Part shown: in pieces, positions 1-64,000 of the stretch
Position numbering within the stretch: position 1 is the first letter of the stretch
Layout of the letters: every line of letters begins with the position of its first letter
Source of the DNA: Flavobacterium sp. SM15
GTDB taxonomy: Bacteria > Bacteroidota > Bacteroidia > Flavobacteriales > Flavobacteriaceae
Length of the DNA: 64,000 nucleotides
Assembly (NCBI RefSeq): GCF_022012335.1
Contig: NZ_JAKLTO010000001.1
Span: 248,001 to 312,000 of the forward strand
Reading direction: 5' to 3'
Notes under the pieces: model-generated
Told to the model about the DNA's origin: nothing
What the model saw: the letters and a program-made list of their open reading frames with translations, nothing else
Databases searched by the model: none
Program-made: the position numbers and the translations under genes

Positions 1-330
1 ATTTTCGGAGCGGGAACCGGAAACCCTTATTTTACAACGGATACCGCAGCAGTTTTACGAGGAATTGAAGTAGATTGCGACGTAATCTTAAAAGGAACCC
101 GAGTAGATGGCGTATATGATTCTGATCCTGAGAAAAATCCGGACGCTGTAAAATACGACCACATTACCTTTGACGATGTAATCAGCAAAGGATTGAACAT
201 CATGGACACTACAGCTTTTACTTTAAGTCAGGAAAACAAGTTGCCGATTATCGTTTTTGACATGAACAAAGAAGGAAATTTGTTAAAAGTTTGTCAAGGA
301 GATACGGTAGGAACTACTGTAAATGTTTAA
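1..330 (+). CDS. pyrH: UMP kinase, C-terminal part (5' end outside window)
   Basis: This is the last 109 codons of UMP kinase, which phosphorylates UMP to UDP with ATP in the cytoplasm during pyrimidine nucleotide synthesis. The frame is open from the first base and ends at TAA 328-330. The visible part holds the family's [15 protein letters not shown] segment (nucleotide site region), then [14 protein letters not shown] and the closing IMDTTAF...[10 protein letters not shown] block, all typical of bacterial hexameric PyrH. Frr begins 24 bases downstream on the same strand, the conserved pyrH-frr pairing, so the two are probably co-transcribed. Confidence 0.96.
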
Positions 331-354
331 TTTAGATTTTTAAAATTAAGTACG

Positions 355-918
355 ATGACCGAAGAAATTAAATTTATCTTAGATAGCACCAAAGAATCCA
401 TGAACGGTTCGGTGGCACACCTTGAAAAAGAATTTTTAAACATCCGTGCCGGAAAAGCTTCTCCGCAAATGTTGGGAGGTGTATACGTAGACTATTATGG
501 TTCACAAACTCCACTTTCTCAGGTGGCTAACGTGAATACTCCCGATGCAAGAACCATCACGGTAACACCATGGGAAAAAGCGATGTTGCAGCCTATTGAA
601 AAAGCGATCATGATTGCCAATTTAGGGTTTAACCCGATGAACAACGGAGACAACATCATCATCAGTGTTCCACCACTTACGGAAGAGCGCCGTAAAGATT
701 TGGTAAAACAAGCCAAAGCGGAAGCGGAAGATGCAAAAATCAGTATCCGTAATGCTCGAAAAGATGCGAATAACGATATCAAAAAATTAGAAAAAGAAGG
801 AACTTCCGAAGATATTTGCAAAACGGCTGAAGAAGACGTACAGAAATTAACGGACGCTTTCATCAAAAAAATCGATGAGCATTTAGTGATTAAGGAAGCT
901 GAAATCATGAAAGTATAA
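355..918 (+). CDS. frr: Ribosome recycling factor
   Basis: Ribosome recycling factor works with EF-G to split the post-termination ribosome so its subunits can be reused. The 187-residue product has the usual family length (about 185). It shows the conserved blocks LNIRAGKASPQML near the N-terminus, the central VTPWEKAMLQPIEKAI and NPMNNGDNIIISVPPLTEERRKDLVKQAK, and the long C-terminal helix. It starts at ATG 355, 24 bases after pyrH, and is followed directly by a hairpin terminator, so pyrH-frr looks like the end of one transcript. Confidence 0.97.
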   Translation: MTEEIKFILDSTKESMNGSVAHLEKEFLNIRAGKASPQMLGGVYVDYYGSQTPLSQVANVNTPDARTITVTPWEKAMLQPIEKAIMIANLGFNPMNNGDNIIISVPPLTEERRKDLVKQAKAEAEDAKISIRNARKDANNDIKKLEKEGTSEDICKTAEEDVQKLTDAFIKKIDEHLVIKEAEIMKV

Positions 919-922
919 TTTG

Positions 923-949
923 AATCCCGATTGTATCGGGATTTTTTAT
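923..949 (+). terminator. Rho-independent terminator after frr
   Basis: Nine-base arms AATCCCGAT and ATCGGGATT around a 3-base loop are followed by a T-rich run. The hairpin starts five bases after the frr stop codon, as expected for an intrinsic terminator of the pyrH-frr transcript. Confidence 0.85.
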
Positions 950-960
950 TCCTATCTTTA
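931..960 (+). promoter_or_regulatory. Candidate Bacteroidota-type promoter of the DUF5686 gene
   Basis: TTG at 931-933, a 19-base spacer and TATCTTTA at 953-960 resemble the Bacteroidota -33/-7 pattern TTG...TAnnTTTG, with the last base differing. It would start transcription about 17 bases before the TTG start codon of the next gene. It overlaps the frr terminator, so the -33 match may be chance. Confidence 0.4.
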
Positions 961-983
961 CACCTTACAGTCAGGCATTTCCT

Positions 984-3485
984 TTGAAAAGACTATTGTT
1001 CGTTTTATGTATCCTGTTCTGCATTCTGTGTAATGCACAACGTTCTGTTTCCGGAATTGTTCTAAATTCTGAGAAAGCACCTTTGTCTTTTGCTACTTTA
1101 CACTTAAGCAACGGAAAAACCATCATTGGTGATGTGGATGGTAAATTTTTAATCGAAAACACCCAAGGCGTTACCTCATTTACCGTTTCCTATACGGGAT
1201 TTACTACTCAAACCATCACGATAGAACCTAACAAGAAATTTTACCGCGTACTGTTAAAATCCAAAACCTTAGAGCTAAGCGAACTGGTAGTTGGAGAAAA
1301 CCCTGCTTTGGAAATCATCAGAAAAACCATTGCCAGCAAAGACCTAAACAATCCTTTAAAGAAGCTGAACAGCTTCCAGTTGAAAACCTACAACAAACTA
1401 ATTGTTACGGCCAATCCGGATTCTATTGCCGGGAGAATTGATTCGGTTTTTTTGTATGAAAAAATTGGTGCCCGTCTGATCAAAATGGATTCTTCGGATT
1501 TCAAATTCAAAAAAATCATCCAAAAACAGCACTTATACCAAACGGAAAAAGTTTCTCAGATTCAGTTTAACAAACCTCAAGGGATTAAAGAAACCGTGCT
1601 GGCTACCCGCATGGCCGGTTTTAAACAACCTATTTACGAATACATTGGCCTTAAACTTCAATCGAGTTCGGTTTACGAGAATAAAATAGAATTATTTGAA
1701 ACCAAGTATGCCAATCCAATTGCTGATGATGCGCTTGAATTTTACAATTACAAAATTCTGGACACCGTTTTTCTGGGCAACCGCAAAGTGTACATGATTC
1801 ATTTCAAGCACAAAAGAAAAGCCAAAAAAGCCAAACTGGAAGGCGTTTTATACATTGACAAGCAAAGTTTTGCCTTAGCCAAAACCATGTACAGGGTTAA
1901 AAGCGTTCTAGACATTAGTGCGACAAATTATTTCAATTACTACAAAGAGGAAGACTTATGGTTTCCTGAGCGAAAAACACTCAAAATCGTAAAAGGCAAC
2001 AATTCCGATGATATTAAGATTTTAGGGGAAACCATCAAATTCGCTTCTGAAGAAGAAGAAACCGACAAACCCAAAGGCAAGAAAGAAGCCTCCGATTTTG
2101 TGTACATCTTATCGGAATCCAAAAATTCGGAAATCGAATTCAATCTTCCGGTCAAACTTAAACATCAGTACGTTGGAATCGAAGTAAAAGAAGAGGCCAC
2201 CTTAAGAAACGAGAATTTCTGGACCCCATACCGAAAAGACAGTCTGGATATTAGAAGTATCAGCACCTATTCCGTTTTGGACAGCCTGGTAACCAAAGAA
2301 CGCTATGAAGAAAAAATAAAAATCGGCCGCAAAGTAATAAGCGGCTTCATCCCTTTAGGCGCAGTGGATCTTGATTTGCGTCAAATTATAAAATACAACA
2401 ACTACGAAGGGTTCCGTTTTGGATTGGGCGGAGTTACCACCGATAGTTTCTCCAAAAAAATTCGCCTTAACGGTTATGCAGCTTATGGTTTAAAAGACAA
2501 TCGCATGAAATTTAGTATTGGGGAAGCAACGCGTATCGGGAACTATTCCGGCAGTTGGCTGGGCTTTTCCTATACGGATGATTTACTGGAAATCGGGAAC
2601 ACCATTTTTGAAATCGACAAGAAGAAGTTCAGGATTTACGATCCGCGTCCGTTCAACTTAACCACCTTTTACGAACACAAAACCTGGAAGGCTTATCTGG
2701 AAACCAGAATCATTCCCAAAACCGAAAGTGTTTTACAATTTACCCAAAGCACCATCGCACCAAAGTTTTTCTACGGATTTACGGCGAACGATAAATTATT
2801 CGAACGCTACAACTTATCCATTGCTACAATTTCCCTGCAATGGAGCCCGTTTAGTGTATATATGCAAACGCCTTCCGGAAGGATCGAGTCTGAGAAACAC
2901 TTTCCAAAATTCACCTTCCAGTTTTCCAAAACGATTCCACAGGTTTTTAAAAACGACTTGAGTTTCGGGAAATTTGATTTCAGAACCGAAGTGGAGAAAA
3001 AATACCTCGACGGTCAAAAAACTTCCGCCATGTTTCAGGCAGGGATTTCCTTTGGTGATGTGCCTATCACGCATCTTTACAGTATTGCGCCCAACACACA
3101 AGATCGGGATGCTATTTTACAGCGTTTGAACATTACCGGAAAAAACAGTTTTGAAACCATGCGTTTTAACGAATTTTTCTCCAGTGAATATGCCGCGCTG
3201 CATTTCAAACACGCGCTTCGAAAAATAAAACTGTTCAAGAAAATAAAACCAACAACCGTACTGGTAACGCGTGCGGCCTGGGGAAATTCCAGACACCAAT
3301 CCGATCACACGGGCTTCACTTACAAAACCTTAGAGAACGGCTATTTTGAATCGGGAATGGAATTCAATAATATTTTCAAAGGACTTGGTCTATCCGGATT
3401 TTACCGCTACGGTGCGAATTCCCTTCCAAGATTCGATGACAATATTTCTTTAAAATTAAGCTTTACCCTTGATTTAGGACTTTAG
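984..3485 (+). CDS. DUF5686 / carboxypeptidase-regulatory-like outer-membrane protein
   Basis: This 833-residue protein has a signal peptide (residues 1-18, ending CNAQ). A carboxypeptidase-regulatory-like beta-sandwich follows (about 20-95: VSGIVLNSEKAPLSFATLHL, then DGKF and VSYTGF). The long remainder alternates polar and hydrophobic residues and ends in a beta-barrel-like segment closing SLKLSFTLDLGL. The order matches the Bacteroidota DUF5686 family, whose function is not established; I infer an outer-membrane location. The start is TTG at 984, since it sits directly before the signal peptide and the next in-frame Met is some 150 codons later. Its stop overlaps the convergent SMR gene by four bases. 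Confidence 0.82.
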   Translation: MKRLLFVLCILFCILCNAQRSVSGIVLNSEKAPLSFATLHLSNGKTIIGDVDGKFLIENTQGVTSFTVSYTGFTTQTITIEPNKKFYRVLLKSKTLELSELVVGENPALEIIRKTIASKDLNNPLKKLNSFQLKTYNKLIVTANPDSIAGRIDSVFLYEKIGARLIKMDSSDFKFKKIIQKQHLYQTEKVSQIQFNKPQGIKETVLATRMAGFKQPIYEYIGLKLQSSSVYENKIELFETKYANPIADDALEFYNYKILDTVFLGNRKVYMIHFKHKRKAKKAKLEGVLYIDKQSFALAKTMYRVKSVLDISATNYFNYYKEEDLWFPERKTLKIVKGNNSDDIKILGETIKFASEEEETDKPKGKKEASDFVYILSESKNSEIEFNLPVKLKHQYVGIEVKEEATLRNENFWTPYRKDSLDIRSISTYSVLDSLVTKERYEEKIKIGRKVISGFIPLGAVDLDLRQIIKYNNYEGFRFGLGGVTTDSFSKKIRLNGYAAYGLKDNRMKFSIGEATRIGNYSGSWLGFSYTDDLLEIGNTIFEIDKKKFRIYDPRPFNLTTFYEHKTWKAYLETRIIPKTESVLQFTQSTIAPKFFYGFTANDKLFERYNLSIATISLQWSPFSVYMQTPSGRIESEKHFPKFTFQFSKTIPQVFKNDLSFGKFDFRTEVEKKYLDGQKTSAMFQAGISFGDVPITHLYSIAPNTQDRDAILQRLNITGKNSFETMRFNEFFSSEYAALHFKHALRKIKLFKKIKPTTVLVTRAAWGNSRHQSDHTGFTYKTLENGYFESGMEFNNIFKGLGLSGFYRYGANSLPRFDDNISLKLSFTLDLGL

Positions 3486-3811
3486 TGTGAAGACACAAAT
3501 TTAAGCCCTACAATCGATGCGATCAAAGTGGTCAGGAAAAACAGCCTCCAAAAATCTGCCGGCTCTTTAAAGACAAAAATCCCAACTAACACAGTTCCTA
3601 CAGCTCCAATACCAGTCCAAACAGCATAAGCGGTTCCAATTGGCAAAGTTTGTGTGGCTTTGTAAAGCAGCACCATACTGATGGTCAAACAGATAAAAAA
3701 GCCAACCATCCATAAGGTAGAAGCTGTTCCGGTGGTTTCTTTGGCTTTCCCTAAACAAGAGGCAAAACCAACTTCAAAAAAACCAGCAATAACTAGTAAA
3801 ATCCAGTTCAT
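3482..3811 (-). CDS. SMR-family exporter, SugE/Gdx-like
   Basis: This 109-residue, four-helix inner-membrane protein belongs to the small multidrug resistance family, which works as a dimer exchanging protons for a cation. The essential Glu13 is present (MNWILLVIAGFFEVGF), as are Gly10 and the LPIGTAYAVWTGIGAVGTVLVG block, which is nearly that of E. coli SugE/Gdx, a guanidinium exporter. Trp16, usual in that subfamily, is Phe here. It is a single gene convergent with the DUF5686 gene. I saw no obvious guanidine riboswitch in the upstream 170 bases, so the substrate (guanidinium or a quaternary amine) is left open. Confidence 0.85.
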   Translation of the reverse strand: MNWILLVIAGFFEVGFASCLGKAKETTGTASTLWMVGFFICLTISMVLLYKATQTLPIGTAYAVWTGIGAVGTVLVGIFVFKEPADFWRLFFLTTLIASIVGLKFVSSH

Positions 3812-3908
3812 TTCTATTGAATTTGATTGAGCAGCAAAGATAGTTTTTCAAACCTTAATCTTTTCTAAAAACTGGGCTTTAAAACGTTAAATTCAACGAG
3901 CTTTTTAC

Positions 3909-3916
3909 TACATTTG
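3909..3916 (+). promoter_or_regulatory. Candidate -7 promoter element of asnS
   Basis: TACATTTG matches the Bacteroidota -7 consensus TAnnTTTG exactly. No clear TTG is seen at the right -33 distance. The leader of about 65 bases would contain a weak hairpin, TTTCAG at 3946-3951 with CTGAAA at 3965-3970, just before asnS. Confidence 0.45.
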
Positions 3917-3988
3917 CAAGCATTTAATTTTTTATTTATTTAAAATTTCAGTTTCTAGGAAAAGCTGAAAACCAAAATCTTAAAAGAG

Positions 3989-5434
3989 ATGAAACATACT
4001 AAAGTTAAAGACCTGCTTAACAGCGCACCGGGACTACATGAAGTAAAAGCAAAAGGATGGGTTAGAACATTTAGAAACAATCAGTTTATCGCGTTGAACG
4101 ACGGTTCGACAATCAATAATATTCAGTGTGTGGTGGATTTTGAAAACACACCCGAAGAAACCCTAAAGCGAATTACAACCGGGGCGGCCGTTTGTGTGGT
4201 TGGAACTTTAACCGAAAGCCAGGGAGCCGGACAGAAGGTAGAAATTCAGGTTTCCAAAATTGAAATTTTAGGAGATTCGGATGCAGAAAAATACCCAATG
4301 CAGCCTAAAAAACACTCCTTGGAATTTTTGCGTGAGAATGCACATTTAAGAATCCGTACCAATATGTTCGGAGCGATTATGCGTGTGCGCTCAACGCTGT
4401 CTTTTGCGGTTCACCAATATTTTCAAGAGAAAGGGTTTTTCTATGTAAACACTCCAATTATTACAGGTTCAGATGCAGAAGGAGCAGGAGAAATGTTCAG
4501 AGTGACTTCTTTACCGTTTGACGGAACCCCAAGAACCGAGGACGGAAAAGTAAATTTCAAAGAAGATTTCTTCGGAAGAGAAACCAACCTAACCGTTTCA
4601 GGACAATTGGAAGGAGAAACTTACGCTATGGCTTTAGGTCAGATTTACACTTTTGGACCAACCTTCCGTGCGGAAAACTCCAACACATCACGTCACTTGG
4701 CGGAATTCTGGATGATTGAGCCGGAAGTAGCCTTCAATAATTTGGCAGACAACATGGATTTGGCGGAAGATTTCATCAAATACGTAATCAAATACACCGT
4801 GGATAAATGTGGCGAGGATTTGAAATTTTTAGAGCAACGTTTAATCGATGAAGAAAAATCAAAACCACAAGCCGAACGAAGCGAAATGACTTTGTTGGAA
4901 AAGTTAAGCTTTGTGATGGACAACAATTTCAAACGTGTTTCCTATACGGAGGCAATCGATATTCTTAAAGATTCCAAACCAAACAAAAACAAGAAATTCC
5001 AGTACTTAATTGAAGAATGGGGTGCAGATCTGCAAAGTGAGCACGAACGTTTCTTGGTGGAAAAACACTTTAAATGTCCGGTAATTTTATTCGATTACCC
5101 AGCAAAAATCAAGGCGTTTTACATGCGTTTGAACGACAATACCGAACCAGGAAGAGATACTGTTCGAGCAATGGACATCTTGTTCCCGGGAATCGGCGAA
5201 ATCGTTGGAGGTTCTCAAAGAGAAGAACGCTATGATGTACTTTTAGAGAAAATGAAAGCTCTTGAAATCGATGAAAAAGAATTGTACTGGTACTTAGACA
5301 CGCGTCGTTTTGGAAGCGCGGTACACTCTGGTTTTGGTCTTGGTTTCGAGCGTTTGGTATTGTTTGTAACCGGAATGAGCAACATCCGTGACGTAATTCC
5401 TTTCCCTAGAACACCGCAAAACGCTGAGTTTTAA
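3989..5434 (+). CDS. asnS: Asparaginyl-tRNA synthetase
   Basis: Class II aminoacyl-tRNA synthetase charging tRNA-Asn with asparagine in the cytoplasm. The 481-residue protein has an N-terminal OB-fold anticodon-binding domain (about 15-105; [21 protein letters not shown]) and a class II catalytic core. Motif 2 is [21 protein letters not shown] and motif 3 is [16 protein letters not shown]. The N-terminal domain and [17 protein letters not shown] linker are those of AsnS rather than AspS, and a separate aspS lies at 38732. Length is close to the E. coli enzyme (466). A long inverted repeat separates it from rpoN. Confidence 0.96.
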
Positions 5435-5457
5435 TAAAATTTAGTTCATAATATACC

Positions 5458-5498
5458 GTTCCAAGTTTCGAGTTTTTTAGTAACTTTAAACTTGGAAC
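5458..5498. repeat. Inverted repeat between asnS and rpoN
   Basis: Perfect 11-base arms GTTCCAAGTTT (5458-5468) and AAACTTGGAAC (5488-5498) enclose a 19-base loop and are followed by TTTT. This could be the asnS terminator. The loop also holds TAACTTTA (5481-5488), one base from the -7 consensus, so it could instead be an operator around the rpoN promoter. Confidence 0.6.
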
Positions 5499-5520
5499 TT
5501 TTGCATAAAAACCTTTGTAA

Positions 5521-6990
5521 ATGCTCAAACAGAATCTACAGCTTAAACTATCGCAGAAATTATCACCGCAGCAAATTCAGTTAATGAAACTGATTCAATT
5601 GCCTACGCAGGCTTTTGAACAGCGCTTAAAAGAAGAATTGGTGGAAAATCCTGCCTTGGAATCCGGAAAAGAGGAAAGCCTTGACACCGACGATTATGCT
5701 GCTGAAGACAATTACGACGACTATGAAGACGACTACGACAACGATAAAATTGATGCCGACGAAATCAACATTGACGAATATTTGAGCAACGACGAAACTC
5801 CGGATTATAAGCTTCAGGCCAATAATTATAGTGATGACGACGAAGACCGAAGCTTACCTTTTGCCGCACAAGTTAGCTTTCATCAGGATTTAATCAATCA
5901 GCTGAATACCTTTATTTTATCCGATGATCAGCGTGAAATTGCTGAGTTTTTAGTGGGAAGCATTGATGATATGGGTTACATCCGCAGAAGCATTCAGGAC
6001 ATCGTTGACGATATGGCCTTTACCCAAGGGATTTATACTGATGAGAAGAAAGTGGAACAAATCCTGCAAATTATTCATCAGTTAGAACCTGCCGGAGTGG
6101 GCGCCCGAGATTTACAGGAATGTTTACTGTTGCAGCTTCGTCATAAAACCCCAACCGATTCCGTTAGTTTAGCCATCAATGTAATTGAAAATCAGTTTGA
6201 TGCGTTTACCAAAAAACATTACGAGAAACTTTTACAGAAATTTGATGTTTCCCAAGAACAGCTGCGCAAAGCCATTGACGAAATTGAAAAACTAAACCCA
6301 AAGCCAGGTGGCGCTTTCGAGAGCAATTCCAAAACGGTAGAACATGTGGTGCCTGATTTTACCATTCGCGTGGTTGATGGAGAACTGGAACTTACCTTAA
6401 ACGGAAGGAATGCTCCTGAATTGCACGTTTCCAAAGATTATCAGGAAATGCTGCAAACCTATAAAGATTCGAGAGAAAAATCCAATGCGCAAAAAGACGC
6501 GGTACAGTTCATCAAACAAAAACTGGATTCGGCCAAATGGTTTATCGATGCGATCAAACAGCGTAACGAAACACTTTTGGTTACCATGAACGCCATCATG
6601 TACTATCAGCAGGACTATTTTCTTGATGGAGAAGAGGCCAAACTTAAACCAATGATCCTGAAGGATATTGCTGATTTGATTGGATTGGACATTTCAACCA
6701 TTTCTCGTGTAGCCAACAGCAAATATGTGGAAACACCTTACGGAACCAAACTCATTAAGGAATTCTTTTCTGAGGCGATGAAAAACAATCAGGGAGAAGA
6801 CGTATCTACTATTGAAATTAAAAAAATACTAAAAACCGTAATTGAGGAAGAAGACAAAAGCAAACCGCTTCCCGATGATAAATTAGCCGAAATCTTAAAA
6901 GAAAAAGGCTATCCGATTGCCCGAAGAACCATCGCAAAATACCGCGAACTTATGGATATTCCGGTGGCGCGTATGCGAAAGAAAATCTAA
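5521..6990 (+). CDS. rpoN: RNA polymerase sigma-54 factor
   Basis: Sigma-54 directs RNA polymerase to -24/-12 promoters that need an activating AAA+ enhancer protein. The 489-residue protein shows the three family regions. Region I is Gln/Leu-rich (QNLQLKLSQKLSPQQIQLMKLIQLP, residues about 4-28). Region II is a very acidic linker (about 50-100, mostly Asp/Glu/Tyr). Region III holds core- and DNA-binding domains and ends in the RpoN box ARRTIAKYRE (467-476), which contacts the -24 element. It starts at ATG 5521 and is followed four bases later by a membrane-protein gene, probably in the same transcript. No sigma-54 activator gene is present in the window. Confidence 0.96.
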   Translation: MLKQNLQLKLSQKLSPQQIQLMKLIQLPTQAFEQRLKEELVENPALESGKEESLDTDDYAAEDNYDDYEDDYDNDKIDADEINIDEYLSNDETPDYKLQANNYSDDDEDRSLPFAAQVSFHQDLINQLNTFILSDDQREIAEFLVGSIDDMGYIRRSIQDIVDDMAFTQGIYTDEKKVEQILQIIHQLEPAGVGARDLQECLLLQLRHKTPTDSVSLAINVIENQFDAFTKKHYEKLLQKFDVSQEQLRKAIDEIEKLNPKPGGAFESNSKTVEHVVPDFTIRVVDGELELTLNGRNAPELHVSKDYQEMLQTYKDSREKSNAQKDAVQFIKQKLDSAKWFIDAIKQRNETLLVTMNAIMYYQQDYFLDGEEAKLKPMILKDIADLIGLDISTISRVANSKYVETPYGTKLIKEFFSEAMKNNQGEDVSTIEIKKILKTVIEEEDKSKPLPDDKLAEILKEKGYPIARRTIAKYRELMDIPVARMRKKI

Positions 6991-6994
6991 CCCT

Positions 6995-7609
6995 ATGGAT
7001 TTTAAAAAGGCACTTCCTTTGTTTTCCTATCTGTTCCACCCACTGTTTGTTTCGGTGTATGCCGCCTTGTTTTATTTTTATGTAACCAAAGGATTTTATT
7101 ATCCGCATGAAATTTACCTTACGCTTCTTCAGATTGTAATACTCACCGTTTTTCTGCCTTTATCAACCTACTTCTTATTGAAGTCTTTAGGTTTGGTAAA
7201 ATCAGGCATCATGCTGCATGAGAAAAAAGAACGCCGTTTACCTCTAGCTTTTCAGGCAATGTTTTTTGTAGTGCTTACACAACACAGCTTTTCCACCATT
7301 GTTTTGCCGGAATTGTATTATTTTTTTATCGGAGCTTTAATCAGTACTTTTTTTGCCTTGCTCCTGATTGTTTTTAATTTCAAGGCAAGTATTCACATGA
7401 TTGGAATTACCGGACTCACATTATTTATTGGTGGAATTTCGCTTCATTTCGGGATTCCGTTCATCGGTCTGATTTCCTTTGCTATCATAATGACAGGCTT
7501 TGTAGCTTCCTCCCGTTTGTACATGCAGGCCCATTCGATGAAAGAAATCCTTACCGGAATTATTATAGGCGCTTTACCTCAGGTTATGCTTTGGTATTGG
7601 TGGTTATAA
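6995..7609 (+). CDS. Membrane protein resembling a degenerate PAP2 phosphatase
   Basis: This 204-residue protein has about six hydrophobic segments. ATG 6995 is chosen because it follows the rpoN stop by four bases, although the frame extends further upstream inside rpoN. Three spots recall the PAP2 lipid-phosphatase signature. EKKERRLP (76-83) sits at the place of the KxxxxxxRP motif, KASIH (130-134) at the place of PSGH, and S173-R174-x5-H180-x3-E184 mirrors SRxxxxxHxxxD with Glu for Asp. Because two motifs are altered, catalytic activity is doubtful. It is probably in the inner membrane and co-transcribed with rpoN; its last six bases overlap the convergent barrel gene. Confidence 0.7.
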   Translation: MDFKKALPLFSYLFHPLFVSVYAALFYFYVTKGFYYPHEIYLTLLQIVILTVFLPLSTYFLLKSLGLVKSGIMLHEKKERRLPLAFQAMFFVVLTQHSFSTIVLPELYYFFIGALISTFFALLLIVFNFKASIHMIGITGLTLFIGGISLHFGIPFIGLISFAIIMTGFVASSRLYMQAHSMKEILTGIIIGALPQVMLWYWWL

Positions 7610-8269
7610 AATGTAAAACATAAATCCGACGGTGAAGTCGGACAATTTGGATCCATCTTTAAAGATCGGGTTCAATCCGTAATACACATAAACATTCCAG
7701 GTATTATAACCCGCAGTCATATAAGTCCCGTATTGCCATTTATTGATCAGACTTTTAACATCTTCGGTAGTTCTTCCTTCCGAGGAATCAAGCACTAATT
7801 TCGAGCTTAACACGTAACGTGCTTTAAATCCGGAGTAAATCCTCCAAAACTTATGGCTTTGTGCCGTGGAATTACGCCAACGTACCTCCAAGGGCAACTC
7901 CACACTGTGGGAAGTGATACGGGTTCGTATATCTTCCGAAGCCACCGTGGGATCATTCTGAAAAAGATCTCTGGAATTAATGAACTGCTTGATGTTGTTG
8001 TAATTGTACCCAATGCCCGGCGCTACCGACCATCTTCTGCTTTTCACAAAAGGGATATCGCGCAAAAAACCAAACGTGATTACAGGTGAAAACGAAAACT
8101 GTTTGAAAATCCCGGGACTGTTCTGCACCAGATTATAACTTAGGGAAAGATAAAACTGATCTTCTCTGTATAGTGAATCCACGGGGGTTTTGATCACTTC
8201 TTCCGTTTGTTGAGCGGAAAGACAAAGAGGAAACAATACTATAAAGAAAAGTATTCGAATAAAATTCAT
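7604..8269 (-). CDS. Outer-membrane beta-barrel (PorT-like) protein
   Basis: This 221-residue protein begins with a signal peptide (about 1-19, ending CLSAQ). It is otherwise made of short alternating strands rich in Tyr, Ser and Phe, such as FYLSLSYNLVQNSP, SVAPGIGYNYNN and YVYYGLNPI, with an aromatic C-terminus FMFYIL typical of an outer-membrane barrel. Size and layout fit the porin/PorT-like family of Bacteroidota; I cannot say whether it has the type IX secretion role of PorT. It is a single gene on the minus strand with a tail-to-tail overlap of six bases with the rpoN operon. Confidence 0.72.
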   Translation of the reverse strand: MNFIRILFFIVLFPLCLSAQQTEEVIKTPVDSLYREDQFYLSLSYNLVQNSPGIFKQFSFSPVITFGFLRDIPFVKSRRWSVAPGIGYNYNNIKQFINSRDLFQNDPTVASEDIRTRITSHSVELPLEVRWRNSTAQSHKFWRIYSGFKARYVLSSKLVLDSSEGRTTEDVKSLINKWQYGTYMTAGYNTWNVYVYYGLNPIFKDGSKLSDFTVGFMFYIL

Positions 8270-8381
8270 AGCAAATAATTACAGCACTAAGGTAATAAAA
8301 AAAGGCAATTTTTCAATTACCACCAGCACAACTATCCTTTTGATTTAATTAAATCGCATTACTCTGAATTACAAAATGCAC

Positions 8382-8783
8382 TTAACAATGCTCAACCTGA
8401 ATCATATCCTTAAATTCTTTAGCAGGCAGAGGCTTACTGAACAAATTCTTAACATAAGTATTATCCTTGGCTCTTTTAATGTCGTTTCTGTCCATTGTTG
8501 AGGAAAGCATAAAAATTTCGATGTTTTGCTTTACATCTTCTGAAATCTCATCAAACCGCTCAAGAAACTCAAAACCATCCATTTCCGGCATTTTTATATC
8601 CAAAAGAATAATCAATGATTCGTTAAGACCGTTTTTGTAATTCCGCAACCATTCAATGCCTTCTTTTCCGTTATTAACCACGCTAATCTTAACCACACCC
8701 AATGCTTTTTTAAGCAGCTTGGTGGTAATAAGCTGATCGATAAGGTTATCTTCTATGAGTAAAAAAACACAATCAGGTTTCAT
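8382..8783 (-). CDS. Single-domain response regulator
   Basis: A 133-residue CheY-like receiver domain with no output domain. The acidic pair Glu11-Asp12, phospho-acceptor Asp62 (IILLDIKMPEMDG), the Ser/Thr of MLSSTMD and Lys117 (FSKPLP) are all in place, so it should be phosphorylatable. Its start overlaps the end of the histidine kinase gene by 11 bases, so the kinase is very probably its partner and translation may be coupled. Lacking a DNA-binding part, it must act through protein contacts, for example in a phosphorelay. Confidence 0.9.
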   Translation of the reverse strand: MKPDCVFLLIEDNLIDQLITTKLLKKALGVVKISVVNNGKEGIEWLRNYKNGLNESLIILLDIKMPEMDGFEFLERFDEISEDVKQNIEIFMLSSTMDRNDIKRAKDNTYVKNLFSKPLPAKEFKDMIQVEHC

Positions 8784-10197
8784 GGCATTTGGGTATACTA
8801 ACGATAAATTTGGTTCCTACATTAACACAAGACTCAACACGAATCAAACCATTAAGGTTATTTACAGCTTCCTTTGCAATGTAAAGACCCAGACCGGAAC
8901 CTAAATTATGGTCGGTCACAAAGAACATCTCAAAAATCTTTTCCTGAAACTCTTCCTTGATTCCTATTCCGTTATCTTTAACTGTAATGGTATGCTGATC
9001 GTCTTCACAACTCGTTGAAATTTCAATAAAACGATTCGATTTTTTTCTATCAGAATACTTTATCGCATTGGACACTAAGTTATTCAAAATAATTTTCAAT
9101 CTCAAATGATCACCGTGTATTTCATCGATTTGTAAATTCTTTTTTATAGCGATGGTTTTAGCATCTTTGATATGACTGTGCTGAGCGATAACCTCATCAA
9201 TAATTTTAACCAAACTTACTTGTTCAACAACCAATCTGTTCCTTTTATTTTTAGAATAATCGATGATGTCACTGATAAATTGATCCTGCAAGCTTAAACT
9301 TTGGTTCATCAAATCCAGATAACTGCGAAGCTGCTCTAAATCCTCCTCTTCTTTGGCAATTTCCACCAATCCTTTTACCGAGGTAATTGGAGAACGAAGA
9401 TCATGTGATGCGCTATAAACAAATTTATCCAACTCACTGTTGGCCAAAACCAAATGTTCATTTTTAGCTTCAATCTCCTTTTTAGAAAGCAGCAATTTCC
9501 TCATCATAACGATATAATAGGAGGTTACCGAGCTGATTATTATCAGAATAAAAAAAACATTGGCAAATAGAAGGTAGTTTTTGATTTTACGCGAACCTTC
9601 TCCTAAAGTATGTGAAAAATTCTTTTCATATATGGTCAGCTCATCACTTACTTTTCCTATAAGCAAAAGGATCTCTTCTTTTTCATTTGCGCTCAAATCT
9701 GTAGTACTGATTTTTTCATGAACTTCTTTTCCGATAGCAAACAACTTATCTGTTAAAGCATCTCCTTGCTCCCACTGCTTAACTGCTTTAGCAAAAAAAG
9801 ATACCGTTTTGAAATTTTCAAACAACCAAATAACATCATCAAGATCTTTTTCTTCGATTCTACCGGCACGAAGTCCTTCCTTTATGATTTTTTCATCTTG
9901 ATTCTGAATAAGCGCTATTCTTGCAATGCCATCCCCTTGAGGTACCTTCAATTCTTGCAGAAATTGCTCCCATTGCTTCCCATCTTTTGTGTAGAGATAA
10001 GTAATAAGATGACGGGCTGCATCTTTTTGTCCTTTGGAATAATGTGATTCCCCATTCACGTAAGCTCTGTTGGCCGACAGAGTTTTGATTGTATAATAAT
10101 TAAGGAAAATCAGGGATGCACAGGAAAGAACCACAATACAGAACAAAGTGTAAACGCTGGGAAATTTTAATTTTCCGAATATTCTGGATTTTGCCAT
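8773..10197 (-). CDS. Membrane sensor histidine kinase
   Basis: The 474-residue kinase has two membrane helices (about 16-36 and 208-232). They enclose a mostly helical extracytoplasmic region of about 170 residues, as in CHASE3-like sensors. A coiled linker, HisKA with phospho-His265 (SHDLRSP) and an HATPase_c domain (NLVSNAIKYS, DNGIGI, GSGLGLYI) follow. The frame continues 18 codons upstream to a TTG at 10251; I prefer ATG 10197 because a basic stretch and then the first helix follow it. It probably phosphorylates the overlapping receiver gene. The stimulus is unknown. Confidence 0.88.
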   Translation of the reverse strand: MAKSRIFGKLKFPSVYTLFCIVVLSCASLIFLNYYTIKTLSANRAYVNGESHYSKGQKDAARHLITYLYTKDGKQWEQFLQELKVPQGDGIARIALIQNQDEKIIKEGLRAGRIEEKDLDDVIWLFENFKTVSFFAKAVKQWEQGDALTDKLFAIGKEVHEKISTTDLSANEKEEILLLIGKVSDELTIYEKNFSHTLGEGSRKIKNYLLFANVFFILIIISSVTSYYIVMMRKLLLSKKEIEAKNEHLVLANSELDKFVYSASHDLRSPITSVKGLVEIAKEEEDLEQLRSYLDLMNQSLSLQDQFISDIIDYSKNKRNRLVVEQVSLVKIIDEVIAQHSHIKDAKTIAIKKNLQIDEIHGDHLRLKIILNNLVSNAIKYSDRKKSNRFIEISTSCEDDQHTITVKDNGIGIKEEFQEKIFEMFFVTDHNLGSGLGLYIAKEAVNNLNGLIRVESCVNVGTKFIVSIPKCHET

Positions 10198-10319
10198 ACC
10201 CTTAGTATTAGAAATGGAGTCACGCAGAAAGTTACGACTTTTCTTATGCAATGTGAGTATTTTTTAAAAAAATAATTCACAATTACACCGTCTTTTGTTA
10301 TCCAAAAAAGATATAAAAT

Positions 10320-10354
10320 AAAAAACCTCTAAACATCACTGTTTAAAGGTTTTA
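10320..10354 (-). terminator. Terminator of tRNA-Ser
   Basis: On the minus strand, 13-base arms (10341-10353 and 10322-10334, one G-T pair) enclose a 6-base loop and end in a T-rich run. It lies five bases after the tRNA 3' end and also faces the histidine kinase gene. Confidence 0.75.
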
Positions 10355-10358
10355 TTTG

Positions 10359-10445
10359 CAGAGAGGAAGGGATTCGAACCCTCGATACAGTTACCCATAT
10401 ACAAACTTTCCAGGCTTGCTCCTTCAACCACTCGGACACCTCTCT
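10359..10445 (-). tRNA. tRNA-Ser (anticodon GGA)
   Basis: An 87-base class II tRNA. The seven-base acceptor stem is AGAGAGG (10445-10439) with CCTCTCT, and the discriminator is G at 10359. The anticodon stem CAAGC/GTTTG holds loop CTGGAAA, giving anticodon GGA (plus-strand 10409-10411). A long variable arm follows, then the T arm GGTTCGAATCCC. CCA is not encoded. It reads UCC/UCU serine codons. Confidence 0.95.
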
Positions 10446-10506
10446 AAATTCAGTTTGCGAAATAACAACTTTTATTTGGTTTTTTCAATCTTTTCCGGGA
10501 AAATTT

Positions 10507-11535
10507 TCAGGAAAGTTCACCTCTAATCGAGGTTTCAAAAATGGTCTTAAATACAGACGGCGCTACCTTTTGCCCTAAAAGATACATCAATTTGGTAATG
10601 GCTGCTTCGGTGGTAATATCGTGTCCGGAAATCACTCCGATTTTCTTAAGCTGAATTCCCGTTTCGTATTTATCCATATTCACACTACCTCCCGAACACT
10701 GTGTAACGTTCACTACATGCAAACCTTCTTTTATGGCTTTTTTCAGGATTGAAAGAAACCAGTTTTCCGTTGGCGCATTCCCAGATCCATAGGTTTCCAG
10801 CACCACTCCTTTTAAATTCGGAATAGACAAGACCGCATTTAAAACAGCTTCATTAATTCCCGGAAACATTTTCACCACCACCACATGAGAATCAAATTCC
10901 CTGTTCACTTTAAGTTTTTTAGCAGTAGTTTTTTTCAAAAGCAGCTCTTTATTTACTTTTAAGTGTACTCCTGATTCAGCCAGTTCCGGATAATTTGGAG
11001 ACGCAAAGGCGTTAAAATGTTCCGCGCTTATTTTTGAGGTCCGGTTACCGCGGTAAAGTTTGTATTCAAAGTACAGGCACACTTCCGTAATGACCGGTTT
11101 ATTTTTTTCACGTAAAGAAGCAATTTGAATAGCCGTAATAAGATTCTCTTTTGCATCTGTTCTCAAATCCCCAATAGGAAGCTGAGAACCTGTAAAAACA
11201 ACTGGTTTGGCTAAATTCTCCAGCATAAAACTCAAAGCAGAAGCGGAATACGACATGGTATCCGAGCCGTGCAACACCACAAAACCATCAAATTTATCGT
11301 AATTAGTTTCGATTGCCTCGGCCATGGCCACCCACTTTTCAGGGTTCATATTCGAAGAATCGATTGGATTTTTAAACGAAAAAGTCTCGATAACGCAATC
11401 GAGTAGTTTCAGTTCGGGAATATTATGCAGTAATTCGTCGAAGTTAAACGCTTTAAGCACACCGGTTTCAGAATCTTTCACCATTCCAATGGTACCTCCG
11501 GTATATACTAAAAGTATTTTAGGTTTAGTCGACAT
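10507..11535 (-). CDS. ansA: Type I L-asparaginase
   Basis: Hydrolyses L-asparagine to aspartate and ammonia. The 342-residue protein has the two catalytic threonine motifs of the family: Thr12 in YTGGTIG and Thr93 in HGSDTM. It also has VVFTGSQLP and the C-terminal VVLETYGSGNAP region. No signal peptide is seen, which fits the cytoplasmic type I enzyme. It is the last gene of a minus-strand operon. Its ATG overlaps the upstream acyltransferase gene by 11 bases, so translational coupling is likely. Confidence 0.93.
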   Translation of the reverse strand: MSTKPKILLVYTGGTIGMVKDSETGVLKAFNFDELLHNIPELKLLDCVIETFSFKNPIDSSNMNPEKWVAMAEAIETNYDKFDGFVVLHGSDTMSYSASALSFMLENLAKPVVFTGSQLPIGDLRTDAKENLITAIQIASLREKNKPVITEVCLYFEYKLYRGNRTSKISAEHFNAFASPNYPELAESGVHLKVNKELLLKKTTAKKLKVNREFDSHVVVVKMFPGINEAVLNAVLSIPNLKGVVLETYGSGNAPTENWFLSILKKAIKEGLHVVNVTQCSGGSVNMDKYETGIQLKKIGVISGHDITTEAAITKLMYLLGQKVAPSVFKTIFETSIRGELS

Positions 11536-12664
11536 TGCCGTATTTCAGTTTATTGATTACCGGATTAGCATACATGGCAAGGAAACTTTCACGAAGTGTT
11601 TCTTTTTCGCTTCCCAGACGCATTTCTAAACGACGCTCGAAAAGCTGTTTTTCTTTCTCGGTATATTGATTGGAAAATTTACTGGTAGTATTAATCAAAT
11701 CGTAGGCAATAAAATTCGTTGGCCATAATTTGTAGGTTGAAAGAATTGAATCATCAATAACCTGCGCTAAAGCCTGAATTTGTTTGTTCGTATTATCGTT
11801 TTCGGCTACAATTTTATCGTATTCTTTATCCAGAACATCTCCAACATGAATATGAATGCGTTTTTTCTGCCCGATGATTCCGCTTATCAAAGTAATAAAA
11901 TCCTCGTTTTTCTCTTTAATGTACACCTCGTCATTGGCTTCAGCCATTAACTGCGGCATTTTTAAAGCATCGGTAGGATCGTACTCGTAGGATATCGATA
12001 CCGGAACCACTCTTATTTTTCTGAAGAAGTCCATGACGTTTTTCTCATCGGAAGCCATCGCCAGCATTTTTAAAACGCCTTGATGGGTGGCATCGTTTCC
12101 GTCTTTGGTTCTTCCTTCACGTTGTGCAATCCAAACCGAACGGTTCTCTTTGGAAAGCAAATGGTACATGAATTCAGACATTAATTTAGAACTTTGCAAT
12201 AATTCTCTGGGTGATAATCCTCTTCGAACCAAGAAATTACGGTTCAAACGGGAAAGCGTTAGCAAAAACGATTTCTGCACCAGATTATCGCCAATTGCAG
12301 AAGCGGTCATTATCTGTCCGTGGTCGTATAAACTTACATTGAGTAAAGACGTGTCTAAAATAATGTCACGGTGATTGGAAATAAAAAGATAGGACGTATT
12401 CGGCTCAAGTTTTTCAAAGCCTGAAGTACTCAAACCATCCGAACTACGCTCTAAAACGCGCTGAATGGACTGATAAATAAAATTAACCTGAAAATCACGT
12501 ATCGAATGCGTACGCTTTAACTGTTCCATCCAAACCGATTCCTCTACATCGGGAAAGGTAAAACTCATCAAAGCCTTCATCATGGGATGATTGGATATGC
12601 TTTGAATGGCAGCATTTACCTCGCTATCATAAAACTGTCGAATCGAATCGAATTTTGTTGGCAT
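11525..12664 (-). CDS. Glycerolipid acyltransferase (PlsC/PlsB-like domain)
   Basis: Predicted membrane-associated acyltransferase of the glycerolipid family, 379 residues. The core is SNHRDIILD around residues 97-104, an IQREGRT-like block corresponding to the EGTR motif, and a following RVVPVSISYEYDP strand. The usual acyltransferase signature is H-x4-D; here His98 is followed by Asp100 and Asp104 (HxD and H-x5-D), so which Asp acts is unclear. The acyl acceptor is probably a lysophospholipid such as 1-acyl-glycerol-3-phosphate, but that is inference. It lies between tatD (63-base gap) and ansA (11-base overlap). Confidence 0.75.
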   Translation of the reverse strand: MPTKFDSIRQFYDSEVNAAIQSISNHPMMKALMSFTFPDVEESVWMEQLKRTHSIRDFQVNFIYQSIQRVLERSSDGLSTSGFEKLEPNTSYLFISNHRDIILDTSLLNVSLYDHGQIMTASAIGDNLVQKSFLLTLSRLNRNFLVRRGLSPRELLQSSKLMSEFMYHLLSKENRSVWIAQREGRTKDGNDATHQGVLKMLAMASDEKNVMDFFRKIRVVPVSISYEYDPTDALKMPQLMAEANDEVYIKEKNEDFITLISGIIGQKKRIHIHVGDVLDKEYDKIVAENDNTNKQIQALAQVIDDSILSTYKLWPTNFIAYDLINTTSKFSNQYTEKEKQLFERRLEMRLGSEKETLRESFLAMYANPVINKLKYGNVD

Positions 12665-12727
12665 GGGTTAACTCGTTAACAATTCACAAAAGAACGAATT
12701 TTTTATGAATCAAAGGGAATTTCTTTG

Positions 12728-13495
12728 TTAAATACCGAAAACTTCTTTGGAATTTTCCGTGGTGATTCGTGCAATTTCTTCAACCGGCAACTCATAAATC
12801 TCCGAAAGCTTCTCTGCAACTAAGCTTACATAACTGCTTTCGTTGCGTTTTCCGCGATACGGAACCGGTGCCAAGTACGGCGCATCGGTCTCTAAAACGA
12901 TGTGTTTCAGGTCAATCTGATGTAAAAACTGATCGATTTTACCGTTTTTAAAAGTCACCACCCCACCAATTCCTAACTTCATATTATATGAAATCGCTTT
13001 TAAAGCCTGCTCGTAGGTTCCGCTGAAACAATGGAAAATCCCGAACAACTCGTCGGATTTCTCCAATTCCAACACTTCGAAAATCTCGTCAAAAGCCTCG
13101 CGACAGTGAATATTGATAGGCAATTTGTACTTTTTTGCCCATTGAATCTGTTTTTGGAAAGCAATCTTTTGAATTGCAAGCGTTGTTTTGTCCCAATACA
13201 AATCGATACCGATTTCCCCGATGGCCGCGAATTTCCTTTTGCTTAATTCCGTTTCTACGTGCGCTAATTCTTCCTCATAATTCTCTTTCACATAACAAGG
13301 GTGCAAGCCCATCATCAAGAAGATATGCTCCGGATAGCGCTCTTGTAAGTCGTACATCTTTTGTGTATACGAGGAATCGATGGCGGGAACAAAAAAACGT
13401 TTCACGCCACGATCGATGGCGCGGGCAATCATTTCGGAACGGTCTTCTGCAAATTCTTCGGAGTACAAATGGGTATGGGTATCGGTAAGTATCAT
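12728..13495 (-). CDS. tatD: TatD-family metal-dependent DNase
   Basis: TatD proteins are TIM-barrel metal-dependent hydrolases with 3'-5' exonuclease activity. The 255-residue protein has the metal-binding set: DTHTH near residues 5-9, GEIGIDLYWD (Glu ligand), INIHCREAFDE, FHCFSG and ETDAPYLAP. ATG 13495 is used; two codons upstream there is only a TTG. An exact -7 element lies at 13516-13523, giving a very short leader. It is probably the first gene of the tatD-acyltransferase-ansA operon. Confidence 0.92.
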   Translation of the reverse strand: MILTDTHTHLYSEEFAEDRSEMIARAIDRGVKRFFVPAIDSSYTQKMYDLQERYPEHIFLMMGLHPCYVKENYEEELAHVETELSKRKFAAIGEIGIDLYWDKTTLAIQKIAFQKQIQWAKKYKLPINIHCREAFDEIFEVLELEKSDELFGIFHCFSGTYEQALKAISYNMKLGIGGVVTFKNGKIDQFLHQIDLKHIVLETDAPYLAPVPYRGKRNESSYVSLVAEKLSEIYELPVEEIARITTENSKEVFGI

Positions 13496-13515
13496 GATCA
13501 ATTCTAAATTCTGTG

Positions 13516-13523
13516 CAAAGGTA
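13516..13523 (-). promoter_or_regulatory. -7 element of the tatD operon
   Basis: Reading leftward the sequence is TACCTTTG, an exact match to TAnnTTTG. It is placed 20 bases before the tatD ATG. No clear -33 TTG was found. Confidence 0.5.
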
Positions 13524-13581
13524 CAAAGTTACCCTCAGATTATTCCATACCTAAAAGATAGGTTTGTTGGTAATATTCAAC

Positions 13582-13589
13582 TATTTTTG
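13582..13589 (+). promoter_or_regulatory. -7 element placed four bases before a start codon
   Basis: TATTTTTG, an exact TAnnTTTG match, ends only four bases before ATG 13594. TTTG at 13563-13566 could be a -33 element with a short 15-base spacer. If used, the transcript would start at or next to the ATG. Confidence 0.45.
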
Positions 13590-13593
13590 AAGT

Positions 13594-14031
13594 ATGGAGA
13601 ACCTGCACGACATTTTAAAAAAGAAAGGCTACAAAAAGATAAAATTCAAACTTTCCAAAACCCAGCATTTATTGATAAAAGGAAAAATAAACGGGGTTCA
13701 AGGCAATTTTATTTTAGATACCGGAGCCTCCAACAGTTGTATTGGTTTTGACAATGTTGATTATTTCAACCTCGAAGCACAGGATTCCCCAACACAAGCC
13801 GCTGGAGCAGGTGCTACCGGAATGTATACTCAAATGGCGAGCGACAACACGCTTCAACTTTCGCATTGGAAAACAACCGATTTTTCAATTGTGATTTTCG
13901 ATATGAGCCACGTAAATTCTGCTTTACAACTCTACAAAGCCAAACCGGTTCACGGAATCATCGGTGCGGATATTTTATTGAAAGGAAAAGCAATCATCGA
14001 TTATTTCAACCATTATCTGTATTTGAAATAA
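13594..14031 (+). CDS. Retropepsin-like aspartic protease
   Basis: This 145-residue protein has a single aspartic-protease lobe. The active-site triad motif is Asp42-Thr-Gly-Ala-Ser (NFILDTGASNSCIG), followed by a Gly-rich flap (AAGAGATGMYTQ) and the second conserved segment VHGIIGADIL. One lobe means it should work as a dimer, as viral retropepsins do. There is no signal peptide, so it is probably cytoplasmic; substrates are unknown. It is divergent from tatD and convergent with the MFS gene 21 bases downstream. A promoter element just before the ATG suggests a leaderless transcript. Confidence 0.82.
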   Translation: MENLHDILKKKGYKKIKFKLSKTQHLLIKGKINGVQGNFILDTGASNSCIGFDNVDYFNLEAQDSPTQAAGAGATGMYTQMASDNTLQLSHWKTTDFSIVIFDMSHVNSALQLYKAKPVHGIIGADILLKGKAIIDYFNHYLYLK

Positions 14032-14052
14032 TTTGCGCTTTCTTCCTAAACT

Positions 14053-15264
14053 TTAATTCATCTTTAAAGCACGATAGGCAATTACGCTACTTATAAGCAT
14101 CAAAATACCTCCCAGTAAAAAAGGTGCTCCGGCAAACTCAAATGGAGCGTCTTTATGGGTAAAGAAATAAAAAACATTAGTCATTAACGGCGGCCCAACA
14201 ATCGCGGAGGCACTCATCATACTAGTTAAGGTTCCTTGAATCTCTCCTTGTTCAGTTACCGGTACTTTACTGGTAATTATCGATTGCAATGCCGGACCGG
14301 CAATCCCTCCCAAACAATACGGTATTAAAAAAGCAAACATCATCCAACTTTGACTGGCCATAGCAAACAAAAACATCCCAATGGTGTAAAAACCAAGTCC
14401 GATATAAATACTCTTCTCATTTCCCAGTTTAGGGTTTGCCCAACGAATGAGCCCTCCTTGCACTAAAGCCACTAAAAGTCCTATTGCCCCCAATGAAATA
14501 CCAACCATTCTCTCATCCCAATTAAAACGATACATAGTAAAGAAACTCCAATTACTGTGCACTGCATGAGAACCCACATACAAAAGAAAAATCGATAAAA
14601 TTAAAGCGATAAGCGACGGATGTTTTTTCAGATTTATAAAAGCCATAACCGGATTTGCTTTTTTCCAGTTGAAAGCCCTTCGGTTTTCTTTTTCCAAAGA
14701 TTCCGGAAGAATAAAATAGCCATAAAGGAAATTAAGCAAACACAAAACGGCTGCAGCATAAAAAGGAACCCTTGGACCATACTGCCCAAGCAACCCTCCC
14801 AAAACAGGACCAATAATAAAACCCAATCCAAAAGCTGCGCCTATCATTCCGAAATTTTTGGCTCGGTTTTCCGGCGAACTGATATCTGCAATATAAGCGG
14901 ATGCCGTAGTAATGCTGGCTCCGGTAAATCCGGCAATAATTCTACCAATGAAAAGCCAGGTTATAGTTGGTGCTAATGCCAGAAGGACATAATCAAACGC
15001 AAACCCCAATAACGAAATAAGAATAACCGGACGACGACCAAATTTATCGCTTAAATTTCCAATAAGCGGAGCAAAAACAAATTGTGTTATGGCATAGGCA
15101 AAGGTTAGCCAACCCCCGTATTTTGAAGCTTCACTGATGTCACCATGAATAAGCTCGGCAATTAATTTTGGGATTACCGGTATGATAATCCCCCAACCGA
15201 TGATATCGATCAGCATGGTGATGAAGATGAAACCTATTGCTGCCGATTTTTTTTCTTTTTTCAT
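14053..15264 (-). CDS. MFS transporter of the TCR/Tet (drug efflux) type
   Basis: A 403-residue, 12-helix major facilitator of the DHA1/TetA-like branch. Motif A is GNLSDKFGRRPV after helix 2, and the antiporter motif C region reads GLGFIIGPVLGGLLGQYG in helix 5. It probably exchanges protons for a drug or metabolite at the inner membrane; the substrate is not evident, and similarity to TetA does not prove tetracycline export. ATG 15264 is preferred over an upstream TTG at 15285 because it directly precedes the basic MKKEKKS start. No regulator gene is adjacent. Confidence 0.85.
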   Translation of the reverse strand: MKKEKKSAAIGFIFITMLIDIIGWGIIIPVIPKLIAELIHGDISEASKYGGWLTFAYAITQFVFAPLIGNLSDKFGRRPVILISLLGFAFDYVLLALAPTITWLFIGRIIAGFTGASITTASAYIADISSPENRAKNFGMIGAAFGLGFIIGPVLGGLLGQYGPRVPFYAAAVLCLLNFLYGYFILPESLEKENRRAFNWKKANPVMAFINLKKHPSLIALILSIFLLYVGSHAVHSNWSFFTMYRFNWDERMVGISLGAIGLLVALVQGGLIRWANPKLGNEKSIYIGLGFYTIGMFLFAMASQSWMMFAFLIPYCLGGIAGPALQSIITSKVPVTEQGEIQGTLTSMMSASAIVGPPLMTNVFYFFTHKDAPFEFAGAPFLLGGILMLISSVIAYRALKMN

Positions 15265-15291
15265 TGGAATAAATTCTGAGGACAAATAAAC

Positions 15292-15326
15292 AAAAAATCC
15301 CGCTTTGTTTTAAGCGGGATTTTTTT
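15292..15326 (-). terminator. Terminator hairpin at left edge of the accessory block
   Basis: Perfect 14-base arms AAAAAATCCCGCTT and AAGCGGGATTTTTT surround a 6-base loop. It follows the stop of the minus-strand gene at 15329 and ends in T on both strands. The arm core recurs in the hairpin at 20105-20136. Confidence 0.85.
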
Positions 15327-15328
15327 GG

Positions 15329-15736
15329 TTATAATGTATTTCTGTGGGCGGTAACTCCAGCAATGAAAACATCTACCTCGGCTATTTCTTTATTGAGGCG
15401 TTCCAGATCGAGTTCATTTTCCAGTAAGGCCACCACGCCATAACTTTCTCTTCGGTTTTCCAGCAGAAACTTTTTGTATTCCAGACGGGTCTTCTTTTTC
15501 ACGTGCTCTTCTTTTTGTTTCCCCTCGGGTAAAACGGCGATGATGTTTTCTTCAGCGGCTATTTCCGTTAGTACCCCTTGTAAAACGGCCTCAATCTCTA
15601 TAGAGGTAGTGCTGTAGGTAGTAGTAACGCGTTGCTCGGTGTAGCGTTTGTGCGCCAGTTCTTCTTTTTCTTTGGTTGCCCATGATAACAATACATCGCA
15701 ATCGGCTACTGTGGTAATTCTGTTTAATGAATACAT
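15329..15736 (-). CDS. Small coiled-coil protein of unknown function
   Basis: I do not recognise this 135-residue product. It is almost wholly helical and charged (SWATKEKEELAHKRYTEQ, ELDLERLNKEIAEVDVFIAG) with heptad-like spacing, no signal peptide and no membrane segment, so a cytoplasmic coiled-coil protein is likely. It has its own terminator immediately downstream. The HTH gene 138 bases upstream on the same strand also has a long coiled-coil part, so the two may interact or be co-regulated, but this is inference. It sits at the left edge of the accessory block. Confidence 0.7.
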   Translation of the reverse strand: MYSLNRITTVADCDVLLSWATKEKEELAHKRYTEQRVTTTYSTTSIEIEAVLQGVLTEIAAEENIIAVLPEGKQKEEHVKKKTRLEYKKFLLENRRESYGVVALLENELDLERLNKEIAEVDVFIAGVTAHRNTL

Positions 15737-15874
15737 AATTTATAATTTTTAAAGTTAATACTATTCTTACAGTTTTCAAAAGTGATGTCAAAAAACAGAA
15801 AAGGGTTTCAGTTTTTGAATTTTAACATTTTGTAAGAAAATATTTCATTAAACAATAAACTCCAGCCTCCTGAT

Positions 15875-16417
15875 TTACAGTTCGTTCTTTCCTTCCATCA
15901 TTTTTTGCTTTAAAGTATTTTTTAACATTTCAAGCTCTTGTTTTTTTAGCCGAAGCGCTGTTAAGGCATACAAATTATGCGTTCTCAGGGTACTGGCCAC
16001 TCGTGCCCGTATGCCTTTTGCCAAAGCCTCCTTAGCCTGATACGCTTCCTGATGCTCCAAAAACGCCGCCACTTCCAAGGCCGCAAAACATTCGGCCCGT
16101 ATGTTTTCGATAGTACTGATCTGTTTGTCCACCTTATAGTGTTTGACCTGTACCTTAAGATAGTCCTGTTGCAGTTGCTCCTGCATTTTCTTTTGCTCGG
16201 CTTTAGTAATTTCCTCGCTTTGTTTAGACTTGCCTTTTGATTCCTGCAAATGCTTCAACAACACCGTTAGTTGCTGCGTGGCGGCTAAGGGCAAGGCGCG
16301 TTTTCCGGAAACGTACATAGACCATAACCCGCGTTCAATCCCTAACAGATAAGCGGCTTCCTCTTGCGTTAAGCCCAAGATATTTTTTAAAGTGGCATCT
16401 GTTTTCATTTGTTGCAT
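15875..16417 (-). CDS. XRE-type helix-turn-helix protein with coiled-coil tail
   Basis: The 180-residue protein starts with a helix-turn-helix (about 10-45: LGLTQEEAAYLLGIERGLWS then SGKRALP) of the XRE/Cro class. The rest is a long Lys/Gln/Glu-rich coiled coil that could dimerise it (about 55-180). The second codon run MQQM allows a start at 16417 or three codons later. The upstream region carries several GTTGC half-sites, including a 13-base inverted repeat, and the first half-site overlaps the start codon, so autoregulation is plausible. The regulated genes could include the divergent unit at 16764. No known family name is assigned. Confidence 0.7.
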   Translation of the reverse strand: MQQMKTDATLKNILGLTQEEAAYLLGIERGLWSMYVSGKRALPLAATQQLTVLLKHLQESKGKSKQSEEITKAEQKKMQEQLQQDYLKVQVKHYKVDKQISTIENIRAECFAALEVAAFLEHQEAYQAKEALAKGIRARVASTLRTHNLYALTALRLKKQELEMLKNTLKQKMMEGKNEL

Positions 16418-16448
16418 TTTTTAAGAAAAAAATAATTTGAAACAAAAC

Positions 16449-16503
16449 TTGTTGCTTTTTTTCAAATTTAAAAATTTTGCAACGAAATTTGTTGCAAAAT
16501 TTT
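16449..16503. promoter_or_regulatory. Operator-like GTTGC inverted repeats upstream of the XRE-type gene
   Basis: Arms AAAATTTTGCAAC (16471-16483) and GTTGCAAAATTTT (16491-16503) form a perfect 13-base inverted repeat with a 7-base spacer. Two more TTGTTGC copies lie at 16449-16455 and at 16410-16414 plus flanks, the latter over the XRE gene's start codon. This is what an autoregulated helix-turn-helix repressor site looks like. Confidence 0.6.
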
Positions 16504-16593
16504 GAAAAATATTTTTTCGAAACAGGTTTTGGTTTGGGGTAAGAAAACAAGTGGCGATTGATATTATTATGGTTTTTTTTAGCTTTTTGAAAT

Positions 16594-16611
16594 ATCACTA
16601 AATTTAGTGAT
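16594..16611. promoter_or_regulatory. Perfect 18-base palindrome, candidate operator
   Basis: ATCACTAAATTTAGTGAT is identical to its reverse complement. Its size and A/T core suit a dimeric DNA-binding protein. It lies 153 bases before the unit at 16764 and differs from the GTTGC repeats, so a second regulator is suggested. Confidence 0.55.
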
Positions 16612-16625
16612 TGTGTAGGTTATTT

Positions 16626-16653
16626 TTTATGTTTATGTTTATGTTTATGTTTG
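16626..16653 (+). repeat. Tandem hexamer repeat (TTTATG)x4
   Basis: Four exact TTTATG copies (16626-16649) plus a partial TTTG lie 110 bases before the ATG at 16764. The final TTTG could serve as a -33 element, so copy-number change could alter the spacing of promoter parts. Confidence 0.85.
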
Positions 16654-16763
16654 AAAATTGTCTGGTTGATATAATTATTGTCAGATAGATTGCCTAAAAA
16701 AACACATTTACAAGTTAGCTGTAATGTACAAGAATTTGTAAAAAAAAATCAGTAAAAATCAAT

Positions 16764-17336
16764 ATGGAAATTAAATTCAACATTCCAACCATCGAAGCAG
16801 GCGAAACCAATTTACTAAAGTCAATATTGCATTGCACTGATGCAGAATTGAATGACAAATTAAATAAAGTTGCTCAAGCATCTTTTGAGGAGTATCGCAA
16901 AATGATTTTAGGTCAGAAAGTTTTCACACGAGGACGAGATATTATTGAATTTCGCCTTTTTATATTTATTAAATATTTCTTTAACGGTAAGATTCCGGAT
17001 GAGCAAAAAATATGTGATTTATTTCAAGTTACTGCAACTGAAAGCCGTTCATTGATAAAATCAATAATGTCAAAATACCAATATGATTTGAAAGACACAA
17101 TAACAAATTCCGTTAAAGAGGAAGTTCAAAGTATAACAAAAATGGCCAATGGAAATGATTATAAAATATCAATTCAAAATCAGTATTTTAAGGATGAATT
17201 AAATAGGATTCTTGGAAGCATTGATACCAGTTTACCAATTATAGAAAAAGAAAAAGGAACTATATCAACATATGTAGTTAAAGCTTCTTCTTATTTAAAA
17301 CTATGCAATCATTTCGCAATTCAACCAATTCCTTAA
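16764..17336 (+). CDS. Uncharacterised soluble protein with a possible helix-turn-helix
   Basis: I do not recognise this 190-residue family. It is mostly helical, has no signal peptide, and contains a helix-turn-helix-like stretch at about 80-105 (EQKICDLFQVTATESRSLIK). It is followed after a single base by a three-helix membrane protein, so the two are almost certainly co-translated. The pair is more A/T-rich than the housekeeping genes around it, lies in an island of unknown genes and has palindromes and a hexamer repeat upstream. Such layout is common in toxin-antitoxin or phage-defence units, but nothing in the protein proves it. Confidence 0.65.
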   Translation: MEIKFNIPTIEAGETNLLKSILHCTDAELNDKLNKVAQASFEEYRKMILGQKVFTRGRDIIEFRLFIFIKYFFNGKIPDEQKICDLFQVTATESRSLIKSIMSKYQYDLKDTITNSVKEEVQSITKMANGNDYKISIQNQYFKDELNRILGSIDTSLPIIEKEKGTISTYVVKASSYLKLCNHFAIQPIP

Positions 17337-17337
17337 C

Positions 17338-17745
17338 ATGTCTGATTTACTATCTGCAAGTAGTTTACTTTTGGCAATATTGACAACTTTGTTTGGCACT
17401 TATTATTCATCAATAATTGAAGTGTTAAATTTGGAACCTAATAATTTCAAAGAAGACGATAAAGCTAATTACACATTAGCCAAATCTGTTTTAAAAACAA
17501 AATTAATCCCTTTGTTAACAGCAGCGACTTCCATCACACTCATATTTATTCCACAGTCTATAAAAATTGTCAAGACTAGTATTGAATATTTTACTTCTTT
17601 AGAATTTAAAACTTTGAGTTATGACACAATTTCAACATCATACGTTGCGGTAACCATTTTTATGTTCATTTTGACAGTTAATATTTCTATTTTATTCTTT
17701 AAAGTTATCTCAAAAATGAAAAATATCAATCCGAAGAGAAGCTAA
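17338..17745 (+). CDS. Small three-helix membrane protein
   Basis: The 135-residue product has three hydrophobic segments, at about 5-25 (LLSASSLLLAILTTLFG), 55-73 (LIPLLTAATSITLIFIP) and 102-123 (YVAVTIFMFILTVNISILF). A polar loop lies between the first two, and a basic tail (KMKNINPKRS) suggests a cytoplasmic C-terminus. It starts one base after the stop of the preceding soluble protein gene, so they form a unit. No family is recognised. A membrane effector or anchor for the upstream protein is possible but unproven. Confidence 0.65.
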   Translation: MSDLLSASSLLLAILTTLFGTYYSSIIEVLNLEPNNFKEDDKANYTLAKSVLKTKLIPLLTAATSITLIFIPQSIKIVKTSIEYFTSLEFKTLSYDTISTSYVAVTIFMFILTVNISILFFKVISKMKNINPKRS

Positions 17746-17847
17746 AGCACTAAAGCTAACAACTGTTTAGCAGCATTGCTGTCCATAATTTTAAAAAAAA
17801 AGTTTCAGATTTTCGATCATATTTCTCGTAATAAAATTATCTGTAAA

Positions 17848-17875
17848 TTGACACAACGACGCCAATTCTTAATGC
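17848..17875 (+). promoter_or_regulatory. Possible sigma-70-like promoter before the HEPN-like gene
   Basis: TTGACA (17848-17853), a 16-base spacer and TAATGC (17870-17875) resemble an enterobacterial -35/-10 pair rather than the Bacteroidota TTG/TAnnTTTG type. No TAnnTTTG is present nearby. The match could be chance in A/T-rich DNA. Confidence 0.25.
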
Positions 17876-17890
17876 TGTACAATTAATACT

Positions 17891-19510
17891 ATGCCAAGAC
17901 TATTAAAAAACGACACAATTAGATTGCTTGAAGCTAGTATAGAATCTTTAGGACTAGCTCAAATTGGAATCTGTTCTTTTAGAAGAGATCAGCTAAAAAT
18001 TGAACAAGTTCGATATTCCCCTGAAATTGGTCTAATAGGAAGTTCCATAGAATTAGCTATGAGTTCTATATTAATTCAAGCTCTTGGAAAAAAAAGTATT
18101 TTCAAAGATTATAAAAGTGGTAGATATAAAACTGCCTCGGAAATATTGAGTGATTTTAGAGCATTACTTAGACAATCATCAAATAACATACTCTTTCTTA
18201 CAAATGGAATATCAAAGCCCGATGAATTTTTAAAAAAAATTATTGAACTTACAAATAGATTTCAAATTATTATTACTTCTCGAGCTAACGGTCTACATAA
18301 TGGATATGGTTTATCCTATGAAATTGTAGCATCACTATTTCAAGATGTTACTAAATTTTTAAAATTATTATCTGAATCTAATAACTTTAAACCTTATTTA
18401 ATTAAAATTCCTGAATTAGTTGGAATTAAACTAGATAATAATATTTTAGTGGATGACTTATATGATAAACTTGAGAAAAGTAAAAATTTAAGTGAACAAA
18501 AATCAATATTAACATCTCTGTTTTTGATTCTTCCAGAAATACCACAAAAATTACCCGAATGGATTGAAAAATTTGAAAGTTTAAACATTGCTCCTAAAAA
18601 GAATGATATTGTCTACTTAATCGATGCATTAGAAAAAGCTAATCCTGTGACATTAAACAAAGTAAAAGATGGTAGTAATCCATTAAATGTCAAAATAGTT
18701 GGTAGGGATGATGAAAATGCTATACCAATTTCCGCACAATTTTTAAAATCCGAATTCACTCAATTCCGTGATCAATTTTATGCAGATATTGCCACAGCAA
18801 ACGGGAGGCTTTCAAGCAAAGCATTAGATTTACCCCCTAAGTCTTCAATCTATTATTCCTTTTCAAGCGGCTTAATTGATGCTAAAATTATAGAAGAGAA
18901 CACAAAATTAACTGCTCATCAATCTTGGTCTTTTATTGTAGAAGCCAATAACGTTTCTAAAAGTAATACACCTGCTCCGTATTGGTTTCTTATTAGAAAT
19001 ACAGAAGATTTACCACAACTTAAAGCCTTATTAAAGACTGCTTCAAAATATGGAAATAGTTCATTAAAAAAGAATATAACTATAATATTAGCAGGCATTG
19101 ATACTTTAGAAAAAGACACAGCAATTGATGCAAATTCAATTTTCGTGAAAAATATAATCTTCGAAATTGTCACATATGCAAATAATTTTGATGTCTTAGA
19201 AAGATTATATAATAAAAACGGTTTAAATGGTTTGCCTGAAGAATATAAAAGTGAATTTGACGATTTTTTTAATGGCGAAAAATCAATAACTGAACTTATC
19301 TCAAAAATACTTGAAGAAAAAGAATTAGATTCTAGCTGTAAAAAATATTGGATTGCAAAGCTTACATCAATTATGCCTGAAATAGAAGATTTACCACTCT
19401 TTTATACAATTTTGCATGAAAAAGAATATAGTTCTTCTCATACAAATATTCGAAAAATTTTTAGAGCCATGGATTTTAATTTAAATGGACCAAAGATAAA
19501 CACGCAATAG
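17891..19510 (+). CDS. Large uncharacterised protein with HEPN-like N-terminal domain
   Basis: The 539-residue protein is not one I can name. The first 170 residues are helical. They contain Arg131-x4-His136 (SRANGLHNGYGLS), then a helix VASLFQDVTKFLKLL, which is the usual end of HEPN ribonuclease-type domains. The preceding block SSIELAMSSILIQALGKKSIF resembles the DUF3644-like HEPN subgroup. The rest mixes helices and strands (SSIYYSFSSGLIDAKI, PAPYWFLIRN, ITIILAGIDT) without a motif I know. No membrane segment or signal peptide is seen. It stands alone in the A/T-rich island, which suits a defence or abortive-infection gene, but that is inference. Confidence 0.6.
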   Translation: MPRLLKNDTIRLLEASIESLGLAQIGICSFRRDQLKIEQVRYSPEIGLIGSSIELAMSSILIQALGKKSIFKDYKSGRYKTASEILSDFRALLRQSSNNILFLTNGISKPDEFLKKIIELTNRFQIIITSRANGLHNGYGLSYEIVASLFQDVTKFLKLLSESNNFKPYLIKIPELVGIKLDNNILVDDLYDKLEKSKNLSEQKSILTSLFLILPEIPQKLPEWIEKFESLNIAPKKNDIVYLIDALEKANPVTLNKVKDGSNPLNVKIVGRDDENAIPISAQFLKSEFTQFRDQFYADIATANGRLSSKALDLPPKSSIYYSFSSGLIDAKIIEENTKLTAHQSWSFIVEANNVSKSNTPAPYWFLIRNTEDLPQLKALLKTASKYGNSSLKKNITIILAGIDTLEKDTAIDANSIFVKNIIFEIVTYANNFDVLERLYNKNGLNGLPEEYKSEFDDFFNGEKSITELISKILEEKELDSSCKKYWIAKLTSIMPEIEDLPLFYTILHEKEYSSSHTNIRKIFRAMDFNLNGPKINTQ

Positions 19511-19632
19511 GGCAGTCAAACCATCAAGATTTTAAGCTTCTTCTGCTTTGGGCAGCACAAATTACACCTGAGGCTTAAGCCAAACCGACGAAGTATATCC
19601 GCACTATCGCATTTTTCTTCTAATCTTTTCGG

Positions 19633-19640
19633 TACCTTTG
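19633..19640 (+). promoter_or_regulatory. -7 element before the gene at 19675
   Basis: TACCTTTG matches TAnnTTTG exactly, 34 bases before ATG 19675. A 10-base palindrome GGCTTAAGCC lies further upstream at 19572-19581. No distinct -33 element was seen. Confidence 0.5.
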
Positions 19641-19674
19641 TAACCGTTAGTAGCAAAAAAGCCCATCTGAAAAC

Positions 19675-20073
19675 ATGACAAAGAAAAAGCACAAACCCGA
19701 ATCCTTTCTACCTGCAAAAATGGATACCTTATCCAAGAAAGAGATTGAAGAAATTGCCCATAAAATTATTGCCAGTTTAGATTTCAAGTCTAAAAAACAA
19801 ATGCAACTTTTAAATTCTATACCTTTCAGTACCACTACTTTTCGCAGAGATTTAAAAGATAAATTTGAAAGCCTGGAAAGTCTCGAAAATGAAAAACAAC
19901 ATTTACGAAATGAGCTTTTTGTTGTGGATCAGGAAATCATCTCCAAAAATTACAAAAGCCAATTCCGATTCAAGCATTTCCTATCGGATAAACAAATCGA
20001 TGTTGGATCAAACCGACAACTTAAAGAGTTAATCCGCGAATATAAAAAACTGAAAAGTCAGAACGGTTCTTAA
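19675..20073 (+). CDS. Small charged helical protein of unknown function
   Basis: This 132-residue product has no family I recognise. It is rich in Lys, Glu and Ser and looks helical, with a coiled-coil stretch at about 55-85 (LKDKFESLESLENEKQHLRN). There is no signal peptide or membrane helix. It has its own -7 promoter element and is followed by a hairpin shared with the convergent odhB gene. Base composition is closer to the housekeeping genes than that of the preceding island genes, so it may mark the right edge of the accessory block. Confidence 0.65.
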   Translation: MTKKKHKPESFLPAKMDTLSKKEIEEIAHKIIASLDFKSKKQMQLLNSIPFSTTTFRRDLKDKFESLESLENEKQHLRNELFVVDQEIISKNYKSQFRFKHFLSDKQIDVGSNRQLKELIREYKKLKSQNGS

Positions 20074-20104
20074 CAGCAAGTCGTGTTCACAATCAAATTC
20101 AAAA

Positions 20105-20136
20105 AAAATCCCGCTTACAAACTAAGCGGGATTTTT
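20105..20136. terminator. Bidirectional terminator at right edge of the accessory block
   Basis: Thirteen-base arms AAAATCCCGCTTA and TAAGCGGGATTTT surround a 5-base loop. A-run and T-run on the two sides let it stop both the rightward gene ending at 20073 and the leftward odhB-ending transcript. It shares its arm core with the hairpin at 15292-15326. Confidence 0.85.
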
Positions 20137-20157
20137 ATTATTTATAAGCTAAACCTA

Positions 20158-21381
20158 TTAAAGTTCTAATGCTTTCTTAGGATTGTTATCCATTAAAAGT
20201 TCAATCGGATTTTCTAACGCTTCTTTTACCGCTACCAAGAACCCTACAGACTCGCGTCCGTCGATGATTCGGTGATCGTAAGAAAGGGCTACGAACATTA
20301 CCGGAGCGATAACAATCTGACCGTTTTTAACGATCGCTCGTTCCACTACATTGTGCATTCCTAAAATACCAGACTGTGGAGGGTTGATAATTGGGGTAGA
20401 CAACATCGATCCGAATACCCCACCGTTAGAAATAGTGAAGGTTCCGCCTGTCATTTCATCAACCGTGATTTGACCATCACGCGCACGGATTGCCAAACGT
20501 TTGATTTCTGCCTCAACACCTCTGAACGATAACAACTCTGCGTTACGCACTACCGGCACCATCAATCCTTTAGGACCTGAAACCGCTACGGAGATATCAC
20601 AGAAATCGTAAGAGATTTTCTCCTGACCGTCGATCATAGAGTTAACATCCGGATACAATTGTAATGCTCTTGTAACTGCTTTTGTGAAGAACGACATAAA
20701 GCCTAATCCCATTTGGTGTTTTGCTTTGAACTCTTCTTTATATTGGTCACGAATGGCGTAAATCGCGCTCATGTCTACTTCGTTAAAAGTAGTAAGCATC
20801 GCTGTTTCGTTTTTAGCAGCCACCAAACGCTCGGCTACTTTACGACGCAACATCGATAATTTTGTTCTTTCCGAACTACGAGATCCTCCTGTTGGTGTTC
20901 CCATTGAAGGTACTGCGTTTACCGCGTCTTCTTTAGTAACTCTTCCACCTTTTCCGGTTCCTACGATATCGGTTGGCTGGATGTTTTTTTCATCTAAAAT
21001 TTTTCTTGCCGCTGGCGATGGAGCACTAGTAGCATATGTGGTTGCAGCGGGTACCGGTGCTGCTTTTGGAGCTTCCGCTTTCGGAGCTTCTTCCACTTTT
21101 GCTGCTGCCGTGGTTGCTGAGCTTGCCGAAGTATCAGGTCTAGCTGCATCCGTATCGATTAAACAAACTACCGCACCTACGGCCACTGTATCACCTTCTT
21201 CTGCTTTAAGCGTAATAACTCCGCTCATTTCTGCCGGTAACTCTAAAGTAGCTTTATCCGAATCAACCTCAGCAATTGCTTGGTCTTTTTCTACATAATC
21301 TCCGTCTTTTACTAACCAAGTAGCGATTTCCACTTCCTTAATCGATTCTCCCGGTGAAGGGACTTTCATTTCTAAAATCAT
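20158..21381 (-). CDS. odhB: Dihydrolipoyllysine-residue succinyltransferase (2-oxoglutarate dehydrogenase E2)
   Basis: E2 of the 2-oxoglutarate dehydrogenase complex moves the succinyl group from E1 to CoA in the TCA cycle. The 407 residues comprise a lipoyl domain (1-75, lipoyl Lys43 in EVDSDKATLELPAE), an Ala/Pro-rich linker and an E1/E3-binding domain (about 118-152: SPAARKILDEKNIQPTDIVG). The catalytic acyltransferase domain follows and contains SYDHRIIDGRE near the C-terminus. It lies 55 bases downstream of sucA on the same strand, the normal operon order. The E3 gene is not in the window. Confidence 0.95.
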   Translation of the reverse strand: MILEMKVPSPGESIKEVEIATWLVKDGDYVEKDQAIAEVDSDKATLELPAEMSGVITLKAEEGDTVAVGAVVCLIDTDAARPDTSASSATTAAAKVEEAPKAEAPKAAPVPAATTYATSAPSPAARKILDEKNIQPTDIVGTGKGGRVTKEDAVNAVPSMGTPTGGSRSSERTKLSMLRRKVAERLVAAKNETAMLTTFNEVDMSAIYAIRDQYKEEFKAKHQMGLGFMSFFTKAVTRALQLYPDVNSMIDGQEKISYDFCDISVAVSGPKGLMVPVVRNAELLSFRGVEAEIKRLAIRARDGQITVDEMTGGTFTISNGGVFGSMLSTPIINPPQSGILGMHNVVERAIVKNGQIVIAPVMFVALSYDHRIIDGRESVGFLVAVKEALENPIELLMDNNPKKALEL

Positions 21382-21436
21382 CTTTTATATAATTTTATAG
21401 GTGTTGTTATTTATAAGATTCTCAAAAATACAATTT

Positions 21437-24208
21437 TTATTGAAATAAGGTTTTATCAAAAACCATCGCAATAGCCGAAGCATGACGTTTTTTAGAACGC
21501 ACATAACTTCCTGCTGCCGGCGCACTGTACGCTTTAGGCGAAGCCACTCTGAATTTCACTTCGTGGAAGTTCATCAGCATGTAGCCATAAGCCCCCATGT
21601 TTCTAGGTTCTTCCTGTGCCCAAACGTAATCGTCTGCATTTGGATACTGCGCAATGATCGCTTTCATTTGCTCAACCGGTAACGGGAACAATTGCTCTAA
21701 ACGCACCAAAGCGACATCGGTTCTTCCGTTGGCTTCTCGTTCCGCTTTTAAGTCGTAGTAGAATTTACCGGTACAGAACACTAAGGTTTTAACATCCGCT
21801 TTGTTTACGTTTGCATCGTCAATAACTTCCTGAAAGTGTCCGTTTGCGAATTCTTCTACAGAGGAAACTGCTTCCGGATGACGCAATAAACTCTTCGGTG
21901 TAAACACTACTAATGGTTTACGGAATTTCGTTACCATTTGTCTTCTTAACAAATGGAAGAAGTTTGCCGGAGTAGTACAATCTGCTACGTACATATTGTG
22001 GTTTGCACACAACTGAAGGAAACGCTCCATACGTGCCGAGGAGTGCTCCGCCCCTTGGTTTTCATACCCGTGAGGCAACAACATCACCAATCCGTTTTGG
22101 TTGTTCCATTTGTCTTCTGCTGCGGAAATGTATTGGTCGATCATGATTTGCGCCCCGTTTCCGAAGTCTCCAAACTGCGCTTCCCAAATGGTCAAAGCGT
22201 TCGGATTTGCTAGTGCATAACCGTATTCAAAACCTAAAACCCCGTATTCGGAAAGGTGTGAATTGTACACCGAGAAATTTCCTTTTTTGTTCGGGATATG
22301 GTTTAATAAAATCACTTCTTCTTCAGAATCTTCCACTTTCACGACCGCATGACGGTGTGAGAAGGTTCCGCGCTCAACATCCTGACCGGAAATACGAACA
22401 TCGTAGCCTTCCGTCAATAAGGAACCGTAAGCCAACATCTCTCCCATTGCCCAATCCAATTTGTCCGTTTCGAAGAACATGGTTTTTCTATCGGAGATCA
22501 GTTTGGTGATTTTGCTGATGAATTTTTTATCCGAAGGCAATTCCGTAACGGTCTTGGCCACATCGGTTAAAACAGCTTTATCCACTTTAGTTTCGAATTT
22601 CTGAAGCATCACATTTGCCTCAGCTTGCTCAAAACCTTTCCATTCGTCTTGCATGAACGGGCTGATTACCGTTAAATCTTTTTTACGGGAATTCTCTAAA
22701 TTCTCCTCAAGATTTGCTTTATATTCCGCTTCCAATCCTGAAACATAATTCGCATCGATGGTTCCTTCTGCTTTTAATTTATCTGCATAAAGATCTCTTG
22801 CATTTTGATGTTTGGAAATGGCTTTGTATAATTTTGGCTGGGTAAAACGAGGCTCATCCCCTTCGTTGTGCCCGTATTTTCTGTAGCCTAACAAATCGAT
22901 GAACACGTCGGTTCCGAATTCCATACGGTATTCTAGAGCGAACAACATGGCGTGCACTACCGCTTCTGCATCGTCTGCATTAACGTGCAATACTGGTGAC
23001 AAGGTCACTTTTGCAATATCCGTACAGTAGGTAGACGAACGTGCGTCAAGGTAATTTGTGGTAAAACCTACCTGGTTGTTTAGTACAATGTGAATGGTTC
23101 CACTGGTTTTATAACCGTCCAGTTTTGCCATCTGAATAATTTCATAAACGATACCCTGACCCGCAACTGCTGCGTCTCCGTGTACTGCAATTGGCAATAC
23201 TTTAGAACCGTTTTCCGGATAGTATTTATCTTGTTTAGCTCTTGCGATTCCTTCAATTACCGCACCAACGGTCTCCAAGTGCGAAGGATTCGGTGCTAAA
23301 TTGATGTTGATTTTTTTACCGTTTTGAGTAGTACGATCTGCCGTTAATCCTAAGTGGTATTTTACGTCTCCGTCAAACAAAGCATCGTCGTCGTAATCTT
23401 TTCCGTCAAATTCTGAGAAAATATCCTGCGTCGGTTTTCCGAAAACATTTGCCAGCACATTCAAACGACCACGGTGCGCCATCCCCATCACAAATTGCTC
23501 TACGCCTTTATCCGCTGCAGCTTCAATAAGCGCATCTAAAGCCGGAATAGCCGACTCGATTCCTTCCAAAGAGAAACGTTTCTGACCCACATATTTTGTA
23601 TGAAGGAAGTTCTCGAAAGAAACCGCTTCGTTCAATTTTGCAAGGATGCGTTTTTTCTGATCGGTATTGAAATTCGGAAGATTATCGTTGATGTCCAAAC
23701 GGCGTTGGATCCACTCGATCACTTTCGGTTCACGAATGTACATGTACTCCACCCCGATGGATTCGCAATACACTTTGTTCAAGTGATTTAAGATCTCCTG
23801 AAGCGAACATGGGTTTAAATTCACAATGCGCGCCGCATCAAAAACCGTATTCAAATCTGCAGCAGACAAACCAAAATTTTCGATAGCCAAATCTGGAGAA
23901 TAGGTTCTACGGTCGCGAACCGGGTTGGTTTTGGTAAACAAGTGACCGCGGGTTCTGTACCCGTCAATCAACTTCAAAACATTAAATTCTTTTTGTAATT
24001 TTTCCGAAACCGCGGAACAATCACCACCACCGTTTGCCATAACGGCAAGTTCATCAGAAGGGGAAGCTCCAAATTCGTTAGCAAAATCGAACCCTTGAAA
24101 AAAACTTCTCCAACTTGGTTCTACGCTGTCCGGATTTTGTAAATATTGATCGTATAAATCGGCAAAAAAAGCCGTGTGTGCTGCGTTTAAAAAGGAAAAC
24201 CTATCCAT
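21437..24208 (-). CDS. sucA: 2-oxoglutarate dehydrogenase E1
   Basis: Thiamine-diphosphate-dependent E1 decarboxylates 2-oxoglutarate and passes the succinyl unit to the lipoyl group of OdhB. The 923-residue protein has the family's N-terminal segment (FLNAAHTAFFADLYDQYLQNP, then PSWRSFFQGFDF), MGMAHRGRLNVLANVFGKP, the ThDP region HGDAAVAGQGIVYE and the C-terminal transketolase-like part (VMLLPHGYENQGAEHSSARM). The open frame extends 17 codons further upstream to 24259, but ATG 24208 gives the usual MDRFSFLN start. An exact -7 element lies upstream at 24249-24256. Confidence 0.96.
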   Translation of the reverse strand: MDRFSFLNAAHTAFFADLYDQYLQNPDSVEPSWRSFFQGFDFANEFGASPSDELAVMANGGGDCSAVSEKLQKEFNVLKLIDGYRTRGHLFTKTNPVRDRRTYSPDLAIENFGLSAADLNTVFDAARIVNLNPCSLQEILNHLNKVYCESIGVEYMYIREPKVIEWIQRRLDINDNLPNFNTDQKKRILAKLNEAVSFENFLHTKYVGQKRFSLEGIESAIPALDALIEAAADKGVEQFVMGMAHRGRLNVLANVFGKPTQDIFSEFDGKDYDDDALFDGDVKYHLGLTADRTTQNGKKININLAPNPSHLETVGAVIEGIARAKQDKYYPENGSKVLPIAVHGDAAVAGQGIVYEIIQMAKLDGYKTSGTIHIVLNNQVGFTTNYLDARSSTYCTDIAKVTLSPVLHVNADDAEAVVHAMLFALEYRMEFGTDVFIDLLGYRKYGHNEGDEPRFTQPKLYKAISKHQNARDLYADKLKAEGTIDANYVSGLEAEYKANLEENLENSRKKDLTVISPFMQDEWKGFEQAEANVMLQKFETKVDKAVLTDVAKTVTELPSDKKFISKITKLISDRKTMFFETDKLDWAMGEMLAYGSLLTEGYDVRISGQDVERGTFSHRHAVVKVEDSEEEVILLNHIPNKKGNFSVYNSHLSEYGVLGFEYGYALANPNALTIWEAQFGDFGNGAQIMIDQYISAAEDKWNNQNGLVMLLPHGYENQGAEHSSARMERFLQLCANHNMYVADCTTPANFFHLLRRQMVTKFRKPLVVFTPKSLLRHPEAVSSVEEFANGHFQEVIDDANVNKADVKTLVFCTGKFYYDLKAEREANGRTDVALVRLEQLFPLPVEQMKAIIAQYPNADDYVWAQEEPRNMGAYGYMLMNFHEVKFRVASPKAYSAPAAGSYVRSKKRHASAIAMVFDKTLFQ

Positions 24209-24248
24209 AATACTGTCGTATGACGATTTTGGGTTAAAAAATTTTACG

Positions 24249-24256
24249 CAAAAGTA
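24249..24256 (-). promoter_or_regulatory. -7 promoter element of sucA-odhB
   Basis: Reading leftward the sequence is TACTTTTG, an exact TAnnTTTG match, placed 40 bases before the sucA ATG. No clear -33 TTG was seen. Confidence 0.5.
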
Positions 24257-24318
24257 CAATACTTTATACTAATCTTCTAATGTTTTTCATACTTTTATAT
24301 CATAAAATATTCCTAATA

Positions 24319-24870
24319 ATGAAGTTGAAAACAAACATCTTAAGTTTTTTAACATTTGTTGTTAGCTTACTTCTTTTTCTAACAGCAAGCTCTTTTGTCT
24401 ACTCCCAAGAAATTACTAGCCCACAACAAAAAAACAGCTTTTGGGAAAAAGTTCGCTTTGGCGGAGGACTCGGACTAAGTGTTGGCAGTGGCTATTCTAA
24501 CATCATGGTTGCACCTAGCGCCATTTACCATGTAAACAATTATTTTTCAACGGGTTTAGGAATTCAGTACAGTTATGTGAGTCAAAAAAACTGGTTCGAT
24601 TCCCACATTTACGGGATTAGCTTAATTGAGCTTGTCAACCCTATCCCTGAACTTCAACTTTCGGCCGAACTTGAACAGCTTCGCGTAAACAACACGTATA
24701 CCGAGATTTCGCCAGAAATTAAAGACAACTTCTGGAATACCGCATTATTCCTAGGGGCCGGTTACCGAAACCAAAACGTTACTATTGGTATTCGTTACAA
24801 CATTTTGTACCGGGAGCGCAACAATGTCTACAGTGAAGCCTGGATGCCTTTTGTAAGAATTTACTTTTAA
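24319..24870 (+). CDS. Predicted outer-membrane beta-barrel protein
   Basis: This 183-residue protein has a signal peptide (about 1-29, ending SSFVYSQ). The rest is made of short amphipathic strands with Gly and aromatic residues, for example FGGGLGLSVGSGYSN, YFSTGLGIQYSYVS, ALFLGAGYRNQNVTIGIRYNI and the aromatic C-terminus FVRIYF. That fits a small eight-strand outer-membrane barrel. ATG 24319 is chosen because it starts the basic MKLKTN signal peptide; the frame is open to 24280. It is divergent from sucA but I see no functional link. Confidence 0.72.
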   Translation: MKLKTNILSFLTFVVSLLLFLTASSFVYSQEITSPQQKNSFWEKVRFGGGLGLSVGSGYSNIMVAPSAIYHVNNYFSTGLGIQYSYVSQKNWFDSHIYGISLIELVNPIPELQLSAELEQLRVNNTYTEISPEIKDNFWNTALFLGAGYRNQNVTIGIRYNILYRERNNVYSEAWMPFVRIYF

Positions 24871-24914
24871 CATTTTTTTAACAAGTATGAATTTTCATTT
24901 TGTAAGAATTGTTT

Positions 24915-24922
24915 TATGTTTG
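24915..24922 (+). promoter_or_regulatory. -7 promoter element of the secreted cysteine-protein genes
   Basis: TATGTTTG matches TAnnTTTG exactly and ends 22 bases before ATG 24945. A TTTG at 24899-24902 is too close to be a normal -33 element. This promoter would serve the tandem pair up to the terminator at 25632. Confidence 0.55.
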
Positions 24923-24944
24923 TAAAAAATTTAAAACTTTTCTT

Positions 24945-25250
24945 ATGAAAAAATTATTTATTATTACCTGCCTTTTCGCAGCAGCGAACACTGTATCCGC
25001 CAAGGATAAGAAAAAAGAAACGGCTGTTAAGCCGAAAACTGTTTACACGTATTGTTGTGCTAGGTCTGCTTCTGCGGGTACACCAGGAACCGCAGGTTAT
25101 CTCTCTGTGACTGTAACATCATGCCTATCAGGCAGTGATGAAACCTTAGTTAAGTTTAGCGCCTGTCAGCGTGCAAGTGATTTAGCTAAAGCCGCAGTAA
25201 AGTATCTAGCCGAAGTAGAATACACTGTAACTATCTCAAATCAAAGCTAA
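24945..25250 (+). CDS. Small secreted four-cysteine protein, paralogue A
   Basis: The 101-residue product starts with a signal peptide (about 1-19, LFIITCLFAAANTVSA), then a Lys-rich linker. Its C-terminal domain has cysteines spaced C-C-x21-C-x13-C, closing KYLAEVEYTVTI. Over 58 columns from the CC pair it aligns without a gap to the next gene's product with 27 identities, so the two arose by duplication. ATG 24945 is used because it starts the signal peptide. The cysteines probably form disulfides after export. No known family is recognised. Neighbours are a GLPGLI protein and a TonB-receptor-like barrel. Confidence 0.72.
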   Translation: MKKLFIITCLFAAANTVSAKDKKKETAVKPKTVYTYCCARSASAGTPGTAGYLSVTVTSCLSGSDETLVKFSACQRASDLAKAAVKYLAEVEYTVTISNQS

Positions 25251-25283
25251 TTGACCTAATCGATGAACACAAAATCAAATTCA

Positions 25284-25625
25284 ATGAGAACAAAAACAAT
25301 TCTATCTGCCGTATTAATTTTTTCACAAATTTCTTTCGCTGGAAATACTGGAAATATAGAAGAGAAGAAAGCGCAACACAAAGACAATTCACTTGAAAGG
25401 ACAAAAAATAATAAAGATATTGACGTTACGAAATGTTGCAAAAAAACTGCAAGCATAGGAGTTTCCGGACAAGAAGGTTATCAAAGTATTGGAGTTATAA
25501 AATGTGTTTCAGCTTCAACCGAAGCAGAAGCTCAACAAATGGCATGTTTATGGGCCGCCGCTGCAGCAGGGGCAGCTATTAAATACCTAGCAAATGTAGA
25601 AGACACAATTATTACAATCCGTTAA
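25284..25625 (+). CDS. Small secreted four-cysteine protein, paralogue B
   Basis: The 113-residue product has a signal peptide (about 1-19, ILSAVLIFSQISFAG), a charged linker rich in Lys and Asn, and the same C-C-x21-C-x13-C domain as the preceding gene. Shared residues include GY and S after the CC pair and the KYLANVE block near the end. It carries an Ala-rich helix (LWAAAAAGAA) where paralogue A has a mixed helix. An ATG at 25263 in frame is possible; 25284 gives the more usual short basic N-terminus. A strong terminator follows seven bases after the stop. Function unknown. Confidence 0.7.
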   Translation: MRTKTILSAVLIFSQISFAGNTGNIEEKKAQHKDNSLERTKNNKDIDVTKCCKKTASIGVSGQEGYQSIGVIKCVSASTEAEAQQMACLWAAAAAGAAIKYLANVEDTIITIR

Positions 25626-25631
25626 ATCAAA

Positions 25632-25661
25632 AAAAGCATCGATCATTTTATCGATGCTTTT
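25632..25661 (+). terminator. Terminator after the secreted cysteine-protein pair
   Basis: Perfect 12-base arms AAAAGCATCGAT and ATCGATGCTTTT enclose a 6-base loop. It separates the small secreted protein genes from the GLPGLI gene starting at 25675, and would allow the former to be expressed at a higher level. Confidence 0.85.
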
Positions 25662-25674
25662 ATTCAATATAAGC

Positions 25675-26385
25675 ATGAAAAAAATCACATATCTACTAAT
25701 ACTTATTTTAGGATGCAATTACCATTATTCGCAAACAATAACAGTACAATACGACCATATTCTACTTGACCAAAAAGATCAATATGGCGTATGTTGGAAA
25801 GTAAAGGAGAAGTTAATAACCAATAACTTCCATAGCATTGTCTATTCCAAAGCTATAGACACGGTGTTCTTTAGCGATATTCTTGGAGAAATTGAAGAAA
25901 AAAGTTCAGAATACACCCCGATTCAATACAAAGACTTAATCAATAAAATTACCTACGGGAACAGTAGAACAAAAAAATACAACATCAAAGACAACACATA
26001 TAAAATAAAATGGAGTATTGAAAATTCAAGAAAGAAAATACTTGGTTATGAATGCCAGAGTGCCAAAGGAAGTTATCGTGGAAGAACTTACACTGCTTAC
26101 TTTGCTCCTGAAATCCCTATACAAAGTGGCCCTCACAAATTTGATGGCTTACCCGGCCTTATCCTTGAAGTGAATTCTGATGATGGTGCAGTAAAATTTA
26201 AAGCCGAAGAACTTAAAAATAGTAACGAAACTATTGAAAACCCCTACCTAGACAAACCCTTCATTTCTTGGGAACAGCATGTTGAGGATTACAAGATATT
26301 TTTCGATAAAATCAGCCACTATAAGCTGGATGAAGATGCCACAATAATTACAAATAAAAGATTTATCGAAATTTTAGTTGAATAA
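25675..26385 (+). CDS. GLPGLI family protein
   Basis: This 236-residue protein has a signal peptide (about 1-20, ITYLLILILGCNYHYSQ). It also has the literal GLPGLI motif in KFDGLPGLILEV, followed by NSDDGAVKF, the hallmark of a Bacteroidota family of unknown function. ATG 25675 is preferred; the frame runs back to 25654 inside the terminator stem. It lies two bases before a TonB-receptor-like barrel gene, a pairing often seen for GLPGLI proteins, so the two probably work together in the envelope, perhaps on the small secreted proteins encoded just upstream. The last point is inference. Confidence 0.85.
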   Translation: MKKITYLLILILGCNYHYSQTITVQYDHILLDQKDQYGVCWKVKEKLITNNFHSIVYSKAIDTVFFSDILGEIEEKSSEYTPIQYKDLINKITYGNSRTKKYNIKDNTYKIKWSIENSRKKILGYECQSAKGSYRGRTYTAYFAPEIPIQSGPHKFDGLPGLILEVNSDDGAVKFKAEELKNSNETIENPYLDKPFISWEQHVEDYKIFFDKISHYKLDEDATIITNKRFIEILVE

Positions 26386-26387
26386 CC

Positions 26388-29030
26388 ATGAAATACTTTG
26401 CCCTTGTTTTGGCAATGCTCTTTTGCACAACCTTACACGCCCAAACCATAAAAGGAACAGTTCGAGACAGTATCGCAGCTGTTCCTTTTGCCAATATTCT
26501 CATCAAGAAAAAAAGCAACCCAAAATCCGTTTATCTTTTTGCTTCAACCGACGAAAACGGTCATTACAACATTCAGCCAAAATTCCAACTGGACTCGCTA
26601 ATAGTTGAAGTAACTTCATTAGCTCACGAACCTGCTGTTTTTGATTTAAACAAATTCAAACCAGAGCAAAATACACTTTTACTTAATGTGAATTTAAAGG
26701 AGCGAACCTCCCAACTTAAAGAAGTCATCATTACAAAAAAACCTGCAATCACGGTAAAAAAAGACACTCTAGAGTACAACCTTGAGCGTTATAAAGACGG
26801 AACAGAAAAGGTAGCAGAAGACGTACTAAAAAAACTTCCCGGAGTGAAAGTAGAATCAAACGGAGAAATCAAATACAAAGGGAAAACCATCAAAAAATTG
26901 CTCTTGGACGGAGACGATCTTTTTGATTCTCAGTACTCATTAGGTTCGAAAAATATTAGTGCCGATATGATTGAAAAAGTACAAGGGATTGACCATTACG
27001 AAGAAAACTCCTTGCTAAAAGGAATTAGAGACTCCGATGATGTCGCCTTAAACCTTGTCCTTAAAAAAGGGAAGACCGACTTTTCAGGAAACACCACGCT
27101 GGGCTACGGTTATAAAGAAAATTTTTATGGAAACTTAAGCGGTATGCTAGTTAATAAAAAACATAAAGGTTTCTCTTTAGCATCTTATAACAATATTGGC
27201 CAAAATAACACCCCTTACAACTTTGATTCCTCCATAGTATCCTTGGAAAGCATCAACAATAAAGACATTCTCGCCAAAGAGCTCATCAGTCAGGGAGATT
27301 ACTCATCTTCATTGGACCCAACACTTCACCGACTGAACAAGACTACGTATTTCAGTTACAATCATTTGATGAAGACAGCCAAGAATTCAACTTTAAAATT
27401 CAATGTGAGTTATTATCAGGATCAGCTTACCCGAAAGAATGAAAACACAACAGAATATCAAATTGGAGAAGATCATTTTACAGTAATTGAAACCAATACG
27501 CTGATTAAAAAACCTTTTGTTTATGACGGCCGCATTCATTACTCCAACAAAGAGAAAAAAAACTTTCACTGGGAATATTTAAGCAAAGTGAATTACCAGC
27601 CGACAATCTTCAATGATTTTAGTAATAATAACGGAACACAACAAGAAAATAAAGTAACTACAAAACCTTTTGCAATCAACCAAGAGCTGAACGCTACTTT
27701 AAAAATGAGCGAACTGAGTGCCTTGACCTCTAAATTTAATTATTCCTTTAGTGAAGCACCTCAACAGTATGAAACAAATCCCGGAACCCCTATTGATTTT
27801 AATGGCAACACAACCGCTCAAAATCAATACAGCAATTACAAAAAAGAATTCCTGAACTTGCGCACTCTATTTCTAGCAAAGAAAGAGCAATTTAACTTTG
27901 GTGTGATGCCTTTGGTCGTTTTTTCAAAGTCTAAATTACGTTCGCTTTTAAAAGATTCTTACAACCAAAGTTTAGGTGATGCTTTTGAAAACAACAATCA
28001 ATACACAATAACCAGTTACGGAATGAACACTTCTGTTTCCTATAAAAATGATAAAAATTTAGCCTTTAAATTCAGTTTGGTAAATGCGTACAACACTTTG
28101 GAACTTAACGATTACCAAAGGTCGATCAAAAGCACAGAAAAAGGCTTTGTTGTTACCCCAAGACTGATTGCCAAATACATTTTCGGTCAGCGGGACAATC
28201 TTTCTTTTCTGTACAGTTACAACCAAATTACACCCGAAGAAGATAAATTATTTACCGGAATTGTGCAAAGCTCATACCGTGGTTTTTCATCCAATGAATT
28301 AGCTTTGGCGTACCTTAAAACACATACGTATCGCTTGGATTTTGCGCACAATAATTTTTTTAAACTGACGCAATATGCCATCGCTTTTGAACACAACTAC
28401 CATCCCAATAATTACTTCAGCAAAACCCTTATTAACCAAAATATTACAGTTTTCAACTCTTTTTATGCCAACATTGGCAATAAAGATTATACACTGTCTG
28501 CCAATGGCATGAAGTACCTGCATCCCTTACTTACCACCTTTTTTATAAATGGAAACTACACACTGTCATTAAACAAAAATATTGTAAATACTTCTGAACT
28601 AAGAACCATAGAAAATCGTGTATTGTTTATTGATTTGACAGGACGAACCGGTTTTAAATCCAGACTGAATCTGGAAAACAAAACCAGCTTTTCCCAAAAC
28701 CACTATGAAGTTAAGAACACAGCTTTAAAAAGTAATTTCCAAAGTTTCAGCAATCAAACCAAATTGATTTACAAACACAGCGATGTTTTGAAAGCATATG
28801 TCCTATGCAATTACACCATGCCCGGATTACATCAGAAAAATTATGCCTTTGTAGAAAGTGAAATCACCTACGAACCTAAAAATAAAAGTCTGAGTTATGC
28901 ACTGGTTGGTAAAAACCTAACCAACAATAACACTTTTAAAACACAAAGCATTTCTGATATTTCAAGTTCGAGAAGCACTTACAACCTTATGGAACGCTAT
29001 ATAATGTTCAAACTTACAGCTTCGTTCTAA
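26388..29030 (+). CDS. TonB-dependent-receptor-like outer-membrane protein
   Basis: The 880-residue protein has a signal peptide (1-18, ending TLHAQ) and a carboxypeptidase-regulatory-like domain (about 20-105: IKGTVRDSIAAVPFANILIK). A plug-like domain follows (about 115-230: DTLEYNLERYKDG, VLKKLPGVKVESNGEIKYKG, IEKVQGIDHYEEN). The rest forms a long barrel ending in an aromatic residue, FKLTASF. This is the outer-membrane TonB-receptor architecture, but no Ton box was identified, so transport is not certain. It is co-transcribed with the GLPGLI gene (two-base gap). Its end overlaps the convergent gene at 29014 by 17 bases. Confidence 0.82.
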   Translation: MKYFALVLAMLFCTTLHAQTIKGTVRDSIAAVPFANILIKKKSNPKSVYLFASTDENGHYNIQPKFQLDSLIVEVTSLAHEPAVFDLNKFKPEQNTLLLNVNLKERTSQLKEVIITKKPAITVKKDTLEYNLERYKDGTEKVAEDVLKKLPGVKVESNGEIKYKGKTIKKLLLDGDDLFDSQYSLGSKNISADMIEKVQGIDHYEENSLLKGIRDSDDVALNLVLKKGKTDFSGNTTLGYGYKENFYGNLSGMLVNKKHKGFSLASYNNIGQNNTPYNFDSSIVSLESINNKDILAKELISQGDYSSSLDPTLHRLNKTTYFSYNHLMKTAKNSTLKFNVSYYQDQLTRKNENTTEYQIGEDHFTVIETNTLIKKPFVYDGRIHYSNKEKKNFHWEYLSKVNYQPTIFNDFSNNNGTQQENKVTTKPFAINQELNATLKMSELSALTSKFNYSFSEAPQQYETNPGTPIDFNGNTTAQNQYSNYKKEFLNLRTLFLAKKEQFNFGVMPLVVFSKSKLRSLLKDSYNQSLGDAFENNNQYTITSYGMNTSVSYKNDKNLAFKFSLVNAYNTLELNDYQRSIKSTEKGFVVTPRLIAKYIFGQRDNLSFLYSYNQITPEEDKLFTGIVQSSYRGFSSNELALAYLKTHTYRLDFAHNNFFKLTQYAIAFEHNYHPNNYFSKTLINQNITVFNSFYANIGNKDYTLSANGMKYLHPLLTTFFINGNYTLSLNKNIVNTSELRTIENRVLFIDLTGRTGFKSRLNLENKTSFSQNHYEVKNTALKSNFQSFSNQTKLIYKHSDVLKAYVLCNYTMPGLHQKNYAFVESEITYEPKNKSLSYALVGKNLTNNNTFKTQSISDISSSRSTYNLMERYIMFKLTASF

Positions 29031-29364
29031 ACCAAACCTTCTGCCATTCCCTTTTAAGAACAAGAAAGGTAACTTCTTCCGCGAGTTCCACCAAATCGGA
29101 ACCATCGAGTTTTTTTATCTGCTCTTCGGGTACATCGATAATGTAAAGTAAATTAAGGTATTCCGCGAATTTATACTGAATCAACCTATAGATTTTCTCA
29201 TGCAAACGCACCTTCAAATCAATCGGTGAAATACTGGTTTCAAAATCCAACGATTCGTTGGCGAGCGTGAAATCTTTATTGAGTTGCTCCACCAATTTAA
29301 TATAAAGCGCCTCTTTCTGAGCTTCTGAGAGTAAGATGTCGGTATTTTGGGGAGCGATGTACAT
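29014..29364 (-). CDS. Small conserved-looking protein of unknown function
   Basis: A 116-residue acidic, mostly helical protein (LSEAQKEALYIKLVEQLNKDF; VRLHEKIYRLIQYKFAEYLNLLY) without signal peptide, membrane helix or recognisable motif. It lies 36 bases downstream of the polyprenyl diphosphate synthase gene on the same strand, so it is probably co-transcribed with it. Its 3' end overlaps the convergent barrel gene by 17 bases, which argues for a real stop at this place rather than a chance frame, but the function is unknown. Confidence 0.65.
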   Translation of the reverse strand: MYIAPQNTDILLSEAQKEALYIKLVEQLNKDFTLANESLDFETSISPIDLKVRLHEKIYRLIQYKFAEYLNLLYIIDVPEEQIKKLDGSDLVELAEEVTFLVLKREWQKVWFRTKL

Positions 29365-29400
29365 ATTGGTTATTAAATTAGGTTTGCTTTCAGAAGTTGG

Positions 29401-30375
29401 TTACACATTTCGGCTCATCAAATGCTCTCCAAAGGTTTTTAAAACCGCTTTTTTATCGTGGTCAATTTGCATCTTTTCCAGAGTTTCAAAGGCTTTGAAG
29501 GTATACTCACGAATCGCCTGCTGCGTCGCTTCACTGGCTCCGGTTTGATTAAAAATCGTTTTCACGGAAGCAATTTTATCGCTGTTGTTGTTCGGGTGAA
29601 TTGAGAACAAATGCAGCAATTGTTCTTTTATATCTTCTTGGGCAAACTCTACCGCTTTCAGATAAAGATACGTTTTTTTATTTTCAATAATATCTCCGCC
29701 CACTTGTTTTCCAAAAGTTAACGGATCACCAAAAGCATCCAGGTAATCGTCCTGCAATTGGAATGCGATTCCTAAATTCAATCCGAAATCGTAAATTAAA
29801 TTTGCATTCTCTTGGGAAGTTTCTGCCACAATCGCACCCATTTTCATAGCAGCCCCCACTAAAACAGCGGTTTTGTATTCGATCATTTTCAAATATTCGG
29901 GAATGCTTACATCGTCACGGGTTTCAAAATCGACATCCCATTGCTGACCTTCACAAACTTCCAAAGCCGTTTTACTGAAAAGTTTAGCCAAATCACGGAA
30001 AATCTCAGGCCTGTAATGTTCAAAAAATTGATAGGCTAAAATTAACATGGCATCTCCGGATAAAATCCCTGTATTCAGATCCCATTTTTCATGAACCGTT
30101 TCATGGCCACGGCGTAACGGAGCATCGTCCATGATGTCGTCGTGCACCAAGGAGAAATTATGAAAAACCTCAACCGCTGTTGCTGCCGCCAATGCACTTT
30201 TATAATTTGCATCGAAAACTTCCGCTCCCATCAAGGTTAAAACCGGTCGGATTCGCTTCCCGCCCAAAGACAAAATATACTGAATGGGCTCGTACAAATT
30301 TTTAGGTTCACGTTCAATGGAAAGCTCTGAAAAATGACTGGAAATAAAGGATTGGTACTCAGAAATGGAATGCAT
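29401..30375 (-). CDS. Polyprenyl diphosphate synthase
   Basis: Trans-isoprenyl chain-elongating enzyme that condenses isopentenyl diphosphate with an allylic diphosphate. The 324-residue protein has LGGKRIRPVL, the first Asp-rich motif DDIMD (followed by DAPLRRG) and the second Asp-rich motif DDYLDAFGD, all metal-diphosphate binding. The small-residue pattern before the first motif (VEVFHNFSLVHDD) does not by itself fix product length, so farnesyl, geranylgeranyl or longer chains (menaquinone tail) are possible. ATG 30375 is preferred to an upstream non-ATG start at 30405. The divergent promoter region carries the TetR-type operator. Confidence 0.9.
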   Translation of the reverse strand: MHSISEYQSFISSHFSELSIEREPKNLYEPIQYILSLGGKRIRPVLTLMGAEVFDANYKSALAAATAVEVFHNFSLVHDDIMDDAPLRRGHETVHEKWDLNTGILSGDAMLILAYQFFEHYRPEIFRDLAKLFSKTALEVCEGQQWDVDFETRDDVSIPEYLKMIEYKTAVLVGAAMKMGAIVAETSQENANLIYDFGLNLGIAFQLQDDYLDAFGDPLTFGKQVGGDIIENKKTYLYLKAVEFAQEDIKEQLLHLFSIHPNNNSDKIASVKTIFNQTGASEATQQAIREYTFKAFETLEKMQIDHDKKAVLKTFGEHLMSRNV

Positions 30376-30420
30376 ACAACTAAATTTTCGGCTAAAGTAC
30401 TCCAAATTAAACAGTTTTCA

Positions 30421-30488
30421 AATGTTAATTTTTACATAAAAACTTGGAAACTTTTTAAGTATTCAAAGTTTCCATTATACATTTGCAC
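30421..30488 (+). promoter_or_regulatory. TetR-type operator and promoter, copy 1 (metallo-hydrolase gene)
   Basis: GGAAACTTT (30446-30454) and AAAGTTTCC (30465-30473) form an inverted repeat. TACATTTG (30478-30485), an exact -7 element, begins four bases later. The AATGTTAA at 30421, the GGAAAC-N16-GTTTCC core and the -7 element occupy the same relative positions as in copy 2 before the tetR gene, with about 48 of 67 bases equal. The repeat covers the -33 to -10 region, so binding should repress. Confidence 0.75.
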
Positions 30489-30508
30489 TGTAATTAAAAT
30501 GATCAACG

Positions 30509-31603
30509 ATGCTAACTGCAACTTTAATAACCTTATTAACAATCTTTTCTGTAATCGTCTTTATAAGGCAAGCACAATTCGGGAGAACGCCAAAAGGCGC
30601 ACGTTTGGCAAAAATCAAAGCTTCACCTAATTACAGAAACGGAGTATTTCAAAATCTAAACCCTACCCCAGATTTAACTGAAGGAGCCACAATGCTGTCG
30701 GTTGCTAAAGAATTTATCTTTCACAAAAAGGAGCGCAACAAACCTTCAAAGGAACTTCCAACCGTAAAGACCGACTTACTTCAATTGGATCCTAAAAAAG
30801 ACGTTATGGTTTGGTTTGGACACTCTTCCTATTTTATTCAACTTGACGGAAAGAAAATATTGGTCGATCCCGTTTTGAGCGGAAATGCATCACCTGTTTC
30901 CTTTACAACAAAAGCATTTAAAGGCACAAATGATTACAATGTTAATGATATCCCTGACATTGATTATTTGTTCATCACCCACGACCATTGGGATCATTTG
31001 GATTACCGAACCGTAAAACAATTGCAAAACCGAGTTAGAAAAGTAATTTGCGGCTTAGGAACCGGTGAACATTTGGAGCGTTGGGGATTTACTTCGGAAC
31101 AACTACTGGAGAAAGACTGGAACGAATCGTTTACCTTAGAGGATGGCTTTTCCGTTACTACGGTACCGGCACGTCATTTTTCAGGACGCGGCTTTAAACG
31201 CAACAAAGCACTTTGGATGTCGTATGTTTTACAAGCCCCTTCATTAAAATTATTCCTTGGTGGCGACAGCGGTTATGATACTCATTTTGCAGAAGCCGGT
31301 GAAAAATTAGGCCCTTTTGATTTGGCGATTTTAGAAAACGGCCAATACGACAAGAGCTGGAAACACATCCACATGATGCCGCAAGAAGTGTTAAAAGCGA
31401 CTCAAGAATTAAAAGCCAAGAAATTGTTTCCGGTTCACTCTTCAAAATTTGCATTGGCCAATCATGACTGGGACGAACCACTTAAAAAAATTACAAGTCT
31501 AAAACAAAATACTGATTTACAATTAGTAACGCCTCGAATAGGAGAAATCACCTACCTAAAACAAGATCAGAAATTTTCGAAATGGTGGGAGTTTATCAAT
31601 TAA
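30509..31603 (+). CDS. MBL-fold metallo-hydrolase (NAPE-PLD/UlaG-like)
   Basis: The 364-residue protein starts with a hydrophobic helix (about 1-20), probably a membrane anchor or uncleaved signal. A metallo-beta-lactamase fold follows: WFGHSSYFIQLDGKKILVDPVLSG (about 102-125), the metal motif His158-x-His160-x-Asp162-His163 (THDHWDH), VPARHFSGRG and LGGDSGYD. The layout matches N-acyl-phosphatidylethanolamine phospholipase D-like hydrolases; the true substrate is unknown. Its promoter contains the same operator as the efflux operon, so it is probably controlled by the TetR protein encoded at 31746 and may deal with the same toxic compounds or lipid damage. Confidence 0.85.
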   Translation: MLTATLITLLTIFSVIVFIRQAQFGRTPKGARLAKIKASPNYRNGVFQNLNPTPDLTEGATMLSVAKEFIFHKKERNKPSKELPTVKTDLLQLDPKKDVMVWFGHSSYFIQLDGKKILVDPVLSGNASPVSFTTKAFKGTNDYNVNDIPDIDYLFITHDHWDHLDYRTVKQLQNRVRKVICGLGTGEHLERWGFTSEQLLEKDWNESFTLEDGFSVTTVPARHFSGRGFKRNKALWMSYVLQAPSLKLFLGGDSGYDTHFAEAGEKLGPFDLAILENGQYDKSWKHIHMMPQEVLKATQELKAKKLFPVHSSKFALANHDWDEPLKKITSLKQNTDLQLVTPRIGEITYLKQDQKFSKWWEFIN

Positions 31604-31661
31604 TTCGAATCTTGATAGATCAAAACACCTTTTAAGTCCCGTATTTTCAAGACTTAACCTT

Positions 31662-31729
31662 AATGTTAAATAAATGTGAAAACTATGGAAACTATTTTTG
31701 TGTTAAAAGTTTCCATAGTAAATTTGCAT
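31662..31729 (+). promoter_or_regulatory. TetR-type operator and promoter, copy 2 (tetR-efflux operon)
   Basis: CTATGGAAACT (31683-31693) and AGTTTCCATAG (31708-31718) are perfect 11-base inverted arms. TTTTG (31696-31700), an 18-base spacer and TAAATTTG (31719-31726) form a textbook Bacteroidota promoter inside the repeat. The operator overlaps the -33 box, as for a repressor. Copy 1 lies at 30421-30488. Confidence 0.82.
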
Positions 31730-31745
31730 AGAATTTTTAAAGCGT

Positions 31746-32342
31746 ATGAAAGAGAAAATCATGTCCAAAGCCAAGGAAATGTTCTTAAAACTAGGATTTA
31801 AGAGCGTAACTATGGACGATATTGCAGGTGAGATGTGCATCTCCAAAAAAACGATCTATAAATACTTCTGCAACAAAGAAGTATTAGTGGAAGAAACAAC
31901 GGAAAGAATCCACAACGACGTCAATGAAAAAATTAATACCATGACGTTACAAAACTTCAATGCTATTGAAGAAAATTTTGAAATCCAGAAGATGTTTAAA
32001 GAGATGTTTAAATCCTACGACACTTCTCCGGTATATCAATTAAAAAAACACTATCCGATGATTTATACCAAAATTCAGGAAAAAAGCATCGAATTCTGCA
32101 ACGGCAACTTCAGAAGCAATATAGAAAAAGGAATTCGGGAAGGTTTGTACAGAGCAGATTTAGACATCAAAACTACTGTTGAATTTTATTACACCTTAAT
32201 ATTCAATATCAACGAAAATACCATTTACGAAAAAGATGTACACGAACTGGAAATAAAAGCTTTGGAATACCACACCCGGGCCATTGCCACGCCAAAAGGA
32301 ATTATAGAACTTGAAAAACACTTACAAAATCCTAATATCTAA
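31746..32342 (+). CDS. TetR/AcrR-family transcriptional repressor
   Basis: The 198-residue protein has an N-terminal TetR helix-turn-helix (about 8-50: FLKLGFKSVTMDDIAGEM, ISKKTIYKYFCNKEVLV) and a helical ligand-binding C-terminal part. It is the first gene of the tetR-tolC-adaptor-RND operon. Its stop codon shares one base with the tolC start (TAATG), so expression is coupled. The inverted repeats before this operon and before the metallo-hydrolase gene are its likely binding sites, which predicts autorepression relieved by a pump substrate. The regulon is inferred from the matching sites. Confidence 0.9.
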   Translation: MKEKIMSKAKEMFLKLGFKSVTMDDIAGEMCISKKTIYKYFCNKEVLVEETTERIHNDVNEKINTMTLQNFNAIEENFEIQKMFKEMFKSYDTSPVYQLKKHYPMIYTKIQEKSIEFCNGNFRSNIEKGIREGLYRADLDIKTTVEFYYTLIFNINENTIYEKDVHELEIKALEYHTRAIATPKGIIELEKHLQNPNI

Positions 32343-33679
32343 TGAAGAATCTATTTATAATCACACTAATAACCCTTGGTTTCTCAGCAAATGCTCAGGA
32401 AGTCAAAGAGCTTAGCCTTAAAGATGCGCTTACTTTTGCGCTGGAAAATAAAGCCGAAGCCAAAAAAGCAAAGCTGAACGTTGAAAACAGCGATCATCAA
32501 ATTGCCGAAGTTCGAGCAATGGCTTTACCACAAATCAGCTTAAACGGAGGATTAACTTACAATCCTATACTCCAAAAAAATGCTTTACCGGGCAGTTTTT
32601 TTGGTGGCGAGGAAGGTTCCATTGTTTTGGTGCCGCTTGGTCAGAAATGGAGCAGTAACGGAACGGTTAGTTTAACCCAAAATCTATTCAACCAATCGGT
32701 ATTTACCGGATTAAAAGCAGCACGTTCCACTCGTGAATTTTATACTATCAACCAGCAATTAACCGAAGAACAACTAATTGAAAAAGTTTCGAGCTGTTAC
32801 TATCAGGTATACATCTCCAAACAACAACTGGGCATCGCCGAAAATAACTTAGCAAGTACCCGAAAAGTGCGTGAAATTATTAAAGGACAGTTCGATAACG
32901 GTTTGGCAAAAAAAATTGATTTAGACCGTATTTCCGTTAAGGCAAGTAATCTTGAAGCAGCGCGTTTACAATTAAGCAATGCTGTACAACTTCAGGAAAA
33001 CACTTTAAAATTCTTTATCGGAATGCCGATGGGTCAGCAAATCAAGTTACCGGAAAACACCATGGAGGTAACTGCGGATGCCTTTACCAGCAAAGCCGAA
33101 ATTGAAAACCGAACCGAAATGTCTTTACTTAAAAAACAAGAACAGTTGTTAGGGTTTCAAAAGAAAACGTACCAGGCAGAATATTACCCTGTTCTTTCAT
33201 TAAGTGCTAACTACGGTTATTTAGGGCAAGGAACTAAAATGCCCTTGGGAGGAAAACCGAATGATGTGTTCTGGTCGGATTTTTCATCGATAGGACTAAA
33301 CCTGCATATTCCGGTATTTAACGGATTCTCTACCCGATCCAAAGTACGTCAGGCCGAAGTGAGCTTAAAGAAAATCGAAGAAGACATTAAAGACACCGAA
33401 CTGGCTTTAAATTACCAGTTTGAAAACGCAAAAACCCAACTTAACAACAGCATCATCAACATCAAAACTCAAAAGGAAAATGCTGATTTAGCCAAAACGG
33501 TTTTAGAAAACACAAAAAACAACTATGTAAACGGACTGGCTTCTTTAACAGAACTGTTAGATGCAGAAAACGCTTTATCAGAAGCACAAAACAATTACAC
33601 TACAGCGCAATTAGAATACAAATTAGCTGAAATACAGATCATCAAATCAAAAGGAGAATTAAAAAATTTAGTAAACTAA
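32342..33679 (+). CDS. TolC-family outer-membrane efflux channel
   Basis: The 445-residue protein has a signal peptide (about 1-18, ending FSANAQ) and two repeats of long helices plus barrel strands typical of the outer-membrane efflux family. Examples are LSLKDALTFALENKAEAKKA, SLTQNLFNQSVFTGLKAAR, and the matching C-terminal LNYQFENAKTQLNNS with LAKTVLENTKNNYVNGLASL. As a trimer it forms the exit duct of the tripartite pump encoded with the two following genes. Its ATG overlaps the tetR stop by one base, and the adaptor starts seven bases after its end. Confidence 0.92.
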   Translation: MKNLFIITLITLGFSANAQEVKELSLKDALTFALENKAEAKKAKLNVENSDHQIAEVRAMALPQISLNGGLTYNPILQKNALPGSFFGGEEGSIVLVPLGQKWSSNGTVSLTQNLFNQSVFTGLKAARSTREFYTINQQLTEEQLIEKVSSCYYQVYISKQQLGIAENNLASTRKVREIIKGQFDNGLAKKIDLDRISVKASNLEAARLQLSNAVQLQENTLKFFIGMPMGQQIKLPENTMEVTADAFTSKAEIENRTEMSLLKKQEQLLGFQKKTYQAEYYPVLSLSANYGYLGQGTKMPLGGKPNDVFWSDFSSIGLNLHIPVFNGFSTRSKVRQAEVSLKKIEEDIKDTELALNYQFENAKTQLNNSIINIKTQKENADLAKTVLENTKNNYVNGLASLTELLDAENALSEAQNNYTTAQLEYKLAEIQIIKSKGELKNLVN

Positions 33680-33686
33680 TCAACCA

Positions 33687-34760
33687 ATGAACAAGAAAAT
33701 AATCACAGGAGTAATCATTTTAGGCGCTTTAGGTCTAATCGGATTCATATTAAGCAAAAACAAAGCGAGCAACGAAGCCAAAACTGCAGTGGTTGCCGAA
33801 AATAACGCGACCGTAGTTGTTAAAACCGATACGGTAAAAACTGAAGCCGTAAATCAGGATTTTGTAGCCAACGGAACCTTTGCACCGGCTCAAGAACTTA
33901 ATTTCTCTGCAGAAAAATCTGGAAAAGTAATCAGTGTTCTAGTAAAAGAAGGTGACCGAGTAAGCAAAGGACAAACTTTAGCAGTAGTGCGTGGTGATGT
34001 AATTAATGTGGAAGCACAAACCGCCAATGCCAATTACCAAAACGCCTTAAACGACTACAACCGTTTTGAAAACGCTTATAAAACCGGCGGGGTAACCAAA
34101 CAGCAATTGGATCAGGCGCGAATCAATATGGTTAATGCAAAATCAAGACTTACTCAGGCCAACATTAATGTGGGAGATACCAGAATTAAAGCTCCATTTG
34201 GTGGAATCATCAACAAAAAATACATCGAAGTAGGAACAATTTTAGCCGGAATGCCTCCAACGCAAATGTTCGAAATTGTAGATGTTTCCAAACTAAAACT
34301 GAAAGTTACGGTAACCGAAAACCAATTAAGTGGTTTAAAAGTGGGCAGTCCGGCTAAAGTGACTTCTAATGTATTCCCAGATAAATCCTTCAACGGAAAA
34401 ATCACTTTCATAGCACCAAAAGCGGATGCAGCCTTAAATTTTGCCGTTGAAATTGAAATTGCCAACAATGCATCAGGAGACTTGAAAGCCGGAATGTACG
34501 GAACCGCGAATTTCGTTCCAACCACAACCGATAAAACGCCGCTTATGATTGTACCAAGAACCGCTTTCGTGGGAAGTGTAAGCGCAAACGAAATTTTTGT
34601 AGTGGAAAAAGACGGTTCGGCTAAACTTAAAAAAGTAACCGCAGGTAGAATTTTTGGAGAACAAGTGGAAATTTTAGGCGGATTATCCAATGGTGAAATC
34701 GTAATTACCAGTGGACAAATCAACTTAACCGACGGAACAAAAGTAACGGTATTAAAATAA
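33687..34760 (+). CDS. RND efflux periplasmic adaptor (HlyD/AcrA-like)
   Basis: The 357-residue membrane-fusion protein links the RND pump to the TolC channel. A single N-terminal hydrophobic segment (about 4-24) anchors or exports it. Lipoyl-like halves flank a coiled-coil hairpin (about 65-165: GKVISVLVKEGDRVSKGQTL; TRIKAPFGGIINKKYIEVG). A beta-barrel domain and a membrane-proximal end (VEILGGLSNGEIVITSGQ) follow. There is no lipoprotein Cys at the signal. It lies seven bases after tolC and 54 bases before the pump gene. Confidence 0.92.
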   Translation: MNKKIITGVIILGALGLIGFILSKNKASNEAKTAVVAENNATVVVKTDTVKTEAVNQDFVANGTFAPAQELNFSAEKSGKVISVLVKEGDRVSKGQTLAVVRGDVINVEAQTANANYQNALNDYNRFENAYKTGGVTKQQLDQARINMVNAKSRLTQANINVGDTRIKAPFGGIINKKYIEVGTILAGMPPTQMFEIVDVSKLKLKVTVTENQLSGLKVGSPAKVTSNVFPDKSFNGKITFIAPKADAALNFAVEIEIANNASGDLKAGMYGTANFVPTTTDKTPLMIVPRTAFVGSVSANEIFVVEKDGSAKLKKVTAGRIFGEQVEILGGLSNGEIVITSGQINLTDGTKVTVLK

Positions 34761-34814
34761 GTGAGAAGTTGATTTTTCAACCGCAACTTTTCAACTTTAT
34801 AAACTTATTAATAT

Positions 34815-37800
34815 ATGAAATTAGCAGAAATATCCATTAAACGTCCGTCGCTGGTGGTCGTGCTCTTCACGATACTAACCCTAGGAGGATTGTTTAGTTA
34901 CGGGCTTTTAGGATACGAATTGATCCCGAAATTTGAACAAAACGTAATCAGTATCGCCACGGTGTATCCGGGGGCTTCACCGGGTGAGGTGGAAAATACG
35001 GTTACCAAAAAAATTGAGGACGCGATTTCCTCGATGGAAAACATCAAAAAAATTGAATCGAAATCCTATGAGAGTTTATCTACGGTGGCCATTCAGCTTA
35101 CCAGTAATGCCGATGCAGATGTTGCCCTGAATGATGCGCAACGTAAGGTTAACGCAGTTTTAGGGGATTTACCTGATGATGTAGATCAGCCTTCCTTGAG
35201 TAAATTCTCCTTGAGTGACTTACCAATTATGACCATCGGAGCAAACGCCAAAATGGACGAAGCGGAGTTTTTCGATTTAATTGACAAAAAAATCAAACCG
35301 ATTCTTTCAAGGGTAAACGGTGTGGCACAAATCAACTTAGTAGGTGGTGCGGAAAGAGAAATTCAGGTAAATCTGGATGCTGATAAAATGAAAGGTTTTG
35401 GCCTATCGGTTCCTCAAGTACAACAGGCTGTTTTGGCTTCCAATTTGGATTTCCCAACCGGAAACATTCAAACCCGTGAACAAAAAATCTTGATCCGTTT
35501 AGCCGGAAAATACAAAACGGTTGACGAATTAAGAAATCTGGTAATTGCCAGCGCCAACGGTTCTCAAGTGCGTTTAGGCGATGTAGCCGATGTACAGGAT
35601 GCTCAGAAAATCGCGGAAAAAATTGCCCGTGTAGACCAAAAGAACGCCATCATCTTACAAATTATCAAACAATCCGATGCGAATGCTGTGGAAGTAAGTG
35701 AGCACGTTCAAGTATTGTTGGAGCAATTGAAAAAAGATTACGCAAAAGACGACCTTCAATTAAACATTGCCAACGACAGTTCAGTATTTACTTTACAAGC
35801 TGCAGATTCGGTAATTCATGACTTGATTCTTGCAGTATTGTTGGTGGCTTTGGTGATGTTGTTCTTCTTGCACAGTGTGCGTAACTCGTTAATTGTAATG
35901 GTTTCGATTCCGGCTTCACTTATTGCAACCTTTATCGGTTTCGTAGTGATGGATTACACCTTGAATTTAATGAGTTTGTTAGGACTTTCGCTTGTGGTAG
36001 GTATTCTTGTAGACGATGCCATCGTAGTACTCGAAAACATCTACAGGCACATGGAAATGGGTAAAAACCGAGTGCGTGCCGCTTACGATGCAACAGCTGA
36101 AATTGGTGGAACGGTAACCTCGATTACCCTAGTAATTGTAGTGGTGTTCTTGCCGATTGCCATGAGTACCGGACTGGTTTCCAACATCATTACGCAATTC
36201 TGTGTAACCGTTGTTATCTCGACCCTTTTGTCCTTATTGTCATCGTTTACTATTGTACCTTGGTTGTCTTCCCGTTTTGGAAAATTAGAGCACATTGAAG
36301 GAAAAAATCTTTTTGGAAGAATCATTTTAGGTTTCGAAGCACAATTGACCCGTTTTACCAACTGGGTAAGTAACATTTTGGTTTGGGCTTTAGGTCATAA
36401 AAAAACCACTTTAACTGTTGTTGTTGCCATGTTCTTTGGATCTCTGTATATGGTTGCCGGAGGTTATGTAGGTGGGGAATTCTTCGCCCGTTCCGATGCC
36501 GGAGAGTTCTTGGTTCAGATTGAAATGCCGAAAGACGCTTCCTTGGAACAAACGAACTTCATGACTCAAAAAGCAGAAGCATTTCTTAAAAAACAAGAAG
36601 ATGTTACCAATTTAATCACAACGGTTGGTCAAACTTCGGAAGGGTTTTCAGGTTCTCAGTCTACCGCTTATAAATCGGAAATCCGTGTAAAAATGGTAGA
36701 TCAGAACGAGCGTGAAGACGATTCTTATGTGTATGCCGCGAAAATCAAACGTAAACTGCAACAGGAATTAGTAGGTGCCAAAATCAAAACCGTGGGTATG
36801 AGCATCATGGGTACGGCAGAAGAAGCGCCTTTAGCTTTAGTAGTAACAGGAACAACTTTAGACAGCGCGATGGTATTTGCTAAAGCTGCTGAAAAAGAAC
36901 TGTATAAAATTGCCGGGGCTTCCGAAATTAAATTATCGGTAGAAACCGGAAATCCGGAAATTAACGTTCAGGTAGACCGTGATAAAATGGCCGCTCTTGG
37001 TTTGAACTTGCAAACTGTGGGTATGACCATGCAAACCGCCTTCAGTGGAAATACCGACAGTAAATTCCGAGCGGGAGAATACGAATACGACATCAACTTA
37101 AAATACAACGATTTCAACCGTAAAAATATTGACGATGTAAGCAACCTTACTTTTGTCAATAACATGGGAGAACAAATCAAATTATCGCAATTTGCTACCG
37201 TAAAAGAAGGATCGGGACCAAGCCAATTGGAGCGTCGTGATAAAACGGCCTCAGTGACTATTAAAGGACAGACCGTTGGTCGCCCTACCGGTACTGTAGC
37301 TGCGGAATGGCAATCGAAATTTGAAAAACTGCGCAAACCAACCGGAGTAAATTACGTTTGGGGCGGTGATATGGAAAACCAGACAGAAGGTTTTGGTACT
37401 TTAGGATTTGCCTTATTGGCAGCAATTATTTTGGTTTACCTGGTAATGGTAGCTTTATACGACAGTTATGTTCACCCGTTTGTGGTATTGTTTGCAGTAC
37501 CATTATCGTTCATTGGAGCCTTATTGGCACTTGGTTTAACCAACAACTCGCTAAACATCTTTACCATATTAGGGATTATTATGCTAATTGGATTGGTGTG
37601 TAAAAACGCGATCATGCTGGTCGACTTTACCAATCAGCGTAGAGCGGCAGGGGAAACAGTACATACGGCTTTAATTCAGGCGAACCACGCTCGTTTAAGA
37701 CCAATTTTGATGACGACCATTGCGATGGTGTTTGGTATGTTACCTATTGCGCTTGCTTCCGGAGCCGGTGCAGAATGGAAAAACGGTTTGGCTTGGGTAA

Positions 37801-37988
37801 TTATTGGAGGATTGATTTCTTCTTTATTCCTGACCTTGGTGATTGTACCTGTAATTTATGACATCATGGACAAACTCGTTCACAAATTCACAAAAGGTGA
37901 AACCAAAGATTATGGTGCTTTAATGACTGAAGACTATGTAGCCAACGAAGTAAGCGAAGACGGTTTTACCCCTACACATACAATGTAA
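34815..37988 (+). CDS. RND multidrug efflux permease (HAE1 type)
   Basis: Inner-membrane proton-driven pump of 1057 residues. The first membrane helix (about 9-30) is followed by the porter region (TVYPGASPGEVENTVTKKIED). Proton-relay aspartates Asp400-Asp401 lie in GILVDDAIVVLEN in helix 4, and the second half repeats the layout (LGIIMLIGLVCKNAIMLVDF, then RLRPILMTTIAMVFGMLP). The length and paired halves fit the hydrophobe/amphiphile efflux branch rather than metal pumps, which have different helix 4 residues. It is the last gene of the tetR operon; a terminator follows. Confidence 0.94.
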   Translation: MKLAEISIKRPSLVVVLFTILTLGGLFSYGLLGYELIPKFEQNVISIATVYPGASPGEVENTVTKKIEDAISSMENIKKIESKSYESLSTVAIQLTSNADADVALNDAQRKVNAVLGDLPDDVDQPSLSKFSLSDLPIMTIGANAKMDEAEFFDLIDKKIKPILSRVNGVAQINLVGGAEREIQVNLDADKMKGFGLSVPQVQQAVLASNLDFPTGNIQTREQKILIRLAGKYKTVDELRNLVIASANGSQVRLGDVADVQDAQKIAEKIARVDQKNAIILQIIKQSDANAVEVSEHVQVLLEQLKKDYAKDDLQLNIANDSSVFTLQAADSVIHDLILAVLLVALVMLFFLHSVRNSLIVMVSIPASLIATFIGFVVMDYTLNLMSLLGLSLVVGILVDDAIVVLENIYRHMEMGKNRVRAAYDATAEIGGTVTSITLVIVVVFLPIAMSTGLVSNIITQFCVTVVISTLLSLLSSFTIVPWLSSRFGKLEHIEGKNLFGRIILGFEAQLTRFTNWVSNILVWALGHKKTTLTVVVAMFFGSLYMVAGGYVGGEFFARSDAGEFLVQIEMPKDASLEQTNFMTQKAEAFLKKQEDVTNLITTVGQTSEGFSGSQSTAYKSEIRVKMVDQNEREDDSYVYAAKIKRKLQQELVGAKIKTVGMSIMGTAEEAPLALVVTGTTLDSAMVFAKAAEKELYKIAGASEIKLSVETGNPEINVQVDRDKMAALGLNLQTVGMTMQTAFSGNTDSKFRAGEYEYDINLKYNDFNRKNIDDVSNLTFVNNMGEQIKLSQFATVKEGSGPSQLERRDKTASVTIKGQTVGRPTGTVAAEWQSKFEKLRKPTGVNYVWGGDMENQTEGFGTLGFALLAAIILVYLVMVALYDSYVHPFVVLFAVPLSFIGALLALGLTNNSLNIFTILGIIMLIGLVCKNAIMLVDFTNQRRAAGETVHTALIQANHARLRPILMTTIAMVFGMLPIALASGAGAEWKNGLAWVIIGGLISSLFLTLVIVPVIYDIMDKLVHKFTKGETKDYGALMTEDYVANEVSEDGFTPTHTM

Positions 37989-38012
37989 TTGATTAATTTT
38001 TAATTTGTTCGA

Positions 38013-38043
38013 AAAGCCGCTGCAGTGATGTGGCGGTTTTTTT
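38013..38043 (+). terminator. Terminator of the tetR-efflux operon
   Basis: Arms AAAGCCGC and GCGGTTTT (one G-T pair) form a hairpin followed by seven T residues, 25 bases after the RND gene stop. Confidence 0.75.
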
Positions 38044-38075
38044 ATATTCTTAGCATTGGAACCACTTTAAAACAA

Positions 38076-38107
38076 GAATGGCTGTCACTATTCTGTAACA
38101 GCCATTC
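38076..38107 (-). terminator. Hairpin, probable terminator of the MORN-like gene
   Basis: Perfect 10-base arms GAATGGCTGT and ACAGCCATTC with a 12-base loop. Reading leftward it is followed by TTGTTTT, so it probably ends the minus-strand transcript whose gene stops at 38174. Confidence 0.5.
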
Positions 38108-38173
38108 CTCTTTAAAAACGGTGGTTTTTAATCCTACAAACCGATTTAATCTTTTCTCGAAAGCAGACCGTGA

Positions 38174-38521
38174 TTAATTTCGATTTGCCAACCCGTCTTT
38201 AGACCATTTTTTAACTTCAGCAACTTTGCTTTTAGCATAATCCACTTCCGCTAACGATGCGTTATTCCAGAAAAACCATTTTCCGGATTTCATTCCATCA
38301 GTATATTCTCCTATAGATTGTTTGGATCCGTCTTCATTAAAAGCAACCCATTTTCCGTGTAATTTTCCGTCTTTGTAGAACCCTTCCTGTTTAACCTGAC
38401 CGTTATCGTAATAATAAGTGGCTTTAACCATCTTTCCGACAATTTCATATTTAGGTTCGATATTTTGGGCAAATAATACTCCTGAAAACAATAACAATCC
38501 TGCAATTAAGTTCTTTTTCAT
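38174..38521 (-). CDS. Secreted MORN-repeat-like protein
   Basis: The 115-residue protein begins with a signal peptide (about 1-18, LIAGLLLFSGVLFAQ). It has MORN/YwqK-type repeats of the form YYDNGQVKQEGFYKDGKLHGKW and EYTDGMKSGKWFFWN. Such repeats form a beta-hairpin sheet; in Bacteroidota they are often annotated YwqK-family antitoxin, but no toxin gene is adjacent, so that label should not be taken as function. ATG 38521 is chosen because it starts the signal peptide; an upstream TTG-initiated frame is unlikely. Location is probably periplasmic or surface. Confidence 0.75.
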   Translation of the reverse strand: MKKNLIAGLLLFSGVLFAQNIEPKYEIVGKMVKATYYYDNGQVKQEGFYKDGKLHGKWVAFNEDGSKQSIGEYTDGMKSGKWFFWNNASLAEVDYAKSKVAEVKKWSKDGLANRN

Positions 38522-38706
38522 AGCGTTGTTTTTTAATAGGTTAACAATTATACAAACGAAGTTACAACTTAAATTTACATTTGCGAAACTTTCACTTAAC
38601 AATTTCGTAACATTGAATAAAACTTAACACAACCAAGTAAAATCCTACAATTTTAAAATTGCATTTATAATTAACCTGCTAAGTTTCAAACTCAAAAAAT
38701 AAAACT

Positions 38707-38714
38707 TAAATTTG
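38707..38714 (+). promoter_or_regulatory. -7 promoter element of aspS
   Basis: TAAATTTG matches TAnnTTTG exactly and ends 17 bases before ATG 38732. TTTC at 38684-38687 is a near match for a -33 box at a 19-base spacing. Confidence 0.6.
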
Positions 38715-38731
38715 CTCCAAATTTTTTTAAA

Positions 38732-40486
38732 ATGTACAGAAGTCATAACTGCGGAGCTTTAAACGCTTCACACATCAATACAGAAGTTACCCTTGCCGGA
38801 TGGGTACAGAAATCACGCGATAAAGGATTCATGATTTGGGTAGATTTACGCGACCGTTACGGAATCACCCAATTAATTTTCGACGAAAGCCGTACTGATA
38901 AAACCGTTTTCGAATTGGCCAAAACCCTAGGCCGTGAATTCATTATTCAGGTAAAAGGAACCGTAATCGAGCGTGAGTCAAAAAACCCGAACATGGCAAC
39001 CGGCGACATTGAGATATTAGTTTCTGAATTAAAAGTATTGAACGAAGCCCTTACACCACCATTCACCATCGAAGACGAGACTGATGGCGGGGAAGACATC
39101 CGTATGAAATACCGCTATCTGGACATCCGTAGAAATCCGGTAAAAAACAGCTTGCTGTTCCGTCATAAAGTGACACAGCAAGTTCGTAATTATCTTTCTG
39201 CTCAGGATTTTTGTGAAGTGGAAACACCTTATTTAATTAAGTCGACTCCGGAAGGGGCTCGTGATTTCGTCGTTCCTTCACGTATGAATCCGGGGCAGTT
39301 TTACGCTTTACCACAATCACCACAAACGTTCAAACAATTATTGATGGTAGGTGGAATGGACAAATACTTCCAAATTGTGAAATGTTTCCGCGATGAAGAT
39401 TTACGTGCCGACCGTCAGCCTGAATTTACACAAATCGACTGTGAAATGGCCTTTGTGGAGCAGGAAGACATCTTAAATGTATTCGAAGGATTGACCAGAC
39501 ACTTATTAAAAGAATTAAAAGGTATTGAAGTAGATAAATTTCCAAGAATGACCTACGACCATGCCATGAAAACCTACGGTAACGACAAACCGGACATCCG
39601 TTTTGGAATGGAATTCGGTGAATTGAATACCGTGACACAACATAAAGATTTCGGCGTATTCAATTCCGCAGAATTAGTTGTCGGGATTGCTGTTCCGGGA
39701 GGAGCATCCTATACAAGAAAAGAAATCGACGCCTTAATCGATTGGGTAAAACGACCTCAAGTTGGCGCTTCAGGAATGGTTTACTGTAAATATGAAGCAG
39801 ATGGAAGCTTAAAATCTTCAGTAGATAAATTCTATGATCAGGACGATTTGAAAAAATGGGCAGAAGTTACCGGCGCTAAACAAGGGGACATCATTTTTAT
39901 ATTGTCCGGAGCGGCAAACAAAACCCGCGCTCAATTAAGCGCGCTTCGAATGGAACTGGCAACCCGTTTAGGATTACGTAAACCAGATGAATTTGCTCCA
40001 TTATGGGTAGTAGATTTTCCTTTATTGGAGTTTGACGAAGAAAGCGGTCGTTACCACGCAATGCACCACCCGTTCACCTCTCCAAAACCAGAGGATATTG
40101 ATTTATTACCAACCAACCCGGGAGCGGTTCGTGCCAATGCTTACGATATGGTACTGAACGGAAACGAAATTGGAGGAGGATCTATTCGTATTCACGACAA
40201 GGAAACACAACAATTGATGTTCAAATATTTAGGATTTACCGAAGAAGAAGCCAAAAACCAATTCGGTTTCTTAATGGATGCGTTCCAATTTGGCGCACCG
40301 CCACATGGAGGACTTGCTTTTGGACTGGATCGTTTGGTAGCGATTTTAGGAGGTCAGGAAACGATTCGTGATTTCATCGCGTTCCCAAAGAACAATTCCG
40401 GCAGAGATGTCATGATTGATGCCCCAGCAGTTATCGATCCCAAACAACTCGATGAACTATCAGTAAAGCTGAACTTAAATTCTTAA
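38732..40486 (+). CDS. aspS: Aspartyl-tRNA synthetase
   Basis: Class II synthetase charging tRNA-Asp. The 584-residue bacterial-type enzyme has an N-terminal OB-fold (about 1-105: [22 protein letters not shown]), motif 1 region with [20 protein letters not shown], motif 2 [20 protein letters not shown], and a GAD insertion domain in the middle (about 285-410). Motif 3 is [16 protein letters not shown]. Length fits the bacterial family (about 585). It is a single gene with its own -7 element and terminator. Confidence 0.97.
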
Positions 40487-40490
40487 ACAT

Positions 40491-40520
40491 AAAGCGACTT
40501 TCGGGTCGCTTTCTTATTTT
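40491..40520 (+). terminator. Terminator of aspS
   Basis: Arms AAAGCGAC and GTCGCTTT with a 6-base loop, followed by a T-rich run, five bases after the aspS stop. Confidence 0.8.
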
Positions 40521-40594
40521 ATTAATAAATAATTAACTTTCGTTTAAACTTTTCAAAACTTAAACATTTTTTTTGAAAATTTCTTATCAAAAAC

Positions 40595-40624
40595 TTGTTT
40601 GTTTTAAAAAAAAGTTTATCTTTG
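40595..40624 (+). promoter_or_regulatory. Promoter of the cold-shock protein gene
   Basis: TTG (40595-40597), a 19-base spacer and TATCTTTG (40617-40624) fit the Bacteroidota consensus. The predicted leader is about 24 bases, far shorter than the long regulatory leader of E. coli cspA. Confidence 0.7.
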
Positions 40625-40654
40625 GAATATTATTAATTATTTTTTTATTACAGA

Positions 40655-40855
40655 ATGCGCACAGGCAAAGTAAAATTTTTTATTGAATCCAAAGGATATG
40701 GGTTCATTACAGACGATGAAACAGGAAATGACATTTTCGTTCACGCTACAGGTCTAAAAGCTGAAGGCTTAAGCGAAGGCACTCGTGTTTCTTACGTTGA
40801 AGAAGAAGGAAGAAAAGGTAAAGTAGCTGCTGATGTAGCTGTTATCGAAGACTAA
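40655..40855 (+). CDS. Cold-shock domain protein
   Basis: A 66-residue single cold-shock domain (OB-fold) that binds single-stranded RNA or DNA and probably acts as an RNA chaperone. RNP1 is KGYGFIT (about 13-19) and RNP2 is DIFVHAT (about 27-33), with the conserved GKVKFF start. Several paralogues are usual in a genome, so no specific csp letter is given. It is a single gene with its own promoter and a strong terminator. The short leader does not suggest an RNA thermosensor, so cold induction cannot be read from the sequence. Confidence 0.93.
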   Translation: MRTGKVKFFIESKGYGFITDDETGNDIFVHATGLKAEGLSEGTRVSYVEEEGRKGKVAADVAVIED

Positions 40856-40888
40856 TACATATTATTTTTTGATTACCTAGAGGTCTAG

Positions 40889-40917
40889 CCGCTCCAAAAT
40901 TTGGAGCGGTTTTTTTA
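40889..40917 (+). terminator. Terminator of the cold-shock gene
   Basis: Stem CCGCTCC/GGAGCGG with an A/T loop is followed by seven T residues, 33 bases after the stop. Confidence 0.85.
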
Positions 40918-41027
40918 TTAAGAAAATTCAGAAAAACACTAACAACACTACGTTAATTATTTGTAATTAGTCTAAATATGTTTTACATTTATAAGTGATC
41001 TAACGTCAAAATCATTAAAAAATTACA

Positions 41028-41057
41028 TTGTGTATATCTTTTAGGAATGTATATTTG
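41028..41057 (+). promoter_or_regulatory. Promoter of the nuo operon
   Basis: TTG (41028-41030), a 19-base spacer and TATATTTG (41050-41057), an exact TAnnTTTG, lie 31 bases before nuoA. With no internal terminator seen, it can drive all of nuoA-N. Confidence 0.75.
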
Positions 41058-41088
41058 TGAATTAATTTTCTTTTAAGAGATTTTAAAC

Positions 41089-41454
41089 ATGCAAACGAAC
41101 CAAATCGACTACATTCCAATTATCATGCAGTTGCTGTTAGCAACCGGGTTTGTAGGTACTACAATAGTAATTTCAGGTCTTTTAGGACCGAAAAGACATT
41201 CGGCAAACAAAGACAAAAACTTCGAGTGTGGAATTGAGTCTGTAGGTAATGCCCGAATTCCGTTCTCAGTAAAGTATTTCTTGGTTGCCATCTTGTTCGT
41301 TCTTTTCGATGTAGAGGTGATTTTTATGTATCCTTGGGCCGTAAATTTCAAAGAAATGGGCTGGGAAGGATTGGCAAAAATGGGCATCTTCATGACGCTT
41401 TTGGTAATTGGTTTTTACTACGTTATCAAGAAGCGTGGTTTAGAATGGGAATAA
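41089..41454 (+). CDS. nuoA: NADH-quinone oxidoreductase subunit A
   Basis: NuoA is a small membrane subunit of Complex I, near the quinone channel. The 121-residue product has three hydrophobic helices and the conserved ECGIESVGNARIPFSVKYFLVA loop and FDVEVIFMYPWAV segment. First gene of the nuo operon, just behind its promoter; nuoB follows 12 bases later. The length matches the usual 120-140 residues. Confidence 0.95.
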   Translation: MQTNQIDYIPIIMQLLLATGFVGTTIVISGLLGPKRHSANKDKNFECGIESVGNARIPFSVKYFLVAILFVLFDVEVIFMYPWAVNFKEMGWEGLAKMGIFMTLLVIGFYYVIKKRGLEWE

Positions 41455-41466
41455 AAAATTAAAACA

Positions 41467-42018
41467 ATGAGCGATTCATCTAAATATACAATGGTAGACG
41501 CTCCGGAAGGATATGCCGGAGAAGGTTTTTTTGCTACCAAATTAAGCGACGTGGTAGGATTGGCAAGAGCAAATTCACTATGGCCTTTACCATTCGCAAC
41601 TTCTTGTTGTGGAATTGAATTCATGGCAACCATGGCCTCTCACTACGATGTGGCACGCTTTGGATCCGAGCGTATGAGTTTCTCTCCGCGTCAGGCCGAT
41701 ATGTTGTTGGTAATGGGAACCATCGCTAAAAAAATGGCCCCGATTTTACGTCAGGTGTACGAACAAATGTCAGAACCTAAATGGGTTATCGCTGTTGGTG
41801 CCTGCGCTTCTTCAGGAGGGGTTTTCGATACTTATTCTGTACTACAGGGAATTGACAAAGTAATTCCGGTTGACGTTTACGTACCGGGTTGCCCTCCAAG
41901 ACCGGAACAAATCCTTGACGGGATCATGAAATTACAGGAAATTGTAAAAAATGAATCGGTAAGAAGAAGAAGTTCCGACGAATACAAAGACTTATTAGGT
42001 TCTTATAACATCAAGTAA
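41467..42018 (+). CDS. nuoB: NADH-quinone oxidoreductase subunit B
   Basis: NuoB carries the last iron-sulfur cluster (N2) that hands electrons to quinone. The 183-residue protein has the cluster ligands in [26 protein letters not shown] and GCPPRPEQ, and the conserved [23 protein letters not shown] block. It is a peripheral-arm subunit. It lies between nuoA and nuoC, one base before the nuoC start. Confidence 0.96.
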
Positions 42019-42019
42019 A

Positions 42020-42541
42020 ATGGCCTTAGAAACCTCAGTAATACAAAACAAACTGATTGAAAACTTCGGATTAAACGTTTCCGATTTTGTTCAAATCCAC
42101 GATATTTTAACCTTTGAAGTAGCACCGGATTCCATCTTGGAAATCATGAAATTTTTAAGAGACGATGCTACGATGCGTTTTAACTTCCTAACTGATGTTT
42201 GCGGTATCCACTACCCGGATTACGTCAAAGACCGCCAATTTGCCGTGGTATACCATATGCACAATTGGATCGACAATGTGCGTATTCGTATCAAATGTTA
42301 TCTAAACGGAGACAATCCTGAAATCGATTCAGTGACTTCATTGTTCTTGGGAGCCAACTGGCAGGAAAGAGAAACCTATGACTTTTACGGAATCATCTTC
42401 AAAGGACATCCGCAGTTAAAACGTATTTTAAACATGGACGAAATGACCGTGTTCCCAATGCGAAAAGAATTCCCGTTGGAAGACGGCGGAAGAACCGACA
42501 AAGACGATCGTTTCTTCGGAAGAACCAAACAAAATTGCTAA
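42020..42541 (+). CDS. nuoC: NADH-quinone oxidoreductase subunit C
   Basis: The 173-residue 30-kDa-type subunit of the hydrophilic arm shows FLTDVCGIHYPD, YHMHNWIDNVRIRIKCYLNGDNPEIDSV and the signature WQERETYDFYGIIFKGHPQLKRIL. NuoC and NuoD are separate genes here, unlike the fused nuoCD of E. coli. It overlaps nothing; nuoD begins 24 bases after its stop. Confidence 0.95.
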   Translation: MALETSVIQNKLIENFGLNVSDFVQIHDILTFEVAPDSILEIMKFLRDDATMRFNFLTDVCGIHYPDYVKDRQFAVVYHMHNWIDNVRIRIKCYLNGDNPEIDSVTSLFLGANWQERETYDFYGIIFKGHPQLKRILNMDEMTVFPMRKEFPLEDGGRTDKDDRFFGRTKQNC

Positions 42542-42565
42542 TAGTAACCTGAAATAACAACCCAA

Positions 42566-43801
42566 ATGTCAGATCTATTATTAACGCCGGAAGCCCGATT
42601 TGCAAAAGAAATCGAGAATCGAAGAAACGAAGACGGAAGCGAACTTTCGGTTTTGAATCTTGGGCCGACACACCCGGCTACCCACGGAATTTTCCAAAAC
42701 ATCCTGTTAATGGATGGAGAACGTATTGTTGATGGAGAAGGAACCGTTGGATACATTCACCGTGCTTTCGAAAAAATTGCCGAAAACCGACCTTTCTACC
42801 AAATCACAGTATTGACTGACCGTATGAACTATTGTTCGGCTCCGATCAACAATATGTGCTGGTGGATGACTTTGGAAAAAGCCTTAGGCATTGAAGTTCC
42901 GAAACGTGTACAATACATGCGAGTGATCGTGATGGAATTGGCGCGTATCGCAGACCATATCATCTGTAACTCTGTATTAGGAGTAGATACGGGAGCCTTA
43001 ACCGGCTTCTTGTACGTGTTCCAGTTCCGCGAAAAAATCTATGAGATTTACGAGGAAATCTGTGGCGCGCGTTTAACGACCAACATGGGACGTATCGGAG
43101 GTTTCGAAAGAGACTGGAGCCCTGCAGTTTGGGAAAAATTGGACAAATTCTTAGAAGAATTCCCTCCTATCTGGGAACAATTCGAAAACCTGTTGACTAG
43201 AAACCGAATCTTTATGGATCGTACCATTAACGTGGGGCCGATTTCTGCAGAAAAAGCGATCAGCTACGGTTTTACAGGTCCTAACCTGCGTGCTGCCGGG
43301 ATAGATTACGACGTGCGTATCGCGCAACCGTATTCTTCCTATGAAGATTTCGACTTTAATATTCCGGTTGGACAATCCGGAGATACTTACGATCGTTTCT
43401 GTGTGCGTAATGCAGAGGTTTGGGAAAGTTTGAGCATCATCAAACAAGCCTTGGCTAAGATGCCTGAAGGCACTTTCCACGCTGATGTTCCGGAATACTA
43501 CCTACCTCCAAAAGAAGACGTGTATTCCACTATGGAATCTTTAATCTGGCACTTTAAAATCGTAATGGGCGAAGTTCCGGTGCCGTTAACCGAAGTATAC
43601 CATGCAGTAGAAGGCGGTAACGGAGAATTAGGTTTCTATTTGATTACCGACGGAAGCCGTACCCCATACAGATTACATTTCAGAAGACCTTGTTTTATAT
43701 ATTATCAGGCATTTAACGATATGGTTAGAGGACAAATGCTATCCGATGCCATTGCAACCTTATCAAGTTTGAACGTAATTGCCGGAGAATTAGACGCTTA
43801 A
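42566..43801 (+). CDS. nuoD: NADH-quinone oxidoreductase subunit D
   Basis: The 49-kDa subunit forms the quinone pocket with NuoB. The 411-residue protein has LGPTHPATHGIFQN (conserved His for quinone binding), GYIHRAFEKIAENRPF, ARIADHIICN, GRIGGFERDW and the C-terminal DGSRTPYRLHFRRPCF block. Its TAA shares one base with the ATG of nuoE, so the two are translationally coupled. Confidence 0.96.
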   Translation: MSDLLLTPEARFAKEIENRRNEDGSELSVLNLGPTHPATHGIFQNILLMDGERIVDGEGTVGYIHRAFEKIAENRPFYQITVLTDRMNYCSAPINNMCWWMTLEKALGIEVPKRVQYMRVIVMELARIADHIICNSVLGVDTGALTGFLYVFQFREKIYEIYEEICGARLTTNMGRIGGFERDWSPAVWEKLDKFLEEFPPIWEQFENLLTRNRIFMDRTINVGPISAEKAISYGFTGPNLRAAGIDYDVRIAQPYSSYEDFDFNIPVGQSGDTYDRFCVRNAEVWESLSIIKQALAKMPEGTFHADVPEYYLPPKEDVYSTMESLIWHFKIVMGEVPVPLTEVYHAVEGGNGELGFYLITDGSRTPYRLHFRRPCFIYYQAFNDMVRGQMLSDAIATLSSLNVIAGELDA

Positions 43802-44337
43802 TGATTATGGAAAAATATATCTACAAACAGGATATCAACATCACTCCCGAATTGATGGTGCGTATCAACGAACTGATCAGCCACTATCCGGAAGACAAAA
43901 GAAAATCGGCTTTATTACCAGTACTGCATGAAGTTCAGGATGCTCACGATAACTGGTTGAGCTACGAACTACAAGACAAAGTAGCCGAAATCCTAAACAT
44001 TCAACCGATTGAAGTATACGAAGTGGTTTCCTTTTATACCATGTTCAATCAAAAACCGATTGGGAAATACATGTTCGAGTTTTGCAGAACCTCTTGTTGT
44101 GCAACACGCGGTGTGGAAGATTTAATGGACTACACTTGCAGTAAATTGGGCATCAAAGAAGGAGAAACTACCGTTGATGGCATGTTTACCGTGGTAGGCG
44201 TGGAATGTTTAGGCGCTTGTGGTTATGCTCCAATGATGCAAATCGGGGATTTCTACCACGAGAATTTAAACCAGGAAAAAGTAGATCAGTTAATCGCCGA
44301 CTGCAGAGCCGGTAAAGTAACGTTACACGATAAATAA
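43801..44337 (+). CDS. nuoE: NADH-quinone oxidoreductase subunit E
   Basis: The 178-residue 24-kDa-type subunit holds a [2Fe-2S] cluster. Ligands are in FCRTSCCATRG (C-x4-C) and ECLGACGYAP (C-x3-C), after the conserved IYEVVSFYTMFNQKP region. Start is ATG 43801 (MIMEKYI); a second ATG two codons later is also possible. With NuoF and NuoG it forms the NADH-dehydrogenase module, so this complex is an NADH-using one and not the ferredoxin-type lacking NuoEFG. Confidence 0.95.
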   Translation: MIMEKYIYKQDINITPELMVRINELISHYPEDKRKSALLPVLHEVQDAHDNWLSYELQDKVAEILNIQPIEVYEVVSFYTMFNQKPIGKYMFEFCRTSCCATRGVEDLMDYTCSKLGIKEGETTVDGMFTVVGVECLGACGYAPMMQIGDFYHENLNQEKVDQLIADCRAGKVTLHDK

Positions 44338-44341
44338 TACC

Positions 44342-45709
44342 ATGGGAAGAAAGATATTATTAGATAAGATAAACATTCCGGGTATCAAAACCTATGAAGT
44401 ATACCGCCAAAACGGAGGGTATGCTTCTGTGGAAAAAGCATTAAAAGCGATGACGCCGGATGAAGTAACCGAGGAAGTAAAAACTTCAGGACTTCGCGGA
44501 CGTGGTGGTGCAGGATTCCCAATGGGATTGAAGTGGAGTTTCATCGATAAAAAATCAGGAAAACCAAGACACCTTGTTTGTAACGCCGACGAATCCGAAC
44601 CGGGAACCTTCAAGGACCGTTACCTAATGGAATACATCCCCCACTTGCTAATCGAAGGAATGATTACTTCAAGTTATGCTTTAGGCGCGAACCTGTCGTA
44701 CATCTACATTCGTGGCGAATACATGTGGGTTTATAAAATTCTGGAAAGAGCCATCAAAGAAGCCTATGCAGCCGGATGGTTAGGCAAAAACATCCTAGGA
44801 AGCGGATTCGACCTGGACTTGCACGTTCATTGTGGCGCGGGTGCTTACATCTGCGGTGAAGAAACGGCATTAATCGAATCGTTGGAAGGAAAAAGAGGAA
44901 ATCCGAGAATCAAACCACCCTTCCCTGCTGTTAGCGGATTGTGGTCAAATCCTACCGTGGTAAACAACGTAGAATCCATTTCTGCAGTGCCATGGATTGT
45001 GATGAATTCCGGAGAAGAATACGCGAAAATCGGTGTTGGTCGTTCAACCGGTACAAAACTGATTTCAGCATCAGGACACATTAAAAATCCGGGGGTTTAT
45101 GAAATCGAATTAGGATTATCCGTAGACGAGTTCATGAATTCCGACGAATATTTAGGAGGAATGTTAAACGACAGACCGTTAAAGGCTTTAGTGCCGGGTG
45201 GTTCTTCGGTGCCAATTCTTCCTGCTAATTTAATATTCAAAACCGCTAACGGTGAAGACCGTTTGATGACCTACGAGTCACTATCCGATGGAGGTTTCGC
45301 TACAGGTTCCATGTTAGGTTCCGGAGGATTCATCGTGTACAACGACACCACTTGTATCGTTCGCAACACTTGGAATTTCTCCCGTTTCTACCACCACGAA
45401 TCATGTGGGCAATGTACCCCATGTCGTGAAGGAACTGGTTGGTTGGAGAAAATCTTACACCGTATCGAAAACGGTCACGGTCGTGAGGAAGATATCGAAC
45501 TGTTGTGGAGCATTCAGAGCAAAATCGAAGGAAACACGATTTGCCCATTAGGAGATGCTGCTTCTTGGCCTGTTGCGGCGGCGATCCGTCACTTCAGAGA
45601 AGAATTTGAATACCACGTTCGTTTCCCTGAAAAAGTAAAAAACAGAGACCACTTTGTAAACGAGCCTTTTGAAAAAGTTCGTCACTTAGTTGGAAAAACC
45701 ATAGTATAA
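44342..45709 (+). CDS. nuoF: NADH-quinone oxidoreductase subunit F
   Basis: The 51-kDa subunit binds FMN and NADH and takes the first electrons. The 455-residue protein has the NADH/FMN motif LRGRGGAGFPMGLKW, NADESEPGTFKDR, CGAGAYICGEETALIESLEG and the [4Fe-4S] N3 ligands CGQCTPCREGTGW with a distal Cys in NTICPLGD. It begins four bases after nuoE ends and is followed by a 50-base gap containing a short AAGTTGAAAA repeat before nuoG. Confidence 0.96.
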   Translation: MGRKILLDKINIPGIKTYEVYRQNGGYASVEKALKAMTPDEVTEEVKTSGLRGRGGAGFPMGLKWSFIDKKSGKPRHLVCNADESEPGTFKDRYLMEYIPHLLIEGMITSSYALGANLSYIYIRGEYMWVYKILERAIKEAYAAGWLGKNILGSGFDLDLHVHCGAGAYICGEETALIESLEGKRGNPRIKPPFPAVSGLWSNPTVVNNVESISAVPWIVMNSGEEYAKIGVGRSTGTKLISASGHIKNPGVYEIELGLSVDEFMNSDEYLGGMLNDRPLKALVPGGSSVPILPANLIFKTANGEDRLMTYESLSDGGFATGSMLGSGGFIVYNDTTCIVRNTWNFSRFYHHESCGQCTPCREGTGWLEKILHRIENGHGREEDIELLWSIQSKIEGNTICPLGDAASWPVAAAIRHFREEFEYHVRFPEKVKNRDHFVNEPFEKVRHLVGKTIV

Positions 45710-45759
45710 CCCAAGTCGAAAGTTGAAAAAGTAAGTTTTTCGCTTTAAACAAAAGCAAT

Positions 45760-46788
45760 ATGAAAGTAACAATAGACGGTCAGGAAATACACGTAGAACC
45801 GGGGACCACCATCCTGCAGGCTGCGCGAATGATTGGAGGCGAGTCCGTACCGCCGGCGATGTGCTACTACTCCAAATTACAAGGAAGTGGCGGAAAATGT
45901 CGTTGTTGTCTGGTGGAAGTATCGAAAGGTAGTGACGCCAACCCTACTCCTATGCCTAAATTGGTAGCCTCGTGTGTTACCGGTGTAATGGACGGTATGG
46001 AAGTGAACAGTAAAAATTCTGCCCGTGTGGAAGAAGCAAGAAAATCGGTTACCGAGTTTTTGTTAATCAACCACCCGCTGGATTGCCCGGTATGTGATCA
46101 GGCCGGAGAATGTGATTTACAAAACTTGAGTTTCCAGCACGGAAAATCCGAAACGCGTTTCATCGAAGAAAAAAGAACCTTCGAACCGGAAGATATCGGT
46201 CCAAACATTCAATTACACATGAACCGTTGCATTTTGTGCCAGCGTTGTGTACTGACAGCGGACCAATTAACCGACGGACGCGTACACGGAGTAATCAGCC
46301 GTGGAGATCATGCACAGATTTCGACTTGTTTATCCAAAGCGATTGACAACGAGTTTTCCGGAAACATGATCGACGTATGTCCGGTTGGAGCTTTAACCGA
46401 TAAAACCTTCCGTTTCAAATCAAGAGTTTGGTTCAACAAACCGTACAACGCACACAGAAATTGTGATAAATGTTGTGGAAAAACTACCGTTTGGATGTTT
46501 GGAAACGAAATTCAGCGTGTAACGGCCCGTAAAGATGAGTACCATGAAGTGGAAGAATTCATCTGTAACACTTGTCGTTTCGACAAAAAAGAAGTGAACG
46601 ATTGGGTAATCGAAGGACCTCGTAAATTCGAGAAGTTCTCGGTGATCAACCGAAATAATTATGCGCTTCACGCTCCAAAAGTGGAAATCAAAACCGAAAA
46701 ACACATTTTGGAAGGACGCGATCAGGATCAGAAACGCATCAGTATGATCGAAGTTCCTGAAAACACTAATGGTAATTCAAATTCATAA
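45760..46788 (+). CDS. nuoG: NADH-quinone oxidoreductase subunit G, short form
   Basis: This 342-residue subunit holds only the N-terminal electron-transfer part of NuoG. The [2Fe-2S] site is Cys35, Cys47, Cys50 and Cys72. HPLDCPVCDQAGEC gives the His/Cys-ligated cluster, CILCQRCV with CPVGALTD the next one, and CDKCC plus CNTC an N7-like site. The large molybdopterin-oxidoreductase-like domain of the usual protein (about 900 residues in E. coli) is absent, and nuoH begins three bases after the stop, so it is not merely split off. The end is low-complexity (NTNGNSNS). I believe short NuoG is common in Flavobacteriia, but have not checked. Confidence 0.9.
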   Translation: MKVTIDGQEIHVEPGTTILQAARMIGGESVPPAMCYYSKLQGSGGKCRCCLVEVSKGSDANPTPMPKLVASCVTGVMDGMEVNSKNSARVEEARKSVTEFLLINHPLDCPVCDQAGECDLQNLSFQHGKSETRFIEEKRTFEPEDIGPNIQLHMNRCILCQRCVLTADQLTDGRVHGVISRGDHAQISTCLSKAIDNEFSGNMIDVCPVGALTDKTFRFKSRVWFNKPYNAHRNCDKCCGKTTVWMFGNEIQRVTARKDEYHEVEEFICNTCRFDKKEVNDWVIEGPRKFEKFSVINRNNYALHAPKVEIKTEKHILEGRDQDQKRISMIEVPENTNGNSNS

Positions 46789-46791
46789 GAA

Positions 46792-47841
46792 ATGGACAGT
46801 GCAATTATCATAGAAAAAGGAATTTTTATCCTAGCTATTTTCGCCGTGACGATGTTTATGGCGATGTATTCTACCCTTGCAGAACGTAAAATTGCTGCAT
46901 GGTTACAAGACCGTATCGGTCCGAACCGCGCGGGTAAAGGAGGAATCTTACAACCTTTGGCCGATGGTTTGAAACTTTTCGCTAAAGAAGAATTCATGCC
47001 AAGTACCCAAAACACGTTCTTGTTCGTTTTAGGTCCGGCGATTTCCATGTCGATGGCTTTGATGACCAGTGCCGTTATTCCTTGGGGTGACAAACTGGAA
47101 ATCGGTGGTAGAACCGTAATCCTTCAGGCTACTGATATCGATGTGGCGATGTTGTATATCTTCGCGGTACTGTCCGTGGGAGTTTACGGAATTATGATCG
47201 GAGGTTGGGCTTCTAACAATAAATTCTCATTAATGAGTGCCATGCGTGCGTCTTCCCAGATGATTTCTTACGAAGTAGCAATGGGATTGGCTATTATCGC
47301 TTTAATTATGGCAACCGGAACCTTGAGTGTACGTGAAATCGCAGCGCAACAATCTGGTTTTTGGAACGACGGTTGGTTTACTTGGAACGTGTTTAAACAC
47401 CCGGTAAGTTTCCTAATCTTCTTAGTATGTTCTTTTGCGGAAACCAACAGAACACCGTTTGACTTAGCAGAATGTGAGGCAGAGCTAATCGGTGGACACC
47501 ACACGGAATATTCTTCGATGAAAATGGGATTCTATTTGTTCGGGGAATATGCGGCGATGTTTATTTCCTCCGCAATTCTATCTATTTTATACTTCGGAGC
47601 TTACAACTACCCAGGGTTTCAATGGGCTGTTGAGAACTGGGGCGTAAATGTGGCAAACATCCTAGGAATCATTGCTTTATTTGCTAAAATCTGTTTCTTC
47701 ATCTTCTTCTATATGTGGGTACGTTGGACGATTCCACGTTTCCGTTACGACCAGTTAATGAACTTAGGATGGAAAATGTTGATTCCATTAGCAATCGCTA
47801 ATATTGTGATTACGGGATTGGTAATTATACTAACCCAATAA
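46792..47841 (+). CDS. nuoH: NADH-quinone oxidoreductase subunit H
   Basis: Membrane subunit joining the peripheral arm to the proton-pumping arm and forming part of the quinone tunnel. The 349-residue, eight-helix protein has the signatures ERKIAAWLQDRIGPNRAGK near the start, LADGLKLFAKEEFMP, ETNRTPFDLAECEAELIGG and WVRWTIPRFRYDQLM. It begins three bases after nuoG. Confidence 0.96.
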   Translation: MDSAIIIEKGIFILAIFAVTMFMAMYSTLAERKIAAWLQDRIGPNRAGKGGILQPLADGLKLFAKEEFMPSTQNTFLFVLGPAISMSMALMTSAVIPWGDKLEIGGRTVILQATDIDVAMLYIFAVLSVGVYGIMIGGWASNNKFSLMSAMRASSQMISYEVAMGLAIIALIMATGTLSVREIAAQQSGFWNDGWFTWNVFKHPVSFLIFLVCSFAETNRTPFDLAECEAELIGGHHTEYSSMKMGFYLFGEYAAMFISSAILSILYFGAYNYPGFQWAVENWGVNVANILGIIALFAKICFFIFFYMWVRWTIPRFRYDQLMNLGWKMLIPLAIANIVITGLVIILTQ

Positions 47842-47852
47842 ATTTGTAAGAG

Positions 47853-48395
47853 ATGTCATTAGATACCATTTCATTATCAGGAAAGAAAAAAGAGGTTTCC
47901 AACAAGAAGATGACCTTCTGGGAAAGCCTTTATCTGGTTGCGATCTTCAAGGGATTGATGATTACCATTCGTCACTTGTTCCAGAGAAAAGTAACCATTA
48001 AATATCCGGAGGAAAAACGTCCGTTAAGCCCGGTTTACCGTGGTCAGCACATGCTAAAACGCGACGAATTCGGTAGAGAAAATTGTACCGCTTGTGGTAT
48101 GTGTGCCGTAGCTTGTCCTGCAGAAGCGATTACCATGAAAGCAGCGGAAAGAAAACCGGACGAAAAGCTATTGTACCGCGAGGAAAAATATGCCGAAATC
48201 TACGAAATCAACATGCTGCGTTGCATTTTCTGCGGTTTGTGTGAGGAAGCGTGTCCAAAAGACGCTATTTACTTAACCGAAACCAAAGTAATGGTTCCTT
48301 CGGCTAGTAAACGTGAAGATTTCATCTTCGGAAAAGACAAATTAGTGATGCCTCTTACCGAGGCTATGAAAAACCGTCAAAATCAGTTGAGTTAA
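47853..48395 (+). CDS. nuoI: NADH-quinone oxidoreductase subunit I
   Basis: The 180-residue peripheral subunit carries two [4Fe-4S] clusters in ferredoxin motifs: CTACGMCAVACPAEAI and CIFCGLCEEACPKDAI. An N-terminal helix region (about 18-50) attaches it to the membrane part. It lies between nuoH (11-base gap) and nuoJ (one-base gap), the standard order. Confidence 0.96.
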   Translation: MSLDTISLSGKKKEVSNKKMTFWESLYLVAIFKGLMITIRHLFQRKVTIKYPEEKRPLSPVYRGQHMLKRDEFGRENCTACGMCAVACPAEAITMKAAERKPDEKLLYREEKYAEIYEINMLRCIFCGLCEEACPKDAIYLTETKVMVPSASKREDFIFGKDKLVMPLTEAMKNRQNQLS

Positions 48396-48396
48396 T

Positions 48397-48915
48397 ATGG
48401 GAATGGGAGAAATTATTTTTTACGCGTTAGCCACTATTACCCTTGGAACTGCTTTATTGACCATTTTCAGCAGAAACCCAATTCATAGTGCCTTGTCTTT
48501 GGTGGTTTGTTTCTTTTCAATTGCCGGACATTATTTATTACTGAATGCTCAGTTTTTAGCCATAGTACACATCATTGTTTATTCAGGAGCAATCATGATT
48601 TTGATGCTTTTCACCATCATGCTTATGAACCTGAACAAAGACGACGAATCGCATAAACCAATCGCCGCTAAAATTGCTGCCACCATTGCCTTCTGCTTGG
48701 TTGGACTTGTTTTATTAGCCGGTTTATTGCGCACAAAACCAGTAGTGGAAAGCTACTACTACTCAGGTGAAGACTTCCAGTCGATTAAAGTGCTTGGAAA
48801 AGTATTGTTGAACGAATATATGGTACCGTTTGAATTTGCTTCCGTATTGTTATTGGTGGCAATGATCGGAGCGGTGTTGATATCCAAAAAAGAAAAAGAA
48901 AAAAGCCTAAAATAA
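48397..48915 (+). CDS. nuoJ: NADH-quinone oxidoreductase subunit J
   Basis: The 172-residue membrane subunit has about five helices. It includes the NuoJ-type segments [29 protein letters not shown] and [20 protein letters not shown] (the pi-bulge helix region), and ends with [17 protein letters not shown]. It follows nuoI after one base and precedes nuoK after one base. Confidence 0.94.
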
Positions 48916-48916
48916 T

Positions 48917-49237
48917 ATGGAAACGATTTTAAAAGAAATTGGGGTAGAAACCTACTTGTACCTGTCCGCCTTATTATTCAGCATAGGCGTTTTCGGAATT
49001 TTATTTAGAAGAAATGCCATCGTAATGTTCATGTCTATTGAAATTATGCTGAATGCCGTGAATATGATGTTGGTCGCTTTCTCTACTTACCATCAGGATG
49101 CTTCCGGACAAGTGTTCGTATTCTTCTCGATGGCGGTTGCTGCTGCCGAAGTAGCAGTCGGACTAGCGATTCTGGTATCAATTTTCAGAAACCACGGATC
49201 GGTAGATATTGACAATTTAAAGAATTTAAAAGGATAA
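48917..49237 (+). CDS. nuoK: NADH-quinone oxidoreductase subunit K
   Basis: The 106-residue, three-helix antiporter-like subunit contains the conserved Glu in [15 protein letters not shown] (helix 2) and a second acidic residue in [14 protein letters not shown] (helix 3), both used in proton translocation. Size is typical (about 100). nuoL starts six bases after its stop. Confidence 0.95.
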
Positions 49238-49243
49238 GCCCGA

Positions 49244-51124
49244 ATGGAGACAAGTTTAGTTTTACTCTTATTGTTGGCCCCGTTTGTTGGGTTTTTATCT
49301 AATGTTTTTATAGGAAAGCAATTCGGCAGAACCGGTTCCGGAGTTTTGGGAACTTTGGCTGTTGTGGCTTCTTTTATTGCTACTGTTATTTTCTTCATGC
49401 AGGTGAACACCACCAAAGAACCGATCAACATTCATTTGTTCGATTGGATTGCCATGGGGAAATTCAGCATTGGTTTTGACATTTTATTAGATCAGTTGTC
49501 TTTATTGTGGCTTATGTTCGTTACAGGAATTGGTGCGCTAATTCATATGTATTCGATCAGCTACATGCACGACGACGAGAATACACACAAATTCTTCTCT
49601 TACTTAAACCTGTTCGTTTTCTTTATGATCATGTTGGTGGTGGGAAGTAATTTACTGATCATGTTCATCGGATGGGAAGGTGTTGGATTATGTTCCTACC
49701 TACTTATCGGATTCTGGTACAAAAACCAGGATTATAACGATGCAGCTAAAAAAGCGTTCATCATGAACCGTATCGGAGATTTAGGTTTCCTTATCGGAAT
49801 CTTCATCATCGGTTATTTGTTCAACACGTTGGATTTCGTTGCCTTGAAACAAGCAATCTTAGCTGGTAACGGGACTGCGAATGTAGCTTTAATCGGAACA
49901 GCAGCTTTATGTTTATTCATCGGTGCTTCCGGTAAATCGGCGCAAATTCCATTGTACACTTGGCTTCCGGATGCGATGGCAGGACCTACTCCGGTTTCAG
50001 CTTTAATCCACGCTGCCACGATGGTTACCGCTGGTATCTTTATGATTACCCGTTTAAACTTTTTGTTCGAATTGGCACCCGATGTAAAAATGATCATTGC
50101 TGTTGTTGGGGTATTTACCGCTTTAGTAGCAGCTGCTATCGGATTAGTTCAAAACGACATTAAAAAAGTATTGGCTTACTCAACCGTATCGCAATTAGGA
50201 TTGATGTTCTTAGCTTTGGGATTAGGCGCTTATGAAGTAGCCGTTTTCCACGTGATTACGCATGCGTTCTTCAAAGCCTGTTTGTTCTTAGGTTCAGGTT
50301 CGGTAATTCACGCATTACACGGTGAGCAGGATATGCGTAATATGGGTGGTTTGAGAAAAGCCATGCCAATTACATTTATGACGATGTTAATTTCAACATT
50401 AGCTATTTCAGGAATCTTTCCATTTGCAGGATTCTGGTCGAAAGATGAAATCTTATTGACTGCTTTTCACGGAAATACCGTATTATGGGTGTTAGGATCG
50501 ATTGCATCTATCATGACCGCTTTTTATATGTTCCGTTTGATGTTCCTTACGTTCTTCGGAGAATTCAGAGGAACTGAAGAGCAGAAACATCATTTACACG
50601 AAAGTCCGGCTTTAATTACGGTTCCTTTAATCGTTTTGGCGGCTTTGGCTGCAATTGGTGGAGCAATTAACTTGCCGGGAAGCAACTGGTTGAACCACTA
50701 TTTAGCTCCGTTGTTCAAAGGACACGAAGCGCATCATTTAGACAACACGGCTTATATGTTGATGGGAATTGCAACGGTAGGTGCTTTAATTGGCATCGGT
50801 ATCGCCTACAGCATGTACATCAGCAAAAAACAAGTTCCGGAAGCAGACGATAAAGTTCAAGGTTTACATAAAGTATTGGCTAATAAATTTTATTTGGATG
50901 AAGTCTATATGGCCGTTATTGTTAAACCGATTTACGCTTTAGCGAAATTCTCCCGCGATTATATCGAAAAAGGGCTTTCCAACATCGTGTTCGGTTTTGG
51001 AACGGTAGCCGACGGCTTAGCTTTACAAGGTAAAAAATTGCAGAACGGGAACATTGGTTTCTACCTGTTTGCCTTTGTATTCGGACTTTGTTCGATAGTA
51101 TATTATTTATTCTTTGTACGATAA
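49244..51124 (+). CDS. nuoL: NADH-quinone oxidoreductase subunit L
   Basis: The distal antiporter-like proton-pumping subunit with the long lateral helix. The 626 residues include GWEGVGLCSYLLIGFW (helix with key Glu), KSAQIPLYTWLPDAMAGPTPVSALIHAATMV (with conserved Lys), NDIKKVLAYSTVSQLGLMFLALG and HAFFKACLFLGSGSVIH. The C-terminal helix region is about 540-626. Its stop at 51124 lies ten bases before the nuoM ATG. Confidence 0.96.
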   Translation: METSLVLLLLLAPFVGFLSNVFIGKQFGRTGSGVLGTLAVVASFIATVIFFMQVNTTKEPINIHLFDWIAMGKFSIGFDILLDQLSLLWLMFVTGIGALIHMYSISYMHDDENTHKFFSYLNLFVFFMIMLVVGSNLLIMFIGWEGVGLCSYLLIGFWYKNQDYNDAAKKAFIMNRIGDLGFLIGIFIIGYLFNTLDFVALKQAILAGNGTANVALIGTAALCLFIGASGKSAQIPLYTWLPDAMAGPTPVSALIHAATMVTAGIFMITRLNFLFELAPDVKMIIAVVGVFTALVAAAIGLVQNDIKKVLAYSTVSQLGLMFLALGLGAYEVAVFHVITHAFFKACLFLGSGSVIHALHGEQDMRNMGGLRKAMPITFMTMLISTLAISGIFPFAGFWSKDEILLTAFHGNTVLWVLGSIASIMTAFYMFRLMFLTFFGEFRGTEEQKHHLHESPALITVPLIVLAALAAIGGAINLPGSNWLNHYLAPLFKGHEAHHLDNTAYMLMGIATVGALIGIGIAYSMYISKKQVPEADDKVQGLHKVLANKFYLDEVYMAVIVKPIYALAKFSRDYIEKGLSNIVFGFGTVADGLALQGKKLQNGNIGFYLFAFVFGLCSIVYYLFFVR

Positions 51125-51134
51125 TCTCATAAAA

Positions 51135-52568
51135 ATGGACGTAACTCTATTACTCATACTTTTATTGATTGGAGCATTAGCCACCTATTTCTCAGGAAAT
51201 GGCTTGGCTTCCAAAGTAGCCCTGTTTTTCAGTGTGGCGGCTTTGGGTGTTTCGTTGGCCCTTTTAAATCAATTTTCTCAAGGAACCGACATCGGTTTTT
51301 CGGCTCAATGGATTAAAAATCCAAATGTATTGTTTGCCTTAAAAGCAGACGGTTTATCCATAGCGATGGTGCTTTTGACCACAGCTTTAACACCGTTAAT
51401 TATTCTTTCAGGTTTTGGAAACAATTTCAGTAACGCGAAGAATTACTATGCTTTAGTATTGTTCATGGCATTTGCGATGATTGGTACTTTCCTGGCATCA
51501 GACGGTTTTGTCTATTACATCTTCTGGGAACTTTCGTTGATTCCGATTTACTTTATCGCCTTAATTTGGGGGAACGGTGATGCGGAAGAACGTAAAAAAG
51601 CAGTAATCAAATTCTTTATCTATACTTTCGCAGGATCGTTGTTCATGTTGGCGGCTTTCATCTACTTGTACCAAAAAGCGGGATGTTTTAAATGGGATGT
51701 ATTGGTAGGACTGAATTTATCATCTACTGAAGAATTCTGGATTTTTTTAGCTTTCTTCTTAGCCTATGCGATTAAAATTCCTTTGATCCCGTTCCACACT
51801 TGGCAGGCGAACGTATACCAAAAAGCACCGACTATCGGAACGATGCTATTATCCGGTATCATGCTAAAAATGGGACTGTACTCCGTTTTACGTTGGCAAT
51901 TGCCCCTTGCACCAAACGCTGCCAAAGAATTACAGTACGTAATCATCGGAATGGCGCTTGCCGGAGTGATTTATGGTTCCATCGTAGCTTTAAAGCAAAA
52001 AGATTTAAAGAAATTATTGGCTTACTCATCACTTGCACACGTTGGTTTAATCGCTGCGGGATGTTATGTTATGAATATGGACGGTTTACGCGGAGCTGTT
52101 TTACAGATGATTGCTCACGGATTCGTAATCGTTGGTTTGTTCTTCGCTGCAGAAGTAATTTACAGACGCTATGAAACACGAACCATCAGTGAAATGGGTG
52201 GTATTCGTCAGCAAACTCCAAAATTCTCCTCCATGTTCATGATTTTGGTCTTGGCTTCCGTAGCCTTGCCGGGAACATTTAATTTTGTGGGAGAGTTCAC
52301 TGTTCTATACAGTTTATTTACAGAAAATATGGCGTTCGCTGTTATCGGTGGAACCACGATTATATTAGGAGCGTTCTATATGTTGAGAATGTTCCAGCAT
52401 GCGATGTTGGGTGAAACCAATGCAAGAGCTTTTGCCGATGTAACTTTATCGGAGGGAATTGTATTTGTAGCTGTTATCGGTTTCTTATTATTCTTCGGAT
52501 TGTACCCGAAACCGATAATCGAGCTGATCACACCAAGCATCCAGGAAATTTTAGTACACGTTAAATAA
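51135..52568 (+). CDS. nuoM: NADH-quinone oxidoreductase subunit M
   Basis: The 477-residue antiporter-like subunit pumps protons. It shows FWELSLIPIYFIALIWG (conserved Glu), FLAYAIKIPLIPFHTWQANVYQKAPTIGTMLLSGIMLKMG and QKDLKKLLAYSSLAHVGLIAAG. ATG 51135 (MDVTLLL) is chosen because the frame's earlier ATG at 51114 lies inside nuoL. It is followed by nuoN after 14 bases. Confidence 0.95.
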   Translation: MDVTLLLILLLIGALATYFSGNGLASKVALFFSVAALGVSLALLNQFSQGTDIGFSAQWIKNPNVLFALKADGLSIAMVLLTTALTPLIILSGFGNNFSNAKNYYALVLFMAFAMIGTFLASDGFVYYIFWELSLIPIYFIALIWGNGDAEERKKAVIKFFIYTFAGSLFMLAAFIYLYQKAGCFKWDVLVGLNLSSTEEFWIFLAFFLAYAIKIPLIPFHTWQANVYQKAPTIGTMLLSGIMLKMGLYSVLRWQLPLAPNAAKELQYVIIGMALAGVIYGSIVALKQKDLKKLLAYSSLAHVGLIAAGCYVMNMDGLRGAVLQMIAHGFVIVGLFFAAEVIYRRYETRTISEMGGIRQQTPKFSSMFMILVLASVALPGTFNFVGEFTVLYSLFTENMAFAVIGGTTIILGAFYMLRMFQHAMLGETNARAFADVTLSEGIVFVAVIGFLLFFGLYPKPIIELITPSIQEILVHVK

Positions 52569-52582
52569 TTTAGACCTACAGA

Positions 52583-53950
52583 ATGAATACACTTATAGCA
52601 ATTGCAGTTTTAGGCGTTATCGTCCTTCTAGCTGAAATTTTCAACTTAAGAAAAGCCATTATTCCTGTAACAATCGCAGGTTTAATCGCAACTTTAGGTC
52701 TTACCGTAACTGACTTTGGCGTAAGCGAAAGCCATTACAACAACATGATCAAAGTCAACAATTTTACGGTGACTTTCTCCAGTTTGTTTATCGTATTAAC
52801 TATTTTCTTAATTACCTTAAGCGCTAATTTTTATCAGGATCGTGCTTCCAAAATTTCGGATTTCGTTTCCATTAAATTATTTCTTTTGGCAGGAGCGGTT
52901 TCAATGGTATCGTTTGGAAATTTAGCCATGTTCTTCTTAGGAATTGAAGTATTGTCGATCTCCCTATATATTTTAGCAGGAAGCGACCGTTTGAATATAA
53001 AAAGTAACGAAGCGGGGATGAAATACTTCTTGATGGGATCTTTTGCCTCAGGAATTATCCTTTTCGGTATTGCCTTAATTTATGGTGCCGTAGGTTCTTT
53101 CGATATGGACATGATTTACGAAGCTTCCAATTCGGCCACCACAGTAGATTGGTTTTATATCGGAGTTTCGATGATTACCGTGGGAATGTTATTCAAAATC
53201 GCAACGGTTCCGTTCCATTTCTGGGCTCCGGATGTTTACGAAGGCGCGCCGGCTTTAACAACGGCTACCATGAGTACTTTGGCTAAAGTTACAGCAATGG
53301 CAACGTTCTTCAAACTAAATCAGGCCATGAATGGCAACATGAAATTCGAATACGAATTGGTAATCGTGATTGTTGCTATTGCATCGATGACTGTGGGTAA
53401 CATTATGGCATTACGTCAGAACAATATCAAAAGAATGTTGGCGTTTTCGGGAATTTCTCATGCCGGTTTCATGCTGATGGCGTTATTGAACCTGCAAAAT
53501 GCAACCGGAAGTTTATTCTACTACACGGCGGCTTATGGTTTAGCCGGTATTGCTGCCTTTACGGTGATTTTATACGTTTGTAAAGGAAAAGACAACGAAA
53601 ATATTGAAAACTTCAACGGTTTAGGAAAAAGAAGTCCGCTTATGGCCGGAATTTTAACTGCTTCTTTATTATCTATGGCAGGTATTCCGATTTTTTCCGG
53701 ATTCTTCGCTAAATTCTTCTTATTAAACCAAGTGTTACAAGCCGGATGGTTGATTCTTGTGATTGCCGGAGTAATCAATTCGATGCTAGCCGTATACTAC
53801 TATTTCAAAGTAATTAGTGCAATGTATACTAAAGAAGCGACCGAAGAAGCAACCAAAGTACCATTTGAATTTTACATTGTGGCGGTTTTAGCCATCGGTT
53901 TGAACATCGCTATCGGTATTTTCCCATCAGCTTTAATGGATTTATTCTAG
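52583..53950 (+). CDS. nuoN: NADH-quinone oxidoreductase subunit N
   Basis: The 455-residue antiporter-like subunit closes the nuo operon. Key segments are FFLGIEVLSISLYILAGS (Glu), KIATVPFHFWAPDVYEGAPALTTA (Lys/His in the channel), RQNNIKRMLAFSGISHAGFML and MAGIPIFSGFFAKFFLL. It runs to TAG 53948-53950 and is followed 20 bases later by a terminator. The fourteen genes are in the order A-N with no gap over 50 bases, so one transcript is likely. Confidence 0.95.
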   Translation: MNTLIAIAVLGVIVLLAEIFNLRKAIIPVTIAGLIATLGLTVTDFGVSESHYNNMIKVNNFTVTFSSLFIVLTIFLITLSANFYQDRASKISDFVSIKLFLLAGAVSMVSFGNLAMFFLGIEVLSISLYILAGSDRLNIKSNEAGMKYFLMGSFASGIILFGIALIYGAVGSFDMDMIYEASNSATTVDWFYIGVSMITVGMLFKIATVPFHFWAPDVYEGAPALTTATMSTLAKVTAMATFFKLNQAMNGNMKFEYELVIVIVAIASMTVGNIMALRQNNIKRMLAFSGISHAGFMLMALLNLQNATGSLFYYTAAYGLAGIAAFTVILYVCKGKDNENIENFNGLGKRSPLMAGILTASLLSMAGIPIFSGFFAKFFLLNQVLQAGWLILVIAGVINSMLAVYYYFKVISAMYTKEATEEATKVPFEFYIVAVLAIGLNIAIGIFPSALMDLF

Positions 53951-53969
53951 AAAAACATCTTTACTATAG

Positions 53970-54004
53970 AAAAGGCTGTTCATAAGTTTGAGCAGCCTTT
54001 TTTC
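53970..54004 (+). terminator. Terminator of the nuo operon
   Basis: Arms AAAAGGCTG (53970-53978) and CAGCCTTTT (53993-54001) enclose a 14-base loop and are followed by T residues. Confidence 0.8.
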
Positions 54005-54014
54005 TTTTTCTCCG

Positions 54015-54022
54015 TACCTTTA
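54015..54022 (+). promoter_or_regulatory. -7-like element four bases before umuC
   Basis: TACCTTTA differs from TAnnTTTG only at the last base and ends four bases before ATG 54027. A transcript from here would start at or beside the start codon. No LexA-type operator was recognised. Confidence 0.4.
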
Positions 54023-54026
54023 CACT

Positions 54027-55289
54027 ATGTATGCTTTAGTTGATTGCAATAATTTTTACGCTTCGTGCGAACGGGTGTTTCAGCCGCAGTTTGTAGGCAA
54101 ACCGATAGTGGTTTTGTCCAACAATGACGGTTGCATCATCTCACGCAGTGAAGAAGCCAAAGCACTCGACATTCCCATGGGCGCCCCGGAATTTCAGGTT
54201 CGGGAGCAATTAAAAAAGCATAACATCCTTGTTTTTTCTTCCAATTACACCTTGTACGGAGACCTCAGCGGGCGTGTGATGAATATTTTACGGGATTTTA
54301 CCCCAAATGTAGAAGATTATAGTATTGACGAGGCCTTTTTGAATTTCGAAGGCATAACCATAAATGATTATCACACCCACGGATTGCAGATCCGAAAGCG
54401 CATCCATAAATGGTTGGGGTTACCGGTTTGTATCGGCATTGCTCCTACCAAAACACTGGCAAAACTCGCCAATCGTATTGCCAAAAAATTCCCTGAAAAA
54501 ACTTTAGGCACACATGTAATTGATACTGACGAGAAGCGACTCAAAGCGTTGAAATGGGCAAAAATTGAAGACGTTTGGGGTATCGGTTACCGGTTGTCCA
54601 AAAAAATGAAAGCCAAAAAAATTCTTACCGCTTACGATTTCATTCAGCCCGAAAACGAAGCTTGGATCAAAACGACTATGGGGGTTTTAGGCAAACGAAT
54701 GCTCAGCGAACTCAAAGGCATTCCCGTCCTGGATTTGGAAACGCCTCTGGAAAGCAAAAAAAGCATCGCCATCACCCGAAGTTTCAAGACCAAACTGACC
54801 CAGCTGCAGGATCTGAAAGAACGCGTTTCCACTTTCGGAACGGTTTGCGCGGAAAAACTCCGCAAGCAAAATTCATGTTGCTACACCGTTAATGTGTTTT
54901 TGGCTAAAGATCCGCATAAAACAACGGGAAGAACGTATTTCAGCAGAACAGAAACCTTGCCTTTTGCCACCAATTCCAATTTAACCATCAGTCAATTGGC
55001 GGTTGAAATGCTGGAGAAGATTTACCAGCCAAATCAAATCTATATGAAAGCCGGGGTGATTGTCACGCAAATCATTCCGCAAAACCAAAAACAATTCCAT
55101 TTGTTTGAAGAGGAAAATCCGAAGCATCAAAAACTCATGGAAGCGATCGACAAGTACCATTCGAAAATTGGTCAGCGAAAAATCCGTTTGGGCAATCAGG
55201 ATTTACAGCAAACCTGGATCATGAATCAAAATTTTCTATCGAAAAACTATACCACCGATATTAACGAAGTAATTACCGTAAAATGTTAG
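54027..55289 (+). CDS. umuC: Y-family DNA polymerase V catalytic subunit
   Basis: Translesion polymerase that copies past damaged bases in the SOS response. The 420-residue protein starts MYALVDCNNFYASCERVFQP (first catalytic Asp) and has YSIDEAFLNFEG with the Asp-Glu pair. It also has the thumb/HhH region WGIGYRLSKKMKAKKILTAYDF and a UmuC-type C-terminal extension. ATG 54027 is used because it begins the polymerase domain; the frame runs 13 codons further upstream. It overlaps umuD by seven bases. The order umuC-umuD is the reverse of the E. coli operon. Confidence 0.93.
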   Translation: MYALVDCNNFYASCERVFQPQFVGKPIVVLSNNDGCIISRSEEAKALDIPMGAPEFQVREQLKKHNILVFSSNYTLYGDLSGRVMNILRDFTPNVEDYSIDEAFLNFEGITINDYHTHGLQIRKRIHKWLGLPVCIGIAPTKTLAKLANRIAKKFPEKTLGTHVIDTDEKRLKALKWAKIEDVWGIGYRLSKKMKAKKILTAYDFIQPENEAWIKTTMGVLGKRMLSELKGIPVLDLETPLESKKSIAITRSFKTKLTQLQDLKERVSTFGTVCAEKLRKQNSCCYTVNVFLAKDPHKTTGRTYFSRTETLPFATNSNLTISQLAVEMLEKIYQPNQIYMKAGVIVTQIIPQNQKQFHLFEEENPKHQKLMEAIDKYHSKIGQRKIRLGNQDLQQTWIMNQNFLSKNYTTDINEVITVKC

Positions 55290-55720
55290 GAGATCAGGCT
55301 AAAATATCCATGTTTGAAGCACAGGAAAACAATCCTTCGGAAGTTCCTTTTGTGAGCAGCGGGATCAAAGCCGGTTTTCCATCGCCGGCCGCAGATTTTG
55401 ACGGGACTAAGATCAGTCTGGACAACATCGTTATTAAACATAAAGACGCCACATTTTACGCTAAAGCCAGCGGAAATTCGATGATAGGTGCCGGAATTGA
55501 CGACGGTGATATTTTGGTAATTGATCGAAGTTTAGAGCCCACACACAACAAAATTGCCGTATGCTTTATCGATGGGGAATTTACAGTAAAACGCATTCAG
55601 ATTGAAAAAGATTGCGTCTATCTGATGCCGGAAAACAACGCATACCAGCCCATAAAAGTTACCCAAGACAATGAACTGCTTATCTGGGGCATTGTCACCT
55701 ATGTACTGAAGAGTCTTTAA
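55283..55720 (+). CDS. umuD: UmuD, self-cleaving polymerase V accessory subunit
   Basis: LexA-family serine peptidase (S24) that cleaves its own N-terminus on RecA filaments to give active UmuD'. The 145-residue protein has the cleavage site Ala30-Gly31 followed by FPSPA, the catalytic Ser66 in SGNSMIGAGI and Lys103 in FTVKRI. There is no DNA-binding domain, so it is UmuD and not LexA. Its ATG lies inside the end of umuC (seven-base overlap), so the pair is co-translated. The tail overlaps the convergent gene at 55717 by four bases. Confidence 0.92.
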   Translation: MLGDQAKISMFEAQENNPSEVPFVSSGIKAGFPSPAADFDGTKISLDNIVIKHKDATFYAKASGNSMIGAGIDDGDILVIDRSLEPTHNKIAVCFIDGEFTVKRIQIEKDCVYLMPENNAYQPIKVTQDNELLIWGIVTYVLKSL

Positions 55721-56073
55721 TTTTTACAAAGATTGTTCAGATAGGTGCTCAATTGCAATTGAAATAATGCGCCTTCAACCAAATCTTTAATGAGTAGCGC
55801 TTCGTTTGCAGAAACGGCCAACTCCATGCCTTCAAAAGGAGTACGCAACAAATAACGCTGGCAGGAATTTTGAAATTTACAATCGGAACAACCGATTTTC
55901 GAACAAGTGGCATCGAGTTCATGAGCAAATTTCAGCAAATCGCTTTCTGATAGGTAAAACCCCGATTCCTTAAAGACCAATTGTACTTTTTCCAGTATAA
56001 CAGTTTCATTCTTACACCAGAAAAAAGCGACACCTAAATCATTTTGATAAATTTCCTGTAACTGTTGCATCAT
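55717..56073 (-). CDS. Small protein with a cysteine cluster, unknown function
   Basis: The 118-residue product is not recognised. It is helical and soluble, and its middle holds CSKIGCSDCKFQNSC. These four Cys (about 57-71) are spaced C-x4-C-x2-C-x5-C and could bind zinc or an iron-sulfur cluster. Another Cys lies near the start (FFWCKNET) and one at the end (NNLCKN). Its stop region overlaps umuD by four bases tail to tail. It is a single gene, with the MFS gene 49 bases further downstream on the plus coordinates and the same strand. Confidence 0.68.
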   Translation of the reverse strand: MMQQLQEIYQNDLGVAFFWCKNETVILEKVQLVFKESGFYLSESDLLKFAHELDATCSKIGCSDCKFQNSCQRYLLRTPFEGMELAVSANEALLIKDLVEGALFQLQLSTYLNNLCKN

Positions 56074-56122
56074 GATCGATTTTCAACAAATATACAAATT
56101 ATTTAAAATGATTCTAAATAAA

Positions 56123-57379
56123 TTAGGTTTCTAAATCTTTTTCAATATTAAGATTTCGAAATTTGGGAGAAACAATTCCCATAGTACCAACAACAACAAG
56201 GGTCATAACCCCGCCAAAGACAACAGCCGGCACAACACCCATTAGCTTGGACGTAAAACCACTTTCGAAAGCCCCCAATTCGTTAGAAGAACCCACAAAA
56301 ATTGAATTTACGGAAGACACGCGCCCTCGCATATGGTCAGGCGTATAAATTTGCAGGATAGTTTGACGGATTACTACGGAAATTCCATCGGTGACTCCGC
56401 TCAAAAACAAGGCGACAACCGACACCCAAAAATTGGTAGACAAGCCAAAAACAATGATACAGATCCCAAAGCCAAAAACGGCAAATAGTAATTTTTTTCC
56501 CGCGTTGTGGTTCAAAGGCATTGAGGTTGCTATTAGCATCGTAATCAAACCTCCAATGGCGGGTGCAGCACGCAAAACACCGAAACCTTCCGACCCCACT
56601 TTGAGGATATCTTGGGCAAAAACAGGCAATAGCGCAACAGCTCCTCCAAAAAGCACCGCGAACATATCCAAAGAAATGGCATTGAGAATTGTTTTATTCT
56701 GGAACACAAAAGAAATCCCTTCCTTCAAACTTTTGGTAATCGGTTCCCCTACTTTGGGGTTAAGAATTGGCTTGGATTCAATTTGAGTAAGAACGATCAA
56801 TCCGATGACAATACAACTCACAACAAACACCATCGACCAGAAAACACCGATCCAACCAATGGTAAAACCTGCAAGCGCAGGTCCGAAAACAGCGGAAATT
56901 TGCCAAGTCGAACTACTCCAGGTTGCGGCATTAGCATATTCTTTCTTCGGCACAATCAATCCTAACAAACTGAAAACCGAAGGAATGATAAAAGCGCGCA
57001 CAATTCCTCCAAGAAAAACCAAGGCGTAAATCCCATAAAGCACCATATCTTGACTGAACATTGCAGATAACTCAGGCTTTACCAGCATACACATTAAAAA
57101 ACTAATCAAGCCTAAAGCCGAAAAACACTTCAACAACAAGCCTCGCTTTTCGCTCTGGTCTACGATATGTCCTGCAAAAAGCGCCATTGAAATTGCGGGA
57201 ATCACTTCCATAAGTCCTATTAAGCCTAAAGAAAATGGGCTTTTGGTGATACTGTACACTTCCCATTCTATCAACACGAATTGCATTGACCACGCCAGTA
57301 CAATAGCCAATCGCATGGCCAAAAACCATCGAAATTCTTTTATTTTCAGGGAAGAAAAGGGATCTTTTTTCTTAGTCAT
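56123..57379 (-). CDS. MFS transporter (EntS/MFS_3-like)
   Basis: The 418-residue, 12-helix major facilitator begins MTKKKDPFSSLKIKEFRWFLAMRLA, as in the EntS/MFS_3 branch. The motif A area is FAGHIVDQSEKRGLLLK and a second conserved stretch is PALAGFTIGWIGVFWSM. It should be a proton-driven inner-membrane exporter, but the substrate is not evident. Its ATG overlaps the end of recJ by eight bases, so it is the last gene of the acidic-protein/rsmI/osmC/recJ run. Confidence 0.84.
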   Translation of the reverse strand: MTKKKDPFSSLKIKEFRWFLAMRLAIVLAWSMQFVLIEWEVYSITKSPFSLGLIGLMEVIPAISMALFAGHIVDQSEKRGLLLKCFSALGLISFLMCMLVKPELSAMFSQDMVLYGIYALVFLGGIVRAFIIPSVFSLLGLIVPKKEYANAATWSSSTWQISAVFGPALAGFTIGWIGVFWSMVFVVSCIVIGLIVLTQIESKPILNPKVGEPITKSLKEGISFVFQNKTILNAISLDMFAVLFGGAVALLPVFAQDILKVGSEGFGVLRAAPAIGGLITMLIATSMPLNHNAGKKLLFAVFGFGICIIVFGLSTNFWVSVVALFLSGVTDGISVVIRQTILQIYTPDHMRGRVSSVNSIFVGSSNELGAFESGFTSKLMGVVPAVVFGGVMTLVVVGTMGIVSPKFRNLNIEKDLET

Positions 57380-59066
57380 TTTTTATATCTCTTAAACGCA
57401 ATTGTAGCGAAACGGTTCCATTCCACTCATTTTCCTCTACTGAAAAAACAGCGTCAAACTTCTTTTTAGTATCAGTGAGTTCTTTTTTTGAAGCCAAACC
57501 GAAACCAATGGCTCCAAATCCTTCAGAATCCTGTTGCCTGACAAACAATTTCAAATGTTCTTGCTCTGAACCTATTTTCTTAGCAAAACCACTGTCTTGC
57601 AAATCTTTACCTAAAAATATTGGGGTCATGTTTTGCGGACCGAATGGTTCAAACTGTTTTAAAATCCTAAAGAACTTAGGATTAATTTCCGAAAGATTGA
57701 TCTCAGCATCTATGGAAATTTCAGGCGTTAGCAAATCCGGATGGATTGTATTGGCAACTACCTGTTCGAAAGCATCCTTAAATTTTTCGTAATTCTCTTC
57801 TTTAAGGGTCATTCCCGCAGCGTACATATGACCGCCAAACTGTTCCAAATGTTCAGAACAAGCCTCAAGTGCATTATAAACATCAAAATCTTTAACAGAG
57901 CGTGCCGAGGCCGCCAATTTATCGCCGCTTTTAGTGAAAACCAAGGTGGGACGATAATAGGTTTCGGTTAAACGTGAAGCTACAATTCCGATCACGCCTT
58001 TGTGCCAGTCTTCCTGATACACCACCGTTGTAAACCGCTCCTGCTCGTTATTTTCGATGATTTGTTGTAATGCTTCCACCGTAATCTGTTTGTCTAAATC
58101 ACGGCGGTCTGCGTTCAAACTTTCTATATTAGCTGCAAATTCTTCCGCTTGTTGTAAATCGAATTCCGTCAACAATTCAACAGCATAATTACCGTGTTTG
58201 ATACGTCCGGCCGCATTAATTCTCGGAGCTACCACAAACACAACATCTGTTATCGTTAAGGTTTGTCGTTTTAAATTTTGAATCAGGGCTTTAATTCCCG
58301 GTCGTGGATTGGTATTGATTACTTCCAAACCGAATTTTGCCAATACGCGATTTTCTCCTGTAATCGGGACAATATCCGCAGCAATAGCCGTAGCTACCAA
58401 ATCCAGATAAGAAACCAGATCATAAATGGTTTGATTTCTGTTTTTGGCTAAAGCCTGAATCAGTTTAAAGCCTACACCACAACCACATAATTCATCGTAG
58501 GGATACGTACAGTCAGCTCTTTTCGGATCAAGAATTGCAACAGCATCGGGTAAAACCTCTCCCGGTCTGTGGTGATCGCAAATAATGAAATCTATATTTT
58601 TTGCTTTAGCATAAGCAACATGATCAATGGATTTTACCCCGCAATCCAACGCAATGATTAACGAAAAGCCGTTATCATCGGCAAAATCGATTCCCTGATA
58701 CGAAACACCGTAGCCTTCCTGATAACGATCCGGTATGTAAGTGGCCACATTCGGATAAAAACTTTTCAGATAAGAAGCCATCAAAGAAACCGCAGTAGTT
58801 CCGTCAACATCGTAATCTCCGAAAACAAGTACATTTTCTCCTTCTGCAATGGCTTTTTCAAGACGATCTACCGCCTTGTCCATGTCTTTCATAAGGTAAG
58901 GGTCGTGCAGATCTTCCAGACTTGGTCGAAAGAATTGACGGGCCTGATCAAAAGTCCCTACACCTCTTTGCACTAAAAGCTTGGCAATAATGGGCGCAAC
59001 ATTCAGCTCGTTAGCTAATTGGTTAACTTTTTCAGATTGGGGTTCGGGTTTAAGGGTCCAGCGCAT
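57372..59066 (-). CDS. recJ: Single-stranded-DNA-specific exonuclease RecJ
   Basis: RecJ degrades single-stranded DNA 5'-3' in recombination and mismatch repair. The 564-residue protein has the DHH-phosphoesterase motifs LVFGDYDVDGTTAVSL (about 80-96), IALDCGVKS and DHHRPGEVLPDA, and AGRIKHGNYAVELL. The DHHA1 part reads KLAASARSVKDFDVYNALEACSEHLEQFGGHMYAAG, and an OB-like C-terminus follows. Length suits the family (about 560-580). It overlaps the MFS gene by eight bases. Confidence 0.95.
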   Translation of the reverse strand: MRWTLKPEPQSEKVNQLANELNVAPIIAKLLVQRGVGTFDQARQFFRPSLEDLHDPYLMKDMDKAVDRLEKAIAEGENVLVFGDYDVDGTTAVSLMASYLKSFYPNVATYIPDRYQEGYGVSYQGIDFADDNGFSLIIALDCGVKSIDHVAYAKAKNIDFIICDHHRPGEVLPDAVAILDPKRADCTYPYDELCGCGVGFKLIQALAKNRNQTIYDLVSYLDLVATAIAADIVPITGENRVLAKFGLEVINTNPRPGIKALIQNLKRQTLTITDVVFVVAPRINAAGRIKHGNYAVELLTEFDLQQAEEFAANIESLNADRRDLDKQITVEALQQIIENNEQERFTTVVYQEDWHKGVIGIVASRLTETYYRPTLVFTKSGDKLAASARSVKDFDVYNALEACSEHLEQFGGHMYAAGMTLKEENYEKFKDAFEQVVANTIHPDLLTPEISIDAEINLSEINPKFFRILKQFEPFGPQNMTPIFLGKDLQDSGFAKKIGSEQEHLKLFVRQQDSEGFGAIGFGLASKKELTDTKKKFDAVFSVEENEWNGTVSLQLRLRDIKND

Positions 59067-59114
59067 GTATTCAAGATTTTGGATTATAAAAAATTAATTT
59101 AGTTTGGCTTGTAC

Positions 59115-59540
59115 TTACTGTTGATGATAGTGTATTTTAATATCGATTTTGGCAAACTGGCGGAACATTTCCATCACACCGCAGTATTTCTCTACCGAAA
59201 GATTCACAGCGCGTTCAATTTTTTTCTCATCCAGATTACTTCCGTAAAAATGATAATCCAGTCGAACGGTATGGTATGTTTTCGGATGTTCTTCGGTTAA
59301 ATCACCTTCGGTTTCAATTTTAAACTCGTCTACTTCGAGTTTCATTTTTTCCATTAGTGAAGTGACGTCTAAACCTGTGCAGCCCGCCAATGCAGAAAGC
59401 ATCAAGGCTTTAGGACGAAATCCTTTCCCTTCTCCCCCGTTTTCAGGCCCGGCATCAATTTGCATCACATCGCCACTTGGGTTAGTAGAATCAAACTGCA
59501 TTTTTCCTTGCCAGGTAGTAGTTATTTTGTGTGTGTCCAT
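59115..59540 (-). CDS. OsmC-family peroxiredoxin-like protein
   Basis: The 141-residue protein is of the OsmC/Ohr fold, which reduces organic hydroperoxides with two cysteines. The first reactive Cys is in MLSALAGCTGLDVTSLMEK (about Cys54) and the second in VEKYCGVMEMF (about Cys121). A Gly-rich GPENGGEGKGFRPKALM segment precedes the first. No signal peptide is seen. It lies between rsmI (11 bases) and recJ (48 bases) on the same strand, which may only reflect operon packing. Confidence 0.88.
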   Translation of the reverse strand: MDTHKITTTWQGKMQFDSTNPSGDVMQIDAGPENGGEGKGFRPKALMLSALAGCTGLDVTSLMEKMKLEVDEFKIETEGDLTEEHPKTYHTVRLDYHFYGSNLDEKKIERAVNLSVEKYCGVMEMFRQFAKIDIKIHYHQQ

Positions 59541-59551
59541 TTTTCAAATAA

Positions 59552-60229
59552 TTATTTTGCAGATTTACCCGCTACAATTACCACGATTTCTCCTTTCGGT
59601 GGTTTGGCTTCGAAATGTTTCAGCACTTCTTCTGCTGTACCGCGCACGGTTTCCTCATGGAGTTTAGATAATTCCCTTGATACCGAAACCTGTCGGTCGC
59701 CTCCGAAATATTGTATGAATTCCGCTAAGGTTTTTACCAGTTTATGTGGTGATACGTATAAAATCATGGTTCGGGTTTCTTCCGCTAAAGCCAAATAACG
59801 CGTTTGACGTCCTTTTTTATCGGGAAGAAATCCTTCAAAAACAAATTTATCGTTGGGTAAACCACTGTTAACCAATGCTGGAACAAAAGCTGTAGCTCCA
59901 GGCAAACATTCTACCTCAACTCCATTTTCCACACACGCCCTGGTTAACAAAAATCCCGGGTCGGAAATTGCAGGTGTTCCTGCATCGGAAATTAAGGCAA
60001 TGTTTTCCCCAGCCTGCAAACGACGAACAATTCCTTCAACGGTTTTGTGCTCGTTGTGCATATGGTGACTGTGCATTTGGGTGGCAATTTCGAAATGCTT
60101 GAGCAATTTTCCACTATTACGGGTGTCTTCGGCTAAAATCAAATCGACCTCCTTCAGAACCTTAATAGCTCTGAAGGTCATATCTTCTAAGTTGCCGATG
60201 GGCGTGGGCACCAAATACAATTTTCCCAT
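59552..60229 (-). CDS. rsmI: 16S rRNA (cytidine-1402-2'-O)-methyltransferase
   Basis: RsmI uses S-adenosylmethionine to 2'-O-methylate C1402 in the decoding centre of 16S rRNA. The 225-residue protein has the tetrapyrrole-methylase-like fold: LYLVPTPIGNLEDMTFRAIKVLKEVDLILAEDTRNSGKLL, then ALISDAGTPAISDPGFLL and LPGATAFVPALVNSGLP. The C-terminal end is SRELSKLHEETVRGTAEEVL. It directly abuts the upstream acidic-protein gene, whose stop codon ends where the rsmI ATG begins. Confidence 0.95.
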   Translation of the reverse strand: MGKLYLVPTPIGNLEDMTFRAIKVLKEVDLILAEDTRNSGKLLKHFEIATQMHSHHMHNEHKTVEGIVRRLQAGENIALISDAGTPAISDPGFLLTRACVENGVEVECLPGATAFVPALVNSGLPNDKFVFEGFLPDKKGRQTRYLALAEETRTMILYVSPHKLVKTLAEFIQYFGGDRQVSVSRELSKLHEETVRGTAEEVLKHFEAKPPKGEIVVIVAGKSAK

Positions 60230-61204
60230 TTAAGCGAATTTTTTCTCTACCAATTCCATAAAACGCTCGGCAAATTCATCTTTACCTTTCCAGTTATTGT
60301 AATCGGGTTTTACCAAATCTTCGATAAAACTTTTGGCCTCATCTAAGGTATTGAAGGTATTTAACTGGGAAACCACGCGATTAAGGTCTTCCCCGCTTCC
60401 GTCGAAAAGGTATTTTTCAAAGGTAATACGATCGTTCAAACCTAAAGTGATGCTCTTGCTGAATTTATCATTAAGGTTAAGGGAAGACGTTTTGTATTCT
60501 TCTTTCTCCTTGGCGATTTCTTCTTTGATCGTGGCAATTACTTCCTCTTTTTTAGTTTCTTCAACTATTGACTCTTCTGCTTTGGTTTCAACAACCGGTT
60601 CTTCAGTTTTTTCAAATACGACATCAGTAACTTTTTCAACTTCAGCAGGCACATCATCTACCTTTACAAACTCAGGCTCTTTATAACTGTCGCCCAATAA
60701 ATCTTCAAACGAAATTTGCTGGGTCTTTTTTTCTTCTTTTAGTTCTTCAACAGGTTCTTCTGCAACCGGTTCAAAAAGCGGCTCGATGATTTCTTCCTGA
60801 TGCTCCTCAGTAGTAACAACAGGCTCTTCCTCCTCTTCTTCGATGTCGTTTTCGTCTATGTCAACCTGACCAACCAAGACTTTTTCCTCTTCAACCGGGA
60901 TTTCTTCCGTGGTAACCTCAGCAACATTCTCTTCAGCTTTAACTACCTCAACAATTTCTTCAGGTTTTGATTCCTTAACAATTACAGGTTTCTCAACATA
61001 AGCCGTTTCGATCTTTTCCTCCAGTTCTTCATGGGTAAGCGTTGGTTTTAAAGCTTCGAAATTTTCCTCATAAAAACGTAAAATCGACAGTTTCTCATAC
61101 AATTTTTGCGCTTCCTGATGCAGTAAAACAACATCTTCCTTCCCTTTCAACTTTAAAATACGGTGTGCAATACTGATTAATTCGGCTTCTAATTTTTTCT
61201 TCAT
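60230..61204 (-). CDS. Acidic, low-complexity protein of unknown function
   Basis: The 324-residue protein has a helical N-terminal part (about 1-70: LEAELISIAHRILKLKGKEDV), a very Glu/Val-rich low-complexity middle (about 75-235, runs of Glu and Val repeats) and an ordered C-terminal domain (about 243-324: KFSKSITLGLNDRITFEKYLFDG). No signal peptide or membrane helix is seen. I recognise no family; the layout suggests a scaffold or an intrinsically disordered linker between two folded ends. It is the first gene of the run with rsmI, osmC-type, recJ and MFS genes and is divergent from tdk. Confidence 0.75.
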   Translation of the reverse strand: MKKKLEAELISIAHRILKLKGKEDVVLLHQEAQKLYEKLSILRFYEENFEALKPTLTHEELEEKIETAYVEKPVIVKESKPEEIVEVVKAEENVAEVTTEEIPVEEEKVLVGQVDIDENDIEEEEEEPVVTTEEHQEEIIEPLFEPVAEEPVEELKEEKKTQQISFEDLLGDSYKEPEFVKVDDVPAEVEKVTDVVFEKTEEPVVETKAEESIVEETKKEEVIATIKEEIAKEKEEYKTSSLNLNDKFSKSITLGLNDRITFEKYLFDGSGEDLNRVVSQLNTFNTLDEAKSFIEDLVKPDYNNWKGKDEFAERFMELVEKKFA

Positions 61205-61244
61205 AACTTTTGAATTTATATGGAGTAAAGCAATGTTTTTTTGA

Positions 61245-61252
61245 TATTTTTG
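61245..61252 (+). promoter_or_regulatory. -7 element of tdk
   Basis: TATTTTTG, an exact TAnnTTTG match, lies 55 bases before ATG 61307. No clear -33 box was seen. Confidence 0.45.
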
Positions 61253-61306
61253 TTTCAGTTACAAATCTAAACAGAAAAAGATTCTGTTGCGTCTGAAAAT
61301 TACAAA

Positions 61307-61933
61307 ATGTTTCTCGAAAATACGGTAAATCATAAAGAACAATTTGGGTGGATTGAAGTCATCTGCGGCTCGATGTTTTCCGGGAAGACCGAAGAGCTTA
61401 TCCGAAGGCTCAAACGTGCCCAGTTTGCCAAGCAGAAAGTGGAAATTTTCAAGCCTGCCATCGATACGCGCTACCACGATGAAATGGTAGTTTCCCATGA
61501 TTCTAATGAGATTCGCTCCACTCCGGTTCCTGCTGCGGCCAACATCCGCATTTTGGCCCAAGGCTGCGATGTGGTAGGAATTGACGAAGCCCAGTTTTTC
61601 GACGATGAAATTGTTTCAATTTGCAACGATTTGGCCAATTCAGGAATCCGTGTGATTGTGGCTGGACTGGATATGGATTTTAAAGGCAATCCTTTCGGAC
61701 CAATGCCGGCTCTTATGGCTACCGCAGAATATGTTACCAAAGTGCATGCGGTTTGCACGCGCACCGGAAACTTAGCCAATTACAGCTTCCGAAAAGCACA
61801 AAGCGATAGCCTGGTACTCTTGGGAGAAACCGAAGAATACGAACCTTTAAGCCGTGCCGCTTATTTTAACGCCATGAAAGAACAGGCGGAAAAAGAAGAA
61901 AACGATTCAAAAGATAAAAAAAATCAACACTAA
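61307..61933 (+). CDS. tdk: Thymidine kinase
   Basis: Type II thymidine kinase, a salvage enzyme that phosphorylates thymidine to dTMP with ATP. The 208-residue protein has the P-loop GSMFSGKT (21-28), the DEAQ motif (catalytic Glu94), [10 protein letters not shown] and the lasso region with NYSFR. The zinc-binding cysteines of most type II enzymes are largely lost: Cys150 remains but Thr153 replaces the second Cys, and SRAAY (182-186) stands where CRxxC/H usually sits. A strong terminator follows two bases after the stop. Confidence 0.93.
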
Positions 61934-61934
61934 A

Positions 61935-61965
61935 AAAAGCCCTTATTTCAAAGGGCTTTTTGTTG
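61935..61965 (+). terminator. Terminator of tdk
   Basis: Arms AAAAGCCCTT and AAGGGCTTTT with a 6-base loop and a T tail, directly after the tdk stop. It faces the convergent gene ending at 61978 and could serve both. Confidence 0.85.
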
Positions 61966-61977
61966 CTTATTCAAGAC

Positions 61978-62751
61978 TTATTTCTTTATAAACTTTCCAG
62001 TTGTTCCATTGATTTTGTAAACATAAACTCCGCTGCTTAACGCTGAAGTATCTAACGCAGTATTGGTTTCAGCTCCTGAAAGATCTTTCTGCAATACTTT
62101 CATCCCGTTAGTAGTAAACACTTCCAATTTTCCTTTTTCTCCATTCAGTTTTAGGTTCTCAAACGTAATTTGCCCTTCTGTAGGGTTAGGAAACGCAAAA
62201 ACGTTTTTGGAGAACAATTCATACTGATTTACCGTTAACGTTCCTTGTAAAGAATACACTTTCAAATCTGCAAACCAATTTACAGAAAAGTCATCACTAT
62301 ATATTTTTTTGGTAATCAACTTATACTGCCCCGCAGAATCCTTGAATACACTTGCATAGGTCGCCCCCGCAAACTCTTGAATTAATGAACCATCACTGCT
62401 AACTAAAACAATTTTACTCTCCATCGTGACATCATTATATTCAGAAATTAAAAATTCAATATTCGCATCGTTATTAAACAATTTATCAGAGATTAATAAG
62501 AAATTATTGAATTTCCAATCCGGCATTATTGGAACTGTAAATGAAGTTGTCAATACATGCGTCTGATTGAAAATCTGGACACCCCCGGTATTTTTATCAA
62601 ACGTAAAATGATTTAATTCTGTTTGTGTGTAAAAAGCCGAAACAAAATCATCTCCTCCTAGTGAAGAAGTTGTATATTCATGCTCAAAGGTTATTTGAGA
62701 AAAAGCATTCAAACTAAAAAGGGAAGCAACTAAAAATAATTTTAATTTCAT
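61978..62751 (-). CDS. Secreted protein with type IX secretion sorting domain
   Basis: The 257-residue protein has a signal peptide (about 1-18, ending LNAFSQ) and an uncharacterised beta-rich middle. The C-terminal type A sorting domain (about 187-257) reads AFPNPTEGQITFENL, GKLEVFTTNGMKVLQKDL, LDTSALSSGVYVYKINGTTGKFIKK. That domain is recognised by the PorSS/type IX machinery and is removed on export to the cell surface. The passenger region has no motif I recognise. Confidence 0.88.
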   Translation of the reverse strand: MKLKLFLVASLFSLNAFSQITFEHEYTTSSLGGDDFVSAFYTQTELNHFTFDKNTGGVQIFNQTHVLTTSFTVPIMPDWKFNNFLLISDKLFNNDANIEFLISEYNDVTMESKIVLVSSDGSLIQEFAGATYASVFKDSAGQYKLITKKIYSDDFSVNWFADLKVYSLQGTLTVNQYELFSKNVFAFPNPTEGQITFENLKLNGEKGKLEVFTTNGMKVLQKDLSGAETNTALDTSALSSGVYVYKINGTTGKFIKK

Positions 62752-62852
62752 TAGTGTTATTTTTTAAGATTAGCTGCAAAAAAACAAAAAAAACCTACAA
62801 AAACAAAAAAACATTGTTCAACAATAAAGCTATTTTATTAAAAAAGAAGTCC

Positions 62853-62860
62853 TATTTTTG
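62853..62860 (+). promoter_or_regulatory. -7 promoter element of murF
   Basis: TATTTTTG, an exact TAnnTTTG match, lies 70 bases before ATG 62930. The leader is A-rich at its end and has no obvious hairpin. Confidence 0.5.
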
Positions 62861-62929
62861 AAAACGATATGACCAAATAGTTTTCATTGTTGCAAATCAA
62901 CACATTAGACCAATCGCTTACCTGGAAAA

Positions 62930-64000
62930 ATGAGTTTACTTATCCAAAATATCATCCCTGTTATCCATGCCAAATGGTTGGGAAACGATCAAATATGTTC
63001 TATTGACAACGTTTCCATAGATAGCCGTTCACTACAAAACAATAACGGCACACTGTTTTTTGCCTTGGTGGGACAGCACCACGATGGGCATCAGTACCTA
63101 TCTGAACTCATTGAAAAAGGGGTTCAGAATTTTGCAGTTCAACATGTTCCGGAAAAACTGATAAACAAAGCCAATTTTCTTATTGTAGAAAACACCTTGA
63201 ACGCGCTACAAGAATTCGCCGCTTTTTACCGCCAACAATTCAACTTCCCAATTATCGGGATTACCGGAAGTAACGGCAAAACCATCGTAAAAGAATGGCT
63301 GAATTTCCTTTTGAGTCCGGAATACAACATCATCCGAAGCCCGAAAAGTTACAACTCACAGGTTGGTGTTCCGCTTTCGGTTATCGGCATCAACGAAAAA
63401 CACAATTTGGGAATTTTTGAAGCCGGAATTTCCCAAGTGGGCGAAATGGAAAAACTGGGCAACATCATTCAACCGACGTTAGGAATCTTAACCAATATCG
63501 GCTCGGCTCACAACGAAGGCTTCCGTTCTGAGGAAGAGAAAATCCAACAGAAACTCAAACTGTTCGATAATGCACCAGTGGTAATCCTTCAGAAAAACGA
63601 TACTATCGAAGCCTATTTAAAACCGGAAACCAAAGCGTTTACCTGGAGTTTCAACAACACTTCCGCAGATGTACAAATTACCAAAAAATCGTCATCCGTT
63701 TTAGAAATCAAACATAAGGACGAAACGTTTTCCGTAACACTTCCGTTTCACGATAAGGCCTCAGAAGAAAATTCCATTACCTGTTTAATGGTGCTTTTGT
63801 ATTTCGGTTACGATGTCAAAACGATTCAGGAGCGCCTTGCCAATTTGTATCCGGTGGAAATGCGTTTACAGGTAAAGAACGGCATTAACAATTGTACGAT
63901 TATCGACGACAGTTACAGTTCCGATTACCAGTCGCTTAAAATCGCGCTGGATTTTCTGGAACAACACAAAACCCATAAAAAGAAGACAGTCATCCTATCC
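62930..64000 (+). CDS. murF: UDP-N-acetylmuramoyl-tripeptide--D-Ala-D-Ala ligase (MurF), N-terminal part; probably fused to alanine racemase
   Basis: MurF adds D-Ala-D-Ala to the UDP-MurNAc tripeptide in peptidoglycan synthesis. The visible 357 codons run off the window end without a stop. They show the N-terminal substrate domain (SIDSRSLQNNNGTLFFAL), the Mur-ligase P-loop GITGSNGKT (about 114-122), the KSYNSQVGVPLSV segment, FEAGISQVGEMEKL and the start of the C-terminal domain (IIDDSYSSDYQSLKIAL). In Bacteroidota this version is usually fused to a C-terminal alanine racemase; that part would lie beyond base 64000 and is not seen. Confidence 0.92.
   Translation, partial: MSLLIQNIIPVIHAKWLGNDQICSIDNVSIDSRSLQNNNGTLFFALVGQHHDGHQYLSELIEKGVQNFAVQHVPEKLINKANFLIVENTLNALQEFAAFYRQQFNFPIIGITGSNGKTIVKEWLNFLLSPEYNIIRSPKSYNSQVGVPLSVIGINEKHNLGIFEAGISQVGEMEKLGNIIQPTLGILTNIGSAHNEGFRSEEEKIQQKLKLFDNAPVVILQKNDTIEAYLKPETKAFTWSFNNTSADVQITKKSSSVLEIKHKDETFSVTLPFHDKASEENSITCLMVLLYFGYDVKTIQERLANLYPVEMRLQVKNGINNCTIIDDSYSSDYQSLKIALDFLEQHKTHKKKTVILS

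Follow-up and report, generated by a model that had tools for sequence, protein, structure and literature searches.

A palindromic operator predicted for a TetR-RND efflux cassette and its exchangeable accessory gene in Flavobacterium

The window considered here, a stretch of 64,000 nucleotides from Flavobacterium sp. SM15, contains a locus in which a polyprenyl synthetase gene on the minus strand is followed by operator 1, a hydrolase gene, operator 2, and the genes of a TetR-family regulator, a TolC-like protein, an adaptor, and an RND permease. Its features, with predicted operators and promoter elements, are the following:

29401..30372, minus strand: polyprenyl synthetase (PF00348, 2.2e-77), divergent neighbour and slot boundary, frequent neighbour in relatives, not claimed as a target
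30421..30488, plus strand: operator-promoter module of the hydrolase gene (AATGTTAA, operator, -7 box), 48/68 identical to 31662-31729
30446..30473, no strand: operator 1, GGAAAC-N16-GTTTCC with 10-bp arms (30445-30474), conserved in relatives
30478..30485, plus strand: -7 element TACATTTG, predicted transcript start ≈ 30490 (rule of PMC6847099, see below)
30509..31603, plus strand: NAPE-PLD-like hydrolase of metallo-beta-lactamase fold, slot occupant (PF12706, 7e-40; NAPE-PLD 4qn9, E 3e-37)
31662..31729, plus strand: operator-promoter module of tetR, 48/68 identical to the hydrolase module
31687..31714, no strand: operator 2, GGAAAC-N16-GTTTCC with 12-bp arms (31682-31693 / 31708-31719)
31719..31726, plus strand: -7 element TAAATTTG, predicted transcript start ≈ 31731 (same rule)
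31746..32342, plus strand: TetR-family regulator (PF00440, 2.3e-10; all-helical model, pLDDT 91.2; best structural matches TetR-family)
32342..33679, plus strand: TolC-like outer-membrane efflux protein (PF02321, 7.3e-53)
33687..34760, plus strand: RND periplasmic adaptor (TIGR01730, 2.9e-62, above the cut-off)
34815..37988, plus strand: RND permease (PF00873, 1e-251)

Directly downstream of the pump operon, a small protein with a MORN_2 repeat is encoded at 38174-38524 on the minus strand.

The TetR_N helix-turn-helix domain of the regulator scores 40.5 bits against a cut-off of 24, and its predicted model comprises ten helices, the closest PDB structures among the 50 matches listed, including SmeT, being TetR-family regulators with moderate TM-scores of 0.42-0.72. 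The hydrolase aligns over residues 65-353 with NAPE-PLD (4qn9), such that its HxHxDH motif and a later His, Asp, and His coincide with residues of the latter that we take to bind metal; this alignment, together with the PF12706 match, assigns it to the metallo-beta-lactamase fold with HxHxDH and further ligands. In contrast to NAPE-PLD, it is of bacterial origin and has a hydrophobic segment at its N-terminus.

Early on, the modules preceding the hydrolase gene and tetR were described as two copies of one element with identical spacing, and this has been borne out. GGAAAC-N16-GTTTCC occurs exactly at the two operator positions and nowhere else in the window, as compared to none (0 expected) in 100 dinucleotide shuffles. 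The estimate of about 48 equal positions was also correct in an ungapped comparison, but the module measures 68 rather than 67 nucleotides. Mononucleotide shuffles of one module (100,000) gave a mean identity of 22.2 (sd 3.6) and a maximum of 40, and, the second module apart, the first matched the plus strand of the window at no more than 37/68 positions; on the minus strand it found its own palindrome (39/68), and otherwise at best 38 positions at 28610. The octamer AATGTTAA begins 25 nt ahead of GGAAAC in both modules (30421-30428 and 31662-31669), and four nucleotides after each palindrome a box fitting TAnATTTG follows, at identical spacing on both the hydrolase and the tetR side. That the modules are alike merely through copying of one from the other, with no regulation involved, is hardly credible: the 48 agreeing positions do include AATGTTAA outside the operator, but in relatives both sites have kept exact arms amid flanking bases that differ.

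For F. johnsoniae a -7 element TAHHTTTG, a transcript start 4-5 nt past this box, and a generally weak -33 element have been described (PMC6847099). Applying this start rule, the operator is predicted to occupy ≈ -44 to -17 at both promoters, corresponding to the -33 and spacer region; it thus covers the promoter, as had been proposed, at a position slightly further upstream than the -33 to -10 given originally. The tetR promoter carries a -33-like TTTG at 31697 with a spacer of 18, and the hydrolase promoter of the window has no TTG-like -33 element at the usual spacing. With a palindrome over the tetR promoter itself, adjacent to the pump operon, the window displays the arrangement of an autoregulated local efflux repressor.

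When up to two arm mismatches were permitted, the motif proved too unspecific (274 matches in the source genome compared to 189 of the reversed control), and therefore a composite site was adopted, consisting of exact arms and the -7 box, i.e., the palindrome, N3-5, and TANNTTTG. Three exact palindromes exist in the source genome, and the -7 box is present at the two window sites only; the third (L003) falls within a reading frame of 347 amino acids and was dropped as a chance occurrence. The search of genome and relatives suggested in the preliminary description thus returned two sites in the source genome and, beyond it, composite sites in 76 of 81 Flavobacterium genomes of one draw and in 274 of 299 of a larger draw that includes the 81, mostly one or two per genome and never more than three. 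The reversed pattern had no match in any of the 299 genomes.

Sites and tetR genes were compared in the 81-genome draw, the counts for the 299 genomes being taken from a per-genome table. Instead of appearing at many unrelated promoters, all 95 composite sites of the 81 genomes had a tetR homologue no more than 2.5 kb away, the least similar being 38% identical. Of these sites, 49 are upstream of tetR by at most 150 bp and 45 by 151-2500 bp, each on the same strand; the one remaining site, on the opposite strand (G152), coincides with the palindrome of its neighbour. A genome-wide regulon is ruled out by the absence of any composite site away from tetR in this draw, and since all 95 are found beside tetR, the predicted regulon is the tetR-pump cassette itself. 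The earlier proposal that TetR represses its own efflux operon and the hydrolase gene thus receives comparative support. One may object that a TetR-family operator cannot be read from a protein sequence, TetR binding here being a prediction from DNA, so that another regulator might use the palindrome and TetR would merely be encoded next to it. This is very unlikely in view of the association of all 95 sites with tetR, even where the homologue is only 38-44% identical, of the operator preceding a tetR of the same order but a different family (G457, L218), and of helix-turn-helix residues 30-45, in which the window protein and 23 aligned relatives show no variation. In six genomes (G177, G203, G240, G296, G303, and G434) two composite sites lie ≈ 8-14 kb apart, which suggests tandem paralogous tetR-pump cassettes; two tetR matches were obtained only in G177 and G203.

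Five of the 81 genomes are devoid of the composite site, one having no tetR match and four a tetR only 34-36% identical. The strict composite is missing from 25 of the 299 genomes, 6 without and 19 with a tetR match at 1e-15; in 15 of the latter a variant operator (N15 or one arm mismatch) is situated within 250 nt upstream of tetR, in one case (L282) with no -7 box behind it, and in one further genome tetR sits at a contig end. L266, L267, and L284 have no operator within 250 nt upstream of the tetR homologue, with TetR proteins 62-68% identical in the first two and a weak homologue in the third. Shuffling one 250-nt upstream region 300 times never produced more than 10 of the 12 arm bases. 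At the family level, tetR was matched in 140 of 149 genomes, and the 30 best loci (window included) comprise 27 exact palindromes and three with 11/12 arm bases, one of these with N15. At the order level, 20 of 148 genomes contain the composite (reversed control, 1 of 148), only two of them outside the family (G457 and G520); the site in G457 precedes a TetR gene.

Eighty named loci (L079-L158) were fetched with the TetR protein, a set that leans to close relatives and in which a few genomes give two loci. The palindrome is exact in 79 of them and 11/12 in the remaining one. An operator is found within 160 bp of tetR in 59 loci, and in the other 21 none with at least 11/12 arm bases occurs within this distance; direct autoregulation of tetR, as predicted from operator position, is therefore not universal in this set. 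Two cassettes of Flavobacterium type reside on contigs labelled as Klebsiella pneumoniae MAG (L133) and Lentimicrobium MAG (L105), which are probably mis-binned. The octamer AATGTTAA is exact 25 nt before the operator at 11 of 13 sites (two in the window and 9 of 11 in close relatives), the other two being a one-base and a two-base variant; across the named loci it occurs exactly upstream of 10/47 tetR-proximal and 10/111 distal sites. It does not fit a divergent -7 box.

Operator 1 marks a slot bounded by the polyprenyl synthase gene on one side and tetR on the other, which is empty in many species. Upstream of tetR, 68 of the 80 named loci have a YceI-family gene and 2 the hydrolase, the remaining 10 having neither of them, and among 30 loci of the genus draw yceI is present in 17, the other 13 having neither yceI nor the hydrolase. 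Of 20 stretches chosen from this draw, 19 lie between a distal site and tetR (the twentieth, G179, is not a slot); they contain yceI in 12 cases, an SDR dehydrogenase in four (G161, G175, G208, and G210), a small muconolactone-isomerase-like protein with a Pfam score under the cut-off in one (G227), and no recognised gene in two. One of the 12, G166, combines yceI with an SDR-like gene, each preceded by its own operator. The YceI domain scored 109.9 (L107), 83.9 (L096), 69.0 (L190), and 44.6 bits (L191) in the four proteins scanned, with a cut-off of 23.7, the other YceI occupants being called solely from their tblastn similarity to L107. The slot operator is thus retained while the gene behind it changes between yceI, hydrolase, SDR, and muconolactone-isomerase-like types. 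A TTG-like -33 element at a spacer of 19 was present in 64 of 73 loci with a distal site, and 33 of 47 tetR-proximal promoters had none. Downstream of the slot operator a further operator is found in 38 of the 73 loci, 50-52 bp away in 37 and 44 bp in one; the former distance is equivalent to about five helical turns and would suit cooperative binding.

In at least five genomes (G152, G321, G422, G377, and G439) a TANNTTTG box occurs on both strands of the palindrome, and the slot palindrome may there also cover the divergent polyprenyl synthase promoter. YceI proteins are known to bind isoprenoids. One might hence ask whether the slot operator mainly controls the synthase, which adjoins the slot in most loci, with slot gene and pump responding to an isoprenoid signal. 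We consider this improbable, despite the doubled boxes and the isoprenoid-binding occupants: in the window the composite exists on the plus strand only, the opposite strand having no TANNTTTG at N3-5 from the palindrome, 94 of the 95 sites have the orientation of tetR and the slot gene, and a housekeeping prenyl synthase would be an unlikely target for a tight repressor.

A homologue of the hydrolase at E 1e-60 or better is encoded in 117 of the 299 Flavobacterium genomes (window included). Twenty-nine non-window hydrolase loci were fetched from these genomes, four of them in the slot, and L081 was contributed by the named-locus set. The hydrolase accordingly occupies the slot in the window and in five other loci (L080/L189, L081, L190, L191, and L192), with 62-73% identity to the window protein; L080 is F. 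cauense and L081 F. humi, and L189 (G319) is evidently the same genome as L080, with the site at the same contig position. The operator directly precedes the hydrolase gene in L080/L189, L081, and L191. In L190 and L192 the order is operator-yceI-hydrolase, with 3 nt between the two genes in L190, and then operator-tetR; in L191 operator-hydrolase is followed by operator-yceI-tetR, such that yceI stands beside the slot hydrolase in three of the five other loci. F. enshiense (L079), whose TetR is closer to that of the window than any other of the named loci (91%), contains neither gene and keeps the operator before tetR. In a tree of 60 rows the six slot hydrolases form one side of a branch with a support of 79, the limit for a closed fork being 80.

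Unlinked hydrolase homologues were represented by 54 loci (L050-L078 and L193-L217), a subset of all matches; none has an operator with at least 11/12 arm bases within 400 nt upstream, and three reach 10/12. On these 54 loci, the idea of an operator belonging to the hydrolase family was rejected. In the 81-genome draw the composite is found within 3 kb of one of 31 hydrolase genes, the window's own. Judged from its distribution, the operator is a property of the position next to tetR, not of the hydrolase. On the basis of the single tree branch and of the 54 operator-free homologues, the hydrolase probably entered an older slot under operator control by a single capture, with yceI lost in some descendants, and its presence there looks like a lineage-specific recruitment. 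The preliminary description had suggested that the hydrolase may belong to the response of the pump; the operator before the gene agrees with this, but being tied to the place beside tetR it does not accompany the hydrolase elsewhere, and a general link between NAPE-PLD-like hydrolases and RND pumps does not follow, as most named relatives hold YceI in the slot.

The hydrolase could be a bystander behind an existing TetR-controlled promoter, with no functional link to the pump, a proposal compatible with the regulatory part of the explanation preferred here. The unlinked homologues, the single hydrolase gene near a composite, and the tree group, which is compatible with one capture, are all in keeping with it. 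On the other hand, operator control of the hydrolase in five other loci, at 62-73% identity and in three gene orders, suggests selection for co-regulation, and the other occupants form a restricted set, possibly related to lipids or detoxification. Taken together, we regard the bystander proposal as a serious one, albeit rather doubtful. It is possible, though slightly less likely than not, that across Flavobacterium one repressor and pump keep the same switch while accessory genes are exchanged behind it, each providing a second way, enzymatic or lipid-binding, to handle what the pump exports.

With regard to the mechanism, TetR very probably represses both its own tetR-tolC-adaptor-RND operon and the slot gene through GGAAAC-N16-GTTTCC, with relief by a ligand; we infer binding, repression, and ligand from the positions, sequence, conservation, and co-occurrence of the sites. 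The palindrome would be the operator of the protein encoded at 31746-32342, whose dimers would bind both copies, probably two dimers per site since about two turns of the helix separate the outer arms. Repression would be steric, with bound TetR blocking RNA polymerase at the -33 and spacer region: at operator 2 it would shut the tetR-tolC-adaptor-RND operon, and at operator 1, separately, the slot gene, in this case the hydrolase. A small, perhaps hydrophobic toxic compound or a lipid may release TetR, whereupon pump and accessory protein would be switched on together; the hydrolase might then act on the inducer or on lipid damage caused by it, and the slot proteins in general might have a detoxifying or lipid-related role. 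Against a uniform picture stand the window hydrolase promoter, which has no clear -33 element, and the 21 of 80 named loci with no tetR-proximal operator.

AcrR, TtgR, and SmeT exemplify a well-known type of TetR repressor, which acts on an RND pump through a palindromic operator. Like the window system they are encoded beside an RND-type pump, on its upstream side, with a palindromic operator over their own promoter; the window differs in operator sequence, in its Bacteroidota promoter type, in having tetR as the first gene of the pump operon, and in carrying a further operator at its variable accessory gene. In Bacteroides, the TetR-type protein BmeR, which represses an RND pump, is likewise located beside its pump and belongs to the same phylum. 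QacR-type operators are bound by two TetR dimers; the window sites resemble them in arm spacing, being long inverted repeats whose arm centres are separated by about two turns of the helix. In Burkholderia xenovorans, MgxR (Bxe_B3018), a TetR-family regulator with a methylglyoxal response, is adjoined by a YceI-family gene (the following locus number) and has an operator within the promoter of its own gene, much like the Flavobacterium cassette; operator and phylum are different, and the description, as far as the source was available, contains no RND operon (PMC4349456).

Along these lines, a TetR-TolC-adaptor-permease operon has been reported for F. johnsoniae UW101 (TetR FJOH_RS06575, TolC FJOH_RS06580). 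Its tolC was mutated in four of five lines coevolved with antibiotic-producing Burkholderia, the changes including G83R and an 11 bp repeat, and a 33 bp deletion in tolC, not the point mutation, lowered susceptibility (PMC10197871). In F. johnsoniae CI04 (L142), whose slot gene is yceI, tolC encodes Gly (GGA) at codon 83 and contains a 9/11 direct repeat where the 11 bp repeat was reported, and because of these matches the two operons are probably the same; operator, YceI, and hydrolase do not feature in the accessible description (PMC10197871).

In summary, this is an efflux repressor of an ordinary kind whose operator is clean and whose accessory slot varies in content. In the openly licensed literature searched, no description of this exact operator, of its confinement to the cassette in the genomes examined, or of the exchange of accessory genes behind it was recognised, and for the Bacteroidota the searches listed no report of such an operator. 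An exact, testable operator is thereby provided for a TetR-pump system found in most of the Flavobacterium genomes sampled, in a pump operon that is probably the one mutated under antibiotic pressure in F. johnsoniae (PMC10197871). The co-regulated gene becomes readable from sequence, and a functional partner is suggested both for YceI and for the NAPE-PLD-like hydrolases of bacteria; if accessory genes are indeed exchanged behind a constant switch, the contents of the slot could read out the class of inducer.
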